DNA from: Pontibacter pudoricolor
GTDB lineage: Bacteria; Bacteroidota; Bacteroidia; Cytophagales; Hymenobacteraceae
DNA length: 64,000 nt
Direction: 5' to 3'
Assembly: GCF_010092985.1 (NCBI RefSeq)
Contig: NZ_CP048106.1
Span: forward strand, 1-64,000
Part shown: positions 1-64,000 of the stretch, piece by piece
Position numbering within the stretch: position 1 is the first letter of the stretch
Layout of the letters: each line of letters begins with the position of its first letter
Made by a program: the position numbers and the translations under genes
Notes under the pieces: model-generated
Database searches by the model: none
Told to the model about the DNA's origin: nothing
Seen by the model: only the letters and a program-made list of their open reading frames with translations

Positions 1-687
1 TTTAATACCTGTGTTTATAAAATAGTGCAGCATTTTCAGCTCAAACCTGTCATCCGGCTTAATCTGCTTTTCATACAAATCAATCACATCGTTGTAGCGA
101 ACACCCAGGCGCGACGTATAAAACTCGAACTTCGGTTCTTCGTCGGAGGCCAGGCGCATGCCCAGCTTCGTTTTTGCCTTCACATGCTCTTTGTAATAAT
201 CAATCTCGCCAATATGATCCAGGATAGGCATACAGTTTACAAAACCCTCGTTAATGAAATCAGAGATCCACTCGCGGTACTGCTGGCGTTTAAAACCATT
301 GCAAACGATGTAAGTGTTCTTGTTTATCTTGCCTTTTTTGTAAAGAGACCTGATGATCTGCATATCGTAGCCCGACGAAGTTTCGATATGGATGTCGTTT
401 TTCAGGGCTTCTTCCAGCACAAAAGAGAAATGCGATGCCTTGGTGCAGTAGCAGTAAGTATACGTACCGTTATAGTCCAGCTTTTCGATACTTTCGTTAA
501 AAAGCTTTTTGGCACGCTGTATCTGCGAACTTATCTTTGGCAGGTATGTTAATTTAAGTGGAGTGCCATATTTTTTGATGATATCCATTAGCGGAATACC
601 ATTAAAAAGAAGCTCATTATTCTCCACCTGAAACTCGTCTGTCGGGAAGTCGAATGTCTGGTGGATGAGGTCGGTATATTTATCCAT
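1..687 (-). CDS. speA: Arginine decarboxylase, PLP fold-type III (partial, C-terminus beyond window edge)
   Basis: The minus strand from the ATG at 687 is open for 229 codons to the window edge. The protein begins MDKYTDLIHQTFDFPTDEF, and residues around 80 read TYCYCTKASHFSFVLEEALK; the YCxKA motif carries the lysine that binds pyridoxal phosphate in this family. This N-terminal pattern (FPTDEF, NGIPLMDIIKKYGTPLK) is what I recall for the Bacteroidota arginine decarboxylase, which converts arginine to agmatine in the cytoplasm; the full protein should be about 460 aa. It is divergent from a ureohydrolase 79 bp away, so the two could supply successive steps towards putrescine. Family assignment is firm; substrate (arginine rather than ornithine or diaminopimelate) rests on that resemblance and context. 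Confidence 0.85.
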   Translation of the reverse strand, partial: MDKYTDLIHQTFDFPTDEFQVENNELLFNGIPLMDIIKKYGTPLKLTYLPKISSQIQRAKKLFNESIEKLDYNGTYTYCYCTKASHFSFVLEEALKNDIHIETSSGYDMQIIRSLYKKGKINKNTYIVCNGFKRQQYREWISDFINEGFVNCMPILDHIGEIDYYKEHVKAKTKLGMRLASDEEPKFEFYTSRLGVRYNDVIDLYEKQIKPDDRFELKMLHYFINTGIK

Positions 688-766
688 TCTCGATTGTGGG
701 TATTATAAGAAAATATGCAATATTGATCGTTATTTACCATCTTTGCAATAAGTTTGTTCAAAATCT

Positions 767-1738
767 ATGAAAAAAGTGAAACTGATAGAAGTGAGGTCGG
801 AGCTGGGAGCCGGTACGCGTGGCGCCAGCATGGGCGTAGACGCGTTGCAGGTAGCCTGCTGGGATAAGGGATCTGACTACTTCAAGCGTTTCAACTCTGT
901 TTCGGTACCTGATCTGAACTATACGTTGTTCGACAAGGATCTTTTTCCGCATGCGCACCGCATAGATAGCATACTGACCGTACAAAAAAACATAGCCAAT
1001 ACCGTAGAGCAAACTATAGCTATGGACATGTTCCCGCTGGTCTTATCCGGCGACCATTCCAACGCTCACGGAACTATAGCTGGCATTAAAGCCGCTTACC
1101 CTGATAAAACCTTAGGCGTGATCTGGATTGATGCACATGCCGATATCCATTCGCCATACACTTCGCCCTCGGGTAACGTACATGGCATGCCACTGGCCGC
1201 TGCCCTGCACATCGATAACCTGGAGCGCCAGATAAACGAACCTGAACCGGAAACGATCTTCTTCTGGAATTCCCTTAAAAAGCTTGGTGTAGATGGTCCC
1301 AAACTGGAGCCACAGCACCTGGTTTATATGGTAGTGCGAGACACCGAAGAACCGGAAGATTTCCTGATGGCCAGGTACGGGATAAAAAATTATACGTATG
1401 CCGAGCTAAATGCTAAAGGAGTTGCTGAAGTAGCTGCGGAAGCTTTGGAGCAGCTTCGCGAATGCGATATTATTTACGTGTCTTTTGATGTTGACAGCCT
1501 TGACTCCAAATTCTCAAAAGGGACCGGCACACCTGTTGAAATTGGGCTGACTGTAGAGCAAGCCAAAGAACTGAACTCCCTTCTGCTGCAGGACCCGCGC
1601 ATTGTCTGCTACGAAATGACGGAGATAAACCCGACACTAGACACTGAAAACACCATGGCCGAAAACGCCTTTGATATATTAGAGGCCGCCACCGAAGCCA
1701 TTTTACACCGAGAATCTAAAAGTACAGCCATACATTAA
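767..1738 (+). CDS. Ureohydrolase (arginase/agmatinase/formimidoylglutamase family)
   Basis: The 323-aa protein carries the dimanganese-site motifs of the ureohydrolase family in order: SGDHSNAHG near residue 110, WIDAHADIHSP near 127 and SFDVDSLDSKFSKGTGTP near 245. The His and Asp ligands (GDH, DAHAD, DVD) are all present, although the usual GGDHS reads SGDHS. The family hydrolyses guanidino groups, releasing urea from arginine or agmatine. The divergent neighbour is an arginine decarboxylase, so agmatine is an attractive substrate, but sequence alone cannot separate arginase from agmatinase. Its stop codon overlaps the argS start (TAATG), implying co-transcription and translational coupling with argS. 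Confidence 0.88.
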   Translation: MKKVKLIEVRSELGAGTRGASMGVDALQVACWDKGSDYFKRFNSVSVPDLNYTLFDKDLFPHAHRIDSILTVQKNIANTVEQTIAMDMFPLVLSGDHSNAHGTIAGIKAAYPDKTLGVIWIDAHADIHSPYTSPSGNVHGMPLAAALHIDNLERQINEPEPETIFFWNSLKKLGVDGPKLEPQHLVYMVVRDTEEPEDFLMARYGIKNYTYAELNAKGVAEVAAEALEQLRECDIIYVSFDVDSLDSKFSKGTGTPVEIGLTVEQAKELNSLLLQDPRIVCYEMTEINPTLDTENTMAENAFDILEAATEAILHRESKSTAIH

Positions 1739-3528
1739 TGCAATTACAAGCTACTATTTCTAAACGTATAAGCGAGGCGCTTCAGGCCCTTTTTAATATT
1801 ACAATTGATGCCGACCAACTTGCTTTGCAGCCAACACGCAAAGAGTTTGCCGGCTCTTTTACTTTCGTAACTTTCCCATACACCAAACAGGCCGGCAAAG
1901 GTCCTGAACAGATCGGCCAGGCATTGGGCGAGTACCTGAGAGAGCATGCCAAAGAGATAAAAGATTTTAACGTTGTAAAAGGCTTCCTGAACCTGGAAAT
2001 AGAGCAGGCCGAATGGCTTAGTTTGTTCCGGGAACTGATGCGCAACGACAAGTATGGCTACGGCGAGAACAGCGGTAAAAAGGTAATGGTAGAGTATTCG
2101 TCGCCAAACACGAACAAGCCGCTGCACTTAGGCCACCTGCGCAATAACTTTTTAGGTTACGCTGTAGCTGAGATCCTGAAAGCCAATGGACATGATGTAA
2201 TGAAAGCCAACCTGGTGAATGACCGTGGTATACACATCTGTAAATCGATGCTGGCTTACCAGAAATTCGGTAACGGAGAAACCCCGGCAAGCAGCAATAT
2301 AAAAGGCGACCACCTGGCCGGTAAATATTACGTGCAGTTCGATAAAGCTTATAAAGAGCAAATCGAGGAGCTTGTAACTGGCGGAATGGACAAAGAGGAA
2401 GCCAAGAAAAAAGCACCGCTTATTTTGGAAGCCCAGGAAATGCTGCAGAAATGGGAGCAAGGCGACACAGCAGTAGTAGACCTGTGGAAGCAGATGAATG
2501 GCTGGGTATACGAAGGCTTTGATGCGACCTATAAAAACATCGGCGTTGATTTCGATAAATTCTATTACGAGTCGGAGACCTATATGCTGGGTAAAGAGCG
2601 TGTGGAAGAAGGCTTAGAAAAAGGTGTTTTCTTCAAAAAGCCGGATGGCTCTGTTTGGGTTGACCTGACAGACGAAGGGCTTGACGAAAAATTACTGTTA
2701 AGAGCCGACGGAACCTCGGTTTACATTACCCAGGACATGGGCACTGCCGAACTGAAGTACAACGACTTCCCGTACGATCAGTCAATTTATGTAGTAGCTG
2801 ATGAGCAGAACTACCACTTCCAGGTGCTGAAAGCTGTTCTTAAGAAATTAGGAAAGCCATACGCTGAAGGCATTTATCACCTGTCGTATGGCATGGTGGA
2901 CCTGCCTTCGGGTAAAATGAAATCAAGAGAAGGTACTGTGGTTGATGCTGATGAACTGGTGCAGGAGATGATCGACACCGCGCGTCAGCAGACCGAAGAA
3001 CTGGGTAAGATAGAAGGCTTTACGCCGGATCAGGCAAAGGAACTATACCACACACTGGCAATGGGTGCGCTTAAGTACTTCCTGCTGAAAGTAGACCCTA
3101 AAAAACGCATGCTGTTTAACCCGCAGGAGTCTATTGATTTCCGTGGCAATACAGGGCCGTTTATACAATACACGCACGCGCGTATCGCAGCTATCCTTCG
3201 CAAGGCCGGTGAGATGGGCCTGAAAGTTGATGTGACTTCTTTTGATAATGTATTGACGATGCACGAAGCGGAGCAGGAGGTAATCACGCAGCTTGTAAAC
3301 TATAGCGCTGTGGTAGAAGAAGCCGGAAAACTGTATGCACCGTCTGTTATCGCAAACTATGCTTACGAGCTGGCCAAAGCCTACAACCGTTTCTACCAGG
3401 AGATCTCCATTTTCAACGAAACCGACGAACAGGCACGTAATTTCAGAATTGCCCTATCAGCTATGGTGGCGCGTTTCGTGCGCGAAAGCATGGGGCTGTT
3501 AGGTATAGCAGTGCCGGAACGTATGTAA
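1738..3528 (+). CDS. argS: Arginyl-tRNA synthetase
   Basis: This 596-aa class I synthetase charges tRNA-Arg. The N-terminal additional domain is followed by the ATP-binding HIGH-type motif HLGH at residues 130-133 (context SSPNTNKPLHLGHLRNN) and a KMSKS-type loop reading KMKSREGT near residue 393. The anticodon-binding part contains FRGNTGPFIQYTHARI, typical of ArgRS, and the C-terminus ends in the helical DALR-like domain. Length is normal for bacterial ArgRS. It begins inside the ureohydrolase stop codon, an operon overlap of one base. Confidence 0.97.
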   Translation: MQLQATISKRISEALQALFNITIDADQLALQPTRKEFAGSFTFVTFPYTKQAGKGPEQIGQALGEYLREHAKEIKDFNVVKGFLNLEIEQAEWLSLFRELMRNDKYGYGENSGKKVMVEYSSPNTNKPLHLGHLRNNFLGYAVAEILKANGHDVMKANLVNDRGIHICKSMLAYQKFGNGETPASSNIKGDHLAGKYYVQFDKAYKEQIEELVTGGMDKEEAKKKAPLILEAQEMLQKWEQGDTAVVDLWKQMNGWVYEGFDATYKNIGVDFDKFYYESETYMLGKERVEEGLEKGVFFKKPDGSVWVDLTDEGLDEKLLLRADGTSVYITQDMGTAELKYNDFPYDQSIYVVADEQNYHFQVLKAVLKKLGKPYAEGIYHLSYGMVDLPSGKMKSREGTVVDADELVQEMIDTARQQTEELGKIEGFTPDQAKELYHTLAMGALKYFLLKVDPKKRMLFNPQESIDFRGNTGPFIQYTHARIAAILRKAGEMGLKVDVTSFDNVLTMHEAEQEVITQLVNYSAVVEEAGKLYAPSVIANYAYELAKAYNRFYQEISIFNETDEQARNFRIALSAMVARFVRESMGLLGIAVPERM

Positions 3529-3570
3529 GACCAGTGATTAAGGGGATTTACCTGATTTTTATGATTTCTG

Positions 3571-3660
3571 TCTGAACCGGGATTAATGAGGATTTGATGG
3601 ATTAGTGGGATTGTCTGAATCAGGATTTTCAGGATTATTGGATTATCAGGATTAAAATTG
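3571..3660. repeat. Dispersed GGATT-type repeat
   Basis: Low-complexity tandem-like units such as TCTGAACCGGGATTAATGAG and CTGAATCAGGATTTTCAGG follow each other here. Related units occur at 21136-21320, 33308-33343 and 60870-60915, in both orientations. They have no coding potential. Repeats of this kind are familiar between genes in several Bacteroidota genomes; their function is unknown to me. Confidence 0.7.
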
Positions 3661-3663
3661 TAG

Positions 3664-3837
3664 GGACAGGTGGCGACCCAATGCCGTCAACTTAAGCCGA
3701 ATTTGTCATCTCGACGACAGGAGAGATCTATTTAGAACAATCTTGAATATATCTCAAATAGATTTCTCACGCTGTTCGAAATGACAGTTTGGATAGTAAA
3801 AATCCTTAAGTTGACGACATTGGGTCGCGACCTGTCC
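3664..3837. mobile_element. MITE-like palindromic element with 33-bp inverted ends
   Basis: The 33-bp ends at 3664-3696 and 3805-3837 are inverted copies differing at two positions, beginning GGACAGG and ending CTTAAG. Just inside lies a second inverted pair of the TGTCATTTCGA / TCGAAATGACA type. The whole 174 bp could fold into one long hairpin. It carries no ORF. The right end abuts the surviving tail of a DUF559 gene, so insertion or recombination here accompanied loss of that gene. I see no convincing target-site duplication, so mobility is inference. Confidence 0.65.
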
Positions 3838-3841
3838 ATGC

Positions 3842-3976
3842 GACAAACAAAAGCGGGATAAGGATTTAGCAAGTCTGGGATTTACGACTTTAAGATTTAC
3901 GGACGAAGAAGTGATGAAAGACCTTGCGAATGTGGAGCGTGTTATAGTTGGCTGGATAAAAGGTTCGCAACGGTAA
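3842..3976 (+). pseudogene. C-terminal remnant of a DUF559-type endonuclease
   Basis: A 44-codon stretch ending in TAA at 3974-3976 reads KRDKDLASLGFTTLRFTDEE followed by VMKDLANVERVIVGWIKG. This is the C-terminal signature of DUF559 (restriction-endonuclease-like fold) proteins, where a conserved K/R-D pair precedes the 'LRFxxEEV' strand. No start codon or N-terminal domain precedes it: the sequence upstream is the palindromic element ending at 3837. I therefore call it a decayed fragment and not a gene. Family recognition is from memory of the motif. Confidence 0.65.
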
Positions 3977-3977
3977 G

Positions 3978-4108
3978 TCATCCCCTGCCCCTTCAAAAAG
4001 AGACTTTATCTGCTAGTTTAAATCCTGTTAAATCAGGAAAATCTTTTTAATCACTGGTCAAACAACTAACTATAAAAACCGGTTATCAACCGTAAACTAT
4101 AAAACTAT
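3978..4108. repeat. Isolated repeat modules upstream of glutathione peroxidase gene
   Basis: Bases 3978-4016 are a copy of the GTCATCCCCTGCCCCTTC...CTGCTA module found in all five repeat islands. It is followed by an AATCCTGTTAAATCAGGAAA unit of the GGATT type. No promoter match to TAnnTTTG is evident before the gene at 4109. Confidence 0.55.
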
Positions 4109-4711
4109 ATGAAAAAACTGGTTAAACTTTTGTCGCTGCTGCCTGTATTAGGAATGATGGTAGCTTGTTCTGGTAACAATAACAGCAACACGGCTACTGC
4201 TGGTACTACAACAGATAAAACTATGGCAACAGAAACACAGGCACAACAAGGCTTTTACGATTTCAAACTTTCATCCCTGGAAGGCAAAGAAGTTAACCTC
4301 TCTGATTACAAGGGTAAAAAAATATTGCTGGTAAACACAGCATCGGAGTGCGGTTACACGCCGCAATATGCCGACCTGGAGCAGCTACACGACACATATG
4401 GCGATAAAGTGGTTATACTTGGTTTTCCGGCAAATAACTTTGGTGGCCAGGAGCCAGGCTCTAACGAAGAGATCGCGCAATTTTGCCAGAAGAACTATGG
4501 CGTAAGCTTCCAGATGATGGAGAAGATCTCTGTAGTAGGTGAAGACAAGCATCCGTTATATGCCTGGCTGGCACAGAATGCTCCAAACCACGAAGAACCG
4601 AACTGGAACTTCTGCAAATACCTTGTAAACGAGGATGGTAAAGTGGTAGCGTTTTTCCCGTCTAAGGTAAAACCGACGGATGAAGCGATCGTGATGGCCA
4701 TTCAGCAATAA
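4109..4711 (+). CDS. Lipoprotein glutathione peroxidase (thioredoxin-type peroxidase)
   Basis: The 200-aa protein begins with a lipoprotein signal (MKKLVKLLSLLPVLGMMVAC, lipidated Cys20) and a Ser/Thr/Asn-rich linker, then a complete GPx domain. The catalytic tetrad is visible: Cys81 in NTASECGYTPQY, Gln114 in NNFGGQEPGSNEE, and Trp166-Asn167 in WNFCKYLV. Cysteine replaces selenocysteine, as in most bacterial homologues, which use thioredoxin to reduce peroxides. It should act in the periplasm, anchored to a membrane. menA follows 29 bp downstream on the same strand. Cys169 sits where Thr is more usual (WNFTK). Confidence 0.93.
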   Translation: MKKLVKLLSLLPVLGMMVACSGNNNSNTATAGTTTDKTMATETQAQQGFYDFKLSSLEGKEVNLSDYKGKKILLVNTASECGYTPQYADLEQLHDTYGDKVVILGFPANNFGGQEPGSNEEIAQFCQKNYGVSFQMMEKISVVGEDKHPLYAWLAQNAPNHEEPNWNFCKYLVNEDGKVVAFFPSKVKPTDEAIVMAIQQ

Positions 4712-4740
4712 TATTTAATTTACTTACCCGAGTACAAACG

Positions 4741-5676
4741 TTGGAGCATACAACACAACAAACATCACCAAATCCAGGTCTGATAAAGGCCTGGATTTCG
4801 GCTTTTAGGCCCCGTACGCTGCCGCTGGCACTTTCCTGTATCGGGATGGGCGGATTTATGGCAGCTGCCAACGGCGTGTTTAACGGAACTATAGTTGCCC
4901 TCTGTGTGCTCACCACGCTTTTCCTGCAGATACTTTCTAACCTGGCCAACGATTACGGCGACTCCAAACACGGAGCAGACAGTGCACACCGAGAAGGCCC
5001 GATGCGGGCAGTTCAGGCCGGGCATATCACAGCCGGACATATGAAAAAAGGTATGGCTGTATTCAGTTTACTATCATTAATTTCGGGGCTGGCATTGCTT
5101 TGGGTGGCGTTTGGAAGTGAAGGAATGTGGATGGCACTGCTGTTTCTGGGCCTGGGTCTGGCTTCTATCTGGGCAGCTATAAACTATACAGCAGGCTCTA
5201 ACCCTTATGGCTACGCTGGCTTCGGCGATGTGTTCGTGTTTATCTTTTTCGGGTTGGTGGGTGTATTGGGTACCTATTTTCTGCAGGCGCAAACCCTGGA
5301 TGCTATCGTTGTACTTCCGGCTATGGTTTGCGGTTTTTTTGCTACGGCAGTGCTTAATGTAAATAACATCCGTGATATTAACTCTGATGTGCTGGCAGGC
5401 AAGCACTCTATTCCAGTGCGTATCGGCCCAAAACGTGCGCGCATATACCACTTGTTTTTATTGATTGCCGGTACGCTGAGTGCGGTTGCCTATGTTGCCT
5501 TTAACTTCTATAGTTGGTGGCAGTTGCTGTTTATAGTTGCTGTGCCGCTGCTTATAGTTAATGGCGTAAATGTGTGGCGCAAACAAACCTCCAAAGAACT
5601 TGATCCCTACTTAAAACAAATGGCGATCACGACACTGCTTTTTGTGTTGTTATTTGGGCTCGGGCAGGTATTATAA
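4741..5676 (+). CDS. menA: 1,4-dihydroxy-2-naphthoate polyprenyltransferase
   Basis: This ~311-aa UbiA-family membrane enzyme attaches the polyprenyl tail in menaquinone synthesis. The start FRPRTLPLALSCIGMGG is typical of MenA. The first Asp-rich prenyl-diphosphate motif is NLANDYGDSKHGAD near residue 75; the second is NNIRDINSDVLAGKHSIPVR near 205. About eight hydrophobic segments follow the UbiA pattern. No ATG lies early enough to keep the N-terminal helix, so TTG at 4741 is the best start; an upstream non-ATG start cannot be excluded. A terminator follows at 5693-5732. Confidence 0.93.
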   Translation: MEHTTQQTSPNPGLIKAWISAFRPRTLPLALSCIGMGGFMAAANGVFNGTIVALCVLTTLFLQILSNLANDYGDSKHGADSAHREGPMRAVQAGHITAGHMKKGMAVFSLLSLISGLALLWVAFGSEGMWMALLFLGLGLASIWAAINYTAGSNPYGYAGFGDVFVFIFFGLVGVLGTYFLQAQTLDAIVVLPAMVCGFFATAVLNVNNIRDINSDVLAGKHSIPVRIGPKRARIYHLFLLIAGTLSAVAYVAFNFYSWWQLLFIVAVPLLIVNGVNVWRKQTSKELDPYLKQMAITTLLFVLLFGLGQVL

Positions 5677-5692
5677 ACTATAGATCAACTAT

Positions 5693-5732
5693 AAAATAGC
5701 CGTCGGTACCATTAAGTGCCGGCGGCTATTTT
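5693..5732 (+). terminator. Rho-independent terminator after menA
   Basis: The inverted repeat AAAATAGCCG / CGGCTATTTT encloses an inner GGTACC...GGTGCC-like loop. It lies between convergent genes and may work in both directions. Confidence 0.75.
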
Positions 5733-5749
5733 ATATCAGTAAAGTAAAC

Positions 5750-6163
5750 TTAAGATGTAACTTTTGGCTGCGCCACAATAGCCAGGCGCAGGCAGAATAT
5801 AGCCAGGATGATGGTAACCGGTGTAAATACAAGCTGCTCAAACTGGTTTTCAGATAAAATATTGCCAACTGTATTTAGTACAAACAGTCCGAACATAAAC
5901 CAAAGCGCCCCTCTTGTAAAACTATAGTTCAGCCGGACAGGCAGGAGCCCGGCTCTGATGGCTACAATGGCCAGCATCAGCAGGTTCAGCAAAATCGACA
6001 CTGACTCGAAACGAACCATTTCTTCCTGGTTTTTTATTCTGCCACCCCAGGCAATCTCGTAGGGAATAACGCCGGACAAAATAAGCAAATGCAGGACCAC
6101 CGAAAGCGACTGGATAGCAAGCAGGCCCCTGATCGCAAGACGTTCTGAAATATATTTCTTCAT
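5750..6163 (-). CDS. Small four-helix membrane protein, function unknown
   Basis: The 137-aa protein begins MKKYISERLAIRGLLAIQSL and has about four hydrophobic segments (near residues 12-32, 55-72, 85-102 and 110-130) with short loops. I do not recognise a family motif. It converges on menA and ends 17 bp past the menA terminator. Codon use resembles the surrounding genes and there is a normal ATG with the downstream GNAT gene 37 bp upstream on the same strand, so it may share a transcript with that gene. Confidence 0.7.
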   Translation of the reverse strand: MKKYISERLAIRGLLAIQSLSVVLHLLILSGVIPYEIAWGGRIKNQEEMVRFESVSILLNLLMLAIVAIRAGLLPVRLNYSFTRGALWFMFGLFVLNTVGNILSENQFEQLVFTPVTIILAIFCLRLAIVAQPKVTS

Positions 6164-6200
6164 AGAATAGAGGGTAGTTTTTGTTTTATTGATTGAATAG

Positions 6201-6728
6201 CTAAGCTAACTGTAACCTGAATCCATAGACAGGTAATTCCTGTTGTAAAAAGTCGAGTTCTTCTGCCCGTTCAAATCCTAAGCGTTCGTACATCTGCCAG
6301 GCAGTTTGCATCGCTTTTGTACTATGGATAATGAGCTGCAACTGGTTTGTCGCTTTCGCTTTCCGGATGCATTCGAGCGTGAGCAATTTTCCGAGGCCCT
6401 TTCCTCTGGCAGCAGGCGCTACAGCTAGCAACCGGAAACCGGCCGCGTTTCGTTCCTGAGTTGCTGTGCCGCCGGAACCATAGTATTGCATGTCGCCAAA
6501 ATACACTACTGCGCCTTCAATTTTATCATCAGTCCCGATGGCTACCAATACCTCTGTTTCCGGTTTGTTTGTAAACTCCCCGATGTTATAAAGCATACTA
6601 TAATATGCCGGCTGTTCTGATTCCTTAGGAAAGCCCTCCAGTTGAGAATATACCTGCACCATCAGTTTTCCGATCTCTGGGAATTCTGAAGGGTGTGCAT
6701 TGTGAATGGTGTAAGTTAAGTGGGACAT
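6201..6728 (-). CDS. GNAT-family N-acetyltransferase
   Basis: The 175-aa protein shows the acetyl-CoA binding core LLAVAPAARGKGLGKLLTLE (motif A, V-x-P-x-x-R-G-x-G-x-G/A) near residues 100-118 and the C-terminal MYERLGFERAEELDF strand-helix. This is a complete GNAT domain and nothing more. The acceptor (small molecule or protein amine) cannot be read from sequence. Confidence 0.88.
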   Translation of the reverse strand: MSHLTYTIHNAHPSEFPEIGKLMVQVYSQLEGFPKESEQPAYYSMLYNIGEFTNKPETEVLVAIGTDDKIEGAVVYFGDMQYYGSGGTATQERNAAGFRLLAVAPAARGKGLGKLLTLECIRKAKATNQLQLIIHSTKAMQTAWQMYERLGFERAEELDFLQQELPVYGFRLQLA

Positions 6729-6890
6729 GGGGTAAGGGGATTGAGATACTGAACCTTTGGTGCTTAATCTTAACGGTGTAGGCTATGCTGGTGCGGAATT
6801 TCAGGGCACCTCACTTTCCAATTAGTTGTGAGTTTATTTATTGCAATTGATTTTAAAGTAGCACTTTATCCAGCATAGCCAGTTCGTTGA

Positions 6891-7424
6891 TTATTTTTTT
6901 CGTTTGTAATGTAACTGTATTAATCCTGTATCAAATGTTTTTGCAGTCATAAATTCAAGTAATTGTTCAGGTCGCCCATCTTTAAATAGCCTTGTGCCAC
7001 CTCCTAACAATACAGGTATCACTGAGATAATAAATTCATCAATTAAGTCATTTTTTAAAAGTTCGTTTATTATTTCTGCTCCTCCATCGCAATAGATGTT
7101 TTTCCCGTTTTCACTTTTTAGATTATGCACTAATTCCGTTAGATCTCCGGTGTAGAACTTTATCTTACCAGCATCAGGCCTTTCGGTTCTTGTTATTACA
7201 TACACGTCTCTTTCTCCATTATCATAATGAGACGGACCGATTTCATTAAGGACATAATCATAGGTTTTTCTACCAATAATAAGGGTGTCTATGGTGTCTG
7301 TAAATTGCGCATAACCATAATCTTCGCCGTCTTTTTCTACCAGTTTCAGGAAGCTAAGGTCATCATTGGGTTTTGCAATGTAGCCATCCAGGCTTGTCGC
7401 AATGAAAAGTGATAATTTTCGCAT
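6891..7424 (-). CDS. Dihydrofolate reductase-like (RibD C-terminal domain) protein
   Basis: The 177-aa protein begins MRKLSLFIATSLDGYIAKPN, with the SLDGYIA motif typical of the RibD-C/YyaP-type DHFR fold, followed by IIGRKTYDYV and IYCDGGAEIINELLKNDLID near residues 125-145, the NADPH-binding GG region. Family members are NADPH-dependent reductases, often of unknown substrate. Codon use is visibly AT-rich compared with most genes in this window, and the AraC gene just upstream shares that character. The AACTATAG motif found elsewhere is absent here, which fits recent acquisition. Confidence 0.85.
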   Translation of the reverse strand: MRKLSLFIATSLDGYIAKPNDDLSFLKLVEKDGEDYGYAQFTDTIDTLIIGRKTYDYVLNEIGPSHYDNGERDVYVITRTERPDAGKIKFYTGDLTELVHNLKSENGKNIYCDGGAEIINELLKNDLIDEFIISVIPVLLGGGTRLFKDGRPEQLLEFMTAKTFDTGLIQLHYKRKK

Positions 7425-7496
7425 TCGTTTTATATTTTAAAGTTTCTGCAAAAATAGAATCAGGACATAATTTGTACTTTGGGAAAAAACGACAAT

Positions 7497-8231
7497 TTAA
7501 AAATCAGATGGTAAAAGTCCTGTTTTTCGTTTGATTTCGTTGGTAAGATGCGAATGGTCATAATAACCACATTCAAAAGCAATATCCAGCAAACTTCGAT
7601 TTTTGCTTGAACTTTTAATCATGCTCAAGGCATTTTGAAAGCGAATAATGTTTGAATATTCTTTTGGTGAAATTCCTATGTGCGTTTTAAAGTTTCGTTC
7701 TAACTGCCGCACAGTTGTGTAATGCCGTTTTGAAAGTTCATAAATACTTAATTGTCCATTTGAAGAATGTATATCCCTGATCACCGATTGTAGTTGGTTC
7801 TTTTTACTTTTATTTCTGTTTATAAAAAATTGATTGAAATGATTAAAAGTGTCTTTTAAGGTTTTGTCAACATCAAATGAATCGGACCTTTTAAGCTCAA
7901 CGGTGCTGTTCGTCAGTTCATTTTGTGCCATATAATTAAAGAAATTGGCAAAAGTTGCAGGCTTAAGGCAAACCCCAGCTAAATGGGTGTTGCTGTCAAT
8001 AAAGCTGTCTTTGAATGAAGTCATTGCACCAACCGCATAAGTTCTTCCAAACTCCATAGAAACCAGGCCATTGTCTGTTAAACAAGTATCTCCCAAATTC
8101 ATTACTAAGCCCGCACATCCATCTGGAAAATTTCGCTCCCATTGTCTGTCGGGCTCGTCTCCTTTCAGCTCCCAATAGGAATGAATAAAGGGTTCTAATT
8201 CTTTATGGGGTTTTATTTCGTTGTATTCCAT
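7497..8231 (-). CDS. AraC-family transcriptional regulator
   Basis: The 244-aa protein has an N-terminal sensor-like region beginning IKPHKELEPFIHSYWELKGD (the DUF6597 type that precedes AraC domains) and a C-terminal double helix-turn-helix: YELSKRHYTTVRQLERNFKT for the first HTH and LLDIAFECGYYDHSHLTNEI for the second, with the conserved GYYDHSHL. It lies 72 bp upstream of the reductase gene, same strand, and may regulate it. Like that gene it is AT-rich and lacks the AACTATAG motif. Confidence 0.9.
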   Translation of the reverse strand: MEYNEIKPHKELEPFIHSYWELKGDEPDRQWERNFPDGCAGLVMNLGDTCLTDNGLVSMEFGRTYAVGAMTSFKDSFIDSNTHLAGVCLKPATFANFFNYMAQNELTNSTVELKRSDSFDVDKTLKDTFNHFNQFFINRNKSKKNQLQSVIRDIHSSNGQLSIYELSKRHYTTVRQLERNFKTHIGISPKEYSNIIRFQNALSMIKSSSKNRSLLDIAFECGYYDHSHLTNEIKRKTGLLPSDF

Positions 8232-8335
8232 ATGTTTTAGTGACGTTCTACAATGACCAGCGACGGTTGGGCTATGGTGCGTTTATGCACTATGGTTTTT
8301 GTTAGGCGGTGTAGTTCTACAAGCTCGTATAAGTC

Positions 8336-8923
8336 CTACAATTTAAGGCCAACTCCAAGCTTTACACCAGCGTCAAGCATTCTTTGTTGATGATTCTCCG
8401 GACGAAATGGAATGATAGCATGCTGTTGTAAAAAAGGATTCACAAAAGCGGAGACCTTTGGGGTAAAGCCATATTTAAATCCTATACCTGCCAAAGCACC
8501 TATCCCAGACTGGTTATCTAGCATACTGTGGTTTGTTTCAAAATCTGCCACAGCACCGAAATTCACGAAAAGGTATTTCAGAAAGTTAGCCCTGAAAGTA
8601 ACAGGAAAGGATACAGTCTGTAAGTTGCTTCTGCTGAAAGTTTTGCCCCCGTCTTGATGAAGATGAGAAGTGAACATTATAGTATGTTTGGAGTAGTTGA
8701 CACCTGCTTCTATATCAAGCCACCTATTTAATGGCTTAAGGTAAGAGATGCCAACACCATAAAACCCATCTCCATCAAAACTTCCTGCACCTTCTAACTG
8801 CGTTCGAAGTATTTCACTTGTACCGTTAAAGATTGTGAAATTTAGCCCTCCTTTCGGTATATCCTGACAAAACCCTGGGACGCCTATACCCATCAAGCAC
8901 AGTGTTAGCAGTCCTTTTTTCAT
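8336..8923 (-). CDS. Outer-membrane beta-barrel protein (porin-like, small)
   Basis: The 195-aa protein has a signal peptide (MKKGLLTLCLMGIGVPGFCQ) and then alternating hydrophobic/polar strands such as GFYGVGISYLKPLNRWLDIE and VSFPVTFRANFLKYLFVNFG, ending in a strand with GVGLKL. This is the layout of the eight-stranded OMP_b-brl family. No ligand can be inferred. It is 105 bp from the AraC gene. Confidence 0.8.
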   Translation of the reverse strand: MKKGLLTLCLMGIGVPGFCQDIPKGGLNFTIFNGTSEILRTQLEGAGSFDGDGFYGVGISYLKPLNRWLDIEAGVNYSKHTIMFTSHLHQDGGKTFSRSNLQTVSFPVTFRANFLKYLFVNFGAVADFETNHSMLDNQSGIGALAGIGFKYGFTPKVSAFVNPFLQQHAIIPFRPENHQQRMLDAGVKLGVGLKL

Positions 8924-9121
8924 ACTTTCCTTATTAAAGTTTGTTCAATAATATATTGCCGATCAGCGGGTTAATCTGCACTATGGACGTAATAAAATAA
9001 AGTCTCACTTCCACCGATCTAATAACCAAAATTTTCTAACGTTTTCAAACTATAAAAGCAACACCCAACCACCAAAAGGGTAGCCGTGTGATATGGGTTA
9101 TAGGCAACTATAGTTTATAAT

Positions 9122-9440
9122 TTAATTCCCGCCTTTGCTTTCGCCGCTTTTCAGGTCGTCGGTTTAATGCCGCGTTTAGAGCATGTAATATCTTCTTTCA
9201 GCTTACCGGATTTATAGTTGAGCCCGATACTTACCCGACGAGGCAGGTACTGGCATTCGCTTCGCTGGGTAAACTTCTGGCCAGTAATACTGCCACTAAG
9301 CTGGCTGCAGGATACTGTTCCGCTCAAATTCAGGCTAAGGCTTTAAACAAAGTAACGTTGCTGCTAAGCGTTGGGGTTGATGTGCTGTTTTTGCCAATGT
9401 TGCCATATGTAGAGCTGCTTACAGAATCGGGTTGCCAAAC
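9122..9440 (-). pseudogene. Frameshifted C-terminal fragment of an outer-membrane TonB-receptor-type barrel
   Basis: Read on the minus strand, one frame gives LSLNLSGTVSCSQLSGSITG then YLPRRVSIGLNYKSGKLKED, and after a one-base frame change near 9160 it ends DDLKSGESKGGN followed by TAA at 9124-9122. The 'RRVSxGLNYKxGKLKED...RGI..DDLKSG' ending is a hallmark, as I remember it, of Bacteroidota outer-membrane beta-barrel/TonB-dependent receptor proteins. Upstream (9330-9420) further matching residues occur in another frame. There is no intact N-terminus. The fragment stops about 30 bp short of a large repeat island. Confidence 0.65.
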
Positions 9441-9469
9441 GACACGCTATTTTCTATAGTTCAGTTATT

Positions 9470-10060
9470 ACCTCACCCCAGCCCTCTCATTTTGAAGAGG
9501 ACCCTACCCCAAGACAGGAGAGTGAGTTAACCCACCCATGCCCTCCCAAGAGGGGAATTCCGGCTGTTGTTATAGTTAAGTGTATTGTTTTATAGTTACC
9601 GTTTGTCATCACCCTGTCCCTTCGAAGGGGACATTCTGCTACTGCTCGCCCAACTGTCATTTCGACCAGCGGGAGAAATCTGAATTTGCTATAGTTACAG
9701 TCCACGAACAGGACAGGTTTACCTGTCCTACAGAACTACCACCACGATAAATCTCGAAGCTTATTGGTTCAAACTATAGACAGGTGGTTGCTATGCGAAA
9801 GATTACAGTTTTTCTGTGAGGCGCCTTGTAGATTTCCGGTGCCGCAGGCATTTCGAGGAACGAGAAAAGGAAATGTACACCGCGCTGAACAGGAAAACGG
9901 GGCCGCTCGGCCCGAGAGCACCAAAGCAAACTATAGAACTATAGGTGAGTAAAGCTCCCAGGATCAGAAGTGATTTGAAACTATGGCTTGGTTCGGATAG
10001 TAAGGAATCAAACTATAGAATCCAGATTTCTCCTGACGTCGAAATGACAAAGAAGGAATT
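9470..10060 (+). repeat. Repeat island 1: mosaic of palindromic modules
   Basis: In order I see: an A module (CCCCA...CAGGAGAGTGAG, 9472-9525), B (AACCCACCC...GAGGGGAATT, about 9528-9566), C (GTCATCACCCTGTCCCTTCG, 9604-9640), D (CTGTCATTTCGACCAGCGGG, 9654-9683), E (GGACAGGTTTACCTGTCC, 9711-9728), F (CACCACGATAA, 9732-9750), the folded element G (9821-9926), H (GTGAGTAAAGCTCCCAGGAT, 9945-9964) and I (inverse of D, near 10024-10052). Modules are separated by TATAGTT or AACTATAG. Short ORFs here are chance readings. Island order matches those at 50.6 and 60.8 kb. Confidence 0.85.
9821..9926 (+). repeat. Structured repeat element G, copy 1 (degenerate)
   Basis: The helices are: GCGC 9821-9824 with GCGC 9882-9885; GTAGATTTCC 9828-9837 with GGAAATGTAC 9869-9878 (one mismatch); TGCC 9840-9843 with GGCA 9847-9850; TTTC 9851-9854 with GAAA 9864-9867 around loop GAGGAACGA. 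The closing CTTTGG arm seen in other copies is lost, and the 3' part is shorter, but CCAAAG remains at 9921-9926. Confidence 0.7.
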
Positions 10061-10163
10061 TGAAGGACAAATAAGATCCCTCGGCTAACGCTCAGGATGA
10101 CAAATAGGATAGATAGGACATCTAAGAAACCTTTGGATGACAATAATGAAACTATAGTAACAA

Positions 10164-10203
10164 AAAAGGATAAACGCTTGCTATGCCGTTTATCCTTTTT
10201 TTA
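10164..10203 (-). terminator. Terminator for the TPR gene (probably bidirectional)
   Basis: A strong stem AAAAAGGATAAACG / CGTTTATCCTTTTT with an 8-nt loop ends 21 bp beyond the stop codon of the TPR gene at 10224. Confidence 0.85.
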
Positions 10204-10223
10204 GTTGATGTGTAGTTACGATC

Positions 10224-10832
10224 TTATTTACAGAACTTCTTTAAGTACTGATCCGCTTCCTTTACACCAAGTTGTTTGGCTTTGGTCCAGTCGGCGCAGG
10301 CGCCGGCTTTGTCGCCGAGGTTATACTTGGGAGCGCCGCGGTTATAGTAGGCTTCTTCGTAGCGGGTATTTAGCGTTAAGGCTTTGGTATAATCTGCAAT
10401 GGAGCCGCTATAGTCTTTTAAGCTGTAACGTACCAAACCGCGGTTATTATAGGCTTTGGCATCTTTAGGGTTTAGTTCAATGCCCTTGTTATAGTCCAGG
10501 AGGGCGCTGCGGTAGTCTTTTAAATTATACTTGGCGAGGCCGCGGCTCAGGTAAGCTTCCGTATACTTTGGGTCTATTGTTATGGCCTGAGTAAAGTCTT
10601 CTATGGCGCCACGATAGTCCAGCAAACGGTCTTTGGCTACACCGCGATTCGTGTACGTAACAGCGTGTTTGGACTCCAGCTTCAGTACCTGGTCGTAGTC
10701 TTTAATAGCATCAGCGTATTTGCCGGCTTTAAATTTTTCGTTTCCGCTGATAAAATAATCCTTCGCCGATTTCTGGGCAAATGCAGTAAAAGAAACAAAT
10801 ATAGATAGGAGTAGAGGTAAAAGTATTCTCAT
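10224..10832 (-). CDS. Secreted tetratricopeptide-repeat protein
   Basis: The 202-aa protein has a signal peptide (MRILLPLLLSIFVSFTAFAQ) and about five consecutive TPR units, visible as repeats of AYxNRGxxKYxLxDYxxAxxD (for example AYNNRGLVRYSLKDYSGSIA near 125 and AYYNRGAPKYNLGDKAGACA near 160). The last repeat ends DWTKAKQLGVKEADQYLKKF, a form often seen at the end of such proteins. TPRs mediate protein contacts; the partner is unknown. It should be periplasmic. Confidence 0.9.
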   Translation of the reverse strand: MRILLPLLLSIFVSFTAFAQKSAKDYFISGNEKFKAGKYADAIKDYDQVLKLESKHAVTYTNRGVAKDRLLDYRGAIEDFTQAITIDPKYTEAYLSRGLAKYNLKDYRSALLDYNKGIELNPKDAKAYNNRGLVRYSLKDYSGSIADYTKALTLNTRYEEAYYNRGAPKYNLGDKAGACADWTKAKQLGVKEADQYLKKFCK

Positions 10833-10977
10833 GCAAAATGGGTAATGTTTTCTTTTTCAGTGCAAAGTACAACAGATAAGGCCTCTTTTAAAAATATTTC
10901 CATGTTTTTATGCTGCTATCGTGCCAGTGTGCAACGTCCATCTTACCATTGTGCCAAAGTAGCTTCGGGGATGGGTT

Positions 10978-11007
10978 TTGCTAAGTTGGGATTTCCGATT
11001 AATTTTG
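10978..11007 (+). promoter_or_regulatory. Bacteroidota-type promoter of lpdA
   Basis: TTG at 10978-10980 (in TTTTG) is followed by exactly 19 nt and TAATTTTG at 11000-11007, matching the primary-sigma consensus TTG-N19-TAnnTTTG of Bacteroidota. The predicted start site near 11014 gives a leader of about 18 nt to the ATG at 11032. Confidence 0.75.
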
Positions 11008-11031
11008 CTCATCATTTTAAATATAGAAACT

Positions 11032-12426
11032 ATGGCATCAAAATACGACTTAGTAGTGCTTGGCAGTGGCCCGGGCGGTTATGTAGCAGCTATACGTGCA
11101 TCGCAGTTGGGCTTAAAAGTAGGTGTTATCGAGCGCGAGTCGCTGGGTGGTATCTGCCTTAACTGGGGCTGTATCCCTACAAAAGCCCTGCTTAAAAGCG
11201 CGAACGTTTTTGAATATATCAACCATGCCGCTGATTACGGTATTAACATTGGCGAAGCATCAGTAGACTTTAACGCAGTTGTAAAACGCAGCCGCGGTGT
11301 TGCCGATGGCATGAGTAAAGGTATCCAGTTCCTGTTCCGTAAGAATAAGATCGATGCGATTATGGGAACCGGTAAGATTATAGCCAAAGGTCAGGTAGAA
11401 GTTACAGACGCTGAAGGCAAGAAATCTACTGTAGAAGCTGATAACATCATCATTGCAACAGGTGCCCGCTCGCGCGAACTGCCTAACCTGCCGATCGATG
11501 GTAAAAAAATCATCGGTTACCGCCAGGCCATGGCGTTGGATAAGAAGCCTGAAAGCATGGTTGTAGTTGGTTCCGGTGCGATCGGGGTAGAGTTTGCTTA
11601 CTTCTACAACGCAATGGGCACAAAAGTAACTATAGTGGAGTACATGCCGAACATTGTGCCGGTTGAGGACGAAGAAGTATCGCGTCAGCTGTCTAAATCT
11701 TTCCGCAAGTCGGGTATCAACATCATGACAGACTCTTCTGTTGAACATGTAGATACAAGCGGCGACCTGTGCAAAGTAACTGTTAAGACGGCCAAAGGCG
11801 AAGAGATACTGGAAGCGGAAGTGGTGCTTTCGGCAGTTGGTATCCAGACAAACCTGGAGAACATTGGCCTGGAAGAGCTGGGCATTAAAGTTGACCGTGG
11901 CAGAGTGATAGTGGATGAATACTATAAGACAAACGTAGACGGTATCTACGCGATCGGCGACATCGTTCCTGGTCCGGCGCTGGCGCACGTGGCATCTGCT
12001 GAAGGTATTATCTGTGTGGAGGCTATTGCAGGCCACAACCCTGAGCCGTTAAACTATGGCAACATACCGGGCTGTACGTACTGCTCTCCTGAGATCGCTT
12101 CGGTTGGTCTTACCGAGAAAGCCGCACGTGAGCAGGGTATCGAGATCAAAGTTGGTAAGTTCCCGTTCTCGGCGTCTGGTAAGGCAAGTGCTGCCGGTGC
12201 GAAAGATGGTTTTGTAAAAGTGATCTTCGATGCTAAGTATGGCGAGTTCCTGGGCGCACACATGATTGGTGCAAACGTAACTGAGATGATTGCGGAGGTG
12301 GTAGTTGCCCGCAAACTGGAAACAACAGGCCACGAGATCATCAAGTCCGTACACCCGCACCCAACTATGAGCGAGGCAATTATGGAAGCTGCCGCTGCTG
12401 CTTACGACGAAGTAATTCACCTGTAA
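11032..12426 (+). CDS. lpdA: Dihydrolipoyl dehydrogenase
   Basis: This 464-aa FAD enzyme reoxidises dihydrolipoamide in 2-oxoacid dehydrogenase complexes and passes electrons to NAD+. It starts MASKYDLVVLGSGPGGYVAA (FAD Rossmann), followed by the redox-active disulfide Cys42/Cys47 in GGICLNWGCIPTK, the NAD-binding VVGSGAIGVEF near 180, YAIGDIVPGPALAHVASAEG near 305, and the C-terminal active-site SVHPHPTMSE. I chose the ATG at 11032, not the in-frame one at 10978, because the conserved start and the promoter at 10978-11007 require it. Genes for the E1/E2 partners are not in this window. Confidence 0.96.
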   Translation: MASKYDLVVLGSGPGGYVAAIRASQLGLKVGVIERESLGGICLNWGCIPTKALLKSANVFEYINHAADYGINIGEASVDFNAVVKRSRGVADGMSKGIQFLFRKNKIDAIMGTGKIIAKGQVEVTDAEGKKSTVEADNIIIATGARSRELPNLPIDGKKIIGYRQAMALDKKPESMVVVGSGAIGVEFAYFYNAMGTKVTIVEYMPNIVPVEDEEVSRQLSKSFRKSGINIMTDSSVEHVDTSGDLCKVTVKTAKGEEILEAEVVLSAVGIQTNLENIGLEELGIKVDRGRVIVDEYYKTNVDGIYAIGDIVPGPALAHVASAEGIICVEAIAGHNPEPLNYGNIPGCTYCSPEIASVGLTEKAAREQGIEIKVGKFPFSASGKASAAGAKDGFVKVIFDAKYGEFLGAHMIGANVTEMIAEVVVARKLETTGHEIIKSVHPHPTMSEAIMEAAAAAYDEVIHL

Positions 12427-12446
12427 GGTTAGGTTTAGCGATATTT

Positions 12447-12484
12447 AAAAAGGGTTGGTCGAGTTTTCGGCCAGCCCTTTTTTG
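12447..12484 (+). terminator. Terminator after lpdA
   Basis: AAAAAGGGTTGG pairs with CCAGCCCTTTTTT (one G-U) around a 12-nt loop, followed by T residues. Confidence 0.8.
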
Positions 12485-12573
12485 TTGCTGTTTATAGTTG
12501 TGGTAAAAGTGTTTTCTTTGCAAACTATAGATTCAATATCGAACTATAGATCACACACTCCAACCTTATAACT

Positions 12574-13335
12574 ATGAAGAAATTAGTAACACTCGTGGTG
12601 CTTTGCGGCATCATGGCTGCGTCTGCTATGGCCCAGTCCGATACGGTGCGGGTTACCAGCAAACACATCAACACCAGACACCTGAAGCCGGGCACGCGCC
12701 AATACCTGGTTACCATACAGGATCCCAAGAATCCGAAAGTTTTAACACAAAGCCTGTGGAATCGGGATGTGCAGTTTGAGCATGTAAAGGGTAAAGAGCG
12801 GTTAGTGATACGGCAGCACTGGATAGGAGCGGATACGTTGAGTAACCGGACTATAGAATCGGTAATGGAGAAAGATTTTACACCTATTTTCCATACCAGC
12901 ACATCTGCGAGAGGTACAGCTGCTTTTAACTTTGTTCCTGATAAAATTACTGCTGCCGATACCGCCAAAACCAACCCGTGGCGCAAGTTTGTAATGCCAA
13001 CACCAGAGCCAACCTACAACTGGGAACTGGACATGGAGTTTTTCGAAAGCCTCCCGTTAAAAGCAAACACCGTTTTCCTGATCAACTTTTACCACCCGGG
13101 CAGCAAAACCGGCCCGCAGACTTATGCCTATAAAGTAACCGGTTCCGAAAGACTGCCAGCTATAAACAACCAGACTATAGATTGCTGGTTGCTGCGAATA
13201 GACTATAGCCCGGAGAACTATGGCATTTTCTGGGTAACTAAAAAGACACACGAGGTGCTAAAGATGGAAGAGCAGTTTAATGGCATTATCCGTTACAAAG
13301 TAAAACTAGGCACCCTTGCCGGGAAGTACATATAA
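12574..13335 (+). CDS. Secreted DUF3108-like protein
   Basis: The 253-aa protein has a signal peptide (MKKLVTLVVLCGIMAASAMA, cleavage before QSD). The rest is beta-rich without cysteines; segments such as YNWELDMEFFESLPLKANTV and CWLLRIDYSPENYGIFWVTK, followed by EVLKMEEQF, resemble DUF3108 periplasmic proteins, in which a final strand describes conversion of a reading. I place it in that group only tentatively. It has its own terminator (13356-13399) and stands alone. Confidence 0.7.
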   Translation: MKKLVTLVVLCGIMAASAMAQSDTVRVTSKHINTRHLKPGTRQYLVTIQDPKNPKVLTQSLWNRDVQFEHVKGKERLVIRQHWIGADTLSNRTIESVMEKDFTPIFHTSTSARGTAAFNFVPDKITAADTAKTNPWRKFVMPTPEPTYNWELDMEFFESLPLKANTVFLINFYHPGSKTGPQTYAYKVTGSERLPAINNQTIDCWLLRIDYSPENYGIFWVTKKTHEVLKMEEQFNGIIRYKVKLGTLAGKYI

Positions 13336-13355
13336 GAATATTTGCCGTGTTGTAT

Positions 13356-13399
13356 AAAAGCAAAAGCCGCCTTTGTTTGTAAAGGTGGCTTTTGCTTTT
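13356..13399 (+). terminator. Strong terminator after the DUF3108-like gene
   Basis: A near-perfect stem of about 20 bp, AAAAGCAAAAGCCGCCTTTG against TAAAGGTGGCTTTTGCTTTT, closes over a TTTG loop. Confidence 0.85.
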
Positions 13400-13689
13400 A
13401 CAACGCTTCTCCTGATTTATTCCCGGATCAGCTTGAAATTCCTTTGCAGATAAATTTCTGAAGTATAGTAAAAGTATATTGTTACTTTTTGCTTAAATAT
13501 AACTTTTTATATATTAATGCAGTAGGCTTTTATCGGCCTGTTTTTGCTTGGTGGTTTTTGTAAAGTGCTTGTTGATAAGTATTTGTGGGGTGTTACTTTT
13601 TTGTGCGAACCTTCCTCTGAATATCATATTTTAAAGAAGAAATTCATCATCACATTAACACTCACTTAACACCTAAAACAAAAACTATT

Positions 13690-15096
13690 ATGATTAAAAA
13701 CTACCTGACAGCAGGAAAGTCTGCTGTTACAATGGCAATTCTATCGGCAGTTGTGCTTACAGGCTGCGAAAAAGAAGTAATGTTGGAAGACAAGGAGTTT
13801 GCAACTTCAAGCGAAATGCAGGCTGCTGTTGGTAAAGGCCAGGACATGGTTCCTAACGAAGTACTTGTAAAGTTTAAAGCAGGCGTATCGGCAGATACAA
13901 GATCAGCGGCTTTAGCACGTATTAGTGGCAAAGTAAAAGAGCGCATCCTTACAAAAGCAATGGAGCGTTTCGGCGACAGGGAAGGCCTCACCCTGGTGCA
14001 CACGCCAATGGCTGCACTGGAAGCACTGAGCAAACTAAAGGGAGCTGCTGAAATAGAGTACGTTGAACCAAACTATATCTATACGCACAGCGCTGCTTCT
14101 TCTGATCCATATTATACCAATGGATCGCTATGGGGCTTGTACGGCGACGGTACAACACCTGCAAACCAGTATGGCAGCCAGGCCGGCGAAGCGTGGGCAG
14201 CGGGCAACACCGGATCAAAATCAGTAGTGGTGGGTATTATAGATGAAGGTATTCAGTACACACACCCTGACCTTGCAGCTAACGTCTGGACTAACCCTCA
14301 CGACCCGATTGATGGTATTGACAACGATGGCAACGGTTATGTGGACGATGTGCATGGCTGGGATTTTGACGGGAATGATAACGAAGTGTATGATGGTGGC
14401 TCAAGAGGCAGCCTGGATGATCACGGAACCCATGTTGCCGGAACGATAGGTGCCGTTAACGATGGCAAAGGTGTAGTAGGCGTGAACTGGAACGTAACTA
14501 TGATCTCGCTTAAGTTTTTAGGCCGTAGAGGTGGCACAACAGCCAACGCTGTAAAAGCCGTAGATTATCTGACCGACCTTAAAAACAGACACGGCATGAA
14601 CGTAGTTGCCAGCAATAACTCGTGGGGTGGCGGTGGCTTTTCGCAGGCTCTTTACGATGCAGTTAGCCGTGCAAATGCAAAAGAAATTCTTTTTGTGGCA
14701 GCAGCCGGTAACGGTGGCAGCGATGGCGTTGGCGATAATAACGACGCAGTAGCCAGCTACCCGTCTAACATGGACCTTCCGAATGTAATTGCAGTGGCGG
14801 CTATCACGTCTTCAGGTGCCAAGTCATCATTCTCTAACTATGGCGCTACAACTGTAGACATTGGTGCTCCGGGTTCTGCTATAAACTCAACTACTGCCTT
14901 TAATACTTATTCATCATACAATGGTACATCTATGGCTACGCCGCATGTAACCGGTGGTGTTGCGTTATATGCTGCCAAGTATCCGGGTTCTACAGCTGCA
15001 GCTATTAAAAGTGCTATCATGAGCAGTGCAGTACCTACGGCTTCGCTGTCTGGTAAGTGCGTAACTGGCGGGCGCCTGAATGTGAGCGGTTTTTAA
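13690..15096 (+). CDS. Subtilisin-like (S8) serine protease lipoprotein
   Basis: The 468-aa protein has a lipoprotein signal (lipidated Cys26 in VVLTGCEKE), a fervidolysin-type propeptide (VPNEVLVKFKAG near 54-65 to YVEPNYIY near 130) and a complete S8 domain. Catalytic residues are Asp185 (VVGIIDEGIQYTHPDL), His245 (DDHGTHVAGTIGA), Asn309/310 (ASNNSWGGGG) and Ser414 (YNGTSMATPHVTGG). A calcium-loop-like insert, GIDNDGNGYVDD, follows the Asp motif. It ends directly after the catalytic domain with no secretion-sorting domain. It should be a surface or periplasmic protease. Confidence 0.94.
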   Translation: MIKNYLTAGKSAVTMAILSAVVLTGCEKEVMLEDKEFATSSEMQAAVGKGQDMVPNEVLVKFKAGVSADTRSAALARISGKVKERILTKAMERFGDREGLTLVHTPMAALEALSKLKGAAEIEYVEPNYIYTHSAASSDPYYTNGSLWGLYGDGTTPANQYGSQAGEAWAAGNTGSKSVVVGIIDEGIQYTHPDLAANVWTNPHDPIDGIDNDGNGYVDDVHGWDFDGNDNEVYDGGSRGSLDDHGTHVAGTIGAVNDGKGVVGVNWNVTMISLKFLGRRGGTTANAVKAVDYLTDLKNRHGMNVVASNNSWGGGGFSQALYDAVSRANAKEILFVAAAGNGGSDGVGDNNDAVASYPSNMDLPNVIAVAAITSSGAKSSFSNYGATTVDIGAPGSAINSTTAFNTYSSYNGTSMATPHVTGGVALYAAKYPGSTAAAIKSAIMSSAVPTASLSGKCVTGGRLNVSGF

Positions 15097-15210
15097 GAAA
15101 TCGTCCTGATTAGTTTTATGAGTCGCCCGGTCCTCTACCCGGGAGGCTCTTAACTCTTAAGCGCTTCTGTTACAGTTACAGTTAAACCACAACAGGAAAC
15201 ATATTTAATA

Positions 15211-15240
15211 CAAAAGGCTGCCTCTTGGGGCAGCCTTTTG
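15211..15240. terminator. Bidirectional terminator between convergent genes
   Basis: A perfect 12-bp stem CAAAAGGCTGCC / GGCAGCCTTTTG with loop TCTTGG is flanked by T/A runs. It serves the protease gene and the convergent glycine-zipper gene that ends at 15243. Confidence 0.88.
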
Positions 15241-15242
15241 TA

Positions 15243-15518
15243 TTACCTGTTATCGCTTTTTTCTTTGTCGCGGTAACCTTCGTAGCGTTTGCGGTCTTTC
15301 TTTTTATCTTTCTTACGGCCAATGGCCCCACCGGCCACTGTTCCGGCTGCAGCTCCAACTACGGCACCTTCAGTACCGCCAACCACGGCACCGGCTGCGG
15401 CACCTGTAGCACCGCCTACGGCAGCGCCTTTCGCTTTGCGGCTCCAGCCTTCGCCAGTACAACTACCTAGTAGAAATACGGCGATCACGAATGGTATGAA
15501 TCTGTGTAATAGTCTCAT
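15243..15518 (-). CDS. Glycine-zipper lipoprotein
   Basis: The 91-aa protein has a lipobox (FLLGSC, Cys20), a glycine-zipper segment with repeating Gly/Ala at every fourth residue (GAAVGGATGAAAGAVVGGTE, residues about 31-65) and a charged tail of Lys, Arg, Asp and Glu. Glycine zippers pack in membranes; relatives are often envelope-stress lipoproteins. The exact role is unknown. Confidence 0.85.
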   Translation of the reverse strand: MRLLHRFIPFVIAVFLLGSCTGEGWSRKAKGAAVGGATGAAAGAVVGGTEGAVVGAAAGTVAGGAIGRKKDKKKDRKRYEGYRDKEKSDNR

Positions 15519-15743
15519 AGTTTTATAAATTAATAGTACTAATTCTACGGTAGCTGAGTTTACTGGTTTTACCTGCTATAGTTTATTAATCAGGGTTTTG
15601 TGTTTAAATCTGCTATGAAGTTGATCTGGTGAAAGCTGTGATGGAGTGCAATTATTACGATCAGATTATAGTATAAACTATAGTTTGCACTTTATCCTTG
15701 CTGCAAAGTGCCGTACTTTTACACTGTTAAACTTATACTGATT

Positions 15744-16271
15744 ATGGCAGCTGTTACTATAGTTCCCTGCACCATTTCTGACCTGCACACCCTGCAGGAC
15801 ATTGCCCTTAACTCTTATGGCGATCATTACCTGCACCTTTGGCTCGATGGCGGCGCCTGGTACATTGAGCGCAGCTTTAGTGAGGCCGCCCTGAAAAAGG
15901 AGCTGGAAGATGCTAATGCAGCCTTTTTTCTGATCCATGCCGATGATGAGTTGGCAGGTTTCCTGAAACTGAACATCCACAAAGCATTGGAAAACTATAG
16001 TTCGGAAGATGCCCTGGAACTGGAGCGGATTTACCTTACAAAAGCTGCTTCCGGAAAAGGGATAGGGAAGCAGGTGATGGCGTTTACAGATCAGTTTGCC
16101 AGGGAAAGGAATAAAAAATATATCTGGCTGAAAGCCATGGATAGCAGCCACGATGCCATCCGGTTTTACGAGCAGAATGGCTTTGTCAGGTGTGGTAACC
16201 ATAGACTCGACTTCGAAACCATGAAACCGGAATACCGTGGTATGGTGATTCTGCAAAAGGAGCTGAAATAA
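15744..16271 (+). CDS. GNAT-family N-acetyltransferase
   Basis: The 175-aa protein has the GNAT core LERIYLTKAASGKGIGKQVM near residues 95-115 (acetyl-CoA motif x-x-G-K-G-I-G) and AIRFYEQNGFVRCGNHRLDF near 145-165. I chose the ATG at 15744 (MAAVTIVPCT) because the 12 preceding residues are not typical and lie in the leader. The pattern resembles the PA4866/spermidine-type GNATs, but the substrate cannot be assigned. Confidence 0.88.
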   Translation: MAAVTIVPCTISDLHTLQDIALNSYGDHYLHLWLDGGAWYIERSFSEAALKKELEDANAAFFLIHADDELAGFLKLNIHKALENYSSEDALELERIYLTKAASGKGIGKQVMAFTDQFARERNKKYIWLKAMDSSHDAIRFYEQNGFVRCGNHRLDFETMKPEYRGMVILQKELK

Positions 16272-16350
16272 GTGGCACGAAAGCCTGAACTATAGTTAAG
16301 ATTAGCTGTTATATAACAATGTCAGCGAAACTCTAAAACTGCATAAAACC

Positions 16351-16995
16351 ATGAAAATAGCCATTATAGGAGCCAGCGGAAATATCGGAAGCCGTATTAC
16401 CCACGAAGCACTGAGCAGAGGCCACGAAGTAACAGCTATAGTTCGGGACCCGTCTAAGTTTACATTAGAAAATGAAAGCCTCATCGTAACCAAAGGCGAT
16501 GCACTGGATACAGACGACCTTGCCGCAAAAATAGAAGGTCACGATGCCGTGGTCGTATCTTATAGTTCGGGATGGGGACCAGGGGTAGATTACTCGCTCC
16601 ATAACAGCGTAGCAGAATCTGTTATAAAAGCTGCTAAAAAGGCTGGAGTAAAACGCTTGTTGAATGTAGGCGGTGCCGGTAGCTTATATGTTGCCCCAGG
16701 CGTGCAGGCTGTAGATACCCCTGATTTTCCGGCCGACTGGAAAGAAGGTGCCTCTGCGCAGCGCGATTCTCTTAAAATATACCAAAAGGAAAAAGAACTG
16801 GAATGGACTTTCTTCAGCCCTGCCTTTATGATCGGGCCGGGCGAGCGCAGCGGTAAATTCCGGTTGGGTACAGAAAACCCTGTAATGAACGAAAAAGGAG
16901 AAAGCAACATTTCTTACGAAGACTATGCTGTGGCTGTGCTGGACGAACTGGAAAAGCCGCAGTTTATTCGTCAGCGTTTTACGATCGGGTATTAA
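16351..16995 (+). CDS. NAD(P)-binding oxidoreductase (NmrA/YwnB-like)
   Basis: The 214-aa protein begins MKIAIIGASGNIGSRITHEA, the Rossmann GxxGxxG of atypical short-chain dehydrogenases, followed by VTAIVRDPSKF and GDALDTDDLAAKIEGHDAVV. These are NmrA/HSCARG-like flavin- or NADPH-binding proteins that often lack the SDR catalytic Tyr-Lys. It has KRLLNVGGAGSLYV near 110 and WTFFSPAFMIGPGERSGKFR near 155. A terminator follows at 17018. Role unknown. Confidence 0.87.
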   Translation: MKIAIIGASGNIGSRITHEALSRGHEVTAIVRDPSKFTLENESLIVTKGDALDTDDLAAKIEGHDAVVVSYSSGWGPGVDYSLHNSVAESVIKAAKKAGVKRLLNVGGAGSLYVAPGVQAVDTPDFPADWKEGASAQRDSLKIYQKEKELEWTFFSPAFMIGPGERSGKFRLGTENPVMNEKGESNISYEDYAVAVLDELEKPQFIRQRFTIGY

Positions 16996-17017
16996 AATAA
17001 AATTATACTTTCTGAAG

Positions 17018-17051
17018 GCGCAAAGCTTAGCTCAATGAGTTAAGTTTGCGC
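17018..17051 (+). terminator. Terminator after the NAD(P)-binding gene
   Basis: GCGCAAAGCTTA pairs with TAAGTTTGCGC (one bulge), followed by CTTTCGTTTTTTT. Confidence 0.75.
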
Positions 17052-17088
17052 TTTCGTTTTTTTCCGGCATCTGCCATCTTAAGTTTAC

Positions 17089-18312
17089 ATGACTAAAAAA
17101 CAATACAGAACTATTATACTGGTACTGGGTGCGCTGGCAGCGCTTGGCCCTTTTGCTATTGATATGTACTTGCCGGGCTTCCCGGCCATTGCCAAAGATC
17201 TTAAAACAGATATAGCCCATGTGGGGTTGTCGCTTACAAGTTACTTTATTGGTATAGCCGCAGGTCAGCTGATCTATGGCCCTTTAATAGATAGGTTCGG
17301 GCGTAAGAAACCGCTGATAATTGGTCTGAGCATTTTTGTGCTGGCTTCGCTGGGTTGCGCGCTGGCACCGTCAGTGGAGTGGCTGATAGGGCTCCGGTTG
17401 TTGCTTGCGCTGGGTGGCTGTGTGGGTATGGTGGCCAGCCGGGCCATGGTACGCGACCTTTTCCCGTTGAAGGATATACCAAACGTTTTTTCTACACTGA
17501 TGCTGGTAATGGGGGTAGCTCCTATTATTGCACCAACTATAGGCGGTTATGTAACAGCACACCTGGGCTGGCAATACATATTTGTAGTACTGGCAACTAT
17601 AGCTGCGGCGGTGCTTTTTGCAGTGGCACGTTTACTACCCGAAAGCAGGGGGGCAGATGCATCAATCTCGCTTAAACCCAGGTTCATACTTCGCGATTTT
17701 AGTCTGGTTTTTAGAGAACGGACATTTTTAACATATGCCATTTCCGGGAGCTTGGCTGCAGCAGGCATGTTTGCTTACATTTCGGGGTCGCCGTTCGTGT
17801 TTATGGAGCACTTCGGCCTGACCGATACCCAATACGGTATTGCCTTTGCCATGAATGCGGCCGGCTACATTATTGGCAGCCAGTTTAATAGGCTGTTGCT
17901 GCGCCGCAATACCAGTAAACAGATCACGTTAAGAGTCGGATTTATACAGTTTGCAGCAGCCATCGCGATTGTTTTTGGTAGTGTTACGGGCAATTTAAGT
18001 GCAATTGGTACACTGGCGCTGCTGTTTACATTCATGTTCAGCCTGGGCATCATCAACCCAAATGCTTCAGCCTTGGCCATGTCGCCGTTTACTAAAAACG
18101 CAGGAAGCGCTTCAGCTATTCTGGGTAGTCTGCAGATGGGTACAGGTGCGCTGGCATCGGCTTTGGTGAGTTACCTGCATAACCGTACCATGGTGCCTAT
18201 GACGGGCGTTATGGCGTTGTTAACTACGTTAAGTTTGATTGTCCTTGTGGGCTATCATTTTATCTCCCGCAAAGCTTTAGCCACTAGCCCGGTATATGAA
18301 ATCGAGCATTAA
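17089..18312 (+). CDS. Bcr/CflA-family multidrug MFS transporter
   Basis: The 407-aa protein has twelve predicted hydrophobic segments. It starts with FAIDMYLPGFPAIAKDLKT, a phrase characteristic of the Bcr/CflA drug-resistance family, followed by the MFS loop motif GPLIDRFGRKKPLIIG near residue 62. RAMVRDLFP near 122 is also typical. It probably exports drugs or small metabolites by proton antiport. The short leader has no clear promoter; the terminator of the preceding gene lies 38 bp upstream. Confidence 0.92.
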   Translation: MTKKQYRTIILVLGALAALGPFAIDMYLPGFPAIAKDLKTDIAHVGLSLTSYFIGIAAGQLIYGPLIDRFGRKKPLIIGLSIFVLASLGCALAPSVEWLIGLRLLLALGGCVGMVASRAMVRDLFPLKDIPNVFSTLMLVMGVAPIIAPTIGGYVTAHLGWQYIFVVLATIAAAVLFAVARLLPESRGADASISLKPRFILRDFSLVFRERTFLTYAISGSLAAAGMFAYISGSPFVFMEHFGLTDTQYGIAFAMNAAGYIIGSQFNRLLLRRNTSKQITLRVGFIQFAAAIAIVFGSVTGNLSAIGTLALLFTFMFSLGIINPNASALAMSPFTKNAGSASAILGSLQMGTGALASALVSYLHNRTMVPMTGVMALLTTLSLIVLVGYHFISRKALATSPVYEIEH

Positions 18313-18620
18313 TTATCAGGCGTAACTTATAGTTTGAAGCAGGCAAGCATACATAGCATGTGTTAGTCCCTGAAACTTAATTGCTTGCAGGCAGGTTATA
18401 ACCATGTCCCGCTAATTAGAGATCGTATAATCATTTTTCCCTATTTATAGTTAACTTGTGGGTTATTAAGAGACTAACCAGCTTAATATTAAGCTAGGTG
18501 ACTGTCTGGCATCATTATAGTATACGTTACTGTAAAATTGCTCTTCTTAATTTACCTGCGATTCACTCTTTGAGTTTAAAATTCTTTGTGTGGGTTACAA
18601 AATCACACATTACAACAACC
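18313..18620. other. 308-bp non-coding stretch before desaturase 1
   Basis: I see no gene, terminator hairpin or TAnnTTTG promoter that I trust. It contains three TATAGT motifs of the genome-wide AACTATAGTT type. An upstream in-frame extension of the desaturase (to 18498) is less likely than the conserved start at 18621. Confidence 0.6.
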
Positions 18621-19733
18621 ATGAAACTCAAAGGCAAAATAAAATTCGTTAACAAAGACAAAAACCTGTTTTTTCCAACGCTCCGCAAACGGGTAGATAC
18701 CTACTTTACCGAAAATAATATTCCGACAACCGCCAACACAACCATGAAAGTGAAAAGTGTGGCGCTGCTGCTAATTTACTTTTTGCCGTTTCTGGCGCTG
18801 CTCGCTTTTCAACCGGCCTATCCGCTTAGTTTGCTGCTGTGGTTTGTAATGGGGTTGGGCGTGGCAGGTATAGGCATGAGCATCATGCACGACGCCAATC
18901 ATGGTGCTTTTTCTAAAAGCAGGCGTGTAAACGACCTGATGGGCCATACCTTGAATTTAGTGGGCGGCTCTGCTTTTAACTGGAAACTGCAGCACAACAT
19001 TCTGCACCATACCTATACCAATGTGGTGGAACTGGACGAAGACATACAGGACAGGCTGGTGCTGCGTTTTAATCCCCATTCCAAAGTAAAGTTCTTTCAT
19101 AAACTGCAGTGGTTATATGCTTTTGCGTTTTATGGCTTGCTTACGCTCTATTGGGTAGTGGCAAAAGATTTCGTGCAGTATGCGCTCTTCAAAAAGACCG
19201 GTGTTAACAACAACACAACTGCCGAGAACAGAACATGGTTTATCAAACTGGTAGCCATGAAACTGCTGTACTTTTTTGTGATAATCGGGGTGCCGACCCT
19301 ATTTTTCGGAATTCCGTTTTTGCAGGTGCTGCTTGGCTTTTTGTTAATGCACTTTGTGGCGGGCATCATCCTGACTGTTGTGTTCCAGTTAGCGCACACA
19401 GTAGAGGGCACCAGCCACCCGAGACCGGACGAGCATGGTATTATCGAGAACGACTGGGCCATTCATCAAATGCATACAACGGTTAACTTTTCGCGGCACA
19501 ATAAGATCCTGTCGTGGTATGTGGGCGGCCTGAACTTCCAGATCGAGCACCACCTGTTTCCGCGTGTGTGCCATGTGCACTATCCTGCCATCGCCGGTAT
19601 TGTAAAAGAAACGGCGGCCGAATTCGGCATCCCATACATGGAGAATGAAACATTTGGACAAGCTGTGCGCTCGCACATTGCTACACTGCACCGCTTTGGA
19701 AGGCTACCAAGTTTGAACGAAGCCATCGGCTAA
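18621..19733 (+). CDS. Membrane fatty-acid desaturase (front-end/acyl-lipid type), tandem copy 1
   Basis: The 370-aa protein has the three His boxes of membrane desaturases: HDANH at residues 90-94, HNILHH at 125-130 and QIEHH near 312, with Gln in box three as in delta-5/6 front-end and linoleoyl-CoA-type enzymes. No cytochrome b5 domain is fused. These di-iron enzymes insert a double bond into membrane-bound acyl chains. The start at 18621 (MKLKGKIKFVNKDK) matches the paralogue that follows at 19957, so the longer ORF start is rejected. Confidence 0.92.
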   Translation: MKLKGKIKFVNKDKNLFFPTLRKRVDTYFTENNIPTTANTTMKVKSVALLLIYFLPFLALLAFQPAYPLSLLLWFVMGLGVAGIGMSIMHDANHGAFSKSRRVNDLMGHTLNLVGGSAFNWKLQHNILHHTYTNVVELDEDIQDRLVLRFNPHSKVKFFHKLQWLYAFAFYGLLTLYWVVAKDFVQYALFKKTGVNNNTTAENRTWFIKLVAMKLLYFFVIIGVPTLFFGIPFLQVLLGFLLMHFVAGIILTVVFQLAHTVEGTSHPRPDEHGIIENDWAIHQMHTTVNFSRHNKILSWYVGGLNFQIEHHLFPRVCHVHYPAIAGIVKETAAEFGIPYMENETFGQAVRSHIATLHRFGRLPSLNEAIG

Positions 19734-19956
19734 AAATCAAAAAGACGATTAAAGCTGATAGTGTCCCGTTTCCCCTCTATATTTGCACCCCAAATGCGTA
19801 TATACATGCTTCTTGTATCATTTGCAAGTGTTCTGTTTAAAGAAACAATGAGGGATACAACCTGTTTTTAGCTTAGCTGACGTTAACACAAGGACTCGCT
19901 GGGTCGTAAGACAGTTTTTGGAGTGCGCATAATTTTTAGATTATCAAGTAGATTAA

Positions 19957-21075
19957 ATGAAGCTTAAAGGCAAAGTAAAATTCGTTAACAAAGACAAAAG
20001 TCTGTTTTTCCCAACGCTCCGCAAACGTGTGGACGCTTATTTTTCAGAGAATAAACTGCCCAAATACGGTAATACCAGCATTATGGTAAAGAGCATTTTG
20101 CTGCTTTTGCTTTATGTGGTGCCTTTTGCAACCTTGCTCACCTTTACGCCGCATGTGGCGATCAGCCTCGTGCTGTGGTTGGTGATGGGTATCGGCGTGG
20201 CCGGCGTGGCCATGAGTGTGATGCATGATGCTAATCACGGTGCTTTTTCCAAGAGCAAAACTATGAACTACCTGATGGCGCACTCCGTGAACCTGTTGGG
20301 GGCTTCTGCCTTTAACTGGAGACTGCAGCATAACATCCTGCACCATACCTATACCAATGTAGTGAATATGGACGAAGACATTGATGACATGGTCGTGCTG
20401 CGTTTTTCCCCACATACAGAAGTGAAGTTCATCCATAGGCTGCAGTGGGCGTACGCCTTGTTTTTTTACGGCTTCCTAACCTTGTACTGGGTGATAGCAA
20501 AAGATTTTCTGCAGTTCTTTCAATATATCAAAAATGGTGTAAACGCTAATTCAAGATCTGCTAACATAGTCGCTTTTAGTAAGATTGTTGCTTTTAAAAT
20601 ACTTTACTTCTTCTCAATTCTGGTAGCTCCGACGCTCATTTTCGGTATACCTTTCTGGGAAGTTTTGCTTGGCTTTTTGCTGATGCACTTTGTCGCCGGT
20701 ATCATCCTTTCCACAGTGTTCCAGTTGGCGCACACGGTAGAGGGTACCACCCATCCGTTGCCAAGTGAGAGCGGCGTTATTGAGAATGACTGGGCAATCC
20801 ATCAATTGAGCACTACCGCTAACTTCGCCCGCAAGAGCAAGTGGCTGTCGTGGTATGTTGGCGGACTGAATTTCCAGATCGAGCATCATTTGTTCCCGCG
20901 CATCAGCCATGTGCATTACCCGGCCTTGGCTGAGATTGTGAAACAAACCGCATCCGAGTTTAACCTTACCTATATTGAGAGCAAGACCTTTATGCAGGCG
21001 GTGCGCTCGCATTTGAACACGCTGCACCGTTTCGGCAGGCTACAGTTACCCAACCTGAATGAAGTAATGGCTTAA
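19957..21075 (+). CDS. Membrane fatty-acid desaturase, tandem copy 2
   Basis: The 372-aa paralogue of the preceding gene begins with an almost identical N-terminus (MKLKGKVKFVNKDKSLFFPT) and has the same His boxes HDANHGAFSKS, HNILHHTYTNV and FQIEHHLFPRISH. Divergence is concentrated in the middle loop (after DFLQFF, residues about 180-210). The two genes are 223 bp apart; the spacer shows no promoter I can confirm. Tandem copies suggest two positional or chain specificities, for example in temperature adaptation. A terminator follows. Confidence 0.92.
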   Translation: MKLKGKVKFVNKDKSLFFPTLRKRVDAYFSENKLPKYGNTSIMVKSILLLLLYVVPFATLLTFTPHVAISLVLWLVMGIGVAGVAMSVMHDANHGAFSKSKTMNYLMAHSVNLLGASAFNWRLQHNILHHTYTNVVNMDEDIDDMVVLRFSPHTEVKFIHRLQWAYALFFYGFLTLYWVIAKDFLQFFQYIKNGVNANSRSANIVAFSKIVAFKILYFFSILVAPTLIFGIPFWEVLLGFLLMHFVAGIILSTVFQLAHTVEGTTHPLPSESGVIENDWAIHQLSTTANFARKSKWLSWYVGGLNFQIEHHLFPRISHVHYPALAEIVKQTASEFNLTYIESKTFMQAVRSHLNTLHRFGRLQLPNLNEVMA

Positions 21076-21099
21076 TTGCCTCAAACTATAGTTTACTTA

Positions 21100-21131
21100 A
21101 AACGCCCGGCCTGTATAAGGTCGGGCGTTTT
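21100..21131 (+). terminator. Terminator after the desaturase pair
   Basis: AACGCCCG pairs with CGGGCGTT around GCCTGTATAAGGT, followed by TTTTGG. Confidence 0.82.
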
Positions 21132-21135
21132 TGGT

Positions 21136-21320
21136 TTAGTCTGAATCAGGATTTGCAGGATAAAAGGACCGGAACTATGGATTACGCTTAGTCTATTCAA
21201 TCCTATACATCCAGGTTCAATTAAATCCTGATTCAGACAAAAGGCGCAAGGTATTGCATCTCTACAAATCCCGGTAATTCATTAAATCCCCTTAATCCCG
21301 GTTCAGACAAAATCAAACAA
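21136..21320. repeat. GGATT-type repeats in both orientations
   Basis: TCTGAATCAGGATTTGCAGG at 21138 is followed in inverse orientation by AATCCTGATTCAGACAAAAG near 21223 and by TTAATCCCGGTTCAGACAAA near 21292. A TTGCATCTCTACAAATCCC fragment of the AGACGCAAtATaTTGCGTCT module also occurs. No coding potential. This fills the 326-bp gap before the hydrolase gene. Confidence 0.7.
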
Positions 21321-21401
21321 ATCACGAAGTTTATAGTTTAGGCATCATACACATTGCAGTCCCCGCTTGCGTATAGTTTAAAATAAAATTTAGCTTTAGA
21401 A

Positions 21402-22403
21402 ATGAGAAGAGCCGCTTTCTTTTTACTTGCCATTTTGCTGTTGCAGTTCCCAACTATAGCCCAGCAACAAAAGCTCAAAAACCTGGATATTAACCTGGAG
21501 AACTACACATATCCGTACCCGGTAAATTACCTTCCCTTAACGATACAAAAGCAGAACCTGCGCATGGCTTACATGGATGTGAAACCGGCGAAGGCAAATG
21601 GCAAAACTGTTATGTTGCTTCATGGCAAAAATTTTAACGGAGCTTACTGGAAGCAAACGGCTGAAGCACTTTCTAAAGCGGGTTACCGCGTAATTATACC
21701 CGACCAGATCGGATTTGGCAAAAGTTCGAAGCCGGAGCATTTACAGTATACATTCCAGTTGTTGGCTCAAAATACAAAAGCTATACTTGATACGCTCAAT
21801 ATTAAGAAAGTAGCGGTTTTGGGGCACTCGATGGGTGGGATGCTGGCTACGCGTTTTGCGCTGATGTACCCGGACATGACGGAGAAGCTAATATTGGCTA
21901 ACCCGATTGGCCTGGAAGACTGGAAGCGAAAAGCACCTTACCAAAGTATAGACCAGGCCTACAAAGGCGAGCTGCAGCAAACCTACGAGAAGATTAAAAA
22001 GTACCAGTTGGATAACTACTACGGCGGCAACTGGAAACCTGCATACGACGAGTGGGCAGAACTGCTGGCCGGCTGGACCATAAACGAAAACTACCCTCTT
22101 ATTGCCTGGAATGCCGCGCTCACCTTCGATATGATCTTTACGCAGCCGGTGCTTTACGAATTTGACCAGCTCCAAATGCCAACCTTACTTATTATCGGGC
22201 AACGCGACCGTACCGCTCTGGGTAAGAACCTGGCTCCGGAAGAAGTAGCAGCCACTATGGGCAATTACCCGCAACTTGGCAAAGACACCGCTAAAAAAAT
22301 AAAGAACAGCACCCTGGTAGAACTGGAAGGAGTAGGGCATATGCCGCATATCGAAGCATTTGATAAGTTTATAAATCCGTTGCTGGCATTCCTGAAAAAG
22401 TAA
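21402..22403 (+). CDS. Secreted alpha/beta hydrolase
   Basis: The 333-aa protein has a signal peptide (MRRAAFFLLAILLLQFPTIA, cleavage before QQQ) and an alpha/beta-hydrolase fold: oxyanion segment MLLHGKNFNGAYW near residue 70, DQIGFGKSSKPEHLQY near 100, nucleophile Ser in VAVLGHSMGGMLATRFAL near 140-155, acid residue in IIGQRDRTALG near 265, and His in VGHMPHIEAF near 315. It resembles carboxylesterase/haloalkane-dehalogenase-like periplasmic hydrolases. The methyltransferase gene starts 3 bp after its stop. Confidence 0.9.
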   Translation: MRRAAFFLLAILLLQFPTIAQQQKLKNLDINLENYTYPYPVNYLPLTIQKQNLRMAYMDVKPAKANGKTVMLLHGKNFNGAYWKQTAEALSKAGYRVIIPDQIGFGKSSKPEHLQYTFQLLAQNTKAILDTLNIKKVAVLGHSMGGMLATRFALMYPDMTEKLILANPIGLEDWKRKAPYQSIDQAYKGELQQTYEKIKKYQLDNYYGGNWKPAYDEWAELLAGWTINENYPLIAWNAALTFDMIFTQPVLYEFDQLQMPTLLIIGQRDRTALGKNLAPEEVAATMGNYPQLGKDTAKKIKNSTLVELEGVGHMPHIEAFDKFINPLLAFLKK

Positions 22404-22406
22404 TTG

Positions 22407-23153
22407 ATGAAAGAAGCAAAAGATAACTTTTCTGCGCAGGCAAACCTGTATGCGAAGTTCCGGCCGGTGTACCCGGATGCACTGTATGATTTTATTTTCA
22501 GCCTGAAACCGCATTATGCCAATGCCTGGGATTGCGGAACAGGCAACGGACAGGTGGCAGCAAAACTGGCAGAGCGCTGTCATTTGGTCTATGCCTCCGA
22601 TATAAGCCAGCAGCAACTCGACAATGCCGTAAAAAAAGATAACATCCATTACCTGCACGCCCGAGCCGAAGCTACCAATCTGCCGGATAACAGCATCGAC
22701 CTGGTAACAGTAGCGCAGGCAATCCATTGGTTTGATTTTGATGCCTTTTACCGCGAAGTTTACCGTGTTACCAAACCTGACGCTGTAGTGGCGGTCTGGT
22801 GTTACAACCTTCCCCGGATATCGCCGGAAGTAAACCCTGTTTTAGGAGATTTTTACTTTAATGTGCTGGATGGTTACTGGGATACCGAACGCAACTATAT
22901 TGACGAAAACTATACCACTATTCCTTTCCCTTTTGAAGAGTTAGAAGACAAACCGGAGCTAACTATAACCACCACCTGGACTATAGAAAACTTACTGGGA
23001 TATCTTAACTCCTGGTCTGCCGTGCAACATTACATAGAAAGAAACGGGTACTCGCCGTTAGACCGGTTAATTGAAAGATTTAAGAAAGCCTGGCCCGATA
23101 GCAGAACCTATGACGTGCAGTTTCCGGTTGCCATGCGGGTAGGCCATATCTGA
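22407..23153 (+). CDS. Class I SAM-dependent methyltransferase
   Basis: The 248-aa protein begins MKEAKDNFSAQANLYAKFRP and has the SAM-binding motif I WDCGTGNGQVAAKLAE near residues 44-60, YASDISQQQLDNA (motif post-I) and SIDLVTVAQAIHWFDFDAF near 100. This arrangement, with AIHWFD, is typical of the Crg1/trans-aconitate-like methyltransferases. The TTG three bases earlier is not needed. It overlaps nothing but follows the hydrolase gene closely, so co-transcription is likely. Substrate unknown. Confidence 0.9.
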   Translation: MKEAKDNFSAQANLYAKFRPVYPDALYDFIFSLKPHYANAWDCGTGNGQVAAKLAERCHLVYASDISQQQLDNAVKKDNIHYLHARAEATNLPDNSIDLVTVAQAIHWFDFDAFYREVYRVTKPDAVVAVWCYNLPRISPEVNPVLGDFYFNVLDGYWDTERNYIDENYTTIPFPFEELEDKPELTITTTWTIENLLGYLNSWSAVQHYIERNGYSPLDRLIERFKKAWPDSRTYDVQFPVAMRVGHI

Positions 23154-23215
23154 TGCCGAACTATAATTGCGCAGGCACGTTATACTGCTGCGTAGGAACC
23201 TACCTTAATTTAACG

Positions 23216-23223
23216 TACCTTTG
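23216..23223 (+). promoter_or_regulatory. Likely -7 element of the RNA helicase gene
   Basis: TACCTTTG matches TAnnTTTG. No TTG stands at the ideal 19-nt spacing upstream, so only the -7 part is convincing. It would give a leader of about 150 nt, which contains GCCGGGA...TCCCGGGC (near 23291-23328) able to form a hairpin. Confidence 0.45.
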
Positions 23224-23377
23224 CAAACTGTCAATCATTATGGATCAAATAGAACCATACTCCCTCTTTTAAGGTTGATAGAAAGAATAACGCCGGGATT
23301 GATCGCAAATGCAATGTATTCCCGGGCAAAGCTGAGCCAGTGCACATGGTACTGTACAGCATCATAAGACCAATTAC

Positions 23378-24727
23378 ATGACATTTAACGAATTGAACCT
23401 GATAGAGCCTATCCTAAACGCTCTTAAAACAGAAGGATACACCAACCCCACCCCGATACAGCAAAAAGCAATCCCTTACATACTTCAGAAACGCGACCTG
23501 TTAGGTTGTGCGCAAACCGGTACTGGTAAAACAGCTGCCTTTGCCATCCCGATTCTGCAGTTACTGCATGCCTTGCCACAGGACCGTAACAAGCGAACTA
23601 TAAAGTCGCTTATACTGACGCCAACCCGTGAGCTAGCTTTACAGATTGGTGAGAGCTTTGGTGCTTATGGCCGTAACACTGGCTTAAAGCACACAGTAAT
23701 TTTTGGCGGCGTATCGCAGCACCCGCAGACCGAAGCCCTGAAAAGAGGCGTAGATATACTGGTTGCAACACCGGGCCGTTTACTCGACCTGATGGCGCAG
23801 AAGTTTGTAGACCTGAGTCACTTGCAGATATTTGTACTGGATGAAGCGGACCGCATGCTGGACATGGGTTTTGTGCATGATGTACGCAAAGTACTGAACG
23901 TGATACCAGCGAAAAGACAATCCTTGTTCTTCTCGGCCACCATGGCACCGGAAATCATGAAGCTGGCGGATAACATATTGGTTGATCCTGCTAAAGTAGA
24001 AGTTACACCGGTATCAAGTACGGCACACACTATAAAGCAGGCAGTTTACTATGTAAAGAAAGCCGATAAGAAAAACCTGCTGATCCATTTACTGAAAGGC
24101 AATGAAATTGACCGTGCCCTGGTGTTTACCAGAACCAAACATGGCGCCGACAGAGTAGTGAAAGATATGGCAAAAGCGGGCGTACAGGCCGAAGCTATAC
24201 ACGGAAACAAATCACAGAATGCCCGCGTGCGTGCCCTGGATAATTTTAAAGCCAGCCGTACCCGCGTTTTAGTTGCTACTGATATTGCAGCCCGTGGTAT
24301 TGATGTGGATGATCTGAACCACGTGATCAACTATGAATTGCCGAACGAGCCCGAAACCTACGTGCACCGCATTGGCCGTACAGGCCGTGCCGGCGCAAGC
24401 GGTACAGCCCTGTCGTTTTGCGATGGGGAAGAAACAGCCTACCTGGTAAGCATTCAGAAACTGATCTCGAAGAACGTACCGGTTATAGATAACCACCCGT
24501 ACCCGATGACTGCCAAAGATTTTGCAGAAGCAGCATCTACCATGAAGGAGCAGAAGAAAAAAGGTGGCAACGGTGGCAGAAGCCGCTGGGGTAACAAGCC
24601 TGCAGCTGGTGGAAGCACTGGCGGTAATTTCAGCACTCAGAACAGAGGCAGTAATGGCGGCGGCGGACAGCGAACTGGTGGTAACCGCAGCAATGGCAAC
24701 CGAAACAGATCGCATCAGGCGTCGTAA
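23378..24727 (+). CDS. DEAD-box ATP-dependent RNA helicase (RhlE-like)
   Basis: The 449-aa protein has the motifs in order: Q motif ([14 protein letters not shown]), Walker [14 protein letters not shown] near 47, PTRELALQ near 88, TPGR near 132, DEAD in [13 protein letters not shown] near 153, SAT in FFSATM near 187, and [10 protein letters not shown] near 330. The C-terminal ~60 residues are a Gly/Arg/Asn-rich tail of the RGG type that binds RNA. It fits RhlE-type helicases, which unwind structured RNA, often in ribosome assembly or cold adaptation. A long leader precedes it and a terminator follows. Confidence 0.95.
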
Positions 24728-24750
24728 CGACTTCCGAACTATAAACTATA

Positions 24751-24785
24751 AAATCCCTGCTGGTGAAAACTGGCAGGGATTTTTG
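24751..24785 (+). terminator. Terminator after the RNA helicase gene
   Basis: AAATCCCTGC pairs with GCAGGGATTT around TGGTGAAAACTG, then TTTG. Confidence 0.85.
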
Positions 24786-25057
24786 TTTGAGTATAGTTTG
24801 ATTAGACCTGGCAGCGTGTGAAGCTCCTGCTTGTGCCTGGGCTATTTTTGTCATCCTGAGCATTCTTGTGACGTGAGTCGGAAAGAGCCAGTGCAGCTGT
24901 GAGGAATCTTATATGTGCTATAGTTTCTCTTTTGTCATTTCGAACAAAGTGAGAAATCTGAGTGCTATAGTTGACTGCTTTACTATCCGAACCAAGCATT
25001 TCTTCTATAGTTACATCTAATCCTGGGAGCTCTACTTGCCTACAGTTCTATAGTTTG

Positions 25058-25176
25058 CTTTGGTGCCCTCACGGCCGGGAGGCCCCGTCTTCGGGCATCG
25101 CGCTGCGCGAATCTCTTTTGCTCGTGCCTCGCAATGCCTGTCGGCACCAGACATTCACAAGGCGCTCAACCCAAAG
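25058..25176 (-). repeat. Structured repeat element G, copy 2 (minus strand)
   Basis: On the minus strand, the closing pair CTTTGG (25176-25171) / CCAAAG (25063-25058) encloses GAATGTCT (25156-25149) with AGAGATTC (25116-25109), one mismatch; TGCC / GGCA with loop GACA; TTGC / GCAA around loop GAGGCACGA (25130-25122); and CCCG / CGGG. The same helices occur with different bases in the copies at 9.8, 51.0 and 61.3 kb. Confidence 0.8.
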
Positions 25177-25520
25177 ACTGTGATCAGTTCGATAGTAACT
25201 GCATTATCAATAGTTTGAGAAGCTATAGTTGCATCGCCTTATCGTGGTCGTAATTCCGTAGGGACAGGTCGCGACCTGTCCGTGGATGGGCTGAAACTAT
25301 AGAACGGTAACTCAAACTATAACTATAGCAGAAAGTCCCCCTTCGAAGGGGGCAGGGGGATGACAAACGGAAACTATAGCAACTTCAGAAATTCCCCTCC
25401 TGGGAGGGGTAGGGGTGGGTTAAAACCGCAACTACAGAACTATAGCGTAAATTATAGCTTTGCAGAATTGTCCCCCTTGAGGGCAGGGCCGTTTCACTCT
25501 TTTAATTCAACCTCTTTAAT

Positions 25521-25642
25521 GCCCTCGCTCGCGTCCCGCGAGTGTGAGCTACTTAGTGGCGTCCCGCCACTTATGCCGCAGGCACAGGTTAAAGCGGCCA
25601 GAGTCCGCAGGTAATTCACACTCGCGGGACGCGAGCGAGGGC
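25521..25642. repeat. 122-bp element closed by a perfect 27-bp inverted repeat
   Basis: 25521-25547 (starting GCCCTCGCTCGCGTCCCGCG) is the exact inverse of 25616-25642. The interior holds three hairpins: AGTGGCG / CGCCACT (25555-25571), TGCC-GCA-GGCA (25574-25584) and GCGG / CCGC (25594-25608). No ORF. The length and the TGCC-GCA-GGCA hairpin recall element G copy 1, so it may be a relative. Confidence 0.75.
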
Positions 25643-25931
25643 AAGGACATAAAACATTAACAGTGTATAGCAGAATTGTCCCCTTGAAGAAAAGTGTGAA
25701 CGGGAATTCGAAAGTTGAGAGCCGGGCTCAACAGGGTGTGTCAAAAGGCAACTATAAAACTATAGCCACCAACTATAACACCAGCCGAAATTCCCCTCTC
25801 GGGAGGGGCAGGGGTGGGTTAGCAATAGACCGGAACTAGAAGTACAGAAACTGGCGTGCGATGTGCAAGCTGCCGGGGTTTAATTCCTGAAATCTTAAAA
25901 AGGAGCATTATGAAAGATGCGTCAATACATT

Positions 25932-26831
25932 TTATTCAGTTGTTCCGACATTCTGCCGCGTTCTGCTTACCAAATACACTCCCGCAAAAATCAGCAGGGC
26001 ATAAATCCCTTTCTGTAGGGTAAAAACATCTTTCCCGAAACCGATAGCCACAACTATAGCCATAAGCGGCTGCAGGTAAATATAAGCGCCCACCAGTGAC
26101 GGATTGGCATAGCGCAGTGCCCAGGTATTGAACAAGTAAGCAACTATAGTTACAGCCAGCACCATAAACACGATCGCCCACCATATCTCCGTAGGAAACG
26201 AACTATAATCCGGAGCCAAAACCTGGTTAAAACCGAAAGGCACAACTATAAGGGCACCTACAGCAAAGATGCGGCTAACTATGGTAAAAGCATTGTACTT
26301 CTGCATCAGTGGCTTAACCAGCACCAGGTACAATCCATAGCTTGCAGCGTTTAAAATGATGAGCAGGTCGCCCCACAAATTACCGGTAGCAGCTTCGCCG
26401 CGAGATGTATAGATCAGCAGAAAAGCACCCGAACAGGCCAGTACGATACCGCCCACCTTGCGCAAACTTACCCGCTCCCGCAACAGAATAGCAGAAAAAA
26501 TGAGCACAATGATCGGCACTATGACCATAAGCAGCGCCGCGTTAATAGGAGAGGTGAGGTTAAGGCCACCGAAGAAACAGAGTTGGTTGATGGCGATGCC
26601 GGTAATGCCACAAAGTACAGACCGCATGTTATCGGCCCAGCCTACTATCTTTTCTTTTACCACCAGCCGCGAAAATATTCCGAAAAAGATTGCCGCCGAC
26701 ACTACCCGGATCACGATAAGGCCATAAGGACCTACATAATAAGGCATTACTTCTTTGGCTATGCTATAGTTACTGCCGTATATTAGGGCCACCAGGAAAA
26801 GCGCTCCGTGCACCTGTACTTGTTTACTCAT
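25932..26831 (-). CDS. EamA/DMT-family transporter
   Basis: The 299-aa membrane protein has ten hydrophobic segments made of two EamA repeats; the first begins FLVALIYGSNYSIAKEVMPY and the second YGLYLVLVKPLMQKYNAFTI. Drug/metabolite transporters of this type export amino acids, metabolites or drugs. The C-terminus is short and charged (TRQNVGTTE). It is divergent from the AI-2E transporter. Confidence 0.9.
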   Translation of the reverse strand: MSKQVQVHGALFLVALIYGSNYSIAKEVMPYYVGPYGLIVIRVVSAAIFFGIFSRLVVKEKIVGWADNMRSVLCGITGIAINQLCFFGGLNLTSPINAALLMVIVPIIVLIFSAILLRERVSLRKVGGIVLACSGAFLLIYTSRGEAATGNLWGDLLIILNAASYGLYLVLVKPLMQKYNAFTIVSRIFAVGALIVVPFGFNQVLAPDYSSFPTEIWWAIVFMVLAVTIVAYLFNTWALRYANPSLVGAYIYLQPLMAIVVAIGFGKDVFTLQKGIYALLIFAGVYLVSRTRQNVGTTE

Positions 26832-26835
26832 GTTG

Positions 26836-26843
26836 CAAAGGTA
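26836..26843 (-). promoter_or_regulatory. Possible -7 element giving a near-leaderless EamA transcript
   Basis: TACCTTTG on the minus strand matches TAnnTTTG and ends only 4 nt before the ATG at 26831. Transcription would then start at or inside the first codon. No TTG at ideal spacing supports it. Confidence 0.3.
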
Positions 26844-26897
26844 CGCGCTAATTAAATTTATACCGTATAAAGACGACCTGCAAACTATACTATAACT

Positions 26898-28052
26898 ATG
26901 GATGGTATTAAAAAAATGCCTGTAACAGCCAGAAGGGCTCTGGAAGTAATGGGCCTTTTCTTTCTGGGATGGGGAATTGTGCTGGCAAAAGGACTGCTGG
27001 CCCCGTTACTGATGGCGTTTTTTATGAGCATTATGCTGTTGCCGGTGTTTCAGTTTTTTAAACGTCGTAAGTTTCCCGAAGTGCTGGCTATAGTTATAAG
27101 CCTGCTGTTGCTGGCCATCGTATTCGGTGGTATTATCTGGTTTTTTGCCACACAGATCGGTGCCCTGATCACAGATTTTCCAACTATAAAGCGGAACGTT
27201 ACCAACCATTTGAGTGCGCTTAGTGCCTGGTTAGAAGGTATAACTCCGTTCTCAACAGCCGAACAGTTAAATTTTATAAACGAACAAAGCAACAAACTGC
27301 TCGACTATGCTGCTGGTTTGCTGGGTGGTGCTGCCGGCTCCGTTACATCTCTGGTGGTTTTCCTGGCCCTGCTGCCGATCTATATTTTTCTGATTCTGTT
27401 TTACAAAAACCTGTTACTGCGTTTCGTATTTCTGTGGTTCCCGGAAGAGAAGCATGAAAAAGTTGAAGAAACCCTGCGGGAGATGAAAGTGATCATCAAA
27501 AGCTACCTTTTCGGGCTGCTGATACAGGTTACCTACATGACCATTCTGCTTGGAGGAATTTTGCTGATCATCGGGATAAAACATGCCCTGCTAATAGGCC
27601 TGATCTTCGCTTTCCTGAACCTGATACCCTATGTTGGGGCGTTGCTGGGTAATATTATCGGTGTGCTGTTAACGCTGGCTTCCTCATCAGAACTATGGCC
27701 TATACTTACGGTGCTGGGTGTAATTGCCGGCGTACAGTTCCTGGATAACAATATCCTGATGCCGCGCATTGTAGGTTCCAAAGTAAAGATAAATGCACTG
27801 GCAACTATAGTAGGTGTGGTTGTGGGCGGCGAGATTGCCGGTATTGCGGGTATGTTTTTGTCGCTGCCGATCATCGCGGTTTTGAAAGTAGTGTTTGACC
27901 GTACCGATGACTTTAAGCAATGGGGTGTTTTGTTTGGCGATGAAAACCCGGAACACAGCCCCATGACCGAGCCCGCCATGCGCGACGACAGCGAAGCAAC
28001 ACGGGAAGAGCTTGAACGGGAAAATAAGATAGAACCGCCAAATGAGGGCTGA
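26898..28052 (+). CDS. AI-2E family transporter (PerM/YdiK-like)
   Basis: The 384-aa membrane protein has about eight hydrophobic segments. The end carries the family pattern: LIFAFLNLIPYVGALLGNII near 235, FLDNNILMPRIVGSKVKINA near 290 and GGEIAGIAGMFLSLPIIAVL near 325. The name comes from one E. coli member proposed to export autoinducer-2; most members have no proven substrate. The C-terminal 40 residues are acidic and hydrophilic. Good match to the family, function uncertain. Confidence 0.9.
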   Translation: MDGIKKMPVTARRALEVMGLFFLGWGIVLAKGLLAPLLMAFFMSIMLLPVFQFFKRRKFPEVLAIVISLLLLAIVFGGIIWFFATQIGALITDFPTIKRNVTNHLSALSAWLEGITPFSTAEQLNFINEQSNKLLDYAAGLLGGAAGSVTSLVVFLALLPIYIFLILFYKNLLLRFVFLWFPEEKHEKVEETLREMKVIIKSYLFGLLIQVTYMTILLGGILLIIGIKHALLIGLIFAFLNLIPYVGALLGNIIGVLLTLASSSELWPILTVLGVIAGVQFLDNNILMPRIVGSKVKINALATIVGVVVGGEIAGIAGMFLSLPIIAVLKVVFDRTDDFKQWGVLFGDENPEHSPMTEPAMRDDSEATREELERENKIEPPNEG

Positions 28053-28088
28053 CAAACTATAGCTTTACCTTCTTTGTTATCAAATCCG

Positions 28089-28096
28089 TAACTTTG
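28089..28096 (+). promoter_or_regulatory. Likely -7 element of rarA
   Basis: TAACTTTG matches TAnnTTTG 32 nt before the ATG at 28129. A TTG occurs only 12 nt upstream, so the -33 part is not convincing. Confidence 0.45.
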
Positions 28097-28128
28097 CTTT
28101 AACCCTTAACAGGTAAACTATAGCGTAA

Positions 28129-29400
28129 ATGATTCACCCGAACATACCGTTGGCCGAGCGCATGCGGCCCCATAATTTAGATCAGTATTACGGACAAAAG
28201 CACCTGGTTGGCCCCGATGGTATTTTGCGTCGTTACATTGAGGGCGGCGTTATACCAAGTATGATTTTGTGGGGACCTCCGGGCGTAGGAAAAACCACGC
28301 TGGCAAACATTATTGCTAACCAGATGAAGGTGCCTTTTGTAGCATTAAGCGCTATCAACTCCGGCGTAAAAGACATCCGTGAAGTAATTGAGCAGGCCAG
28401 GAAACGACAGGGGACAGTACTTTTTATAGATGAGATTCATCGCTTTAATAAATCGCAGCAGGATGCCTTGTTGGGTGCTGTAGAAAAAGGTACTGTTACG
28501 TTGGTTGGCGCTACAACTGAAAACCCATCTTTCGAAGTGATATCGGCGTTACTGTCGCGTTGCCAGGTGTACATACTCAAGCACCTGACCAAAGACGAGC
28601 TGATAGAGCTGGTTGATAAAGCGCTGGAACAGGATGAATGGTTACGCCACCGTAAGGTCAGGATAGAAGAATACGAAGCACTGTTAACAATATCGGGAGG
28701 AGATGCGCGAAAACTTTTGAATTTACTGGAGATTGTGGCTGAAGGTGTGCAGGGCGCGGACGAAGTTATAGTTACCAACGATCTGGTAAAGCAGGTAGCG
28801 CAGCAGAATATTGTGATGTATGACAAGTCCGGTGAGATGCACTACGACCTGGTTTCAGCATTCATCAAATCTATCCGTGGCTCCGACCCGAATGCGGCAG
28901 TTTACTGGCTTGCCCGCATGATAGAAGGTGGCGAAGATCCGAAATTTATTGCCCGCAGGTTGCTCATCGCCTCTTCTGAAGATATCGGTCTGGCCAACTC
29001 CAACGCATTGTTAATGGCAACTTCGTGTTTCCAGGCGGTGCAGATGATCGGTTACCCGGAAGCGGAAATTATACTGTCGCAGTGCACAGTTTACTTAGCA
29101 ACTTCGCCTAAAAGCAATGCATCTTATAAAGCCATTAAAACAGCCCGGCAAATGGTGCAGCAAACCGGGAACCTGCCTGTTCCGTTACACATCCGGAATG
29201 CGCCAACCAAGCTGATGAAAGAAATAGGCTACGGCAACAACTATAAATACGCCCACGACTACGAAGGCAACTTTGTAGAGCAGGAATTTATGCCGCAAGA
29301 GCTGACCAACACCGCTTTTTATGACCCCGGAAACAACGGCCGCGAAGTAGAAATGCGCAAGCAACTACAAGCCCAGTGGGGAAAGAAATACAGATACTAG
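28129..29400 (+). CDS. rarA: Replication-associated recombination protein A (MgsA/RarA AAA+ ATPase)
   Basis: The 423-aa clamp-loader-like AAA+ protein begins PLAERMRPHNLDQYYGQKHL, with Walker A WGPPGVGKTTLAN near residue 46, Walker B FIDEIHRFNKSQQDALLGAV near 100, sensor ATTENPSFEV near 128 and the C-terminal MgsA_C part (IRGSDPNAAVYWLARMIEGG, ARRLLIASSEDIGLA). RarA acts at stalled replication forks with single-strand-binding protein. Length is normal. Confidence 0.96.
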   Translation: MIHPNIPLAERMRPHNLDQYYGQKHLVGPDGILRRYIEGGVIPSMILWGPPGVGKTTLANIIANQMKVPFVALSAINSGVKDIREVIEQARKRQGTVLFIDEIHRFNKSQQDALLGAVEKGTVTLVGATTENPSFEVISALLSRCQVYILKHLTKDELIELVDKALEQDEWLRHRKVRIEEYEALLTISGGDARKLLNLLEIVAEGVQGADEVIVTNDLVKQVAQQNIVMYDKSGEMHYDLVSAFIKSIRGSDPNAAVYWLARMIEGGEDPKFIARRLLIASSEDIGLANSNALLMATSCFQAVQMIGYPEAEIILSQCTVYLATSPKSNASYKAIKTARQMVQQTGNLPVPLHIRNAPTKLMKEIGYGNNYKYAHDYEGNFVEQEFMPQELTNTAFYDPGNNGREVEMRKQLQAQWGKKYRY

Positions 29401-29402
29401 AG

Positions 29403-29592
29403 AGTTAGAAAGTTTGGAAGTTAGAAGGTTAGAAAGTTAAAGAGTTAATGAGTTTAAAAATTAAAAGGTATAGTTGTAGAGCCGCAATACGTTGCGTCTT
29501 ATGTAAGAAGAGCCTGCCATTCAACAATTAACTATCAATAATTAACACGAAACAGCTTTCTAACTTCCAAACTTTTTAACTTTCTAACTAAA
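29403..29592. repeat. Inverted repeats of GTTAGAAAGTT units around a spacer
   Basis: GTTAGAAAGTTTGGAAGTTA and related direct repeats at 29404-29450 are matched in inverse by CTTTCTAACTTCCAAACTTT at 29562-29580 and onward. The ~110-bp spacer holds a GCCGCAATACGTTGCGTC unit of another dispersed palindrome (compare 32868-32889). The rest of the 321-bp gap before sppA carries TATAAGCTTTAATTTCG and no recognisable promoter. Confidence 0.65.
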
Positions 29593-29721
29593 AACGTTTG
29601 TCTATACAATAGGGGGGTTGGTCGAGTAAGGAGAAGGCTATTGAACTATAAGCTTTAATTTCGTTTATTGTAGTAGGAGAGCGATCTCCGTTAACAAATT
29701 GATAATCACACAAACCCTGAT

Positions 29722-31485
29722 ATGTTACAATTCCTGAAATATGTGCTGGCAACTATAGTTGGCCTGCTCTTATTCTCCTTAATCAGTTTCCTGATCATGT
29801 TCGGCATTATTGCCAGCGCTGCATCTAAAGATGAAGTGAGCATCGTGGAAAACTCTGTTCTGGAGCTTAAACTGGATAAACCTATTGCTGAGCGTGATCC
29901 GCAGGACCCGTGGCAGGAAATTGGTTTTGCTTTTGGTGGCTTCTCCAGCACCGATGGCCTTGACCAGATAAAAGCATCTATCCGCAAAGCTAAAACCGAC
30001 GACAACATTAAAGGCATTTTCCTGAATATGCGTTTCGTGGATGGCGGCATGGCCAAACTGGAAGAGATCCGTAACGAACTGATCGATTTTAAGAAGTCCG
30101 GTAAGTTCATTGTTTCTTATACCGACCTGTCGCAGGAAAAAGCCTATTACCTGGCTTCTGTAGCTGATAAGATCTATGTGAACCCGCTGGCAACTATAGA
30201 GTTTAACGGCATGAGCTCTGAAGTGTACTTCTTTAAAGGTACCCTGGATAAGCTGGACATTAAACCGCAGATATTTAAAGTAGGGGAATTTAAGAGCGCT
30301 GTAGAGCCTTTTTTCCTGGATAAGATGAGCGAGCCGGCACGCCTGCAGATGCAGTCTTTCCTGAACTCCATTAACGATTACCAGTTGCGCAACATTGCCA
30401 AATCACGCAACAAATCTTACGAAGAACTGAAGAACATTTCGGATAACCTGCTGGTACGCGATGCGGATGATGCCAAGAAATATGGCCTGATTACAGATGT
30501 TGGGTACTACGACGAAGCCATTGCTTACCTGAAAGAAAAATCAGGTGTAAAAGCAGATGGTAAACTGGAGTTGGTACAGCTGTCGAAGTATAAAAAAGCA
30601 GAGGGCAAAAAAGAGTCAAATACATCTAAGAATCGAATAGCCGTAATTTATGCCGAAGGCGATATAGTGGATGGCAAAGGCGACGATGATGAGATCGGTA
30701 GCGAGCGTTTTGCAGAAGCTATCCGTAAGGCCCGCATGGATGACAAAGTGAAAGCGGTGGTATTGCGCATCAGTTCTCCGGGCGGTAGCGCACTGGCTTC
30801 GGATGTGATGTGGCGCGAAATACAGCTAACCAAAAAAGTGAAGCCGGTAATAGCCTCTATGTCTGATGTGGCGGCCTCTGGTGGCTATTACCTGGCCATG
30901 GGCTGCGATACGATTGTGGCGCACCCGAACACCATTACCGGTAGCATTGGCGTATTTGGCATCATCCCGAACATACAGGGCTTTATGAACAACAAGCTGG
31001 GCATAACCATAGATAACGTGAAGACCGGCAAATACTCTGATATACCAACGCTTACCCGCCCTATGACGGAGTTTGAGCAGGAAGTAGTGCAGCGCCAGAT
31101 CAACCAGATCTACGATGTATTCACTAAAAAAGCAGCACAGGGCCGCGGCATGACGCAGGATAAACTGAAGGAGTATGCATCGGGTCGTGTATGGTCTGGC
31201 TCTGAAGCTAAAGAGCGCAACCTGGTAGACGTTTTCGGTGGCCTGGAAACAGCCATTGAAATTGCAGCAGCCAAAGCCAATATTAAAGACGATTACAGAA
31301 TTACCGAATTGCCGGCACGTAAGTCTTTTTTAGAAGAGCTGATGGGCGATGCAGGCAAGCAGGTAAAAGAAGCTCAGGTAAAAGCTGAACTTGGCGAACT
31401 ATACCCGCTTTATAACATGTACAAAAAAGTAGAGCACATCCAGGGGATGCAGACGCGTATGCCCTACAACCTGAGCGTAGAGTAA
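29722..31485 (+). CDS. sppA: Signal peptide peptidase SppA, 67-kDa type
   Basis: The 587-aa protein has one N-terminal membrane helix (VLATIVGLLLFSLISFLIMF) and two S49/ClpP-like domains. Lys of the N-terminal half lies in FIVSYTDLSQEKAYYLAS near 140; the C-terminal half holds the nucleophile Ser in VAASGGYYLAMGCD near 390, after LRISSPGGSALASDVMW. SppA digests residual signal peptides in the inner membrane. In the long form Lys and Ser come from different domains, as seen here. Confidence 0.95.
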   Translation: MLQFLKYVLATIVGLLLFSLISFLIMFGIIASAASKDEVSIVENSVLELKLDKPIAERDPQDPWQEIGFAFGGFSSTDGLDQIKASIRKAKTDDNIKGIFLNMRFVDGGMAKLEEIRNELIDFKKSGKFIVSYTDLSQEKAYYLASVADKIYVNPLATIEFNGMSSEVYFFKGTLDKLDIKPQIFKVGEFKSAVEPFFLDKMSEPARLQMQSFLNSINDYQLRNIAKSRNKSYEELKNISDNLLVRDADDAKKYGLITDVGYYDEAIAYLKEKSGVKADGKLELVQLSKYKKAEGKKESNTSKNRIAVIYAEGDIVDGKGDDDEIGSERFAEAIRKARMDDKVKAVVLRISSPGGSALASDVMWREIQLTKKVKPVIASMSDVAASGGYYLAMGCDTIVAHPNTITGSIGVFGIIPNIQGFMNNKLGITIDNVKTGKYSDIPTLTRPMTEFEQEVVQRQINQIYDVFTKKAAQGRGMTQDKLKEYASGRVWSGSEAKERNLVDVFGGLETAIEIAAAKANIKDDYRITELPARKSFLEELMGDAGKQVKEAQVKAELGELYPLYNMYKKVEHIQGMQTRMPYNLSVE

Positions 31486-31517
31486 TAACGAATCTCTTAG
31501 AGTAGATCTATAGTTTA

Positions 31518-31555
31518 AACTGCCCTGGCTATTTTATAGTTAGGGCAGTTTTGTT
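31518..31555 (+). terminator. Terminator after sppA
   Basis: AACTGCCCT pairs with AGGGCAGTT around a loop containing TTTTATAGTT, followed by TTGTTTT. One copy of the TATAGTT motif forms part of the loop. Confidence 0.82.
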
Positions 31556-31723
31556 TTCGGGGCAGGGTAAATTTTTGCAACTTGCCGGTAACTATAGTTC
31601 AGCCGGTTATAGTTTCGTGCCGGAACACCGTGATGAAAGTCATTTATTTTGAACTACAAAATCGCCTATTTCGCGTAATCAAATTCAATTAATCATTACT
31701 TCAGCTATTTAGAATAAAGCATT

Positions 31724-32539
31724 ATGATGCAGCAACTACACGAAGCGAAAGCTTACATACAGCATAACACCGACAACTTTGCACCTGAATTTGGAATTAT
31801 ACTGGGCACCGGCCTAGGCGCTCTGGTAAAAGAGATAGATGTACAGTTTAGCCTGAACTATGCCGATATTCCGCATTTCCCGGTATCCACGGTAGAGAGC
31901 CACTCTGGTAAGCTGATACTTGGTACGCTGGCAGGCCGCCGTGTTATAGTGATGCAGGGCCGTTTCCATTACTACGAAGGCTATACCATGCACCAGGTAG
32001 TGTTCCCGGTTCGTGTTATGAAGTTGCTGGGTGTTCAGAAGCTGTTTGTATCTAACGCATCGGGTGGCCTTAACCCGGAATACAATGTAAGCGACCTGAT
32101 GATCCAGACAGACCACATTAACCTGCAGCCATCTAACCCGTTGCTTGGTCCTAACCTGGATGAGCTTGGCCCGCGCTTCCCGGACATGAGCGAAGCCTAC
32201 GACCGCAAAATGGTGCAACAGGCTGTTGAGATTGCCGCTAAAGAAGGATTTACAGTGCGTACTGGCGTTTACGCTTCGGTGCCAGGCCCGATGCTGGAAA
32301 CACTTGCCGAGTACAGCTACATCCGTACCATTGGTGGTGATGCGGTAGGTATGTCTACGGTGCCGGAAGTAATTGCAGCGCGCCACATGGGGGTTCCTGT
32401 TTTTGCGGTTTCGGTTATTACAGACATGGGCACGCCGGACAGAATTAAGAAAGTTATCCTGAGCGATATTTTGGATGCAGCCGCTGTAGCAGAACCACGC
32501 ATGACCAGACTGATCCGTGAACTGATCGCGATCCAGTAA
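31724..32539 (+). CDS. Purine nucleoside phosphorylase
   Basis: The 271-aa enzyme cleaves purine nucleosides with phosphate in salvage. Trimeric-type motifs are present: GIILGTGLGALVKEI near 24, FPVSTVESHSGKLILG near 50 (phosphate-binding His/Ser), MQGRFHYYEGYTMHQVVFPV near 77 and GPMLETLAEYSYIRTIGGDA near 187-206 with MSTVPEVIAA. The fold and length match trimeric PNP (guanosine/inosine type). It stands alone with its own terminator. Confidence 0.94.
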   Translation: MMQQLHEAKAYIQHNTDNFAPEFGIILGTGLGALVKEIDVQFSLNYADIPHFPVSTVESHSGKLILGTLAGRRVIVMQGRFHYYEGYTMHQVVFPVRVMKLLGVQKLFVSNASGGLNPEYNVSDLMIQTDHINLQPSNPLLGPNLDELGPRFPDMSEAYDRKMVQQAVEIAAKEGFTVRTGVYASVPGPMLETLAEYSYIRTIGGDAVGMSTVPEVIAARHMGVPVFAVSVITDMGTPDRIKKVILSDILDAAAVAEPRMTRLIRELIAIQ

Positions 32540-32557
32540 ATACAACTATAGTTTCAC

Positions 32558-32592
32558 AAAAGGCCCGGACTAATCTTTAGCCCGGGCTTTTT
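32558..32592 (+). terminator. Terminator after the nucleoside phosphorylase gene
   Basis: AAAGGCCCGG pairs with CCGGGCTTT with one bulged G, followed by TTGTTT. Confidence 0.8.
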
Positions 32593-32689
32593 GTTTAACT
32601 GAACTGCAGATGATAGCGCGAGCCTCTTTGATATGAATTGCTTTGGTTTGCGACCTGTGTTTTTTATAGTTGCCTTCTATTCCTGGTCA

Positions 32690-33530
32690 TCCCGAGCATT
32701 AGGCGAGGGATCTTATGTACTCTATAGCTGCTGGATTTACCCCATCCCATCCTTCCCCTAAAAACAGGGGAAAGAGCCTGGCTATCGTTCTATAGTTTAC
32801 TTCCCTGTCATTTCGAACAGCGGGAGAAATCTGAGTTCGATAGCTATAGTTATTACAACTGGAAACAAGACGCAACATATTGCGTCTCTACAATCCCAAA
32901 TCCCAATTTGTAGGGACAGGTCGCGACCTGTCCGATCTTGGTCTGTAACTATAATACTACAACTGTAACTATAATGAACTCAGATTTCTCCTTGCGTCGA
33001 AATGACAGGTGGGGAGGCAGTAGCAGAAAAGCCCCCTTTTGAATGGGGCAGGGGATGCAAAACGGAAACTATAGAACTATAGCCGTAAACTATAGGAAAG
33101 GCAAAAAATCCCCTCTTGGGAGGGGCAGGGGTGGGTTAAAACGAGAACTATAGGACTAAAACTTCAAACTATAGCAGTAGCAGTTAAAGCTTCCCTCCTT
33201 GGACTACCGAGAAGCGATTTCGAAGGTAGCGAGCGTAGCTCTGAGGGATAGGGGTGGTTGGAGTAACGCCAACTATAAAACTATAAGTTGAACTATAGCA
33301 AAAGCCTCATCCCAGAAATCCCTTAATCCCGGTTCAGACAAGTCCTGTCCATTACGGGACAGTTGAGTTACAAACCCAACATTCACTCCAAGTCACGAGT
33401 CTGGAGACTCGCGCCAGCAGTACGAACACTAAAACTATAGTTCCCCCTTAAATTCCCTCTCCTGTTTTTAGGAGAGGGCCGGGGTGAGGTAAAATTTCAG
33501 CCAAGCGCATCCGCAGCAAAAAACTTTTAT
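32690..33530. repeat. Repeat island 3: mosaic lacking element G
   Basis: I see A (CCTTCCCCTAAAAACAGGGG, 32752-32771), D (CTGTCATTTCGAACAGCGGG, 32806-32825), an AGACGCAACATATTGCGTCT palindrome (32869-32888), E (GGACAGGTCGCGACCTGTCC, 32914-32933), I (near 32981-33007), inverted C (33028-33062), inverted B (33106-33138), a GGATT-type unit (33308-33343) and a GAGTCTGGAGACTC palindrome (33398-33411). About eleven CTATAG hexamers occur in this kilobase. The folded ~120-nt element is absent. No gene is present in this 1-kb gap. Confidence 0.82.
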
Positions 33531-33561
33531 ACCAAAGTCCTGAACTGACAGAGCCACTTAT

Positions 33562-34368
33562 TTACTTACTGATGATTAACTTTTTTCTATCTAGCGCAAT
33601 GTTGGTGAAAATGCCGAAGCCGCCTTGCAGGGATGATTTTACTTTCGCAGGTTGTGCAAACGGATTCCCGTTAGCATTCTTGGCGTCTTCAACAGACTGC
33701 AGGAAGTCGTAGTATTGTTTTTCGATGTTGAAAAGGGAAAGGATCAGCGTGTCACCTTCCTCATATTCATAAGCCGAGCCATACGATGTTTCTTTACCGT
33801 TGGTCAGTTCATCAGTAGTTACAAACTCACGCTCCGATTTGTGGCGTAGGCTGCCATGGTGGGTCACGTAGCGGTAAAAGTTTTTCGTGTTCGGGTCGTC
33901 CTGGAAAGTGGTAAGCAAATAGGCTTTATCCTTGTCGTTAAACTTCCATTCCACACTGCTGATAGGCACTTTTGGCATAACAGTAGTAAACCCTGTTACC
34001 TGTCGGCCTTTGCCATCTGTTACTTCAATACCAAATATTTCGCCGGGTTTGCCCTGCATTTTTGTGTAAGACGAATGGGTGTAATAGCTGTTCGTCCGGT
34101 TATTATATCCGGGTTTGTAAGTAAGTTTTACACGTTTGTCCTGGTAAGTGATATACACTTCAGCATCCGGAACTATGGGAGGTGTCGGGTCATCGAAATA
34201 GGAGGATGTCTCCAATACAGTAACCTGGAATGGTCTGCCCTGCTCCAGGTAACATTCTACTACCAGTTGGGGCTCGTGCGGAGGCAACACGATATCTATT
34301 TCTTTTTCCATGTTGCAGCCAACTATAAAAATCAACGGCAGCAGAAGTAAGTATAAAAAGCGGCTCAT
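33562..34368 (-). CDS. DUF4249-family lipoprotein
   Basis: The 268-aa protein has a lipoprotein signal (MSRFLYLLLLPLIFIVGC, Cys18) then EIDIVLPPHEPQLVVECYLE, the usual opening of DUF4249. Extended strands follow (PIVPDAEVYITYQDKRVKLT). These proteins are usually encoded directly beside a TonB-dependent receptor, as here: its ATG overlaps the receptor stop by one base (TAATG), so the two are surely co-transcribed. The likely site is the outer-membrane surface. The ligand is unknown. Confidence 0.88.
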   Translation of the reverse strand: MSRFLYLLLLPLIFIVGCNMEKEIDIVLPPHEPQLVVECYLEQGRPFQVTVLETSSYFDDPTPPIVPDAEVYITYQDKRVKLTYKPGYNNRTNSYYTHSSYTKMQGKPGEIFGIEVTDGKGRQVTGFTTVMPKVPISSVEWKFNDKDKAYLLTTFQDDPNTKNFYRYVTHHGSLRHKSEREFVTTDELTNGKETSYGSAYEYEEGDTLILSLFNIEKQYYDFLQSVEDAKNANGNPFAQPAKVKSSLQGGFGIFTNIALDRKKLIISK

Positions 34369-36683
34369 TAAAATCTGAAATTATAGGTAACGGAAGGAAT
34401 AACCGGGAACAAAGAAACCTGCTTGGCCCGGAAGCCTATCGTCTGGTTCTCTTCCTCGTCCTTCAGTTGCTCGAAGTACACAAAATATGGATTTCGCCTG
34501 TTGTAGGCATTATAAGCGTTAAAGGTCAGGTCGGCTTCCCCGCGCTTTGGTTTTAATTTCCAGACAACGCCCAGGTCCAGCCTGTGAGAGGCATCTAACC
34601 GGAAACTATTGCGGTCTTCATAAATAGGCACATAGGTGGGTTCTTCACCTTCCACATCCTGGAAAGCAAACCGGGCAACCGGCAGCGAAAAAGCATTACC
34701 TGTACCATACACAAAAGCGCCGGTCAGGTTCAGACGTTTGCTCAGTTTGTGCAGCACTACCAGGCTCAGGTCATGGCGGCGGTCATAGCGCGTCGGGAAG
34801 CGTTTGCCATCGTTTATCTCATCAAACTGGCGATAGGTCCATGATAAGGTATAACCGAACCAGCCAGTGGTGCGGCCTTTTATTTTCTCGAAGTAGATCT
34901 CGTTACCGTAGCTTTCGCCTTTGCCAAACAGGAATTCATTCTCAAGACTATCATTCACAAACAGGTTGGCGCCATCCCGGAAATCGATCTGGCGGTGCAT
35001 CCATTTATAGTAAGTTTCATTGGTAACAAGGTATTTCCCATTGCCAAACAAGTGACTGATGCCGGCTGCTACCTGTTGCGAGCGTTGCGGCTTTACGCGG
35101 GGCGTAGACGGAAACCAGATATCAGTAGGGAGCGAAGCACCGGAGTTGGCCAACAGGTGTATGTACTGCATCATGCTGGCGTAGCTCGCTTTAATAGTTG
35201 TTTTGTCAGATAAATTATAACGGGCCGCTGCACGTGGCTCTAAAGCAAAATAGGTCTTTCCCTGGCTGTTAAAGCCCGATACGCGCAAACCATAGTTAAA
35301 AGACAGCAGCGGGTTTATCGTAAAATCATCTGATAAATAGGCCCCGAACTCGCTTGCTTTATAGGTATTGCCGGAGCTGAAATTCTGCCTGGCGTCGTCG
35401 CTTTCGAAGTTTAGGCGGCCCACCGTAAAACTATGGTTTGTTGCCTGTGCCCCGAATTTTATAGTATGCTTATCGTCCAGTGCCCACACGTAATCGGTTT
35501 TTAAGTTGATATCTTTTACATCGGAGCGCAGGTTAAAACTAAACACATCTATCTGGTTAAGAATATTGTATTGGTAGCCGGTTACGGAGGCGGACGTGTT
35601 TGAAAACAAGCGTGTGTTATAGTTGTGGCGCCAGTTGATCACGCCCATGGTATTGCCCCAGTTAAACGCAAAACTAAAATCGGCATCATCATCGAACGTA
35701 AAAAAGTCGCGGCCAAAATATCCGCTAACTGTTATCTCGTCCCGGGGAGTGGGCTTATAGTTCAGGCGTGCGTTAAAATCATAGAAATAATAATCGGGGA
35801 TGGGGTTATAGTCTTTGGTGTCTTCGTTCAGCTTATTTATAATGCGGGTAAAGGTATCCACATAGGTGCGGCGGCCCGAAACCAGGAAGGTCAGTTTGTC
35901 TTTTACGATGGGTCCGTCTAAACTTAACCTGGATGAGATAAGGCCAATACCACCGCTTGTACGCAGTTTTTCGTTGTTTCCTTCGCTCATCCGCACATCT
36001 AAAACCGAAGATAAGCGCCCTCCAAACTGAGCCGGAAACCCGCCTTTGTAGAGTTCCACATTGCGAACGGCATCGGGGTTAAATACACTGAAAAAACCGA
36101 AAAGGTGAGAAGGATTATAGATAACGGCATCGTCGAGCAGGACAAGGTTCTGATCCGGGCCGCCGCCGCGCACATACAAGCCCGACGAGCCTTCGCCGCC
36201 CGATTGTACGCCTGGTTTTAGCTGTAACGTTTTGATGAGGTCAACTTCCCCGAAAAGGGCGGGCAGTAGTTTTGCCTCAACGGTGCTGAGCTGTTCCACG
36301 CTCATGCGGTTATCCGTAAGTTTTTGCTGAAGCGAGTTGCCTTCTACTACCACTTCCTGCAGCCGGTTTTCGGTAGCCTGCAGGCTGATGTTTATAGTTT
36401 GGCCTGACGTGGTAACAGTTATAGTTTGCGTTATCGGCAAAAAGCCGATGTAAGTGGTTTGCAGTTCGTAGGTACCCGATGGCAGGTTTAAACTATAAAA
36501 GCCGTTTGCATCGGTTGTAGTCCCTATACGTAGTTGCGGTACTGAAACTGTAGCTCCGATCAATGCCTCGTTATCTGCTGCCGACCGTACTGTGCCACTC
36601 ACCTGGAAACCCTGTGCAAACGCCGTAACTGTAAATAAAAGGAAGACAACCAGTAAAAAGAAACGGCAAAAGTTAAAGGGCAT
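34368..36683 (-). CDS. TonB-dependent receptor with carboxypeptidase-like N-terminal domain
   Basis: The ~771-aa protein has a signal peptide (MPFNFCRFFLLVVFLLFTVT, cleavage after AFA), a CarboxypepD_reg-like domain (VSGTVRSAADNEALIGATVS, GFYSLNLPSGTYELQTTYIG), a plug domain (LKPGVQSGGEGSSGLYVRGG, GGFPAQFGGRLSSVLDVRMS) and a 22-strand-type barrel ending in VIPSVTYNFRF. I use the ATG at 36683 and not the longer in-frame start because the signal peptide begins there. It takes up a large ligand using TonB energy; the DUF4249 partner gives no substrate clue. Confidence 0.93.
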   Translation of the reverse strand: MPFNFCRFFLLVVFLLFTVTAFAQGFQVSGTVRSAADNEALIGATVSVPQLRIGTTTDANGFYSLNLPSGTYELQTTYIGFLPITQTITVTTSGQTINISLQATENRLQEVVVEGNSLQQKLTDNRMSVEQLSTVEAKLLPALFGEVDLIKTLQLKPGVQSGGEGSSGLYVRGGGPDQNLVLLDDAVIYNPSHLFGFFSVFNPDAVRNVELYKGGFPAQFGGRLSSVLDVRMSEGNNEKLRTSGGIGLISSRLSLDGPIVKDKLTFLVSGRRTYVDTFTRIINKLNEDTKDYNPIPDYYFYDFNARLNYKPTPRDEITVSGYFGRDFFTFDDDADFSFAFNWGNTMGVINWRHNYNTRLFSNTSASVTGYQYNILNQIDVFSFNLRSDVKDINLKTDYVWALDDKHTIKFGAQATNHSFTVGRLNFESDDARQNFSSGNTYKASEFGAYLSDDFTINPLLSFNYGLRVSGFNSQGKTYFALEPRAAARYNLSDKTTIKASYASMMQYIHLLANSGASLPTDIWFPSTPRVKPQRSQQVAAGISHLFGNGKYLVTNETYYKWMHRQIDFRDGANLFVNDSLENEFLFGKGESYGNEIYFEKIKGRTTGWFGYTLSWTYRQFDEINDGKRFPTRYDRRHDLSLVVLHKLSKRLNLTGAFVYGTGNAFSLPVARFAFQDVEGEEPTYVPIYEDRNSFRLDASHRLDLGVVWKLKPKRGEADLTFNAYNAYNRRNPYFVYFEQLKDEEENQTIGFRAKQVSLFPVIPSVTYNFRF

Positions 36684-36709
36684 ACAAACTATAGCTTGAT
36701 AATAGAGTG

Positions 36710-36717
36710 CAAAATTA
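36710..36717 (-). promoter_or_regulatory. Likely -7 element of the TonB-receptor/DUF4249 operon
   Basis: TAATTTTG on the minus strand matches TAnnTTTG exactly as in the lpdA promoter, and would start transcription about 20 nt before the ATG at 36683. No TTG at 19-nt spacing. Confidence 0.5.
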
Positions 36718-36904
36718 GATAATTCCCACAATAAGTAACTATACTTTTTGCCGGTTATTAAACAAACTTGCAGGTTTGGGTATTGTTCGAGCTATAAATT
36801 AAAAATTCGCAATATGTTGTATATCTGTATAGTTGTAAAGCAGAAGATCTGAAAATAGCCGGCGCGCTTACTGCTTTCCACTCATAGTTATGCCTGGCTT
36901 GGAT

Positions 36905-38800
36905 TTATTCTGTTTTCAAGTTTAGCCATGCCTCGCGGAGCGCTTTTTGTTTTGGCGTAGCCTCCGGATCTGGTTGCAGGTAATGCGGTACCATGCGCTC
37001 CATTTGTTTTACTTTTGCCTTTAGCGTTACTTCTGTAGGTTTTGCGGTTTTGTTTTTGCGACTTACGGTTACTGTTACTTCATCACCAGGCTGCATTGCC
37101 TGTAAATCTTCGCCTATCAGCTGGCGGATATTGACAGGTGATATCTCGGTACCGTTCCATTTAATAAGCTGGTCGCCGTTTTTAAGCCCGAGCTCTTTTC
37201 CAAAAGCATCCATCCCTTCCGTAGATTCAACAATAATTCTGCCTGTTTCGGCATCGTAGCCTGGCACAAAGCCTCCGTAAGAGTTGATCATCTGCTTCGA
37301 TAACGGCTGGTAAATAATACCGACCTTTCTGAAAGTTTCTTCCAGTGGGAGCGGCTCACTTCCCTCCACATACTGCGTAAAGAATCCGCGAATTTCGGGG
37401 TAGGTCAGCTCGGTTATCTTGTCGAACAGTTCTTCGTCTTTAAAGGATTTGTCCTTACCATAGGTCTTGCCCAGGTCCTGCATCAGGTCGCGCAGGCCGT
37501 ATTTACCCCCAGACAGTTCGCGCAGGCGTACATCCAGCACCAACCCGATAAGCGCGCCTTTCTGGTACACGTTGCCATACTCTTTTTCGTACTTATCCAG
37601 TACATTGGCGCTCATTTCGGTAAACGGAAGCGTGTCGTTGTAGTAGGCTTTGGCAGTTGCAATATGCTCCTGTATTTTATTCAGGTAGGTGTCCAGGTCA
37701 ATCAGGCCTTCATACACCTGCACATGCGACGCAAAATATTCGGTAACACCTTCGTACATCCACAAGTGTTCAGACATATCCGGGTTTATAAAATCGAAAT
37801 TGCCGATCTGTTCGGAGTGTATAGTCAGCGGTGTTACAATATGGAAAAACTCGTGTGCTGCCACATCGCGCATGGTGCTGCTGAATTGTTCCTCAGGCAT
37901 CTCAGGTAAATAATAAACCGATGACTTGGAGTGCTCCAGGGCGCCGTAAGAACCGGATTTACCAACGCGCTGCGGTACATAAACCAGGAACGCATACTTA
38001 TCTACAGGTAGTTTGCCGCCCAAATAACTGCGCTGCGCTTCCAGAATATCCTTAATATTGGTAGCTATAGTTTGCGATTTTACTTTGCCGCTCGGGGAGT
38101 AAACAGATACCAGTACATCGGTTTCGCCTAAGTCGAGGACGGTGGTGTCAGGTCGGTTATACATCAGCGGCGAGTCGGCCAGCGTTACATAATCCGGCAG
38201 AAGGTAAGTATCTGTTGTAGCCGTTGTAGAGGTGGCAATAAGTGGCGTGGAACCATAAAAGCCATCCGGTTTAGTTATAGTTAGCTGGTAAGGTACTTGC
38301 TTCAGGCCGTCAAAATAACCCACAAACCCGAAGGTGTTCAGCAAAAAGTTCTTTCCGGCTTCGATGTTTGTGCCACCCGGCTCAAATATGGCTTCAGACT
38401 TCTTCGTGGAATCGAAAGTGTCATCAACCCAGTAAGTTACCTGATGCAGATCGTCGGCATTCTTTATGCGCCAGCGGTTGGTGTCCAGTTGCTCTACCGG
38501 TAACTTCTGTCCTTTTTTATCCAGGGCTGTGAACTCCGTTACAAAATTTCCGAAATCGGAGACCGAGTAGGTGCCCGGCACTATCTTGGGCATGTTGTAA
38601 ATAAGTTCTTCCTGCTTCTGTTCCGGGGCCACTACGGTAACCTGCACCTTATCGTCTTTAACCTTTGTAAGATCCAGCGAAACTTTGTAGGTGTCACCGG
38701 CTTGTTCCTGAGAGGTTTGCGAAGTTTGTGCAGGGCGCGCAGATGAGCAACCCAATAGGGCAGTAAGGCTTAGCAGCAGGAGTGTTTTTTGTAATCTCAT
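36905..38800 (-). CDS. M61-family peptidase lipoprotein with PDZ domain
   Basis: The 631-aa protein has a lipobox (SLTALLGCSS, Cys18), an N-terminal beta domain (YNMPKIVPGTYSVSDFGNFV, typical of M61), the zinc site HEFFH in DVAAHEFFHIVTPLTIHSEQ near residue 310 with the downstream Glu in LWMYEGVTEYFASHV near 345, and a C-terminal PDZ region (GLKNGDQLIKWNGTEISPVN near 545). M61 proteins are glycyl aminopeptidase-like metalloproteases. It should be periplasmic or surface-exposed. Confidence 0.92.
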   Translation of the reverse strand: MRLQKTLLLLSLTALLGCSSARPAQTSQTSQEQAGDTYKVSLDLTKVKDDKVQVTVVAPEQKQEELIYNMPKIVPGTYSVSDFGNFVTEFTALDKKGQKLPVEQLDTNRWRIKNADDLHQVTYWVDDTFDSTKKSEAIFEPGGTNIEAGKNFLLNTFGFVGYFDGLKQVPYQLTITKPDGFYGSTPLIATSTTATTDTYLLPDYVTLADSPLMYNRPDTTVLDLGETDVLVSVYSPSGKVKSQTIATNIKDILEAQRSYLGGKLPVDKYAFLVYVPQRVGKSGSYGALEHSKSSVYYLPEMPEEQFSSTMRDVAAHEFFHIVTPLTIHSEQIGNFDFINPDMSEHLWMYEGVTEYFASHVQVYEGLIDLDTYLNKIQEHIATAKAYYNDTLPFTEMSANVLDKYEKEYGNVYQKGALIGLVLDVRLRELSGGKYGLRDLMQDLGKTYGKDKSFKDEELFDKITELTYPEIRGFFTQYVEGSEPLPLEETFRKVGIIYQPLSKQMINSYGGFVPGYDAETGRIIVESTEGMDAFGKELGLKNGDQLIKWNGTEISPVNIRQLIGEDLQAMQPGDEVTVTVSRKNKTAKPTEVTLKAKVKQMERMVPHYLQPDPEATPKQKALREAWLNLKTE

Positions 38801-38888
38801 AGTTTATGTCGGTAACAGAAGCTCAGTATGAAGGGGCGGCGCTGAAAGTATAGTTGTAAAATGAGTTTATTAAGACAAAGTATAGACT

Positions 38889-39632
38889 CTATCCTTCCAC
38901 CACATTTATGCTGCCCATGCCACCGGATACGTTTATAGTTAGCGTATGTTTGCTTTTGCCATAAGCCGCATTCTGGTAATAGCTACCGTTCTTTTTAAAA
39001 CCATTCAGGTTTTTGCTGCCAAGCCCGGTCGGGTTCAGGCGCACGCCAACATTTTTAGGCAGCTTTAGATTTACTTCGCCAATGCCACCCGAAATATCAA
39101 CCTGCACGTTGTGGTTCCAGTTGCCCGTCATATCCAGGTTCAGCTCGCCTACGCCGGCTGCAATTTCAACAACTTTTACGGTACTGCCTTTCAGGTTTAT
39201 GTCGCAGCCCACGGCTCCGGCTTCAATGTTTAGTTTCTGCAACCGGCTGTTGCTCAGGTCTATGTTAGATTTGCCAGCACCCATAGATAGCGACAGGTTA
39301 AGCGGCGTATTCCTGTTCAGGCTTACATTCCATTTGTTTTCGCCGGCGTTGTTATTACCGTTGTTGCTCTTCTGTTTTATAGTTAGGCTGGTGCTGCCGT
39401 TGCTGCGGGTTAAGTTTGTGCTGGGCTTCCAATCCTTCAGGTTATAGTTTACCTTCGTTTCAATCAATTGGGCGCTTCCGGTCTTAAGGGTCAGTTCACC
39501 GGCCGGAATCTCAATGTTTATGTTGCTTTGTTTGGTGCCATCCAGCCCTAACGTATGGTTAAATTTATGTGCATTCTGAGCCTGCAAGGCCAACGGGAAT
39601 AATAGTGCTATACAATAAAGCAGCTTTTTCAT
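38889..39632 (-). CDS. Secreted beta-helix 'toast-rack' (DUF4097/DUF2154-like) protein
   Basis: The 247-aa protein has a signal peptide (MKKLLYCIALLFPLALQA) and a regular series of beta rungs: IEIPAGELTLKTGSAQLIET, LSLSMGAGKSNIDLSNSRLQ, NIEAGAVGCDINLKGSTVKV, EIAAGVGELNLDMTGNW and DISGGIGEVNLKLPKNV. Recurrent G-A/V-G plus alternating Asn/Leu fits the single-stranded right-handed arrangement of DUF4097/DUF2154 domains. Function unknown; it precedes no obvious partner, though the ABC permease ends upstream on the same strand. Confidence 0.8.
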   Translation of the reverse strand: MKKLLYCIALLFPLALQAQNAHKFNHTLGLDGTKQSNINIEIPAGELTLKTGSAQLIETKVNYNLKDWKPSTNLTRSNGSTSLTIKQKSNNGNNNAGENKWNVSLNRNTPLNLSLSMGAGKSNIDLSNSRLQKLNIEAGAVGCDINLKGSTVKVVEIAAGVGELNLDMTGNWNHNVQVDISGGIGEVNLKLPKNVGVRLNPTGLGSKNLNGFKKNGSYYQNAAYGKSKHTLTINVSGGMGSINVVEG

Positions 39633-39670
39633 ATATCAGGGTTTAAGGTGATTGGTTAAACTATAGTTAC

Positions 39671-42070
39671 TTATTGTGTTCGGATGGCTTTTACGGGGTC
39701 CTGCAAAGCGGCTCTTACCGCCTGGAAACTAACTGTAAGTAAAGCAATCGACATGGCAGCAAAACCGGCAACAGCAAATATCCACCAGCTCAGATCGGTG
39801 CGGTAAGCAAAATCCTGCAGCCATTTATCCATGCCATACCAGGCCACAGGTATGGCCAGAACTATAGCAATAAGTACCAGCAAGGCAAAGTCGCGGGAGA
39901 GGAGCAGCACGATACTTCCTGTGGATGAGCCCAGCACTTTCCGGATTCCGATCTCTTTGGTGCGTTGCTCAGCTGTAAACGATGCCAGGCCAAACAAACC
40001 GAGGCAGGCAATAAAGATAGTAAGGCCGGCAAAGTAACCGAATACGGTCAGCATTTTTTCTTCGGTGCGGTACTGTTTGTCAAAGTGCTCGTCCATAAAG
40101 AAATACTCCATCGGGTGCTTCGTATCGATAGCCTGCCACTTTTCCTGTATAAAGCGTATAGTTGCCGGCATGTTCTGCGGCTTCAGGCGCACCAGCAAAT
40201 AACCCGACGACTCAGGTACAAGAGCAAGCACCAGCGGCTCCACTTTGGTATGTAATGATTTAATGTGGAAGTCTTTCACAACCCCGATCACTTTAGCGTC
40301 CCATTCTGCCATTTGTATCTTTTTCCCGATCGGTTCTTTCCAGCCCATTTTTTTTGCTGCCGCCTCATTTATGATCAGCCCGCCTTTCAGGTCGGTTTTA
40401 TAGTTGCGGGAGTAATTACGGCCTTCTTTTACATCTATTCCCATCACATCTATAAAGTCATAGTCCACAAACATCACATCCATGGCATTTTGTAGGGTGG
40501 CCCCGTTCTTCTCCGCAAAAATCAATATGGTGCTGTTAGATTCAGCAGGTATATCCGCCGAATTGGAAACGCTTTCTATGTCTGGGTTGCTCAGCAGTTC
40601 CTGTTTTATGGTTGGCAGCTGCTTTACCAGCATCGAGTCGCCTACAGGTATATCAATAGCCAGTATCCGCTCTTTGTTAAAACCCAGGTCGCGGTTCTTT
40701 AAAAACTGCATCTGGCTGAAGACAACTATAGTTCCGATGATCATGATGAGCGAAATTGTGAACTGGATAACCACCAGCGTTCTTCTGAGCGCAGCGCTTC
40801 CGCCTTTCGGGCTTTTATCGGACTTTAGTACATCTACAGGCTTAAAACCCGACAGGAAAATAGCCGGGTAGCTGCCGGCAATGGCGCCAATAAACAGGAT
40901 GATGGCAAAAAGGGCCAGCGAAACTTCAGGTTGTAAGAAGAAATTGGCATCGAAATGCTTGCCGGTAAGTGCGTTAAAGGTCGGGATAAGGATCTGGACT
41001 AATGCAAGCGCCAGCACCACAGCCAGCATCGTGATCAGGAGAGATTCGCCGATAAACTGCCCGATAATCTGGGAGCGGTAAGCACCCACCACTTTGCGCA
41101 GGCCTACTTCTTTAGCACGTTTGGCGGAGCGGGCCGTAGCCAGGTTCATGTAGTTGATGCTGGCGATCAGTAATAAAAAAACAGCTACTGCCGCAAAAAT
41201 ATAAATGTAGTTGATGTTGCCAGCCGGGGAAAGATCATCGGAATAAACGGTGTTGAAGTGAATAGAGGGCAAAGGTTGCAGCATGAAAGTCATGTTGGCA
41301 GCCAGCTCGTTTTCTTTTAACCAGGGGGTAACGTGGGTATCCGCAAATGTCTTCAGTTTTTCCTGGAAAGGGGCGATCTGAGATTTATCCCGCAGGAGCA
41401 CATAGGTGTAGCGGCTCATGTGAAACCAGTGGTTATCATCAGTTATTATATCCTGGCGTTTGGTATCGAGGGTGCTGCGGGCTAAAAAAGCATTGGCCTG
41501 AATATGCGAGTGGCCTTTATCGCGAAACACGCCGGTTACCATGTAAGAATCGCGGCTGAACTTTAGTGCCTGGCCTATGGCCTGCTCAGCTCCGCCAAAA
41601 TATTTGTCTGCCAGTTGCTCACTTACAACTATAGTCCGGGGCTCGTCCAGGGCGGTAGCTGGGTCGCCGGCCAGGAACTCATAATCAAAAACATGAAAAA
41701 AAGAGCTGTCGGCAAACAGCAGGTTCTCTTCGTTATAGCTTTTGTTTTTGTACCATACGGTTTGTTTGCGGGCATTGGCCAGTTGCGTTACACGCTCCAG
41801 TTCCGGGTAATCTTTTAAAAGGATTGGGGCAAGCAACGGAGGAGACAAGGCAAACTTATTTACCTGTCCTTCGTGCTCAATTTCGCCGGCAACCCTAACT
41901 ATACGGTCGGCTTTACTGAAGTGGCTTTCATAGCTCAGCTCATCCTGCACATATAAAAAAATGAGCAGGCAGGAGGCGACGCCTAAAGCCAGCCCTGCAA
42001 TGTTTATGGCAGCGTAGACTTTATTGCGGTAAATATTGCGGAGCGCAACCTTAAAGTAGTTCTGCCACAT
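39671..42070 (-). CDS. ABC transporter permease (MacB/FtsX type)
   Basis: The 799-aa protein has an N-terminal helix (VYAAINIAGLALGVASCLLI), a periplasmic MacB_PCD core, then three helices (IAAVAVFLLLIASINYMNLA region), a second periplasmic core and a final FtsX-like set (MLTVFGYFAGLTIFIACLGL). The segments NLATARSAKRAKEVGLRKVV and EQRTKEIGIRKVLGSSTGSI are typical of this Bacteroidota eight-helix permease class. It overlaps the ATPase gene by 20 nt, so they form one transporter, probably with the HlyD protein encoded upstream. Confidence 0.93.
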   Translation of the reverse strand: MWQNYFKVALRNIYRNKVYAAINIAGLALGVASCLLIFLYVQDELSYESHFSKADRIVRVAGEIEHEGQVNKFALSPPLLAPILLKDYPELERVTQLANARKQTVWYKNKSYNEENLLFADSSFFHVFDYEFLAGDPATALDEPRTIVVSEQLADKYFGGAEQAIGQALKFSRDSYMVTGVFRDKGHSHIQANAFLARSTLDTKRQDIITDDNHWFHMSRYTYVLLRDKSQIAPFQEKLKTFADTHVTPWLKENELAANMTFMLQPLPSIHFNTVYSDDLSPAGNINYIYIFAAVAVFLLLIASINYMNLATARSAKRAKEVGLRKVVGAYRSQIIGQFIGESLLITMLAVVLALALVQILIPTFNALTGKHFDANFFLQPEVSLALFAIILFIGAIAGSYPAIFLSGFKPVDVLKSDKSPKGGSAALRRTLVVIQFTISLIMIIGTIVVFSQMQFLKNRDLGFNKERILAIDIPVGDSMLVKQLPTIKQELLSNPDIESVSNSADIPAESNSTILIFAEKNGATLQNAMDVMFVDYDFIDVMGIDVKEGRNYSRNYKTDLKGGLIINEAAAKKMGWKEPIGKKIQMAEWDAKVIGVVKDFHIKSLHTKVEPLVLALVPESSGYLLVRLKPQNMPATIRFIQEKWQAIDTKHPMEYFFMDEHFDKQYRTEEKMLTVFGYFAGLTIFIACLGLFGLASFTAEQRTKEIGIRKVLGSSTGSIVLLLSRDFALLVLIAIVLAIPVAWYGMDKWLQDFAYRTDLSWWIFAVAGFAAMSIALLTVSFQAVRAALQDPVKAIRTQ

Positions 42071-42767
42071 GCTTTCTCACGTTCAGGTTCTCTGTCACGA
42101 TCTGTCCGTCGAACAGGTTAACAATACGGTGTGCATATTCGGCATCGGAAGGAGAGTGGGTTACCATTACTACGGTTGTACCAGCCTCGTTCAGTTCGGT
42201 CAGCAATGCCATTACTTCGCGGCCATGTACCGAGTCAAGGTTACCGGTTGGCTCATCGGCCAGAATCAGGCTTGGGTTAGAAACGGTAGCGCGGGCAATG
42301 GCGGCACGCTGTTGCTGACCACCTGATAACTGCTGCGGAAAGTGATTGCGGCGGTGTGCAATGCCCATACGTTCCATCGCTTCCATCACGCGTTTCTCAG
42401 TGTCGGTTTTGCTCACACCCAGGTAAGCCAGTGGCAGGCCGATGTTTTCTTCCACGGTCAGTTCGTCGATCAGGTTAAAGCTCTGAAACACGAAGCCCAG
42501 GTTCTGCTTGCGTATTTTGGCACGCTGGCGCTCGCCGGCATGTGTAATGTCTTCGCCTAAGAATTTGAATACACCACCCGATGGGCTATCCAGTAAGCCT
42601 AAAATATTCAGCAACGTAGATTTGCCACAACCAGACGGGCCCATAATGGCTACAAATTCGCCTTTGGCAATGCTTAGATCAACTCCTGCCAGGGCAGTGG
42701 TTTCTACAGTGTCAGTTACATATTTCTTCTGTAGCTGTTTGGTTTCGATGAGTAGTTCCTTGTTCAT
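42051..42767 (-). CDS. ABC transporter ATP-binding protein (MacB/LolD-like)
   Basis: The 238-aa ATPase has Walker A GPSGCGKST near residue 43, Q-loop FVFQSFNLIDELTVEENIGL near 90, signature LSGGQQQRAAIAR near 142, and Walker B LILADEPTGNLDS near 162 followed by VMVTHSPSDAEYA. It drives the adjoining permease. The overlap of 20 nt with the permease gene implies coupled translation. The preceding gap of 133 nt to the HlyD gene holds a hairpin at 42846-42882. Confidence 0.96.
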   Translation of the reverse strand: MNKELLIETKQLQKKYVTDTVETTALAGVDLSIAKGEFVAIMGPSGCGKSTLLNILGLLDSPSGGVFKFLGEDITHAGERQRAKIRKQNLGFVFQSFNLIDELTVEENIGLPLAYLGVSKTDTEKRVMEAMERMGIAHRRNHFPQQLSGGQQQRAAIARATVSNPSLILADEPTGNLDSVHGREVMALLTELNEAGTTVVMVTHSPSDAEYAHRIVNLFDGQIVTENLNVRKHVAELL

Positions 42768-42845
42768 GAGATGGTGTAGCTTTAAATGTTTTTAGTTTTA
42801 TTTTGTACTATCGGAGCGGAATTTATAATTGTTATATTGTTGATT

Positions 42846-42882
42846 GTTAAATTGTTGACTCGTGGTGTATTAACAATTTAAC
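42846..42882. repeat. Hairpin between HlyD and ATPase genes
   Basis: GTTAAATTGTT (42846-42856) is the exact inverse of AACAATTTAAC (42872-42882). There is no T-run on the transcribed strand directly after it, so an RNA-processing or mRNA-stability role is as likely as termination. Confidence 0.6.
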
Positions 42883-42900
42883 AGTTTAGCCATTTAACCA

Positions 42901-44151
42901 TTACTTCAGTTCAAGTCGGTCAATGTCACCATAGCTGTCGTAGGATGAAACGATAACTTTTTCGCCGGGCTTCAGGCCATCAATTACTTCGTAATGATTC
43001 GGGTTCTGGCGTCCTAGTTTTATAGTTCGCTTCTCGGCAAAACCACCAGACTTGTCAACTACAAAAACCCAGTTGCCACCGGTGCTCTGGTAAAAGCCGC
43101 CGCGTGGTAAAAGTATGGCTTTGCCGCCATCATTCAGGTTTAGTTTCAGCTGCAGTGTCTGGCCACGGCGTATGCCTTCCGGTGTGCCTTCTGCAAACTC
43201 CATATCCACCTGAAACGTGTTGTTCTGTACTTCCGGGAAAACCTTGGAAACTTTTACTTTGTAGGTCTTGCCATTAAAATCAAAGCTGCCATCCAGGCCC
43301 GGGTAAACTCTTGAGATGTAGTGTTCGTCAATGTTTGCTTTTACTTTATAGCCATTCAGGTCGTCTACCTGGCCAATGTTCTCGCCTGCTGCTATGCTCT
43401 CGCCCACTTCAGCTTTTAAGGTTGATAACTGCCCTGTAAAAGGAGCCAGTACATACAGGTTGTTCAGGGTGTTGCGGGCCATGTTTATGTTAGCCTGCAT
43501 TCGGTTTATCGATTCATCTAACTGGCGCAGGCGGTCGTCCATCAGTTTGGCATCCTGGCGCACGGAGCGTTCTCCGAGCTCCTTGCGGCGTTTCAGGTAC
43601 TGGTAATTATCTTTCGATGCTTCGTATTCTTCTTTCGAAATAGCGCCTTCAGCTATCAGCATTTTGTTTCGGTTGTAGGTGCGCTGAGCAGTTGTCAGGT
43701 TATAGTCTGTTTCAGCCAGCTCGTTCATCTTGCGTATCTGGTCCTGCTTCATCAGAATTTCGGAGTTCTGGCGTTCATTCATCAGGTCGTACAGTTGCGT
43801 TTCGCGGGTCATGAAGTCGATCTGGAGCGTTGTGTTAGACAGTTTCAGGATCGTATCACCTTTTTCTACCATTTTGCCATCGTCGGTATAGATTTTTTCT
43901 ACGCGCCCACCCTCCGTAATATCCAGGAAAAACGTCTTTAGCGGGTCAACAGAACCATCAACAGCAATAAACTCCTGAAAAATGCCTTCCTGCACATTGC
44001 CTATCGTTATGCGCTGTGCTTCTACATTTAGTTTAGAGGTATGCTCTGCGAAAAGAAGATTGTAAATTACGATTACCAGTACCAGCGTAACAGCAGCCAT
44101 GATGGCAATTTTCTTAGGCGGGTACTTTTTTTTCTCTATTACGCGATCCAT
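42901..44151 (-). CDS. HlyD/RND-type periplasmic adaptor protein
   Basis: The 416-aa protein has one N-terminal membrane helix (KKIAIMAAVTLVLVIVIYNL), then the lipoyl-like half VDGSVDPLKTFFLDITEGGR, a long coiled coil (residues about 100-220, rich in Gln/Lys/Glu), and the return half APFTGQLSTLKAEVGESIAA, with a final beta-barrel IKLGRQNPNHYEVIDGLKPG. It belongs to the membrane-fusion proteins that link inner-membrane exporters to outer-membrane channels. I use the ATG at 44151; the longer frame starts at TTG. An outer-membrane TolC-type gene is not in the window. Confidence 0.93.
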   Translation of the reverse strand: MDRVIEKKKYPPKKIAIMAAVTLVLVIVIYNLLFAEHTSKLNVEAQRITIGNVQEGIFQEFIAVDGSVDPLKTFFLDITEGGRVEKIYTDDGKMVEKGDTILKLSNTTLQIDFMTRETQLYDLMNERQNSEILMKQDQIRKMNELAETDYNLTTAQRTYNRNKMLIAEGAISKEEYEASKDNYQYLKRRKELGERSVRQDAKLMDDRLRQLDESINRMQANINMARNTLNNLYVLAPFTGQLSTLKAEVGESIAAGENIGQVDDLNGYKVKANIDEHYISRVYPGLDGSFDFNGKTYKVKVSKVFPEVQNNTFQVDMEFAEGTPEGIRRGQTLQLKLNLNDGGKAILLPRGGFYQSTGGNWVFVVDKSGGFAEKRTIKLGRQNPNHYEVIDGLKPGEKVIVSSYDSYGDIDRLELK

Positions 44152-44187
44152 AGTTACAGGCAATTGTGTTCTTGTGATTTGGGTTAG

Positions 44188-44202
44188 TCAATATATGTGC
44201 CA
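44188..44202 (-). promoter_or_regulatory. Sigma-54-type promoter of the HlyD/ABC operon
   Basis: On the minus strand TGGCAC (44202-44197), five bases, TTGA (44191-44188) match the -24/-12 consensus TGGCAC-N5-TTGC except for A in place of the last C. The predicted start site is about 28 nt before the ATG at 44151. The regulator gene next door encodes an NtrC-type activator, which sigma-54 promoters need. Confidence 0.65.
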
Positions 44203-44267
44203 CTTTAGATAATATACTTGCAATCAGTGCTTTATGGTTATCTATAGTGTTGTGGCTATGTTTAGAG

Positions 44268-44305
44268 TGTTCGCAAACGAACAGTGCACTGTCTGCAACC
44301 GGACA
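44268..44305. promoter_or_regulatory. Two tandem 16-bp dyads, probable activator binding sites
   Basis: TGTTCGCAAACGAACA (44268-44283) and TGTCTGCAACCGGACA (44290-44305) share the pattern TGTYYGCAAMCGRACA. Their centres lie 22 bp apart, about two helical turns. They stand between the two divergent sigma-54-like sites, 66-117 bp from one or the other, the usual place for NtrC-type enhancer sites. Confidence 0.6.
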
Positions 44306-44364
44306 CTCCTGGGAAACGCACATGGGGAACTGCCGGAAACTGAGGGCAGAGCTTAGCTAAAGGC

Positions 44365-44379
44365 TGGCAGACAGTTTGA
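44365..44379 (+). promoter_or_regulatory. Sigma-54-like site before the NtrC-type regulator gene
   Basis: TGGCAG-N5-TTGA (44365-44370 and 44376-44379) has the correct spacing and the same TTGA form as the divergent site. One base differs in each block from consensus. It would make the regulator auto-activated. Confidence 0.45.
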
Positions 44380-44438
44380 TTTTTTGCATAAAAAAGACTT
44401 ACATTAGTATATTCAACAGAGTTCACTACCTTATAACT

Positions 44439-45833
44439 ATGAGTAAAATTGCCTGCCACGTATTAATTGTAGATGATGAAGAAGATATCTTAACGGCCGG
44501 CAGGCTACTGCTGAAACAACATTTTGCATCAGTAAAAACCACTTCCGACCCTTACCAGATACCCGCCATACTTGCCGCATCGCAAATCGGTCTGGTGTTA
44601 CTGGATATGAACTATAGCGCCGGGGCTACCAGCAGCAAAGAGGGGCTGCACTGGCTCAAGCAAATAAAACAACTGGACCCCAAAGTAACCGTTATTCTGA
44701 TGACAGCTTATGGCGACATTGAGCTGGCTGTACGTGCCCTGAAAGAAGGCGCTTCCGATTTTGTACTGAAACCCTGGCGAAACGAAAAACTGGTAGCCAT
44801 CCTTAAGACTGCCTGTCAGCAAATCCTTGACCGAACTATGGTCAGTGCCTCAAAATCAACGGTGTATTCAACTTTCCATTACGGCGGGTTTATTGGCGTA
44901 TCGCCGGCTATGCAGCGGGTGTATCAAACGATTGATAAAGTAGCTGCCACCGATGCCAATGTGCTGATTTTAGGTGAAAATGGAACAGGCAAGGAAGTAG
45001 CGGCGCGGGCATTGTACCAGAAATCAAGGCGCGCAACCAGGGCTTTTGAAAAAGTGGACCTGGGTGCCGTCAGCGAAACATTATTTGAAAGTGAGCTTTT
45101 CGGTCATGCCAAAGGTTCGTTTACAGATGCCAAAGAAGACCGGGTTGGCAGAATGGAAGCAGCGGATGGCGGTACGTTGTTTTTAGACGAGATCGGGAAT
45201 TTATCGCTGGCATTACAGGCGAAGCTTCTGTCTGTGTTACAGAACCGCCAGGTGATAAGGCTCGGCACCAACAAACCACGACCTATTGACATCCGCCTGA
45301 TCTGTGCTACCAACATGCCCTTGTATGAGATGGTAAAACAGGGCACTTTCCGCCAGGATTTGCTGTACCGGATCAATACTGTTGAGATACAACTGCCGCC
45401 CTTGCGCGAGCGAAAAGAAGATATAAAGTTGCTGGCCGAGCATTTTCTGCAATTATACAGCAGGAAATATAACCGCGAAGGCCTGACGATGAATGCCCGG
45501 ACGCTACACCGCCTTGGTGCTTACCACTGGCCCGGCAATATTCGCGAACTGGACCATGCCATGGAGCGTGCCATTATACTTTGCGATGCGAATGAACTAC
45601 AGGAGGAGGACTTTTACTTTGCACCGGGCAACGACAGAACACCAGCCGCAGGTACCATCGAGCCTTTGCGTAGTCCGGCTTTATCGGAGGGCGATTATAC
45701 GTTGGAAGCACTGGAAAAACTGATGGTACAGAAAGTGCTTGTAAAGCATTCCGGTAATATTACGCACGCTGCCAAAGAACTGGGCATAACCCGAACCGCC
45801 CTCTATCGCAGAATTGAGAAACATGGGCTTTAA
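44439..45833 (+). CDS. Sigma-54-dependent response regulator (NtrC family)
   Basis: The 464-aa protein has a receiver domain (acidic pocket VDDEED, phospho-acceptor Asp56 in GLVLLDMNYS, Thr/Ala in LMTAYGD and Lys in VLKPW), a central AAA+ domain (GENGTGKEVAARAL near 180, DGGTLFLDEIGNL near 245) and a C-terminal Fis-type HTH (NITHAAKELGITRTALYRRI). The sigma-54 contact loop GAFTGA reads GSFTDA. I chose the ATG at 44439 (MSKIACHVLIVDDEED) over an upstream non-ATG start. Its kinase gene overlaps by 11 bp. Confidence 0.94.
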   Translation: MSKIACHVLIVDDEEDILTAGRLLLKQHFASVKTTSDPYQIPAILAASQIGLVLLDMNYSAGATSSKEGLHWLKQIKQLDPKVTVILMTAYGDIELAVRALKEGASDFVLKPWRNEKLVAILKTACQQILDRTMVSASKSTVYSTFHYGGFIGVSPAMQRVYQTIDKVAATDANVLILGENGTGKEVAARALYQKSRRATRAFEKVDLGAVSETLFESELFGHAKGSFTDAKEDRVGRMEAADGGTLFLDEIGNLSLALQAKLLSVLQNRQVIRLGTNKPRPIDIRLICATNMPLYEMVKQGTFRQDLLYRINTVEIQLPPLRERKEDIKLLAEHFLQLYSRKYNREGLTMNARTLHRLGAYHWPGNIRELDHAMERAIILCDANELQEEDFYFAPGNDRTPAAGTIEPLRSPALSEGDYTLEALEKLMVQKVLVKHSGNITHAAKELGITRTALYRRIEKHGL

Positions 45834-47184
45834 TAAATTCAGGGCGAAACTGTTGCTGCAGGTTTGCCTGGCTATGCTCAGTATGATAGCCCTTATAGTT
45901 GTGCTGTTCCGCACCGACTGGTATATAACGGCTTTCTGTGTTGGTGTGCTGCTGTGCATGCAACTATACTCCCTGATCCATTTTGTAGAACGCACCAACC
46001 GCGACATCACCGGCTTTCTCGAATCTATCCGCCATTCCGACTTTACACAACGCTTCCCTGAGAAAGCAGGCGACCAGACATATAGCCATCTGTATAAATC
46101 ATTTAATGAGATATCCGACTCTTTCCTGAAAATAAAAGCAGATAAGCAGGCTCATTATTTATACCTGCAGGCTATAGTGGAGCACATCGGTATTGGCATA
46201 CTTTCGTTTGATGCCGACGGAAATGTGCTGTTGCTGAACCATGTGGCCAAAGAACTATTACACCAACCACACTTTACCAACATTAAGAACCTGGACCGTG
46301 TAAGCGAGGAATTGCTGGAAGCACTGCAACGCATAGGTAATAACGAGAAAGCTTTAATTACACTGAAGCTTAACCACGACCAGCTTTTGTTGTCTGTGCA
46401 TGCTACGGTACTGTTATCGCAGGGAAAAAGTATAAAGATCGTGTCGCTGCATAACATTCAGGCTGAGCTGGAGGAGCAGGAAGTACAGACCTGGCAAAAA
46501 ATGATACGCGTTCTGACCCACGAGATCATGAATTCTATGACGCCGGTTATCTCGCTTACATCAACGGTAAACGCTATTTTGGAAGGGGAAATGGAAGCGC
46601 GCCAGGGCGGAGAGCCGTTAAGCGAAGAAGCCCTGGAGGATATACAGGATGGCCTGAGAACAATAGAACGGCGCACAACGGGCATGCTGCATTTTGTAAA
46701 GAACTACCGACGCCTGATGCGCCTGCCATTGCCTGAACTGCATACTATAAGCATAAATAACCTGCTCCGTGATGTGCATACACTCATGAAACCCGATTTT
46801 GAAATGGCGCATGTAGCGCTATTCACTTACCTTGCCCCCTCTGACATCACGCTGGAAGCCGACCCCGAACAACTGGAACAGGTACTCATAAATCTGCTGA
46901 AAAATGCCATGGAAGCCTGCAGGCAAAGTTCTGACCCGAGCGTGGAAGTAGTAGCTTATGCAGACGATACCAACAAATACAAGGTCCGCATAGAAGTGCG
47001 CGACAATGGTTCCGGTATTCCTGACGAGGTGCTGGACAGGTTATTCATTCCTTTTTATACCACTAAAAAACAAGGTTCCGGTATAGGGTTGAGCTTGTCA
47101 AAACAGATTATGCGGCAGCACGGTGGCAGCATCAGGGTTAAAAGCAAAGCCGGCGGACCAACCGTGTTTACGCTGCAGTTGTAG
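45823..47184 (+). CDS. Sensor histidine kinase
   Basis: The 453-aa protein has two N-terminal membrane helices with hardly any periplasmic loop (KLLLQVCLAMLSMIALIVVL and TDWYITAFCVGVLLCMQLYS), a PAS-like region (VEHIGIGILSFDADGNVLLL near 110), the phospho-acceptor His in RVLTHEIMNSMTPVISLTST near 230, N-box NLLKNAMEA near 355, G1 DNGSGIPDE and G2 GSGIGLSLSKQIM. The short loop suggests it senses a membrane or cytoplasmic signal. It overlaps the regulator gene by 11 bp and is surely its partner. Confidence 0.94.
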   Translation: MGFNKFRAKLLLQVCLAMLSMIALIVVLFRTDWYITAFCVGVLLCMQLYSLIHFVERTNRDITGFLESIRHSDFTQRFPEKAGDQTYSHLYKSFNEISDSFLKIKADKQAHYLYLQAIVEHIGIGILSFDADGNVLLLNHVAKELLHQPHFTNIKNLDRVSEELLEALQRIGNNEKALITLKLNHDQLLLSVHATVLLSQGKSIKIVSLHNIQAELEEQEVQTWQKMIRVLTHEIMNSMTPVISLTSTVNAILEGEMEARQGGEPLSEEALEDIQDGLRTIERRTTGMLHFVKNYRRLMRLPLPELHTISINNLLRDVHTLMKPDFEMAHVALFTYLAPSDITLEADPEQLEQVLINLLKNAMEACRQSSDPSVEVVAYADDTNKYKVRIEVRDNGSGIPDEVLDRLFIPFYTTKKQGSGIGLSLSKQIMRQHGGSIRVKSKAGGPTVFTLQL

Positions 47185-47208
47185 GGGAAAATATTAAGCT
47201 AAAGGTTT

Positions 47209-48495
47209 ATGATACAGGTAAATGACTTGAAACTGAAAGATGATGTCTTGCCATTCTTCAATTTTACCAATAACATTTACGCTGAAGAACAACTGCTACA
47301 CCTGCTAACTACTGCTCCGGAAACAGAAGATGAAGTTAGTGACAGAACAGCTGTTTTAAGGGGAATGATCGCGAATTGGGCTGTAATAGAGAACTTTACC
47401 TATCGCAAGCTTGATCTGCTGCAAGTGCACGATTTTATGGTAACTATAGTAGGGACTGACTTAAGCCGAAATAAGATGTATAGCTGGCTGCGCCTGAAAA
47501 TAGCTGAAACAGAACGTCAGCAATTACAGGCCGGATTGGTGCAGTTGATACTCTTATTGAATGGGTTGCAGTTAAAATACCTGAATCGGATGAATAGTGC
47601 AGCTTTTCCGGGTAAATTTAAAACAGAACTGCTACATGCCATTTCATTTCTGAATAAACTCAATCTGAACAATCTAGCTAATGAGGTACAGGAGCATCGT
47701 TTTCAGTTGAGGGATGTAATCAGGTTTGCTGACCAACTGAAAATGATAGATAAACAGCAGGTTATTGCTTTCTGGAAGTTTATCTTCGCTTTTGAAGCTT
47801 ACTGGTCTGTGGCTAAGGCCGTGCAAGAACATGGATTTACATTTCCAGAGTTTAAGGATGATTCGTTTGAAATAACAGATTTTTATAATCCGGTTATTAA
47901 ACAGCCAGTAAAGAATACGCTAGAACTTCGTTCAGCCCAAAATGTATTATTGCTCACCGGGCCAAATATGTCAGGTAAGTCTACTGTGCTCAAATCAATC
48001 GGACTATGCGTGTACCTCACCCGGGTTGGCTTTCCGGTGCCTGCAGCTTTCTGTAGTGTACCCTTTTTTCAGACTGTTGCTGTTGCCATAAACCTAAATG
48101 ATAATCTTAGAGAAGGTTACAGTCATTTTATGGCAGAGATTAATAACTTAAAAGCTATCCTAAACTCAACTCAAAGAGGGAACAAGTGCTTTGCTGTTTT
48201 TGATGAAATATTCAGGGGGACTAACACGGATGATGCTCTGGATATAACCCGGGAAACAATACATGGACTAGCCCAAAAGCAAGGTTCATACTTCCTTATT
48301 TCAACTCATTTGTTGCAATTGGAAGAATACCTGGATGGCAACACAGCAGATAGTATAAAGACATGTTTTATTGAGTGTAAGCTGGATCATACTATTCCTG
48401 AATTCACTTACAGATTAAAGCAGGGCTGGTCTCAACTTAAAATTGGCAGAATGCTTTTTGAAAAGGAAGGTTTAATTGGGCTACTCGCGAAGTAA
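47209..48495 (+). CDS. MutS-like ATPase lacking the mismatch-recognition domain
   Basis: The 428-aa protein has a helical lever/clamp-like N-terminal part and a MutS C-terminal ATPase: LLTGPNMSGKSTVLKSIGLC (Walker A) near residue 250, then NLNDNLREGYSHFMAEINNL, FAVFDEIFRGTNTDDALDIT (Walker B) near 330 and LISTHLLQLEEYL. MutS domains I-II are missing, so it is not the mismatch-repair MutS. Similar short proteins of unknown role occur in Bacteroidota. It starts 24 bp after the kinase gene and may share the transcript. Base composition is more AT-rich than its neighbours. Confidence 0.85.
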   Translation: MIQVNDLKLKDDVLPFFNFTNNIYAEEQLLHLLTTAPETEDEVSDRTAVLRGMIANWAVIENFTYRKLDLLQVHDFMVTIVGTDLSRNKMYSWLRLKIAETERQQLQAGLVQLILLLNGLQLKYLNRMNSAAFPGKFKTELLHAISFLNKLNLNNLANEVQEHRFQLRDVIRFADQLKMIDKQQVIAFWKFIFAFEAYWSVAKAVQEHGFTFPEFKDDSFEITDFYNPVIKQPVKNTLELRSAQNVLLLTGPNMSGKSTVLKSIGLCVYLTRVGFPVPAAFCSVPFFQTVAVAINLNDNLREGYSHFMAEINNLKAILNSTQRGNKCFAVFDEIFRGTNTDDALDITRETIHGLAQKQGSYFLISTHLLQLEEYLDGNTADSIKTCFIECKLDHTIPEFTYRLKQGWSQLKIGRMLFEKEGLIGLLAK

Positions 48496-48527
48496 ACACT
48501 GAACGAACATTCTAATCAATCCTTTCC

Positions 48528-48836
48528 TTACGCCACATATTTCTTAATTACCTGAGCCAATTGGTGGCCAGGCAAGGCACCAGACTGGCGCCATACCGCT
48601 TCACCTTTATGGAAAAGGATGAATGTTGGTACGCCCTGTACACGGTATTGCGATGCAGCAGCCTGGTTATTATCTACGTTCACTTTTATAACTTTCAGTT
48701 TGCCCGAAAACTCTGACGCTACCTGTTGTATAACAGGGTTCATGGTTTTACACGGACCGCACCAATCGGCGTAAAAGTCTACTAAAACCGGCATGCCGGG
48801 GCTGCTGATAAGCTCGTTAAAGGATTTCTTGGCCAT
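48528..48836 (-). CDS. trxA: Thioredoxin
   Basis: The 102-aa protein has the active site WCGPCK in VLVDFYADWCGPCKTMNPVI near residue 27 and the cis-proline loop GVPTFILFHKGE near 70. It fits cytoplasmic thioredoxin in size and sequence: no signal peptide. It reduces protein disulfides and probably supplies electrons to peroxidases such as the GPx gene at 4.1 kb. It converges on the MutS-like gene. Confidence 0.95.
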   Translation of the reverse strand: MAKKSFNELISSPGMPVLVDFYADWCGPCKTMNPVIQQVASEFSGKLKVIKVNVDNNQAAASQYRVQGVPTFILFHKGEAVWRQSGALPGHQLAQVIKKYVA

Positions 48837-48891
48837 AGTCTTTCTGTTATTAAGTGTTATTACTTACGAAGTAATGCTGTAAAAGTATTCC

Positions 48892-50139
48892 CTACCCAAC
48901 TGTTTTAATGTGCCGTACTACCCAGATCGCAATTAGTGTTATCAGGCAGGCCAGCACGCCATCCCAGCCAAAATGTTGTAATTTACCATCAGCCGCTTCC
49001 TGCACTATTAACCCGGAAATAAAGGCTGCAATGCCGGCGCTCAGCTGCTGTACAGATGAGTTGATACTCATAAAACTGCCACGCAATTTGGGCTCCACAC
49101 TGGAGGTGATAAGCGACATGGCCGGAACAAAACGTGCCCCGAAAAAGATGAAGAAAACCGTACTGACTATAAGTGCCACATAATGCTGCACTGGTGGCAG
49201 GTTGGTGATCAGTAATATCGGAACTATGGAAAGGACAGCCGAGATGATAAACACTTTATGCTTGCCATGCTTGTCGGCTAGCCGGCCGGCCCACTGCGAG
49301 GTAAATACTGTGGCAATACCACCAAAAAGGTAAATGTAACTCAGTTCAGTTTCAGAAAATCCAACATTAGCCACCATATATGGACTAATAAAAGGCACCA
49401 CCAGGAATCCCGACATCGTTAGCGTAACCATCAGCGTCATGGCCCATTGCAGATTTCGTTTCTGGAGTATCTCTTTTAAAACCAGGAAAGGATTTTGTTT
49501 AACGGCATTGGTAAGGTGTCCGCGCATTGGGGGCAGTAACTTAAAAGACGCAAGCAGAACCAGAAAGCTTAACCCGGCCAGCAGGTAAAAAGGCGCGTGC
49601 CAGCTGGATATACTTGCTAAATACAGGCCGACTGGCACACCCGCTATAGATGCTACCGAGAAAGCTGCCATTACTTTGCCTGTAGCCACACCGCGTCGGT
49701 GTTCCGGAATTGCATCACCTATTACTGCCAGGATAAGCGCACCCAGCACACCGCCAAAAGCACCGGCCACTACACGTGCCACCAGCAACATTACAAAAGT
49801 AGGAGCAAGCGCACAGGCCAGCGTGCCCAGCGTAAAACCGAGGTATAAGCCCAGCATGGCATGTTTCCTGTCGAAGCGGTCGATGAAAAGGGCGCTCAGG
49901 AAACCGGCAACCGCTGCACTGAATGTATAAGCCGAAACCAGCAAACCAAACTCGCTGGGGGAGATGTTGAATACGCGCATCAGCTGTGGCCCCAGCGGCA
50001 TCATGATCACAAAGTCCATCATGTGGGTAAACTGTATGGCGGCCAGGGTAAAGATCAGCAATCCTTCGCGAATCTCTTTTTTAGGCACAAAATCTCCTGT
50101 TTCCGGTGCGGCAATATCTATAGGCTGATCGTTATTCAT
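48892..50139 (-). CDS. MFS transporter
   Basis: The 415-aa protein has twelve predicted helices, the A-loop-like motif LFIDRFDRKHAMLGLYLGFT near residue 65, and LADKHGKHKVFIISA near 285. The start FTLAAIQFTHMMDFVIMMPL is typical of the arabinose-efflux (AraJ-like) group, whose exported substrates are mostly unproven. I use the ATG at 50139; the longer frame starts at TTG. It is convergent with nothing and ends 55 bp from trxA. Confidence 0.91.
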   Translation of the reverse strand: MNNDQPIDIAAPETGDFVPKKEIREGLLIFTLAAIQFTHMMDFVIMMPLGPQLMRVFNISPSEFGLLVSAYTFSAAVAGFLSALFIDRFDRKHAMLGLYLGFTLGTLACALAPTFVMLLVARVVAGAFGGVLGALILAVIGDAIPEHRRGVATGKVMAAFSVASIAGVPVGLYLASISSWHAPFYLLAGLSFLVLLASFKLLPPMRGHLTNAVKQNPFLVLKEILQKRNLQWAMTLMVTLTMSGFLVVPFISPYMVANVGFSETELSYIYLFGGIATVFTSQWAGRLADKHGKHKVFIISAVLSIVPILLITNLPPVQHYVALIVSTVFFIFFGARFVPAMSLITSSVEPKLRGSFMSINSSVQQLSAGIAAFISGLIVQEAADGKLQHFGWDGVLACLITLIAIWVVRHIKTVG

Positions 50140-50175
50140 TTTCAAAGTTTGAGTATTGTAAGCAAATCAGGGCGG

Positions 50176-50183
50176 CAAATGTA
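50176..50183 (-). promoter_or_regulatory. Likely -7 element of the MFS gene
   Basis: TACATTTG on the minus strand matches TAnnTTTG and would give a leader of about 30 nt. Confidence 0.45.
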
Positions 50184-50278
50184 CAGATTAATCATACGTA
50201 AGGAGTAATAGTTACTGCTATAGTTTCAGGGGAAGTGTAATAAACCTGCTGCTATAGTTTAATGATTAGGTAAAATCA

Positions 50279-50290
50279 GGTAGATCTACC
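50279..50290. promoter_or_regulatory. 12-bp palindrome just before the HNH gene
   Basis: GGTAGATCTACC ends two bases before the ATG at 50293, at the ribosome-binding position. It could be an operator or simply an mRNA hairpin. Confidence 0.35.
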
Positions 50291-50292
50291 GT

Positions 50293-50589
50293 ATGGCTGG
50301 AAAAAAGGAAGAGCACCATTGCGAGTTATGTGGACGGGAAGTACACCAGGTATCGCGGCACCACCTTGTTCCGAGGGAAGAAGGCGGACGTTACGGGGCA
50401 ACCGCTGACCTTTGCCAGCCTTGCCATAGCACCTTACACCTGACCTTTACTAACCGCGAACTGGCCATACTTTACAACTCCATCCCTGCCCTGCAAACTG
50501 CCGAACCGCTCCAGAAATACCTGAAATGGGTAAAAGACAAACGCCTCGAACGCATCTCTAACCGCCGGGGCCGCAACAAGAAAAAGTAA
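50293..50589 (+). CDS. Small HNH endonuclease-domain protein
   Basis: The 98-aa protein has the HNH/zinc-finger pattern: HHCELCGREV (CxxC) near residue 9, SRHHLVPREEGGRYG near 26 (HH-x-P-x-x-x-GG) and ADLCQPCHSTLHLTFTNREL near 42 (CxxCH...H). The tail is strongly basic. Such stand-alone proteins are putative DNA-cutting or DNA-binding proteins of unknown role. It stands just before repeat island 4; I see nothing that links the two functionally. Confidence 0.85.
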   Translation: MAGKKEEHHCELCGREVHQVSRHHLVPREEGGRYGATADLCQPCHSTLHLTFTNRELAILYNSIPALQTAEPLQKYLKWVKDKRLERISNRRGRNKKK

Positions 50590-50604
50590 TTGTATAGTTT
50601 TTTA

Positions 50605-51290
50605 CCCCTTCCCAGCCTTCTCCTTTTATCGAGGGCCCCTACCCCAGAACAGGGGAAGGAGCTTTTGGCCTTTGCTATAGTTGAGGTTATCGTTCTATAG
50701 TTGCTGTTTTAACCCACCCCTGCCCCTCCCGAGAGGGGAATTTTCTGTTGTTGCAATAGTCTAGCTATAGTTCTATAGTTTCTGTTTGTCATCTCCCTGC
50801 CCCCTTTAAAGGGGGACTTTCTGCTACAGTTTTTCAAGCTGTCATTTCGACCAGCGGGAGAAATCTGAGTTTTCTATAGTTGCAGTCCATCCACGGATAG
50901 GACAGGTTTACCTGTCCCTTCGGAACTATAACCACGATAAGGCGATGCAACTATGGCCTTTCAAACTATAGACAAAAGTAGCTATGCGAAAGATCTCAGT
51001 CTTTGGGTTGAGCGCCTTGTAGATTTCCGGTGCCGTGAGGCATTGCGAGGAACGAGCAAAGGAAATGTACACCGCGCGATGCCCGAAGACGGGGCCTCCC
51101 GGCCGTGAGGGCACCAAAGTTGGATTGAAACTATAGGTAAGTAGAGCTCCCAGGGTTAGAGTATATTTGAAAGGGAGGTTTGGTTCGGGTTGTAGAAAAT
51201 CGAACTATAAGCTGAGATAGATTTCTCCTTGCGTCGAAATGACAAAAGAGTAAGTCAACTATAGGACATCTAAGGTTTCTCGACTAACGC
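50605..51290 (+). repeat. Repeat island 4: complete composite unit
   Basis: All modules appear in the same order as islands 1 and 5: A (50610-50662), B (AACCCACCCCTGCCCCTCCC, 50712-50731 and on), C (GTCATCTCCCTGCCCCCTTT, 50788 onward), D (CTGTCATTTCGACCAGCGGG, about 50839), E (GGACAGGTTTACCTGTCC, 50900-50917), F (AACCACGATAAGGCGATGCA, 50930-50949), folded element G (51001-51119), H (GTAAGTAGAGCTCCCAGGGT, about 51137) and I (near 51219-51243). The D-to-I core is about 405 bp. TATAGTT/AACTATAG links the modules. Confidence 0.88.
51001..51119 (+). repeat. Structured repeat element G, copy 3
   Basis: CTTTGG 51001-51006 pairs with CCAAAG 51114-51119; GCGC 51012-51015 with GCGC 51074-51077; GTAGATTTCC 51019-51028 with GGAAATGTAC 51061-51070 (one mismatch); TGCC 51031-51034 with GGCA 51039-51042 over GTGA, a GNRA tetraloop; TTGC 51043-51046 with GCAA 51056-51059 over GAGGAACGA; then CCCG-AAGA-CGGG and CCTC / GAGG hairpins in the 3' part. 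Every helix has a differently spelled but complementary form in at least one other copy or is conserved throughout. Confidence 0.82.
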
Positions 51291-51422
51291 TCGAAATGAC
51301 AGGAGTGAAAACAAAATTTATTTATATAACTGAACAACCAAGATAACTGAACATCGAAGTTAAATGCCAATCAGCATGCCTCTTTTTTGCTTCTGTGGCG
51401 GCAGTTTCAGACCTTTATAGTT

Positions 51423-52484
51423 ATGAGCAAAAAGCAGTTTATCCCCTTCTCGGAGCTGAAAAATAAAAAAGCTATAGTTGTAGATAGTACCCACCCCAAC
51501 GGACTTACACTTTCGCACTGGCGCGGTGCACCCACCCCGGAAGCGTTGCGCGATGATACCAGCGCAGCTATAGTTCTGAATGCCATCCGTAACAACATTC
51601 CCGGCCTTGAACTGCCGTATGTAACCGCCAATCACTTTGACATTGATGGCTTTGTAGGGGTGTGGAGCTTGCTGAATCCGGAGCTTGCCATGGAACATGA
51701 AGAGCTTTTGCGGCAAATGGCCCTGATCGGCGATTTCAGAGAACTGGACCTGAACCACCCGCTGGCTGGCGAAGCACTGAAACTGGTTTGCTGGATAAAC
51801 GCCCGTGAGCGCGAACTATTCTACAAGCCGTTTGCTGCCGACAACATGGAAGAGAAGGAGGCGATACAGTGCGTTAAGAAATTTGAGTATTTTCTGCCAC
51901 GCTTTAAGCAGGTGCTGAAAGATCCTGACTGGGAACGTGGCGCCTGGGAAGATGAAGTAGGAGATGTGCTGCTCGGTTACCGCACCATGTACAGCCCTGC
52001 CACCAAACTTACCCGCCACCCCGAGATCGGGCTTATTATTATAGAAACTCCTGAGCCTGTACATTACTATGCGCTTTTCAGCAGAACGTCTGGGTTTGAT
52101 ATCGTGCTTGCCTGCTACGACAATAACCGCTACGAACTGGAGTACAAGTACACTACCTGGGTAGATATTGCCTCCCGGCCAACTTTGCCACGTTTACCAA
52201 TGGCCCCGCTTGCTGCAAAACTAAATGCACTGGAGCAAAGCAACCGCACCTGGACGTACGATGCCGTAACCGAGACCGGACCGCTGCTGCGCCTGCAGGG
52301 CGATAACCTGAACCGCGAAGAAGCTTACGATAACCCAACCCAGCGCGAGATCTATAGTTCGAGCATAGAGGCAACAGACCTGAAAAATATAGTGGTGCAA
52401 CATTACCGCGAAGCCTACCAGACTATAGCCCCTAACTATAACTGGACCTGGAAAGAAGTAAAGGCGCTGGGCCAGCAGGATTAA
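51423..52484 (+). CDS. Uncharacterised protein, DUF6687-like
   Basis: The 353-aa protein has no signal peptide or membrane helix. It opens FSELKNKKAIVVDSTHPNGL and holds VTANHFDIDGFVGVWSLLNP near residue 70, an H-x-D-x-D-G pattern that recalls metal-binding motifs of DHH-type hydrolases, although the rest of that fold is not evident. I believe this is the DUF6687 family, by memory. Function unknown. The start at 51423 (MSKKQF) is preferred; the upstream codons lie in the leader after repeat island 4. Confidence 0.8.
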   Translation: MSKKQFIPFSELKNKKAIVVDSTHPNGLTLSHWRGAPTPEALRDDTSAAIVLNAIRNNIPGLELPYVTANHFDIDGFVGVWSLLNPELAMEHEELLRQMALIGDFRELDLNHPLAGEALKLVCWINARERELFYKPFAADNMEEKEAIQCVKKFEYFLPRFKQVLKDPDWERGAWEDEVGDVLLGYRTMYSPATKLTRHPEIGLIIIETPEPVHYYALFSRTSGFDIVLACYDNNRYELEYKYTTWVDIASRPTLPRLPMAPLAAKLNALEQSNRTWTYDAVTETGPLLRLQGDNLNREEAYDNPTQREIYSSSIEATDLKNIVVQHYREAYQTIAPNYNWTWKEVKALGQQD

Positions 52485-52629
52485 CTATAAAAGGGTGTTG
52501 GAGTTAAGGGAGCAGATAACAAGGTATGATTGTTATCACTTTCAGGTTTTTTTCGTTTATCAGATTTGGCGGGTTGCTGCAATATTGCAATCTTAGCATA
52601 TCACTGATACACAAGCTGAACCAGAACTC

Positions 52630-53481
52630 ATGAAAAAGATTCTCTGCCCAACGGACTTCTCTAAAACCGCTGCAAAAGCATTAGATTATGCCATTTACAT
52701 TGCCCGTAAAACGGGGGCGCATTTGTCGTTGCTGCACGTGGTACATTTACCTATAGTTGATACTTCGGAAACAGCACTGGTAGCGAGCGAATTACTGGGA
52801 GAGCAGATACGAGATGCCGGCGAAAGGTTAAGAGCCATGGTCAGGCAGATAGAAGAAATGCACGGGGCCAACCGTGGTGGAGGCTTTACCTGCGATTATA
52901 TTTTAAAAGAAGCACTACTGATTGACCTGGCAAAGTACCTTACAGAAAAAGAAGGCTACGAGCTTATAGTAATGGGTACAACCGGCGGCGGAAATGCTTT
53001 GGAAGAGTTACTGATCGGCAGCAATACACAAGCCGTGGTAGAAGAGGTAAGAAGCCCGTTGCTGGCAGTGCCCGGCATTGCTGTAGCTCCTGACTTTACT
53101 AAAATTATTTATGCTACCGACTACACACCGGAAGATGTAAAAGCGTTGCACCAGGTGGTGAGTTTTGCTAATTTGTTCGGCGCTTGTGTAGACCTGGTAC
53201 ATGTATCAAAAGAATCAACGGATTCTATTAAAGAGCGGGCAAGTCATTTCTGGGACGAAGTAAGAGGTATCTTCCCGGAAACTGCGTTATGCATCAGGGA
53301 AGTAGTGAATAAAAAACCTGACGAAGGGCTGAAAGCATATTATCAGCAGGAAAACGGAAGTATTCTAGCCGTGCTGCGCCGTAACAAAGGTTTCTTTGCC
53401 GATCTGTTTACCCAGCGCCTCGCCGACCGCCTGACCTACCAGGCCGAAATGCCGCTGCTGGTACTGCACGAACAAAAATAA
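52630..53481 (+). CDS. Universal stress protein with two UspA domains
   Basis: The 283-aa protein carries two UspA domains. The first starts MKKILCPTDFSKTAAKALDY and ends with IVMGTTGGGNALEELLIGSN-T, the ATP-binding G-x2-G-x9-G(S/T)-type loop, near residue 120. The second starts IIYATDYTPEDVKALHQV near 155 and has lost much of its glycine loop. Tandem Usp proteins respond to starvation or oxygen stress. It has its own terminator. Confidence 0.93.
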   Translation: MKKILCPTDFSKTAAKALDYAIYIARKTGAHLSLLHVVHLPIVDTSETALVASELLGEQIRDAGERLRAMVRQIEEMHGANRGGGFTCDYILKEALLIDLAKYLTEKEGYELIVMGTTGGGNALEELLIGSNTQAVVEEVRSPLLAVPGIAVAPDFTKIIYATDYTPEDVKALHQVVSFANLFGACVDLVHVSKESTDSIKERASHFWDEVRGIFPETALCIREVVNKKPDEGLKAYYQQENGSILAVLRRNKGFFADLFTQRLADRLTYQAEMPLLVLHEQK

Positions 53482-53483
53482 AG

Positions 53484-53504
53484 AAGCCCCGAAAGGGGCT
53501 TTTG
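53484..53504 (+). terminator. Terminator after the universal stress gene
   Basis: AAGCCCC-GAAA-GGGGCTTTT hairpin with a GAAA tetraloop. It lies between convergent genes. Confidence 0.88.
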
Positions 53505-53506
53505 CT

Positions 53507-53911
53507 TTACCTGATCTTATTTTCGTCAAAAATATCGGCGAGTTCTGATGCGCAAACGGTACAGTTGTAGCGGCCATACTCTTCTATTGCGCGTTGCAGC
53601 GATACATTTCTGAAAGTGCCCGTGCAGGTGCGGAGAATCTCACATGTATTATCCACATGAAAAATGTCTGACACGTTATCATCGCAGACCCACACACGCT
53701 TGCGCTCCATGCCTTTCGGAATAATATAAAATTCCGGTGCCGGGCGGCGCTGGGTAGTGTCAGCGGCGGTGGCTCTTTCGGTAGCAACAGGTGCTTCTTC
53801 CTGCTGTGTTTCTGTAGACTGGCAGGAGGTAAAAGCAGTGCTGCAAACTATAGCCAAGGCAATTGTTTTATAGTTCAGGCGGTGCAGTAAATCCGGGGTT
53901 TTGATGCTCAT
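53507..53911 (-). CDS. Lipoprotein with a Cys/His-rich C-terminal domain
   Basis: The 134-aa protein has a lipobox (STAFTSCQS, Cys29) and a low-complexity Glu/Thr linker. The C-terminal ~60 residues show C-x8-H-x4-C-x5-C-x15-YGR-x5-C: VCDDNVSDIFHVDNTCEILR, then TC, then AIEEYGRYNCTVC. The same spacing occurs at the C-terminus of the neighbouring nuclease lipoprotein. It resembles the small metal-binding module related to Ada that often decorates secreted nucleases. Function unknown, but a zinc site is plausible. Confidence 0.75.
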   Translation of the reverse strand: MSIKTPDLLHRLNYKTIALAIVCSTAFTSCQSTETQQEEAPVATERATAADTTQRRPAPEFYIIPKGMERKRVWVCDDNVSDIFHVDNTCEILRTCTGTFRNVSLQRAIEEYGRYNCTVCASELADIFDENKIR

Positions 53912-54033
53912 AAAGTGTATGGTTCGGGCAAATATAAGCGAAATGCAACTATAGCTTAGTGGTAAGTATGAAGCTTTTATGTGGTAACTATAGTTACTGA
54001 AGTTACTGAGCGACTAGGGACTTAACTATAGTT

Positions 54034-54894
54034 TTAATTCGGGCTGCAGGTTTTATCGGCACGACGGCCATATTGTTTTATTGCTAGGGCCTCTGTAGCG
54101 GTAAGTACCTGTTCTTTGCAGCGTTTCAGTACAGAGCAATCTCTGGAGTAATGATATACAGATGAGCCTGGACTGCTACAGATAAATACTTTTCTGGTGG
54201 TGGCTCCGGCTGGCAGGGGCGCGCTCTGTATGTCGGCTTCCTTTTTTGCTTTCTGTTGCGCTGCCGTCTCTTTCTTGTTCTTTCTGAAATCCCAGGGGGC
54301 AACAGGATTCGGACCTGCCCAAAGGCCGCGCTTCAGGCGACGTGCATCTGCTTCCAGGTTGGCCAGGCGGGTGTCTTTTGAGTATGCTTTATAGTGCCAG
54401 GCAAGCCCTTCTTTCACCAGTTCCTCGTTCAGGTTACGCCCGTCCGGTAAAATAATGGTGCCTACCGTTCGTCCGTAACGGTCTTTGTTATGCTCTATCA
54501 GCTTTACAAATTTACCAAATGCCAGGTCGGATGTAAATTGGCGCGAACGCTGCCCGAAGTCCTGGTTTTTCTCAGGAGCATCTACCCCGTATAGTCTTAC
54601 TTTTATAGTTTGCCCGTTGCGGAGTAATTCTATCGTATCGCCATCTTTTATAGCTACCACTTTGTCGCCGGTAGTTGCGGTGGCAGGTGTTGTTACAGCA
54701 GCATCAGGGGTTGTAACGAATGTATCAGGGTGTTCGGCAGGCGGTGGAGCTGGTGTAGTTTGTTCCAGTTCGCGGGCACGTTCTTCTACTTCCCGTTGTC
54801 GCTCACGAAACTGTTCCTGTACCTCTTCTCTGTCGGTTTGTTTACAGGCAAATGTACTGAGTAGTGCTAAGTATAAAATAAAGGAGCGGAACAT
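54034..54894 (-). CDS. Thermonuclease-family lipoprotein with Cys-rich tail
   Basis: The 286-aa protein has a lipobox (LLSTFACKQ, Cys17), a Glu/Arg coiled linker, a Pro/Thr spacer and a staphylococcal-nuclease domain at residues 77-205. By position against SNase: Asp85 (DGDT), Arg99 (VRLYGVDAPE), Asp104, Glu107 and Arg141 (DRYGRTVG), so the calcium and catalytic residues are complete. The last 55 residues are a Cys/His module (VFICSSPGSSVYHYSRDCSV...YGRRADKTC) shared with the next lipoprotein. It should degrade DNA or RNA outside the cytoplasm. Confidence 0.92.
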   Translation of the reverse strand: MFRSFILYLALLSTFACKQTDREEVQEQFRERQREVEERARELEQTTPAPPPAEHPDTFVTTPDAAVTTPATATTGDKVVAIKDGDTIELLRNGQTIKVRLYGVDAPEKNQDFGQRSRQFTSDLAFGKFVKLIEHNKDRYGRTVGTIILPDGRNLNEELVKEGLAWHYKAYSKDTRLANLEADARRLKRGLWAGPNPVAPWDFRKNKKETAAQQKAKKEADIQSAPLPAGATTRKVFICSSPGSSVYHYSRDCSVLKRCKEQVLTATEALAIKQYGRRADKTCSPN

Positions 54895-54993
54895 ACAAAG
54901 GAGTTTAAATTAGTATACTTAACTAGAGCAGCTTTGTTTTAAGCGCAGGGTTGCATTTCGTTTTTGCTTGTAAAGTAAACTTTTAAATGCGCA

Positions 54994-56994
54994 CTAAATA
55001 GTTTCAGCAGATGCAAGTTGTGTATTTATAGCTATAGTCTGGGTTGCAAGCGGGAGCGTAAATTTAAAAGTGCTGCCTTCACCCTCTGTGCTCTCCACCC
55101 ATATCCTTCCACCATTATTGTCTACAAAGTCGCGGCACATGGCCAGGCCAAAGCCACTTCCTTTTTCTTTAGCGGTGCCGAGGCTGGTGTAGCTGCGTAA
55201 ACCAAACAATTTCGGCAGTTTTTCAGCATTTATACCTACCCCTGTATCCCGAACGGTAACAAGCAGCATGTCATGGTCTGTAAGTTCTGTTTCTATGGTT
55301 ATCATGTCGCCTTCGTTGCAAAATTTAATGGCATTAGATACCAGGTTACGGAGCACCAGTTGTATCATATCAACGTCAGCATAAGCTGGCATATCCTCCT
55401 GGGCCAGGTTGTGCATCTGCACGCCCTTGGATTTTGCCTGAGGTGCCAGAAGATCCAGGGTATTAGCTGTTAAACTATAGATATTGATCTGTTCGCGCTT
55501 AACAGAAGTGCCCTGCATTTGCGAACGGGCCCAGACCAACAGGTTATCAACCAGCCAGAGTGTGTTCTGCTGCTCAGCCTCCAGGGTTTTGGCAAAGTGT
55601 AAAAATTTCTCTTCCGGAATTTTACCCATAGCCAGCACCTGCAGTAACGATTTTAATGACAGTAACGGCCCGCGAAGGTCATGTGCAACTATAGAGAAAA
55701 GCTTGTCCTTTAACTGGTTCAGATTTTCAAGTTCCTCTTTTTGCTGTTGCAGCATCAGTGCCTGGGCAGCCAGTTCGTTGCGTTTCTTTTTTATATCCTC
55801 GCTATACTGGCTAACTTTCTTGTTTTTTCTGGAGAGTAGTTTGTTCAGGCGCTTCATGCGGCGGTTACCGAGGTAGGCAACTATAACAACTGTTAAGGAG
55901 AGAATCAGGAGCAGGACAGTTGCATACTGAACGATCGTTTTGTGCTCTATTTCCTGTTCGTGCTTTTCGTGTTCGGCCAGCAGTTTCAGGTTTTCTTTTT
56001 CTTTCTGCGCCGTTTCGTACTTTACCTGGAAACTGGTCGTCTGGCGAGTTATTTCTTCGGTGTTAATACTGTCGTTATAAGCCGCCGAAAGATGCAGGTA
56101 CTGGTAAGCTTTCTCAAAGTCGCCTGTTTCGCTGTAAATCTTTTGCAGTACCTCTGCCGATGTTTTGGCTTCGTTTTTAGAGTAAGTATGCTGTGCTACA
56201 TCAAGGCTTTGTTTGCCATATCGTTCTGCCTTTCTATAATCTTTCAGTCCAAGGTAAGTTTCAGCTAGGCCGCGGTAGGCATACGTCTGGTCGTGGAGGC
56301 TTTTTGTTTTACCCGACAACGCCAGGCCACGTTGCAGGTAGTGTAGCGCATTGCTGTATTTGCCCTGTTTCTGATACGTGTTACCAATATTTATGAGGCT
56401 GATAACGATGCCTTTTATATCGTTGGTCTTTTCTTTTAGCGGGAGCGATTTATGGTAGAAACGAAGCGCTACTTCAAATTTCTCCTCGCGCTCATACACA
56501 TTGCCCAGGTTGTTAAGCGCCCTGCTGATAACCAAGGTATCCTGTATCTGGCTTGCCAGGGAAAGGGCTTTGTTATAGTATATTTTGGCTTTGTAATAAT
56601 TTTTCTGGCTCAGGTAAATGTTGCCGATGTTGTTGTAGCTGGCGCTAAGGCCTGCCGTGTCTGCCAATGCCTCACGCAGTCTTACAGACTCATAGTAGAA
56701 CTCAGCTGATGTGTTATAGTCCCCGAGGTTAAAAAAGCCTGCTCCTGTATTATTGTAGGCTTTTGCGATCAGGAGCTGATCATTTATAGTTTCAGCAATC
56801 TTGATCGCTTCTTTACCGTAGGCAACTGCTTTTTTGGGATCTGTATACCAATGTGCCTTGCTTAACTCGCAAAGCTCTTCTGCTTTGTGGCGCAATACAT
56901 CCGCGTTATGGACCGGTGCATGGTGTGTGGTTGTCTCTTTCGGGACAGGTACGATAATAAGCAGTATAAATTGAATAAGTAGAGGTGCAATCAT
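54994..56994 (-). CDS. TPR-containing sensor histidine kinase (orphan)
   Basis: The 666-aa protein has a short N-terminal hydrophobic stretch, six to eight TPR units (residues about 35-330; for example AKAYNNTGAGFFNLGDYNTS and ALNNLGNVYEREEKFEVALR), one membrane helix (TIVQYATVLLLILSLTVVIV near 350), a coiled coil, the His box LFSIVAHDLRGPLLSLKSLL near 450, N-box LRNLVSNAIKFCNEG near 550 and DTGVGI / GSGFGLAMCRDF. It belongs to the Bacteroidota kinases with periplasmic TPR sensors. No response regulator gene is next to it. Confidence 0.93.
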   Translation of the reverse strand: MIAPLLIQFILLIIVPVPKETTTHHAPVHNADVLRHKAEELCELSKAHWYTDPKKAVAYGKEAIKIAETINDQLLIAKAYNNTGAGFFNLGDYNTSAEFYYESVRLREALADTAGLSASYNNIGNIYLSQKNYYKAKIYYNKALSLASQIQDTLVISRALNNLGNVYEREEKFEVALRFYHKSLPLKEKTNDIKGIVISLINIGNTYQKQGKYSNALHYLQRGLALSGKTKSLHDQTYAYRGLAETYLGLKDYRKAERYGKQSLDVAQHTYSKNEAKTSAEVLQKIYSETGDFEKAYQYLHLSAAYNDSINTEEITRQTTSFQVKYETAQKEKENLKLLAEHEKHEQEIEHKTIVQYATVLLLILSLTVVIVAYLGNRRMKRLNKLLSRKNKKVSQYSEDIKKKRNELAAQALMLQQQKEELENLNQLKDKLFSIVAHDLRGPLLSLKSLLQVLAMGKIPEEKFLHFAKTLEAEQQNTLWLVDNLLVWARSQMQGTSVKREQINIYSLTANTLDLLAPQAKSKGVQMHNLAQEDMPAYADVDMIQLVLRNLVSNAIKFCNEGDMITIETELTDHDMLLVTVRDTGVGINAEKLPKLFGLRSYTSLGTAKEKGSGFGLAMCRDFVDNNGGRIWVESTEGEGSTFKFTLPLATQTIAINTQLASAETI

Positions 56995-57050
56995 AGGCTG
57001 GCGGCTGGTAAAGTTTGTTTTATTAGGGTTTCAGGGCGGCTATATCTAAG

Positions 57051-57058
57051 CAAATATA
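57051..57058 (-). promoter_or_regulatory. Likely -7 element of the TPR-kinase gene
   Basis: TATATTTG on the minus strand matches TAnnTTTG, giving a leader of roughly 50 nt to the ATG at 56994. TTG upstream is only 14 nt away. Confidence 0.45.
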
Positions 57059-57148
57059 AGAATTTTGTTATACAAAAGCATTCCTATATAATTGTTTTGG
57101 TGTGTTTTAAGAACGGGGCTATAGGATATTTTATAGTATGCCAAAAAG

Positions 57149-57179
57149 AAAAGCCCCTCACCTGAGTGAAGGGCTTTTT
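57149..57179 (-). terminator. Terminator of the propeller-amidohydrolase gene
   Basis: AAAAGCCC pairs with GGGCTTTT, with an inner CTCA-CC-TGAG, and lies 22 bp past the stop codon at 57201. Confidence 0.8.
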
Positions 57180-57200
57180 GAACTGAAAAAAGCTGGTTTG

Positions 57201-60200
57201 CTACTGTTTTACGCCAGGTACGCCAACAGGCATCGCACTGTGCCAGTCAAAGTCCGGTGCTTTACGTGCAGTAGGGGCCAGCTCGTCCATGGTATTGGCG
57301 TCGAACAGGCGACCGTTGCGCATCACATATTTAATCGTGTTGGTGTTACGGATGTTTTCCAGTGGGTTGCCGTCCATAATTACCAGGTCAGCCAGTTTGC
57401 CGTTTTCAATAGACCCGATATCACCATCCAGACCAAGCGATCTGGCGCCAAGTATAGTTGCTACTTTTAGCGCATCGTGGTTGCTCATGCCACCAGACTG
57501 CACAGACCATACTTCCCAGTGGTAACCAAGGCCCTGTAACTGGCCATGCGACCCGATACCAGCCAGGCCACCTTCTTTTACAAGGTCATTAACAAACTCC
57601 GCGTGACGAGAGAAAATGTGCTCATCTTTCGTGAACCAACCTGGTCTGCGGCGTGCCTTTGCATCTAATTCCGGCTTAGGTGTAAAGTAGTTCAGTTTTT
57701 TGTCACCTACCACATCTTCTGTAGCATAATAGTAGTTCTCAGCCCACGGCCCGCCATACGATACCAGCAGCGTAGGAGTATAAGCCATTTTGGTTTTGGC
57801 TACGAAATCAACCACATCTTTGTAAAGCGGGTAGATCGGGAAGGAGTGCTCGTGGCCCGGGTAACCATCTATGGCCTGCGTCATGTTCAGTTTAAAGTCA
57901 AGGCCACCTTCTGTAGTTGGTAGCAAGCCCTGCTCTTTGGCTGCCATAATGATCCACTGGCGATGCTGGCGGTTACCCACCAGGTACATTTTTATAGTCT
58001 TGGTGTTATAGTATTCGGAATACTGGCGCAATACATTCTTTGTCTGCTCCAGGCTCTTCAGGTTATAAGACCAGAAACCTACCCCAGGACCTGTTGAGTA
58101 AACTCTTGGACCGATCATTTTGCCGGCATCTACCAGGTCGCTGTACGTTAACACATCTGTTGTTCCGGTCTGCGGGTCGCGGGTGGTCGTAACACCGTAA
58201 GCCAGGTTAGCGGCATACATCCAAACCTGATTGGTATGCACACCCCAACGTGGCCACATGTGCGAGTGCGTATCTACAAAGCCCGGTGTTATCGTTTTGC
58301 CTTTTACATCTATAACTTTAGCACCCTGCGGCACAGTTAAAGAACCTGATTTACCAACTGCTTTAATGCGGTTGTTCTCCACCAGTATGTCACCATTCTC
58401 AATCACTTCATCACCGTTCATGGTAATAATGCGGGCACCCTGAAATAACACGATACCCTGTGGAATATCACGCGGAACCTGTATCGCAATTTTGGTTTCT
58501 TTCGGCTTGTAACCTTCTATAACGATGGCTTCTTTTTCGGCGTTGGCACTGTCAGTTTTTACTTCAGCCTTAGCATCCTTTTTCTTCTCAGCAGCCAGAT
58601 CCATTTCTTCTTTCTTCGCTCTGGCTTCATCCAGGTTGTAAGAGAAGAAACCGTGTCCGATTGTCCAGTAAACGGTTTTGCCATCTGCAGACCAGCTTGG
58701 GAACTGTCCGCCGATCTCCGTTAATTTCCAGCTCGGGAACTGCGACGAAGCCACATCAGCTACCGATATAGTTGGCGTTTCGCCGCCTATAACCGGTATA
58801 GTTACTACATAAATTTCGTTGTTGATGAGTGCAAGTGCTTTGTCGCCAACTGGTGCTTTTATTAACACTGTTGCGTTTGAAGGCTGTTGTTGCGGCTCGC
58901 GCTCGTTCTGGTGCAGCATGTGGCACATTTCCTCCATCACGCCATCACCGTTCACTGTTCCAAACGTGGTAATGCCTTTTACTTTCAGGTATGATTTTTT
59001 GTCGGTACCATCCCAACGAATCGAGATCAGGCCTTCAGAATAGTTGAACAGGTAAATACGGTCGTCGCCTTTTACGAAGTGCGGGTTAGCACCCACACCT
59101 GCATTGGTAACAAAGGTGCTCTGGCCACCTTTTGCCGGTATCCAGTTTATAGTCTGGCGAGCGTCAAATGCGCCCGGTCCCGGATCTTCTCTGTAAGACT
59201 GTGCAGAACCTTTTGCAAATACGATGCGCTCTCCGTTCGACGTAAATACCGGCTCCTGGAACACGGCATTTTCCTGTGTCAGTTTGGTTGGTTTGCCTTT
59301 GCCGTTTGCATTTGTTTTATAGATAGCGCCACCGTTTTTCTCGTGCCAGGTAACGTAAGCAATTGTTTTACCATCCGGAGACCAGGTTGGCTGAGCCTGT
59401 GTAAAGTCCTGATCCGTTAAGCGTTTTGGCGTACCGTTCGGGAAATCCATAACATAAAGCCTGTCAAGGGCAGTAAAGGCAACACGCTTGCCATCCGGCG
59501 ACACAGCTGCATCGCGAAGCTGCGTTACGGTCATCATTTTATCATCCTTGATCGGGTATTTAAAGTCCAGCTGAGGGCCAACTGCGATGTCTGTATTTAC
59601 CTGGAAAGGAATCTCAAGTGCTGGACCGCCAGCAACAGGAATTCTGTGGATTTTGCCGCCATAAGACGCAATAAGCTCTTTGCTATCCGGGGTAAAAGAC
59701 ATGGCAGGCAACACACCAAGCGGTGCTATAGATTCCTGCTCGTCGCGCTGTACCGGGTAGGCCAGCCATTTCTCTTCACCCGTTTTCAGGTTCTGGGCAA
59801 CTAAACCAGTTTGGTTGTTGTGGCGCGTACCATATACCAACCACTTTCCGTCCGGAGAAAGGGTAGGAGTGAAGGCAGAGCCATAGCGCGAAGATTTGCT
59901 GCTGATCTCACCGGTCTGGCGGTCGAACGTTGCCAGTTGGTACTGTGGTAACTGGGCATTATAGTTCCAGGCACCGTTACGCTGCGAAAACCAGATGTAA
60001 CGACCATCTTTTCCGAAAGCCGGTTCCACTGTTTTCATGTTCTCAGGCTTACTGATAAGCTGTATACCTGTGCCGCCATCTTTGTGGTATAGGTGCAGTT
60101 TCAGGTTACGGCGACCTTTCGAGGCTACCAGGTATTCGCCATCCGGCGTCCATTCGGCAGAGAAGAAGTTCTCGTTCTTGCTTTTACTGATCTGCTTTGG

Positions 60201-60620
60201 CTTTTTGGTTGCCAGTTCCATTGTCCAGACGTTGTCCGTACCATCTCTGTCCGAAACGAACACGATTGACTTTCCGTCCGGGCTGAAACGCGCCTGTGTA
60301 TCGAAGGCCATTCCGTCTGTTAGCTGCGTTGCTTTACCTCCTGTTATAGGCAGCAGGTACAGGTCACCCAGCATATCAAAAATAATCTGCTTGCCATCCG
60401 GGCTCACATCCAGCGCCAGCCACGACCCTTCGGACGTGTTGATGTTTATTTTGCGGGCACCTTCGAGGGGAAGGTCTTTTTTCTCCTCCTTCTTGTCTTT
60501 GTCTTTTTGGGTTTTGGCTGCCTCCTGGGCCATGGCCGGCTCCAGCAACAAGCCCAGCGAGCATAGCAGAAGCAGGTTTTTCTTCCAGCCGCCTATGTTC
60601 AGGTGTAGTGGTTTCTTCAT
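57201..60620 (-). CDS. Secreted beta-propeller/amidohydrolase fusion protein
   Basis: The 1139-aa protein has a signal peptide (NLLLLCSLGLLLEPAMA), then many WD40-like/TolB (PD40) repeats of the form SPDGKxIVFxSDRDG over residues about 40-680, and a C-terminal amidohydrolase-type domain from about 720 (VDTHSHMWPRWGVHTNQVWM, the H-x-H metal site in GKTITPGFVDTHSHM; later GIGSHGQLQGLGYHWE and LADLVIMDGNPLENI). The ATG at 60620 is used; the longer frame starts at TTG. Such fusions are known in Bacteroidota; the substrate is unproven, perhaps peptides or cyclic amides. Confidence 0.9.
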   Translation of the reverse strand: MKKPLHLNIGGWKKNLLLLCSLGLLLEPAMAQEAAKTQKDKDKKEEKKDLPLEGARKININTSEGSWLALDVSPDGKQIIFDMLGDLYLLPITGGKATQLTDGMAFDTQARFSPDGKSIVFVSDRDGTDNVWTMELATKKPKQISKSKNENFFSAEWTPDGEYLVASKGRRNLKLHLYHKDGGTGIQLISKPENMKTVEPAFGKDGRYIWFSQRNGAWNYNAQLPQYQLATFDRQTGEISSKSSRYGSAFTPTLSPDGKWLVYGTRHNNQTGLVAQNLKTGEEKWLAYPVQRDEQESIAPLGVLPAMSFTPDSKELIASYGGKIHRIPVAGGPALEIPFQVNTDIAVGPQLDFKYPIKDDKMMTVTQLRDAAVSPDGKRVAFTALDRLYVMDFPNGTPKRLTDQDFTQAQPTWSPDGKTIAYVTWHEKNGGAIYKTNANGKGKPTKLTQENAVFQEPVFTSNGERIVFAKGSAQSYREDPGPGAFDARQTINWIPAKGGQSTFVTNAGVGANPHFVKGDDRIYLFNYSEGLISIRWDGTDKKSYLKVKGITTFGTVNGDGVMEEMCHMLHQNEREPQQQPSNATVLIKAPVGDKALALINNEIYVVTIPVIGGETPTISVADVASSQFPSWKLTEIGGQFPSWSADGKTVYWTIGHGFFSYNLDEARAKKEEMDLAAEKKKDAKAEVKTDSANAEKEAIVIEGYKPKETKIAIQVPRDIPQGIVLFQGARIITMNGDEVIENGDILVENNRIKAVGKSGSLTVPQGAKVIDVKGKTITPGFVDTHSHMWPRWGVHTNQVWMYAANLAYGVTTTRDPQTGTTDVLTYSDLVDAGKMIGPRVYSTGPGVGFWSYNLKSLEQTKNVLRQYSEYYNTKTIKMYLVGNRQHRQWIIMAAKEQGLLPTTEGGLDFKLNMTQAIDGYPGHEHSFPIYPLYKDVVDFVAKTKMAYTPTLLVSYGGPWAENYYYATEDVVGDKKLNYFTPKPELDAKARRRPGWFTKDEHIFSRHAEFVNDLVKEGGLAGIGSHGQLQGLGYHWEVWSVQSGGMSNHDALKVATILGARSLGLDGDIGSIENGKLADLVIMDGNPLENIRNTNTIKYVMRNGRLFDANTMDELAPTARKAPDFDWHSAMPVGVPGVKQ

Positions 60621-60779
60621 GTTAGTACTGATTTTGAACAGGAAAGTATAGTTAGTCAAGGTGAATATACAAAAGAGATCTTCAGCATAAAATTGCTTTA
60701 GACCAACTATTATTAAAAATCGGCAGAGAGGCAGAATTACTGGCTTAATCTTGAAAATAATAAAGTGAGTTTCAGTTCT

Positions 60780-61690
60780 ATAGTCCGTGCTGCTGGCGCG
60801 AGTCTCCGGACTCGTGATTATGCTGGTGTTGCGTATCCTGACGCAACTGGCCCGGTAGGGACAGCCATTGTCTGAACCGGGATTAAGTGAGATTTAAAGG
60901 ATTTCTGGGATTGGGTTACTGCTTTAGTTGTGGCTATAGTTTTATAGTTGGCGTTTTACCCCTTCCCAGCCTTCCCCTAACAACAGGGGAAGGAGCTTTA
61001 CGGCCTTTGTTATAGTTAGATTTTGTTTTATAGTTGTCGTCATAACCCACCCCTGCCCCTCCCAAGAGGGGAATTCCGGCTGTTGCTATAGTTTTAGTTA
61101 TCGTTTTTTAGTTTCCGTTTGTCATCCCCCTACCCCTTCAAAGGGGGACTTTCTGCTAATGCTTTTTCGACTTGTCATTTCGACTAGCGGGAGAAATCTG
61201 AGGTTGCTATAGTTATAGCCCACAAACAGGACAGGTCGCGACCTGTCCCTACGGAAATACAACCACGATAAAGCGATGCAACTATAGCTGTTCAAGTAAT
61301 TATAATGAAACTATCGAACTGATCTCAGTCTTTGGGTTGAGCGCCTTTGCTTTCTTGCGGTGCCGTCAGGCAACCCGAGGCACGAGGGTAGCAAGAAAGC
61401 AGCAGCGCGATGCCCGAAGACGGGGCCTCCCGGCCGTGAGGGCACCAAAGCTGGATTGAAACATTAGGTAAGTAGAGCTCCCAGGATTAGAAGTGACTAT
61501 GGAATATGAGGCTTGGTTCTAAGTGCAGAGTCGCAAACTATAGAATCCAGATTTCTCACTTTGTTCGAAATGACAAAAGTGAAACTATAGAACACATAAT
61601 GTTTCTCGACTGTGTTGGCTCTTTTCGACTCGCGCCTCAAGAATGCTCTGGATGACAAATGGAAGTGATAAAACTATAACGCAGACGCTA
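60780..61690 (+). repeat. Repeat island 5: complete composite unit
   Basis: It begins with a GCGAGTCTCCGGACTCGTG palindrome (60798-60816) and GGATT-type units (60870-60915). Then A (60958-60998), B (AACCCACCCCTGCCCCTCCC, 61044 onward), C (GTCATCCCCCTACCCCTTCA, 61121 onward), D (TTGTCATTTCGACTAGCGGG, 61173 onward), E (GGACAGGTCGCGACCTGTCC, 61229-61248), F (ACAACCACGATAAAGCGATG, 61259-61278), folded element G (61330-61450), H (GTAAGTAGAGCTCCCAGGAT, 61467 onward) and I (near 61549-61574). The order equals islands 1 and 4. No gene lies in this 1.1-kb gap. Confidence 0.88.
61330..61450 (+). repeat. Structured repeat element G, copy 4
   Basis: CTTTGG 61330-61335 pairs with CCAAAG 61445-61450; GCGC 61341-61344 with 61405-61408; GCTTTCTTGC 61349-61358 with GCAAGAAAGC 61391-61400, a perfect 10 bp of quite different sequence from copies 1 and 3; TGCC / GGCA over GTCA; ACCC 61373-61376 with GGGT 61386-61389 over the loop GAGGCACGA. 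These are compensatory replacements on both arms. Confidence 0.85.
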
Positions 61691-61757
61691 ACACATTACC
61701 CTAACTATAAAACAACTAACTTTAAATCCTTAATTTAGCAAGCTGTAAACTATAGCT

Positions 61758-62702
61758 ATGCCGCACCCCCTCGTTACCATCATCTGCCTTTGCTATAACC
61801 ACGAGCGCTTTCTGAAAGAGGCACTTGACTCGGTGCTGGCACAGACATATCCAAACCTGGAACTGATTGTAGTGGATGACATGAGTACTGACAACAGCGC
61901 TGCGATCATACAGGAATACATTCAGAAATTTCCTCAGATAAACTATATCAGCACAGGTGTAAATGTGGGTAACTGCAGAGCTTTTAATATGGGCTGGCGT
62001 GCGTCTAAAGGTGAATTTGTAATTGACTTTGCGACCGACGATGTGCTGCTACCTGACAGGGTAGAGAAACAGGTGGAAGCTTTTGAGAAGACAGACCAAA
62101 CGTGCGGTGTGGTTTATTCAGATGCGGAGTATATAAACGATAATTCGGAGCACCTGCATTACCATAGTCAGAAGTTTAAGGCAGCACCAGACGGTAATGT
62201 TTTTTCAGAAGCAGTAGGCCGCTATTTTATCTGCCCGCCTACCATGATGATGCGCCGGGAAGTGCTGGAAGAATTGGGCGGCTACGATGAAACACTGGCG
62301 TATGAGGACTTTGATTTCTGGGTACGGTCTGCCCGTAACTGGAACTATACATACCTGCCCGAAGTAACTACAAAACGCAGGTTACATCAGCATTCGTTGT
62401 CGCAGAAATTCTATAGTTCGGAGGGCCGTATGTTACAGTCAACTATAAAGGTGTGCGAAAAAGCAGCGGCTCTGGTAAAAACGCCATCAGAAAAAAGCGC
62501 TTTAATAAAAAGGTTAAAATACGAGATCCGGCACGCTTATCTTACCAATCACTTTACAGAAACTGCACAATTTCTGAAACTGCTGCGGGATCAGGTAATA
62601 CAACCAGGTATAGTTTACAGCTTAATCAGCGTGCTGAGTAACAAGCAAATAAAGCTTAACGCCGTAAGAAACCTGTATCTCAGGCTCAGGTATAGGAAAT
62701 AA
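61758..62702 (+). CDS. Family 2 glycosyltransferase
   Basis: The 314-aa protein begins LVTIICLCYNHERFLKEALD and has the GT-A nucleotide-sugar motifs LELIVVDDMSTDNSAAIIQE near 38, YISTGVNVGNCRAFNMGWRA near 65 and the DxD-like FATDDVLLPDRVEKQ near 95, with YDETLAYEDFDFWVRSARNW (ED acid) near 180. GT2 enzymes build surface polysaccharides. It is isolated between repeat island 5 and the desaturase gene, with no neighbouring polysaccharide genes in view. Confidence 0.93.
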   Translation: MPHPLVTIICLCYNHERFLKEALDSVLAQTYPNLELIVVDDMSTDNSAAIIQEYIQKFPQINYISTGVNVGNCRAFNMGWRASKGEFVIDFATDDVLLPDRVEKQVEAFEKTDQTCGVVYSDAEYINDNSEHLHYHSQKFKAAPDGNVFSEAVGRYFICPPTMMMRREVLEELGGYDETLAYEDFDFWVRSARNWNYTYLPEVTTKRRLHQHSLSQKFYSSEGRMLQSTIKVCEKAAALVKTPSEKSALIKRLKYEIRHAYLTNHFTETAQFLKLLRDQVIQPGIVYSLISVLSNKQIKLNAVRNLYLRLRYRK

Positions 62703-62843
62703 AATATAAAGGAATTAAAAGATTATATATACTGTTCTATTTTTTATGGGTTTTCTACGTTAAACACTTTTCATTTTTTTCGTAGACTCTTAGATAGAGG
62801 CAAAAGGTAAGCTTACTACCTGATTAACTAATTGTTAACTCGC

Positions 62844-62875
62844 TTGCCATTTTTTCGCATTAATCAGTATATTTG
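62844..62875 (+). promoter_or_regulatory. Likely promoter of the acyl-ACP desaturase gene
   Basis: TTG at 62844-62846 is followed after 21 nt by TATATTTG (62868-62875), close to the Bacteroidota pattern TTG-N19-TAnnTTTG. The leader would be about 17 nt. Confidence 0.6.
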
Positions 62876-62898
62876 ATCTTTAATATAAGCACCAAAAC

Positions 62899-63879
62899 AT
62901 GATATCAGCAGTCGCCTCAAGAGTAGAAGTAATAAAATGGATGGAAGATTTTGTCAGTGAAAAGATCACTGAACTTCTTAAAACTGTAGAAGATAGCTGG
63001 CAACCGGCAGACCTTTTACCGGACGCTACGCTTGATAATTTCCTGAGTGAGATCAAACTTCTGCGCGAACGTGCAAGCGATCTTTCTTATGACCTGCTTG
63101 CTGTGCTGGTAGGAGATACCATTACCGAAGAAGCACTTCCTACTTACGAAAGCTGGCTGATGACAATTGATGGCTTACCCCAGGACCCGAACGGACCGTG
63201 GATGCGCTGGAACCGTGCCTGGACGGCTGAAGAGAACCGACATGGCGATGTGCTGAACCGTTACCTGTACCTGAGTGGCCGCATTAACATGCGCGAAATG
63301 GAAGCGTCTACGCAATACCTGATCGCAGACGGGTTTGACCTGATGACAGACAATGATCCTTATCGTTCGTTTGTTTATACCTCGTTCCAGGAAACAGCAA
63401 CTAACATTTCGCACCGCCGTGTAGCGCAGTTGGCTAAAAAAGAAGGCGATAACGTATTGGCAAAACTTTGCGGCCACGTAGCTGCCGACGAAGCCCGCCA
63501 CGCAAAAGCATACAAAGCGTTTGTGGGTAAGATTTTTGAAGCCGACGCAAACGAAATGATGCTGGCTTTTGAAGACATGATGCGTAAAAAGATCGTAATG
63601 CCTGCACACTACATGCGCGAGCTTGGTGTTGATCTTGGTAAAACATTTGGTCACTTCACGGATGCAGCACAGCGTTTAGGTGTTTACACTTCAGCAGACT
63701 ACACCGATATCCTGGATGGCCTGATTAAAGAGTGGAAAATTGAAACCCTTACTGGTCTGAACGAAGCCGGTGAGCGTGCCCGCGATTATGTAATGGCATT
63801 GCCAGCCCGTTTGAAGCGAGTTGCAGAGCGTATGAAAGTTCCTGAATTAGAATACAAGTTCCGCTGGATAGCTTACTAA
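62899..63879 (+). CDS. Acyl-ACP desaturase (soluble di-iron)
   Basis: The 326-aa protein belongs to the soluble stearoyl-ACP desaturase family. Di-iron ligands occur in EENRHG (residues 111-116) and ADEARHAKAY near 200, with an extra Glu in FQETATN near 170. There is no plastid-type transit peptide. It inserts a cis double bond into acyl-ACP before membrane assembly, so it complements the two membrane desaturases at 18.6-21.1 kb. Confidence 0.92.
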   Translation: MISAVASRVEVIKWMEDFVSEKITELLKTVEDSWQPADLLPDATLDNFLSEIKLLRERASDLSYDLLAVLVGDTITEEALPTYESWLMTIDGLPQDPNGPWMRWNRAWTAEENRHGDVLNRYLYLSGRINMREMEASTQYLIADGFDLMTDNDPYRSFVYTSFQETATNISHRRVAQLAKKEGDNVLAKLCGHVAADEARHAKAYKAFVGKIFEADANEMMLAFEDMMRKKIVMPAHYMRELGVDLGKTFGHFTDAAQRLGVYTSADYTDILDGLIKEWKIETLTGLNEAGERARDYVMALPARLKRVAERMKVPELEYKFRWIAY

Positions 63880-63897
63880 CCAGCAGTTAAACTATAG

Positions 63898-63932
63898 AAA
63901 GAGGCAGGTTGCATCAGCAGCCTGCCTCTTTT
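63898..63932 (+). terminator. Terminator after the acyl-ACP desaturase gene
   Basis: AAAGAGGCAGG pairs with CCTGCCTCTTT with an inner TGC / GCA, then TTTTGTTTTT. Confidence 0.88.
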
Positions 63933-63940
63933 GTTTTTAC

Positions 63941-63980
63941 CTTCCCCCAGCCCCTTCCTAAAAACAGGAAGGGGAGTTTC
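63941..63980. repeat. A module of a further repeat island at the window edge
   Basis: CCTTCCCCCAGCCCCTTCCT followed by AAAAACAGGAAGGGGAGT is the palindromic A module that opens the islands at 9.5, 50.6 and 60.9 kb. The next island probably begins here and continues beyond the window. Confidence 0.7.
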
Positions 63981-64000
63981 TAAAGTATGTCGTGATCTTA

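Follow-up and report, generated by a model that had tools for sequence, protein, structure and literature searches.

A 124-bp REPIN-like element in Pontibacter and a RAYT transposase gene flanked by the same REP hairpins

The element and its immediate surroundings

The stretch of DNA analyzed here (the window) covers the initial 64 kb of a 4.34-Mb single-contig Pontibacter genome (G000). Between two converging genes, encoding a DEAD-box helicase (positions 23378 to 24727, plus strand) and an EamA transporter (25932 to 26831, minus strand), lies a 124-bp element with 28-nt arms (25520 to 25547 and 25616 to 25643) that are perfectly complementary; the arms reach 33 nt at 94% identity if two mismatches are allowed. 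An earlier note on this DNA had described perfect 27-bp arms over 122 bp; the perfect repeat was confirmed, and the element proved one base longer at each end. The three inner hairpins named there were found as claimed, and all three places paired in the DNA fold of the interior (Table 1). Each end of the element is a hairpin unit with a tetranucleotide at its foot (REP), and the two inverted REPs are able to form a hairpin with one another, as in a REPIN.

The inverted repeat is beyond chance. It was the only perfect inverted repeat of at least 20 nt with arm starts no more than 150 bp apart in the window, and 50 simulated 64-kb sequences (first-order Markov) contained no comparable repeat. 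The RNA fold of positions 25511 to 25652 had an energy of −91.5 kcal/mol; shuffled sequences averaged −47.5 (z, −10.8), and none of 200 did as well. No Rfam family was found in the 64-kb window at the gathering threshold.

TABLE 1 Features of the element, by position in the window
Feature	Coordinates	Strand	Basis or remark
REPIN-like element, 124 bp	25520..25643	+	28-nt perfect arms; 14 further near-full copies elsewhere in the genome
Left REP hairpin, read on the minus strand toward the element end	25520..25548	-	Exact match to REP template CTCACACTCGCGGGACGCGAGCGAGGGCA
Left REP foot tetranucleotide GTAG (plus strand, CTAC)	25549..25552	-	Sequence
Right REP foot tetranucleotide GTAA	25611..25614	+	Sequence
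Right REP hairpin	25615..25643	+	1 substitution relative to REP template
Inner hairpin 1, AGTGGCG-TCC-CGCCACT	25555..25571	+	DNA fold; few changes in most of 20 aligned copies
Inner hairpin 2, TGCC-GCA-GGCA	25574..25584	+	DNA fold; not retained in the five most diverged of 20 aligned copies
Inner hairpin 3, GCGG-CCAGAGT-CCGC (GCGG-N7-CCGC)	25594..25608	+	DNA fold; inside the half common to the RAYT flanks
Module of another repeat family, outside the element and often its host	25481..25499	+	1 mismatch to GGGCAGGGCCGTTTCATTC

A further suggestion of the earlier note, kinship with an element G, was not supported. The element was compared by BLAST with four stretches whose positions as element G are guesses (25058 to 25150 and repeats near 9780, 50970, and 61300), and the matches covered 7 to 13 nt only. 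The best was an exact 11-nt hairpin, TGCCGCAGGCA, common with the stretch near 9780 (E value of 0.031 in a tiny search), and the likeness stops at that one hairpin.

Copies in the same genome and the repeats around them

Near-full copies of the element occur at least 15 times in its own genome, the window copy included (86 to 100% identical), together with more partial ones. Searched with 9-nt flanks, the element returned at least 98 matching pieces (both strands, partial pieces counted); these copy counts are lower bounds, as 40 of 61 candidates were scored. The 19-nt hairpin core GCTCGCGTCCCGCGAGTGT had 36 exact occurrences in the genome, and the reversed-pattern control had none. Searches of the genome and the genus thus yielded many copies, so that the element is neither unique nor without relatives in the genus, and the earlier description of a structured element with relatives stands; the REP doublet and the transposase described below had gone unrecognized there.

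Alignment, flanks, and gene context rest on 20 own-genome copies, with shorter ones excluded. None of the 20 overlapped an open reading frame (ORF) of at least 120 amino acids (longest-first set of mechanical ORFs), and the element is therefore dispersed, multicopy, and extragenic. By the same mechanical ORFs, 7 copies lay between convergent genes, 11 between tandem genes, and 2 between divergent genes. In two copies (L009 and L013), one arm carries an inverted loop (GGGA for TCCC or the reverse) between near-intact stem halves, as if flipped. Three further loci (L159, L160, and L166) hold shortened copies that lack the interior and retain one hairpin, or half of one, of the element.

The surroundings of the copies bear on how they multiplied. 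Outer flank modules were common to 13 of the 20 copies (16 flank ends in one cluster and 9 in another), and 13 of the 15 near-full copies had the same second palindrome, GTAGGGACAGGTCGCGACCTGTCC, no more than 250 bp away; because of these common flanks and the nearby palindrome, some copies may stem from duplication of larger units. Taken further, duplication or gene conversion of larger mosaic intergenic islands could have been the main route of spread, with a RAYT having a part in the origin of the copies and adding little to their present number, which would be compatible with REPIN identity. Several observations speak against this as the main route. Seven of the 20 copies had no flank in either cluster, though some resemble the module by eye, and many of the best genus copies had flanks unlike the GGGCAGGGCCGTTTCATTC module (20 loci read, short matches excluded). 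That module was found at 27 places (up to 3 mismatches), 14 beside an element match and 13 not, and among 12 of the 13 lone places that were read, 3 run into a shortened element hairpin and 9 show none. These places without the element mark the module as an independent repeat. We regard predominant island duplication as rather unlikely, with the element often nested in another repeat and some copies perhaps multiplied inside larger units.

Other repeats were seen as well. At four of the nine hairpin-less GGGCAGGGCCGTTTCATTC places (L162 to L165), the module looks by eye like the arms of a further inverted repeat, very roughly 150 nt long, and at L157 it is a bare palindrome. The element is often hosted by a distinct palindromic family whose arms resemble GCAGGG[CT]CGTTTCATTC (L157, L162 to L165, and the window module in Table 1). 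The GTAGGGACAGGTCGCGACCTGTCC palindrome, preceded by GTAG, occurs in the window at 25258 to 25281, 32910 to 32933, and 61229 to 61252 and, with up to 2 mismatches allowed, 108 times across the genome (none for the control). Two short words are frequent in the window, both in islands and inside genes: AACTATAG (64 occurrences versus about 1 expected) and CTATAG (111 versus about 14 expected; both expectations first order), possibly a highly iterated motif.

The REP unit and its probable RAYT

REP units were taken from the loci retrieved (for the genus, the best hits) where at least 20 of 28 positions matched a template from the window element, a choice that favors the template's own features. 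Read toward the element end, the 66 own-genome units and the 72 from the genus are built alike, with a foot, a 12-bp mismatched stem, and a 3-nt loop. The foot read [GA]TA[GA] in 49 of the 66 and 51 of the 72 and was strictly GTAG in 19 and 8, respectively. Two stem mismatches, A.C and A.A, were kept in 56 and 56 of the 66 own units and in 68 and 67 of the 72 genus units, and conservation drops right after GGGC[AG]. The loop-closing pair of the genus units was G-C in 39 of 72 and C-G in 32. Across the genus, 94% of cells were paired (at most 91% in 500 shuffles) and 39 cells were changed on both sides (at most 24 in 500 shuffles), counts that refer to sequences and not to events; nearly all of these double changes fell on the loop-closing pair and one outer pair. 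Among own-genome units, pairing showed no excess (0.944 versus a column-shuffle mean of 0.943), and 3 double changes were counted where shuffles reached 4.

A chiefly RNA-level element (a terminator or mRNA stabilizer under selection near gene ends, with spread secondary) would suit the very stable RNA fold, the position of the window copy between converging helicase and EamA genes, and the gene contexts tallied above. The two copies between divergent ORFs and the lack of an Rfam match in the window count against it, and the conserved part is the REP unit, whose two mismatches weaken each local stem; we consider this reading improbable.

Out of five Y1_Tnp ORFs in the genome, one (G000:C1:3535994-3536521) lies between two half-elements. 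Its 176-amino-acid product scored 104.1 bits against the curated RAYT model NF047646 (NCBIfam; cut-off, 80), which it exceeds, and 19.4 bits against the IS200 model (cut-off, 55), below which it falls; the score against Pfam Y1_Tnp was 25 bits (cut-off, 23). By its sequence, the protein has an HUH motif (NHLH, first H at position 59) and a predicted catalytic tyrosine (YIHLNP, Y at position 143), and H59, H61, and Y143 were invariant in six relatives. The gene is bounded by perfect 54-nt inverted repeats matching the element ends, and both REPs beside it carry GTAG. The left arm in the window is identical to these flank repeats over 33 nt, and the right half matches them over 50 to 53 nt at 92 to 94%; the genome thus holds a RAYT with the same REP beside its gene. 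The suggestion of recent origin or active maintenance made in the earlier note agrees with near-full copies 86 to 98% identical to the window copy and with the open transposase frame.

A MITE belonging to a classical DDE insertion sequence and moved double-stranded via 28-bp terminal inverted repeats would explain the perfect terminal inverted repeats, the small size, the intergenic copies, and the absence of notable coding capacity, but it was rejected on the gene found between the same ends, a Y1/HUH RAYT, and is highly improbable also in view of the flanks of the 20 copies, where no target-site duplication was apparent by eye, and of the repeated unit, which is in its own right a stem-loop with mismatches and a conserved foot.

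Among named relatives, the one nearest to the RAYT is an orthologue in Pontibacter sp. Tf4 (85% identical), for which a structure model had low to moderate confidence (mean pLDDT, 61.9). The 30 best Foldseek matches of this model in the PDB were all Y1 transposases, one match only having an E value of <0.001, with modest TM-scores (0.41 to 0.49 of query); the E. coli RAYT-REP complex 4er8 (TnpAREP) stood at rank 6 (E value, 1.5e-3). A PDB sequence search with the RAYT returned 15 weak matches up to an E value of 1, all ribosomal protein uS13.

The genome has four other RAYT-like Y1 genes (L036 to L039; G000:C1 near 596572, 4080419, 4117990, and 3396020). Three pass the NF047646 cut-off and the fourth falls short of it (63.7 of 80 bits). 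Three are flanked on both sides by inverted hairpins of their own, and L037 has hairpins on one side only; one genome may hold several RAYT-repeat pairs.

Element DNA was matched in 30 of 50 Pontibacter genomes (match counts are lower bounds, as at most 17 candidates were scored per genome, both strands included). RAYT orthologues at least 69% identical were present in 8 of the 50, the own one included (the other seven, 69 to 85%), and all eight genes are flanked on both sides by inverted REPs of the element kind. Five of the eight adjoin the same prolyl oligopeptidase and acyl-ACP thioesterase genes (1.5 kb each side searched), and these common neighbors suggest vertical descent of the RAYT; neither gene lay within 1.5 kb at the other three loci. 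Inverted REPs of the element kind also flank RAYT relatives in Sabulibacter ruber (65% identical) and in two metagenome-assembled genomes (64% and 55%). A relative at 46% identity has a different flanking hairpin, again preceded by GTAG.

The orthologue was not found in 22 of the 30 genomes with element matches. Six of these 22 (G012, G030, G039, G046, G048, and G049) had no RAYT at the cut-offs used, despite at least 32 matches in G012 and at least 36 in G039. The RAYT-less genomes may have lost the enzyme with the repeats left behind, or their repeats may have been moved by another RAYT. Exact REPs were commoner in the 8 RAYT-bearing genomes than in the other 42 (Mann-Whitney P = 0.0005), also after removal of two flank copies from each (P = 0.0013), both values uncorrected for relatedness. 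A Fisher test of element matches with the RAYT (8 of 8) versus without (22 of 42) gave a P value of 0.011, which is circular and carries no evidential weight because the RAYT's own flanks count as an element match.

We typed the hairpins by their loop-closing pair (type A, G-C; type B, C-G), RAYT flank copies included. Where copies are many, the type of the dispersed copies follows the RAYT's own flanks: A:B counts were 36:1 in the present genome, 34:3 in G038, and 32:3 in G024, where the RAYT is A flanked, and 7:37 in G026 and 0:5 in G006, where it is B flanked. G013 (2:1, both A copies being the RAYT flanks), G045 (3:3), and G041 (2:4) have too few copies to judge; one RAYT flank each in G026 and G041 has a changed stem. 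Because the RAYT-less genomes G019 (11:0) and G018 (11:1) are equally skewed, and G015 (25:6) is skewed as well, the type skew may reflect shared ancestry.

Proposed movement in trans and comparison with known systems

The element is very probably a REPIN, non-autonomous and spread in trans by its cognate RAYT. This reading builds on the observed anatomy, copy family, RAYT identity, RAYT-flanking REPs in eight genomes, and agreement of hairpin type in copy-rich genomes; recognition by the RAYT, single-strand cleavage, movement in trans, and choice of target we infer. A REPIN of this kind would consist of two inverted REP hairpins around a structured spacer, without autonomy of its own. Single-stranded DNA, for example, at the replication fork, would let the REP hairpins form and be recognized by the RAYT, a small HUH/tyrosine (Y1) transposase expected to nick beside them, which would then move the REPIN as a single-stranded piece into other intergenic sites.

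Empty sites were sought both across species and within the own genome. Two G039 copies appear to be missing at the matching places in G030, where the flanking sequences have diverged too far to define junctions; one more query between these genomes gave no information. Within islands of the own genome, flank modules nearly always led into the element at the loci examined first, and no exact empty-site junction was found; nor did any of the module places without the element give one, the bare palindrome at L157 (10 nt between arms) included.

REPINs of Pseudomonas fluorescens SBW25, as described in the cited parts of the account (PMC3116915), are likewise inverted REP pairs around a spacer with alternative long-hairpin and clover folds, extragenic and in many copies, and single-copy RAYT genes there adjoin REPs of their own type. 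Unlike them, the Pontibacter element is 124 bp long with three further hairpins in its spacer and a Bacteroidota host, and perfect 54-nt inverted repeats enclose its RAYT gene. For the SBW25 REPINs, sequencing reads indicating excision have been reported (PMC3116915).

In the parts of the TnpAY1 classification cited here (PMC6006769), subclass 2.6 (RAYT group 5) is placed in Bacteroidetes, with NH[LIV]H, WQ, YIH[QN]NP, and SS motifs, a median length of 179 amino acids, an HuH-Y distance of about 82, and flanking structures called "atypical," weaker and without GT[AG]G. The Pontibacter RAYT (NHLH, WD, YIHLNP, SS, 176 amino acids, distance of 84) resembles this subclass, as described there, in its host group, its NH[LIV]H, YIH-NP tyrosine, and SS motifs, its length, its long HuH-to-Y distance, and structured flanks that recur at other places in the genome. 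It departs from the cited description in having YIHLNP and WD rather than YIH[QN]NP and WQ; three of its relatives have YIHQNP, one of those with WQ. Most Pontibacter REPs also differ from that description in having a 12-bp mismatched stem with [GA]TA[GA] at its foot, and the REPs of the RAYT itself carry GTAG, so the reported absence of GT[AG]G, a description and not a protein criterion, does not hold here. On its sequence, the RAYT is likely a member of group 5/subclass 2.6; most points fit, and WD and YIHLNP do not.

E. coli REPs have a GTAG foot and two conserved stem mismatches in the cited sections (PMC8266576). By that description, the Pontibacter REP resembles the E. coli REP/TnpAREP pair (PMC8266576; PDB 4er8) in its 5' foot tetranucleotide, a stem with two conserved mismatches, and an HUH/Y1 enzyme; its sequence is unrelated, and it differs in a 3-nt loop and a degenerate tetranucleotide (GTAA, GTAG, or ATAG). 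RAYT genes flanked by GTAG repeats or long inverted repeats are also described in a survey of GTAG repeats, REPtrons, and TIRtrons, in which Anabaena variabilis REP dimers sit within other palindromes like the nested Pontibacter element (PMC3733652). In that survey, Proteobacteria, Cyanobacteria, Chloroflexi, and the PVC group are the groups with GTAG repeats, and CGTC repeats are the only ones given for Bacteroidetes (PMC3733652). A search of the open-access literature, with subscription papers outside its scope, found no relevant report on REPs in Pontibacter, none joining Pontibacter, a transposase, and an inverted repeat, and none naming a REP-associated tyrosine transposase together with Bacteroidota.

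The element is thus of an already known kind (RAYT/REPIN), in a new Bacteroidota example with a REP less atypical than described for subclass 2.6. More tentatively, and with doubt somewhat outweighing confidence, Bacteroidota RAYTs of subclass 2.6 might use a hidden canonical REP code, in which a degenerate [GA]TA[GA] guide and two fixed stem mismatches are kept and swaps of the loop-closing pair set which RAYT pairs with which REP. REPINs and their RAYTs are unusual in tying a single-copy transposase to many short elements; the work on them consulted here is mostly from Proteobacteria, and Bacteroidota examples are poorly described. A Bacteroidota case with an enzyme, a guide, and switching hairpins would make REP recognition and the effect of RAYT loss testable outside Proteobacteria. 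If such a code is real, Pontibacter, with its RAYT-bearing, RAYT-less, and hairpin-switched genomes, would be a natural experiment in RAYT-REP coevolution and would also show the fate of REPINs after their RAYT is lost.
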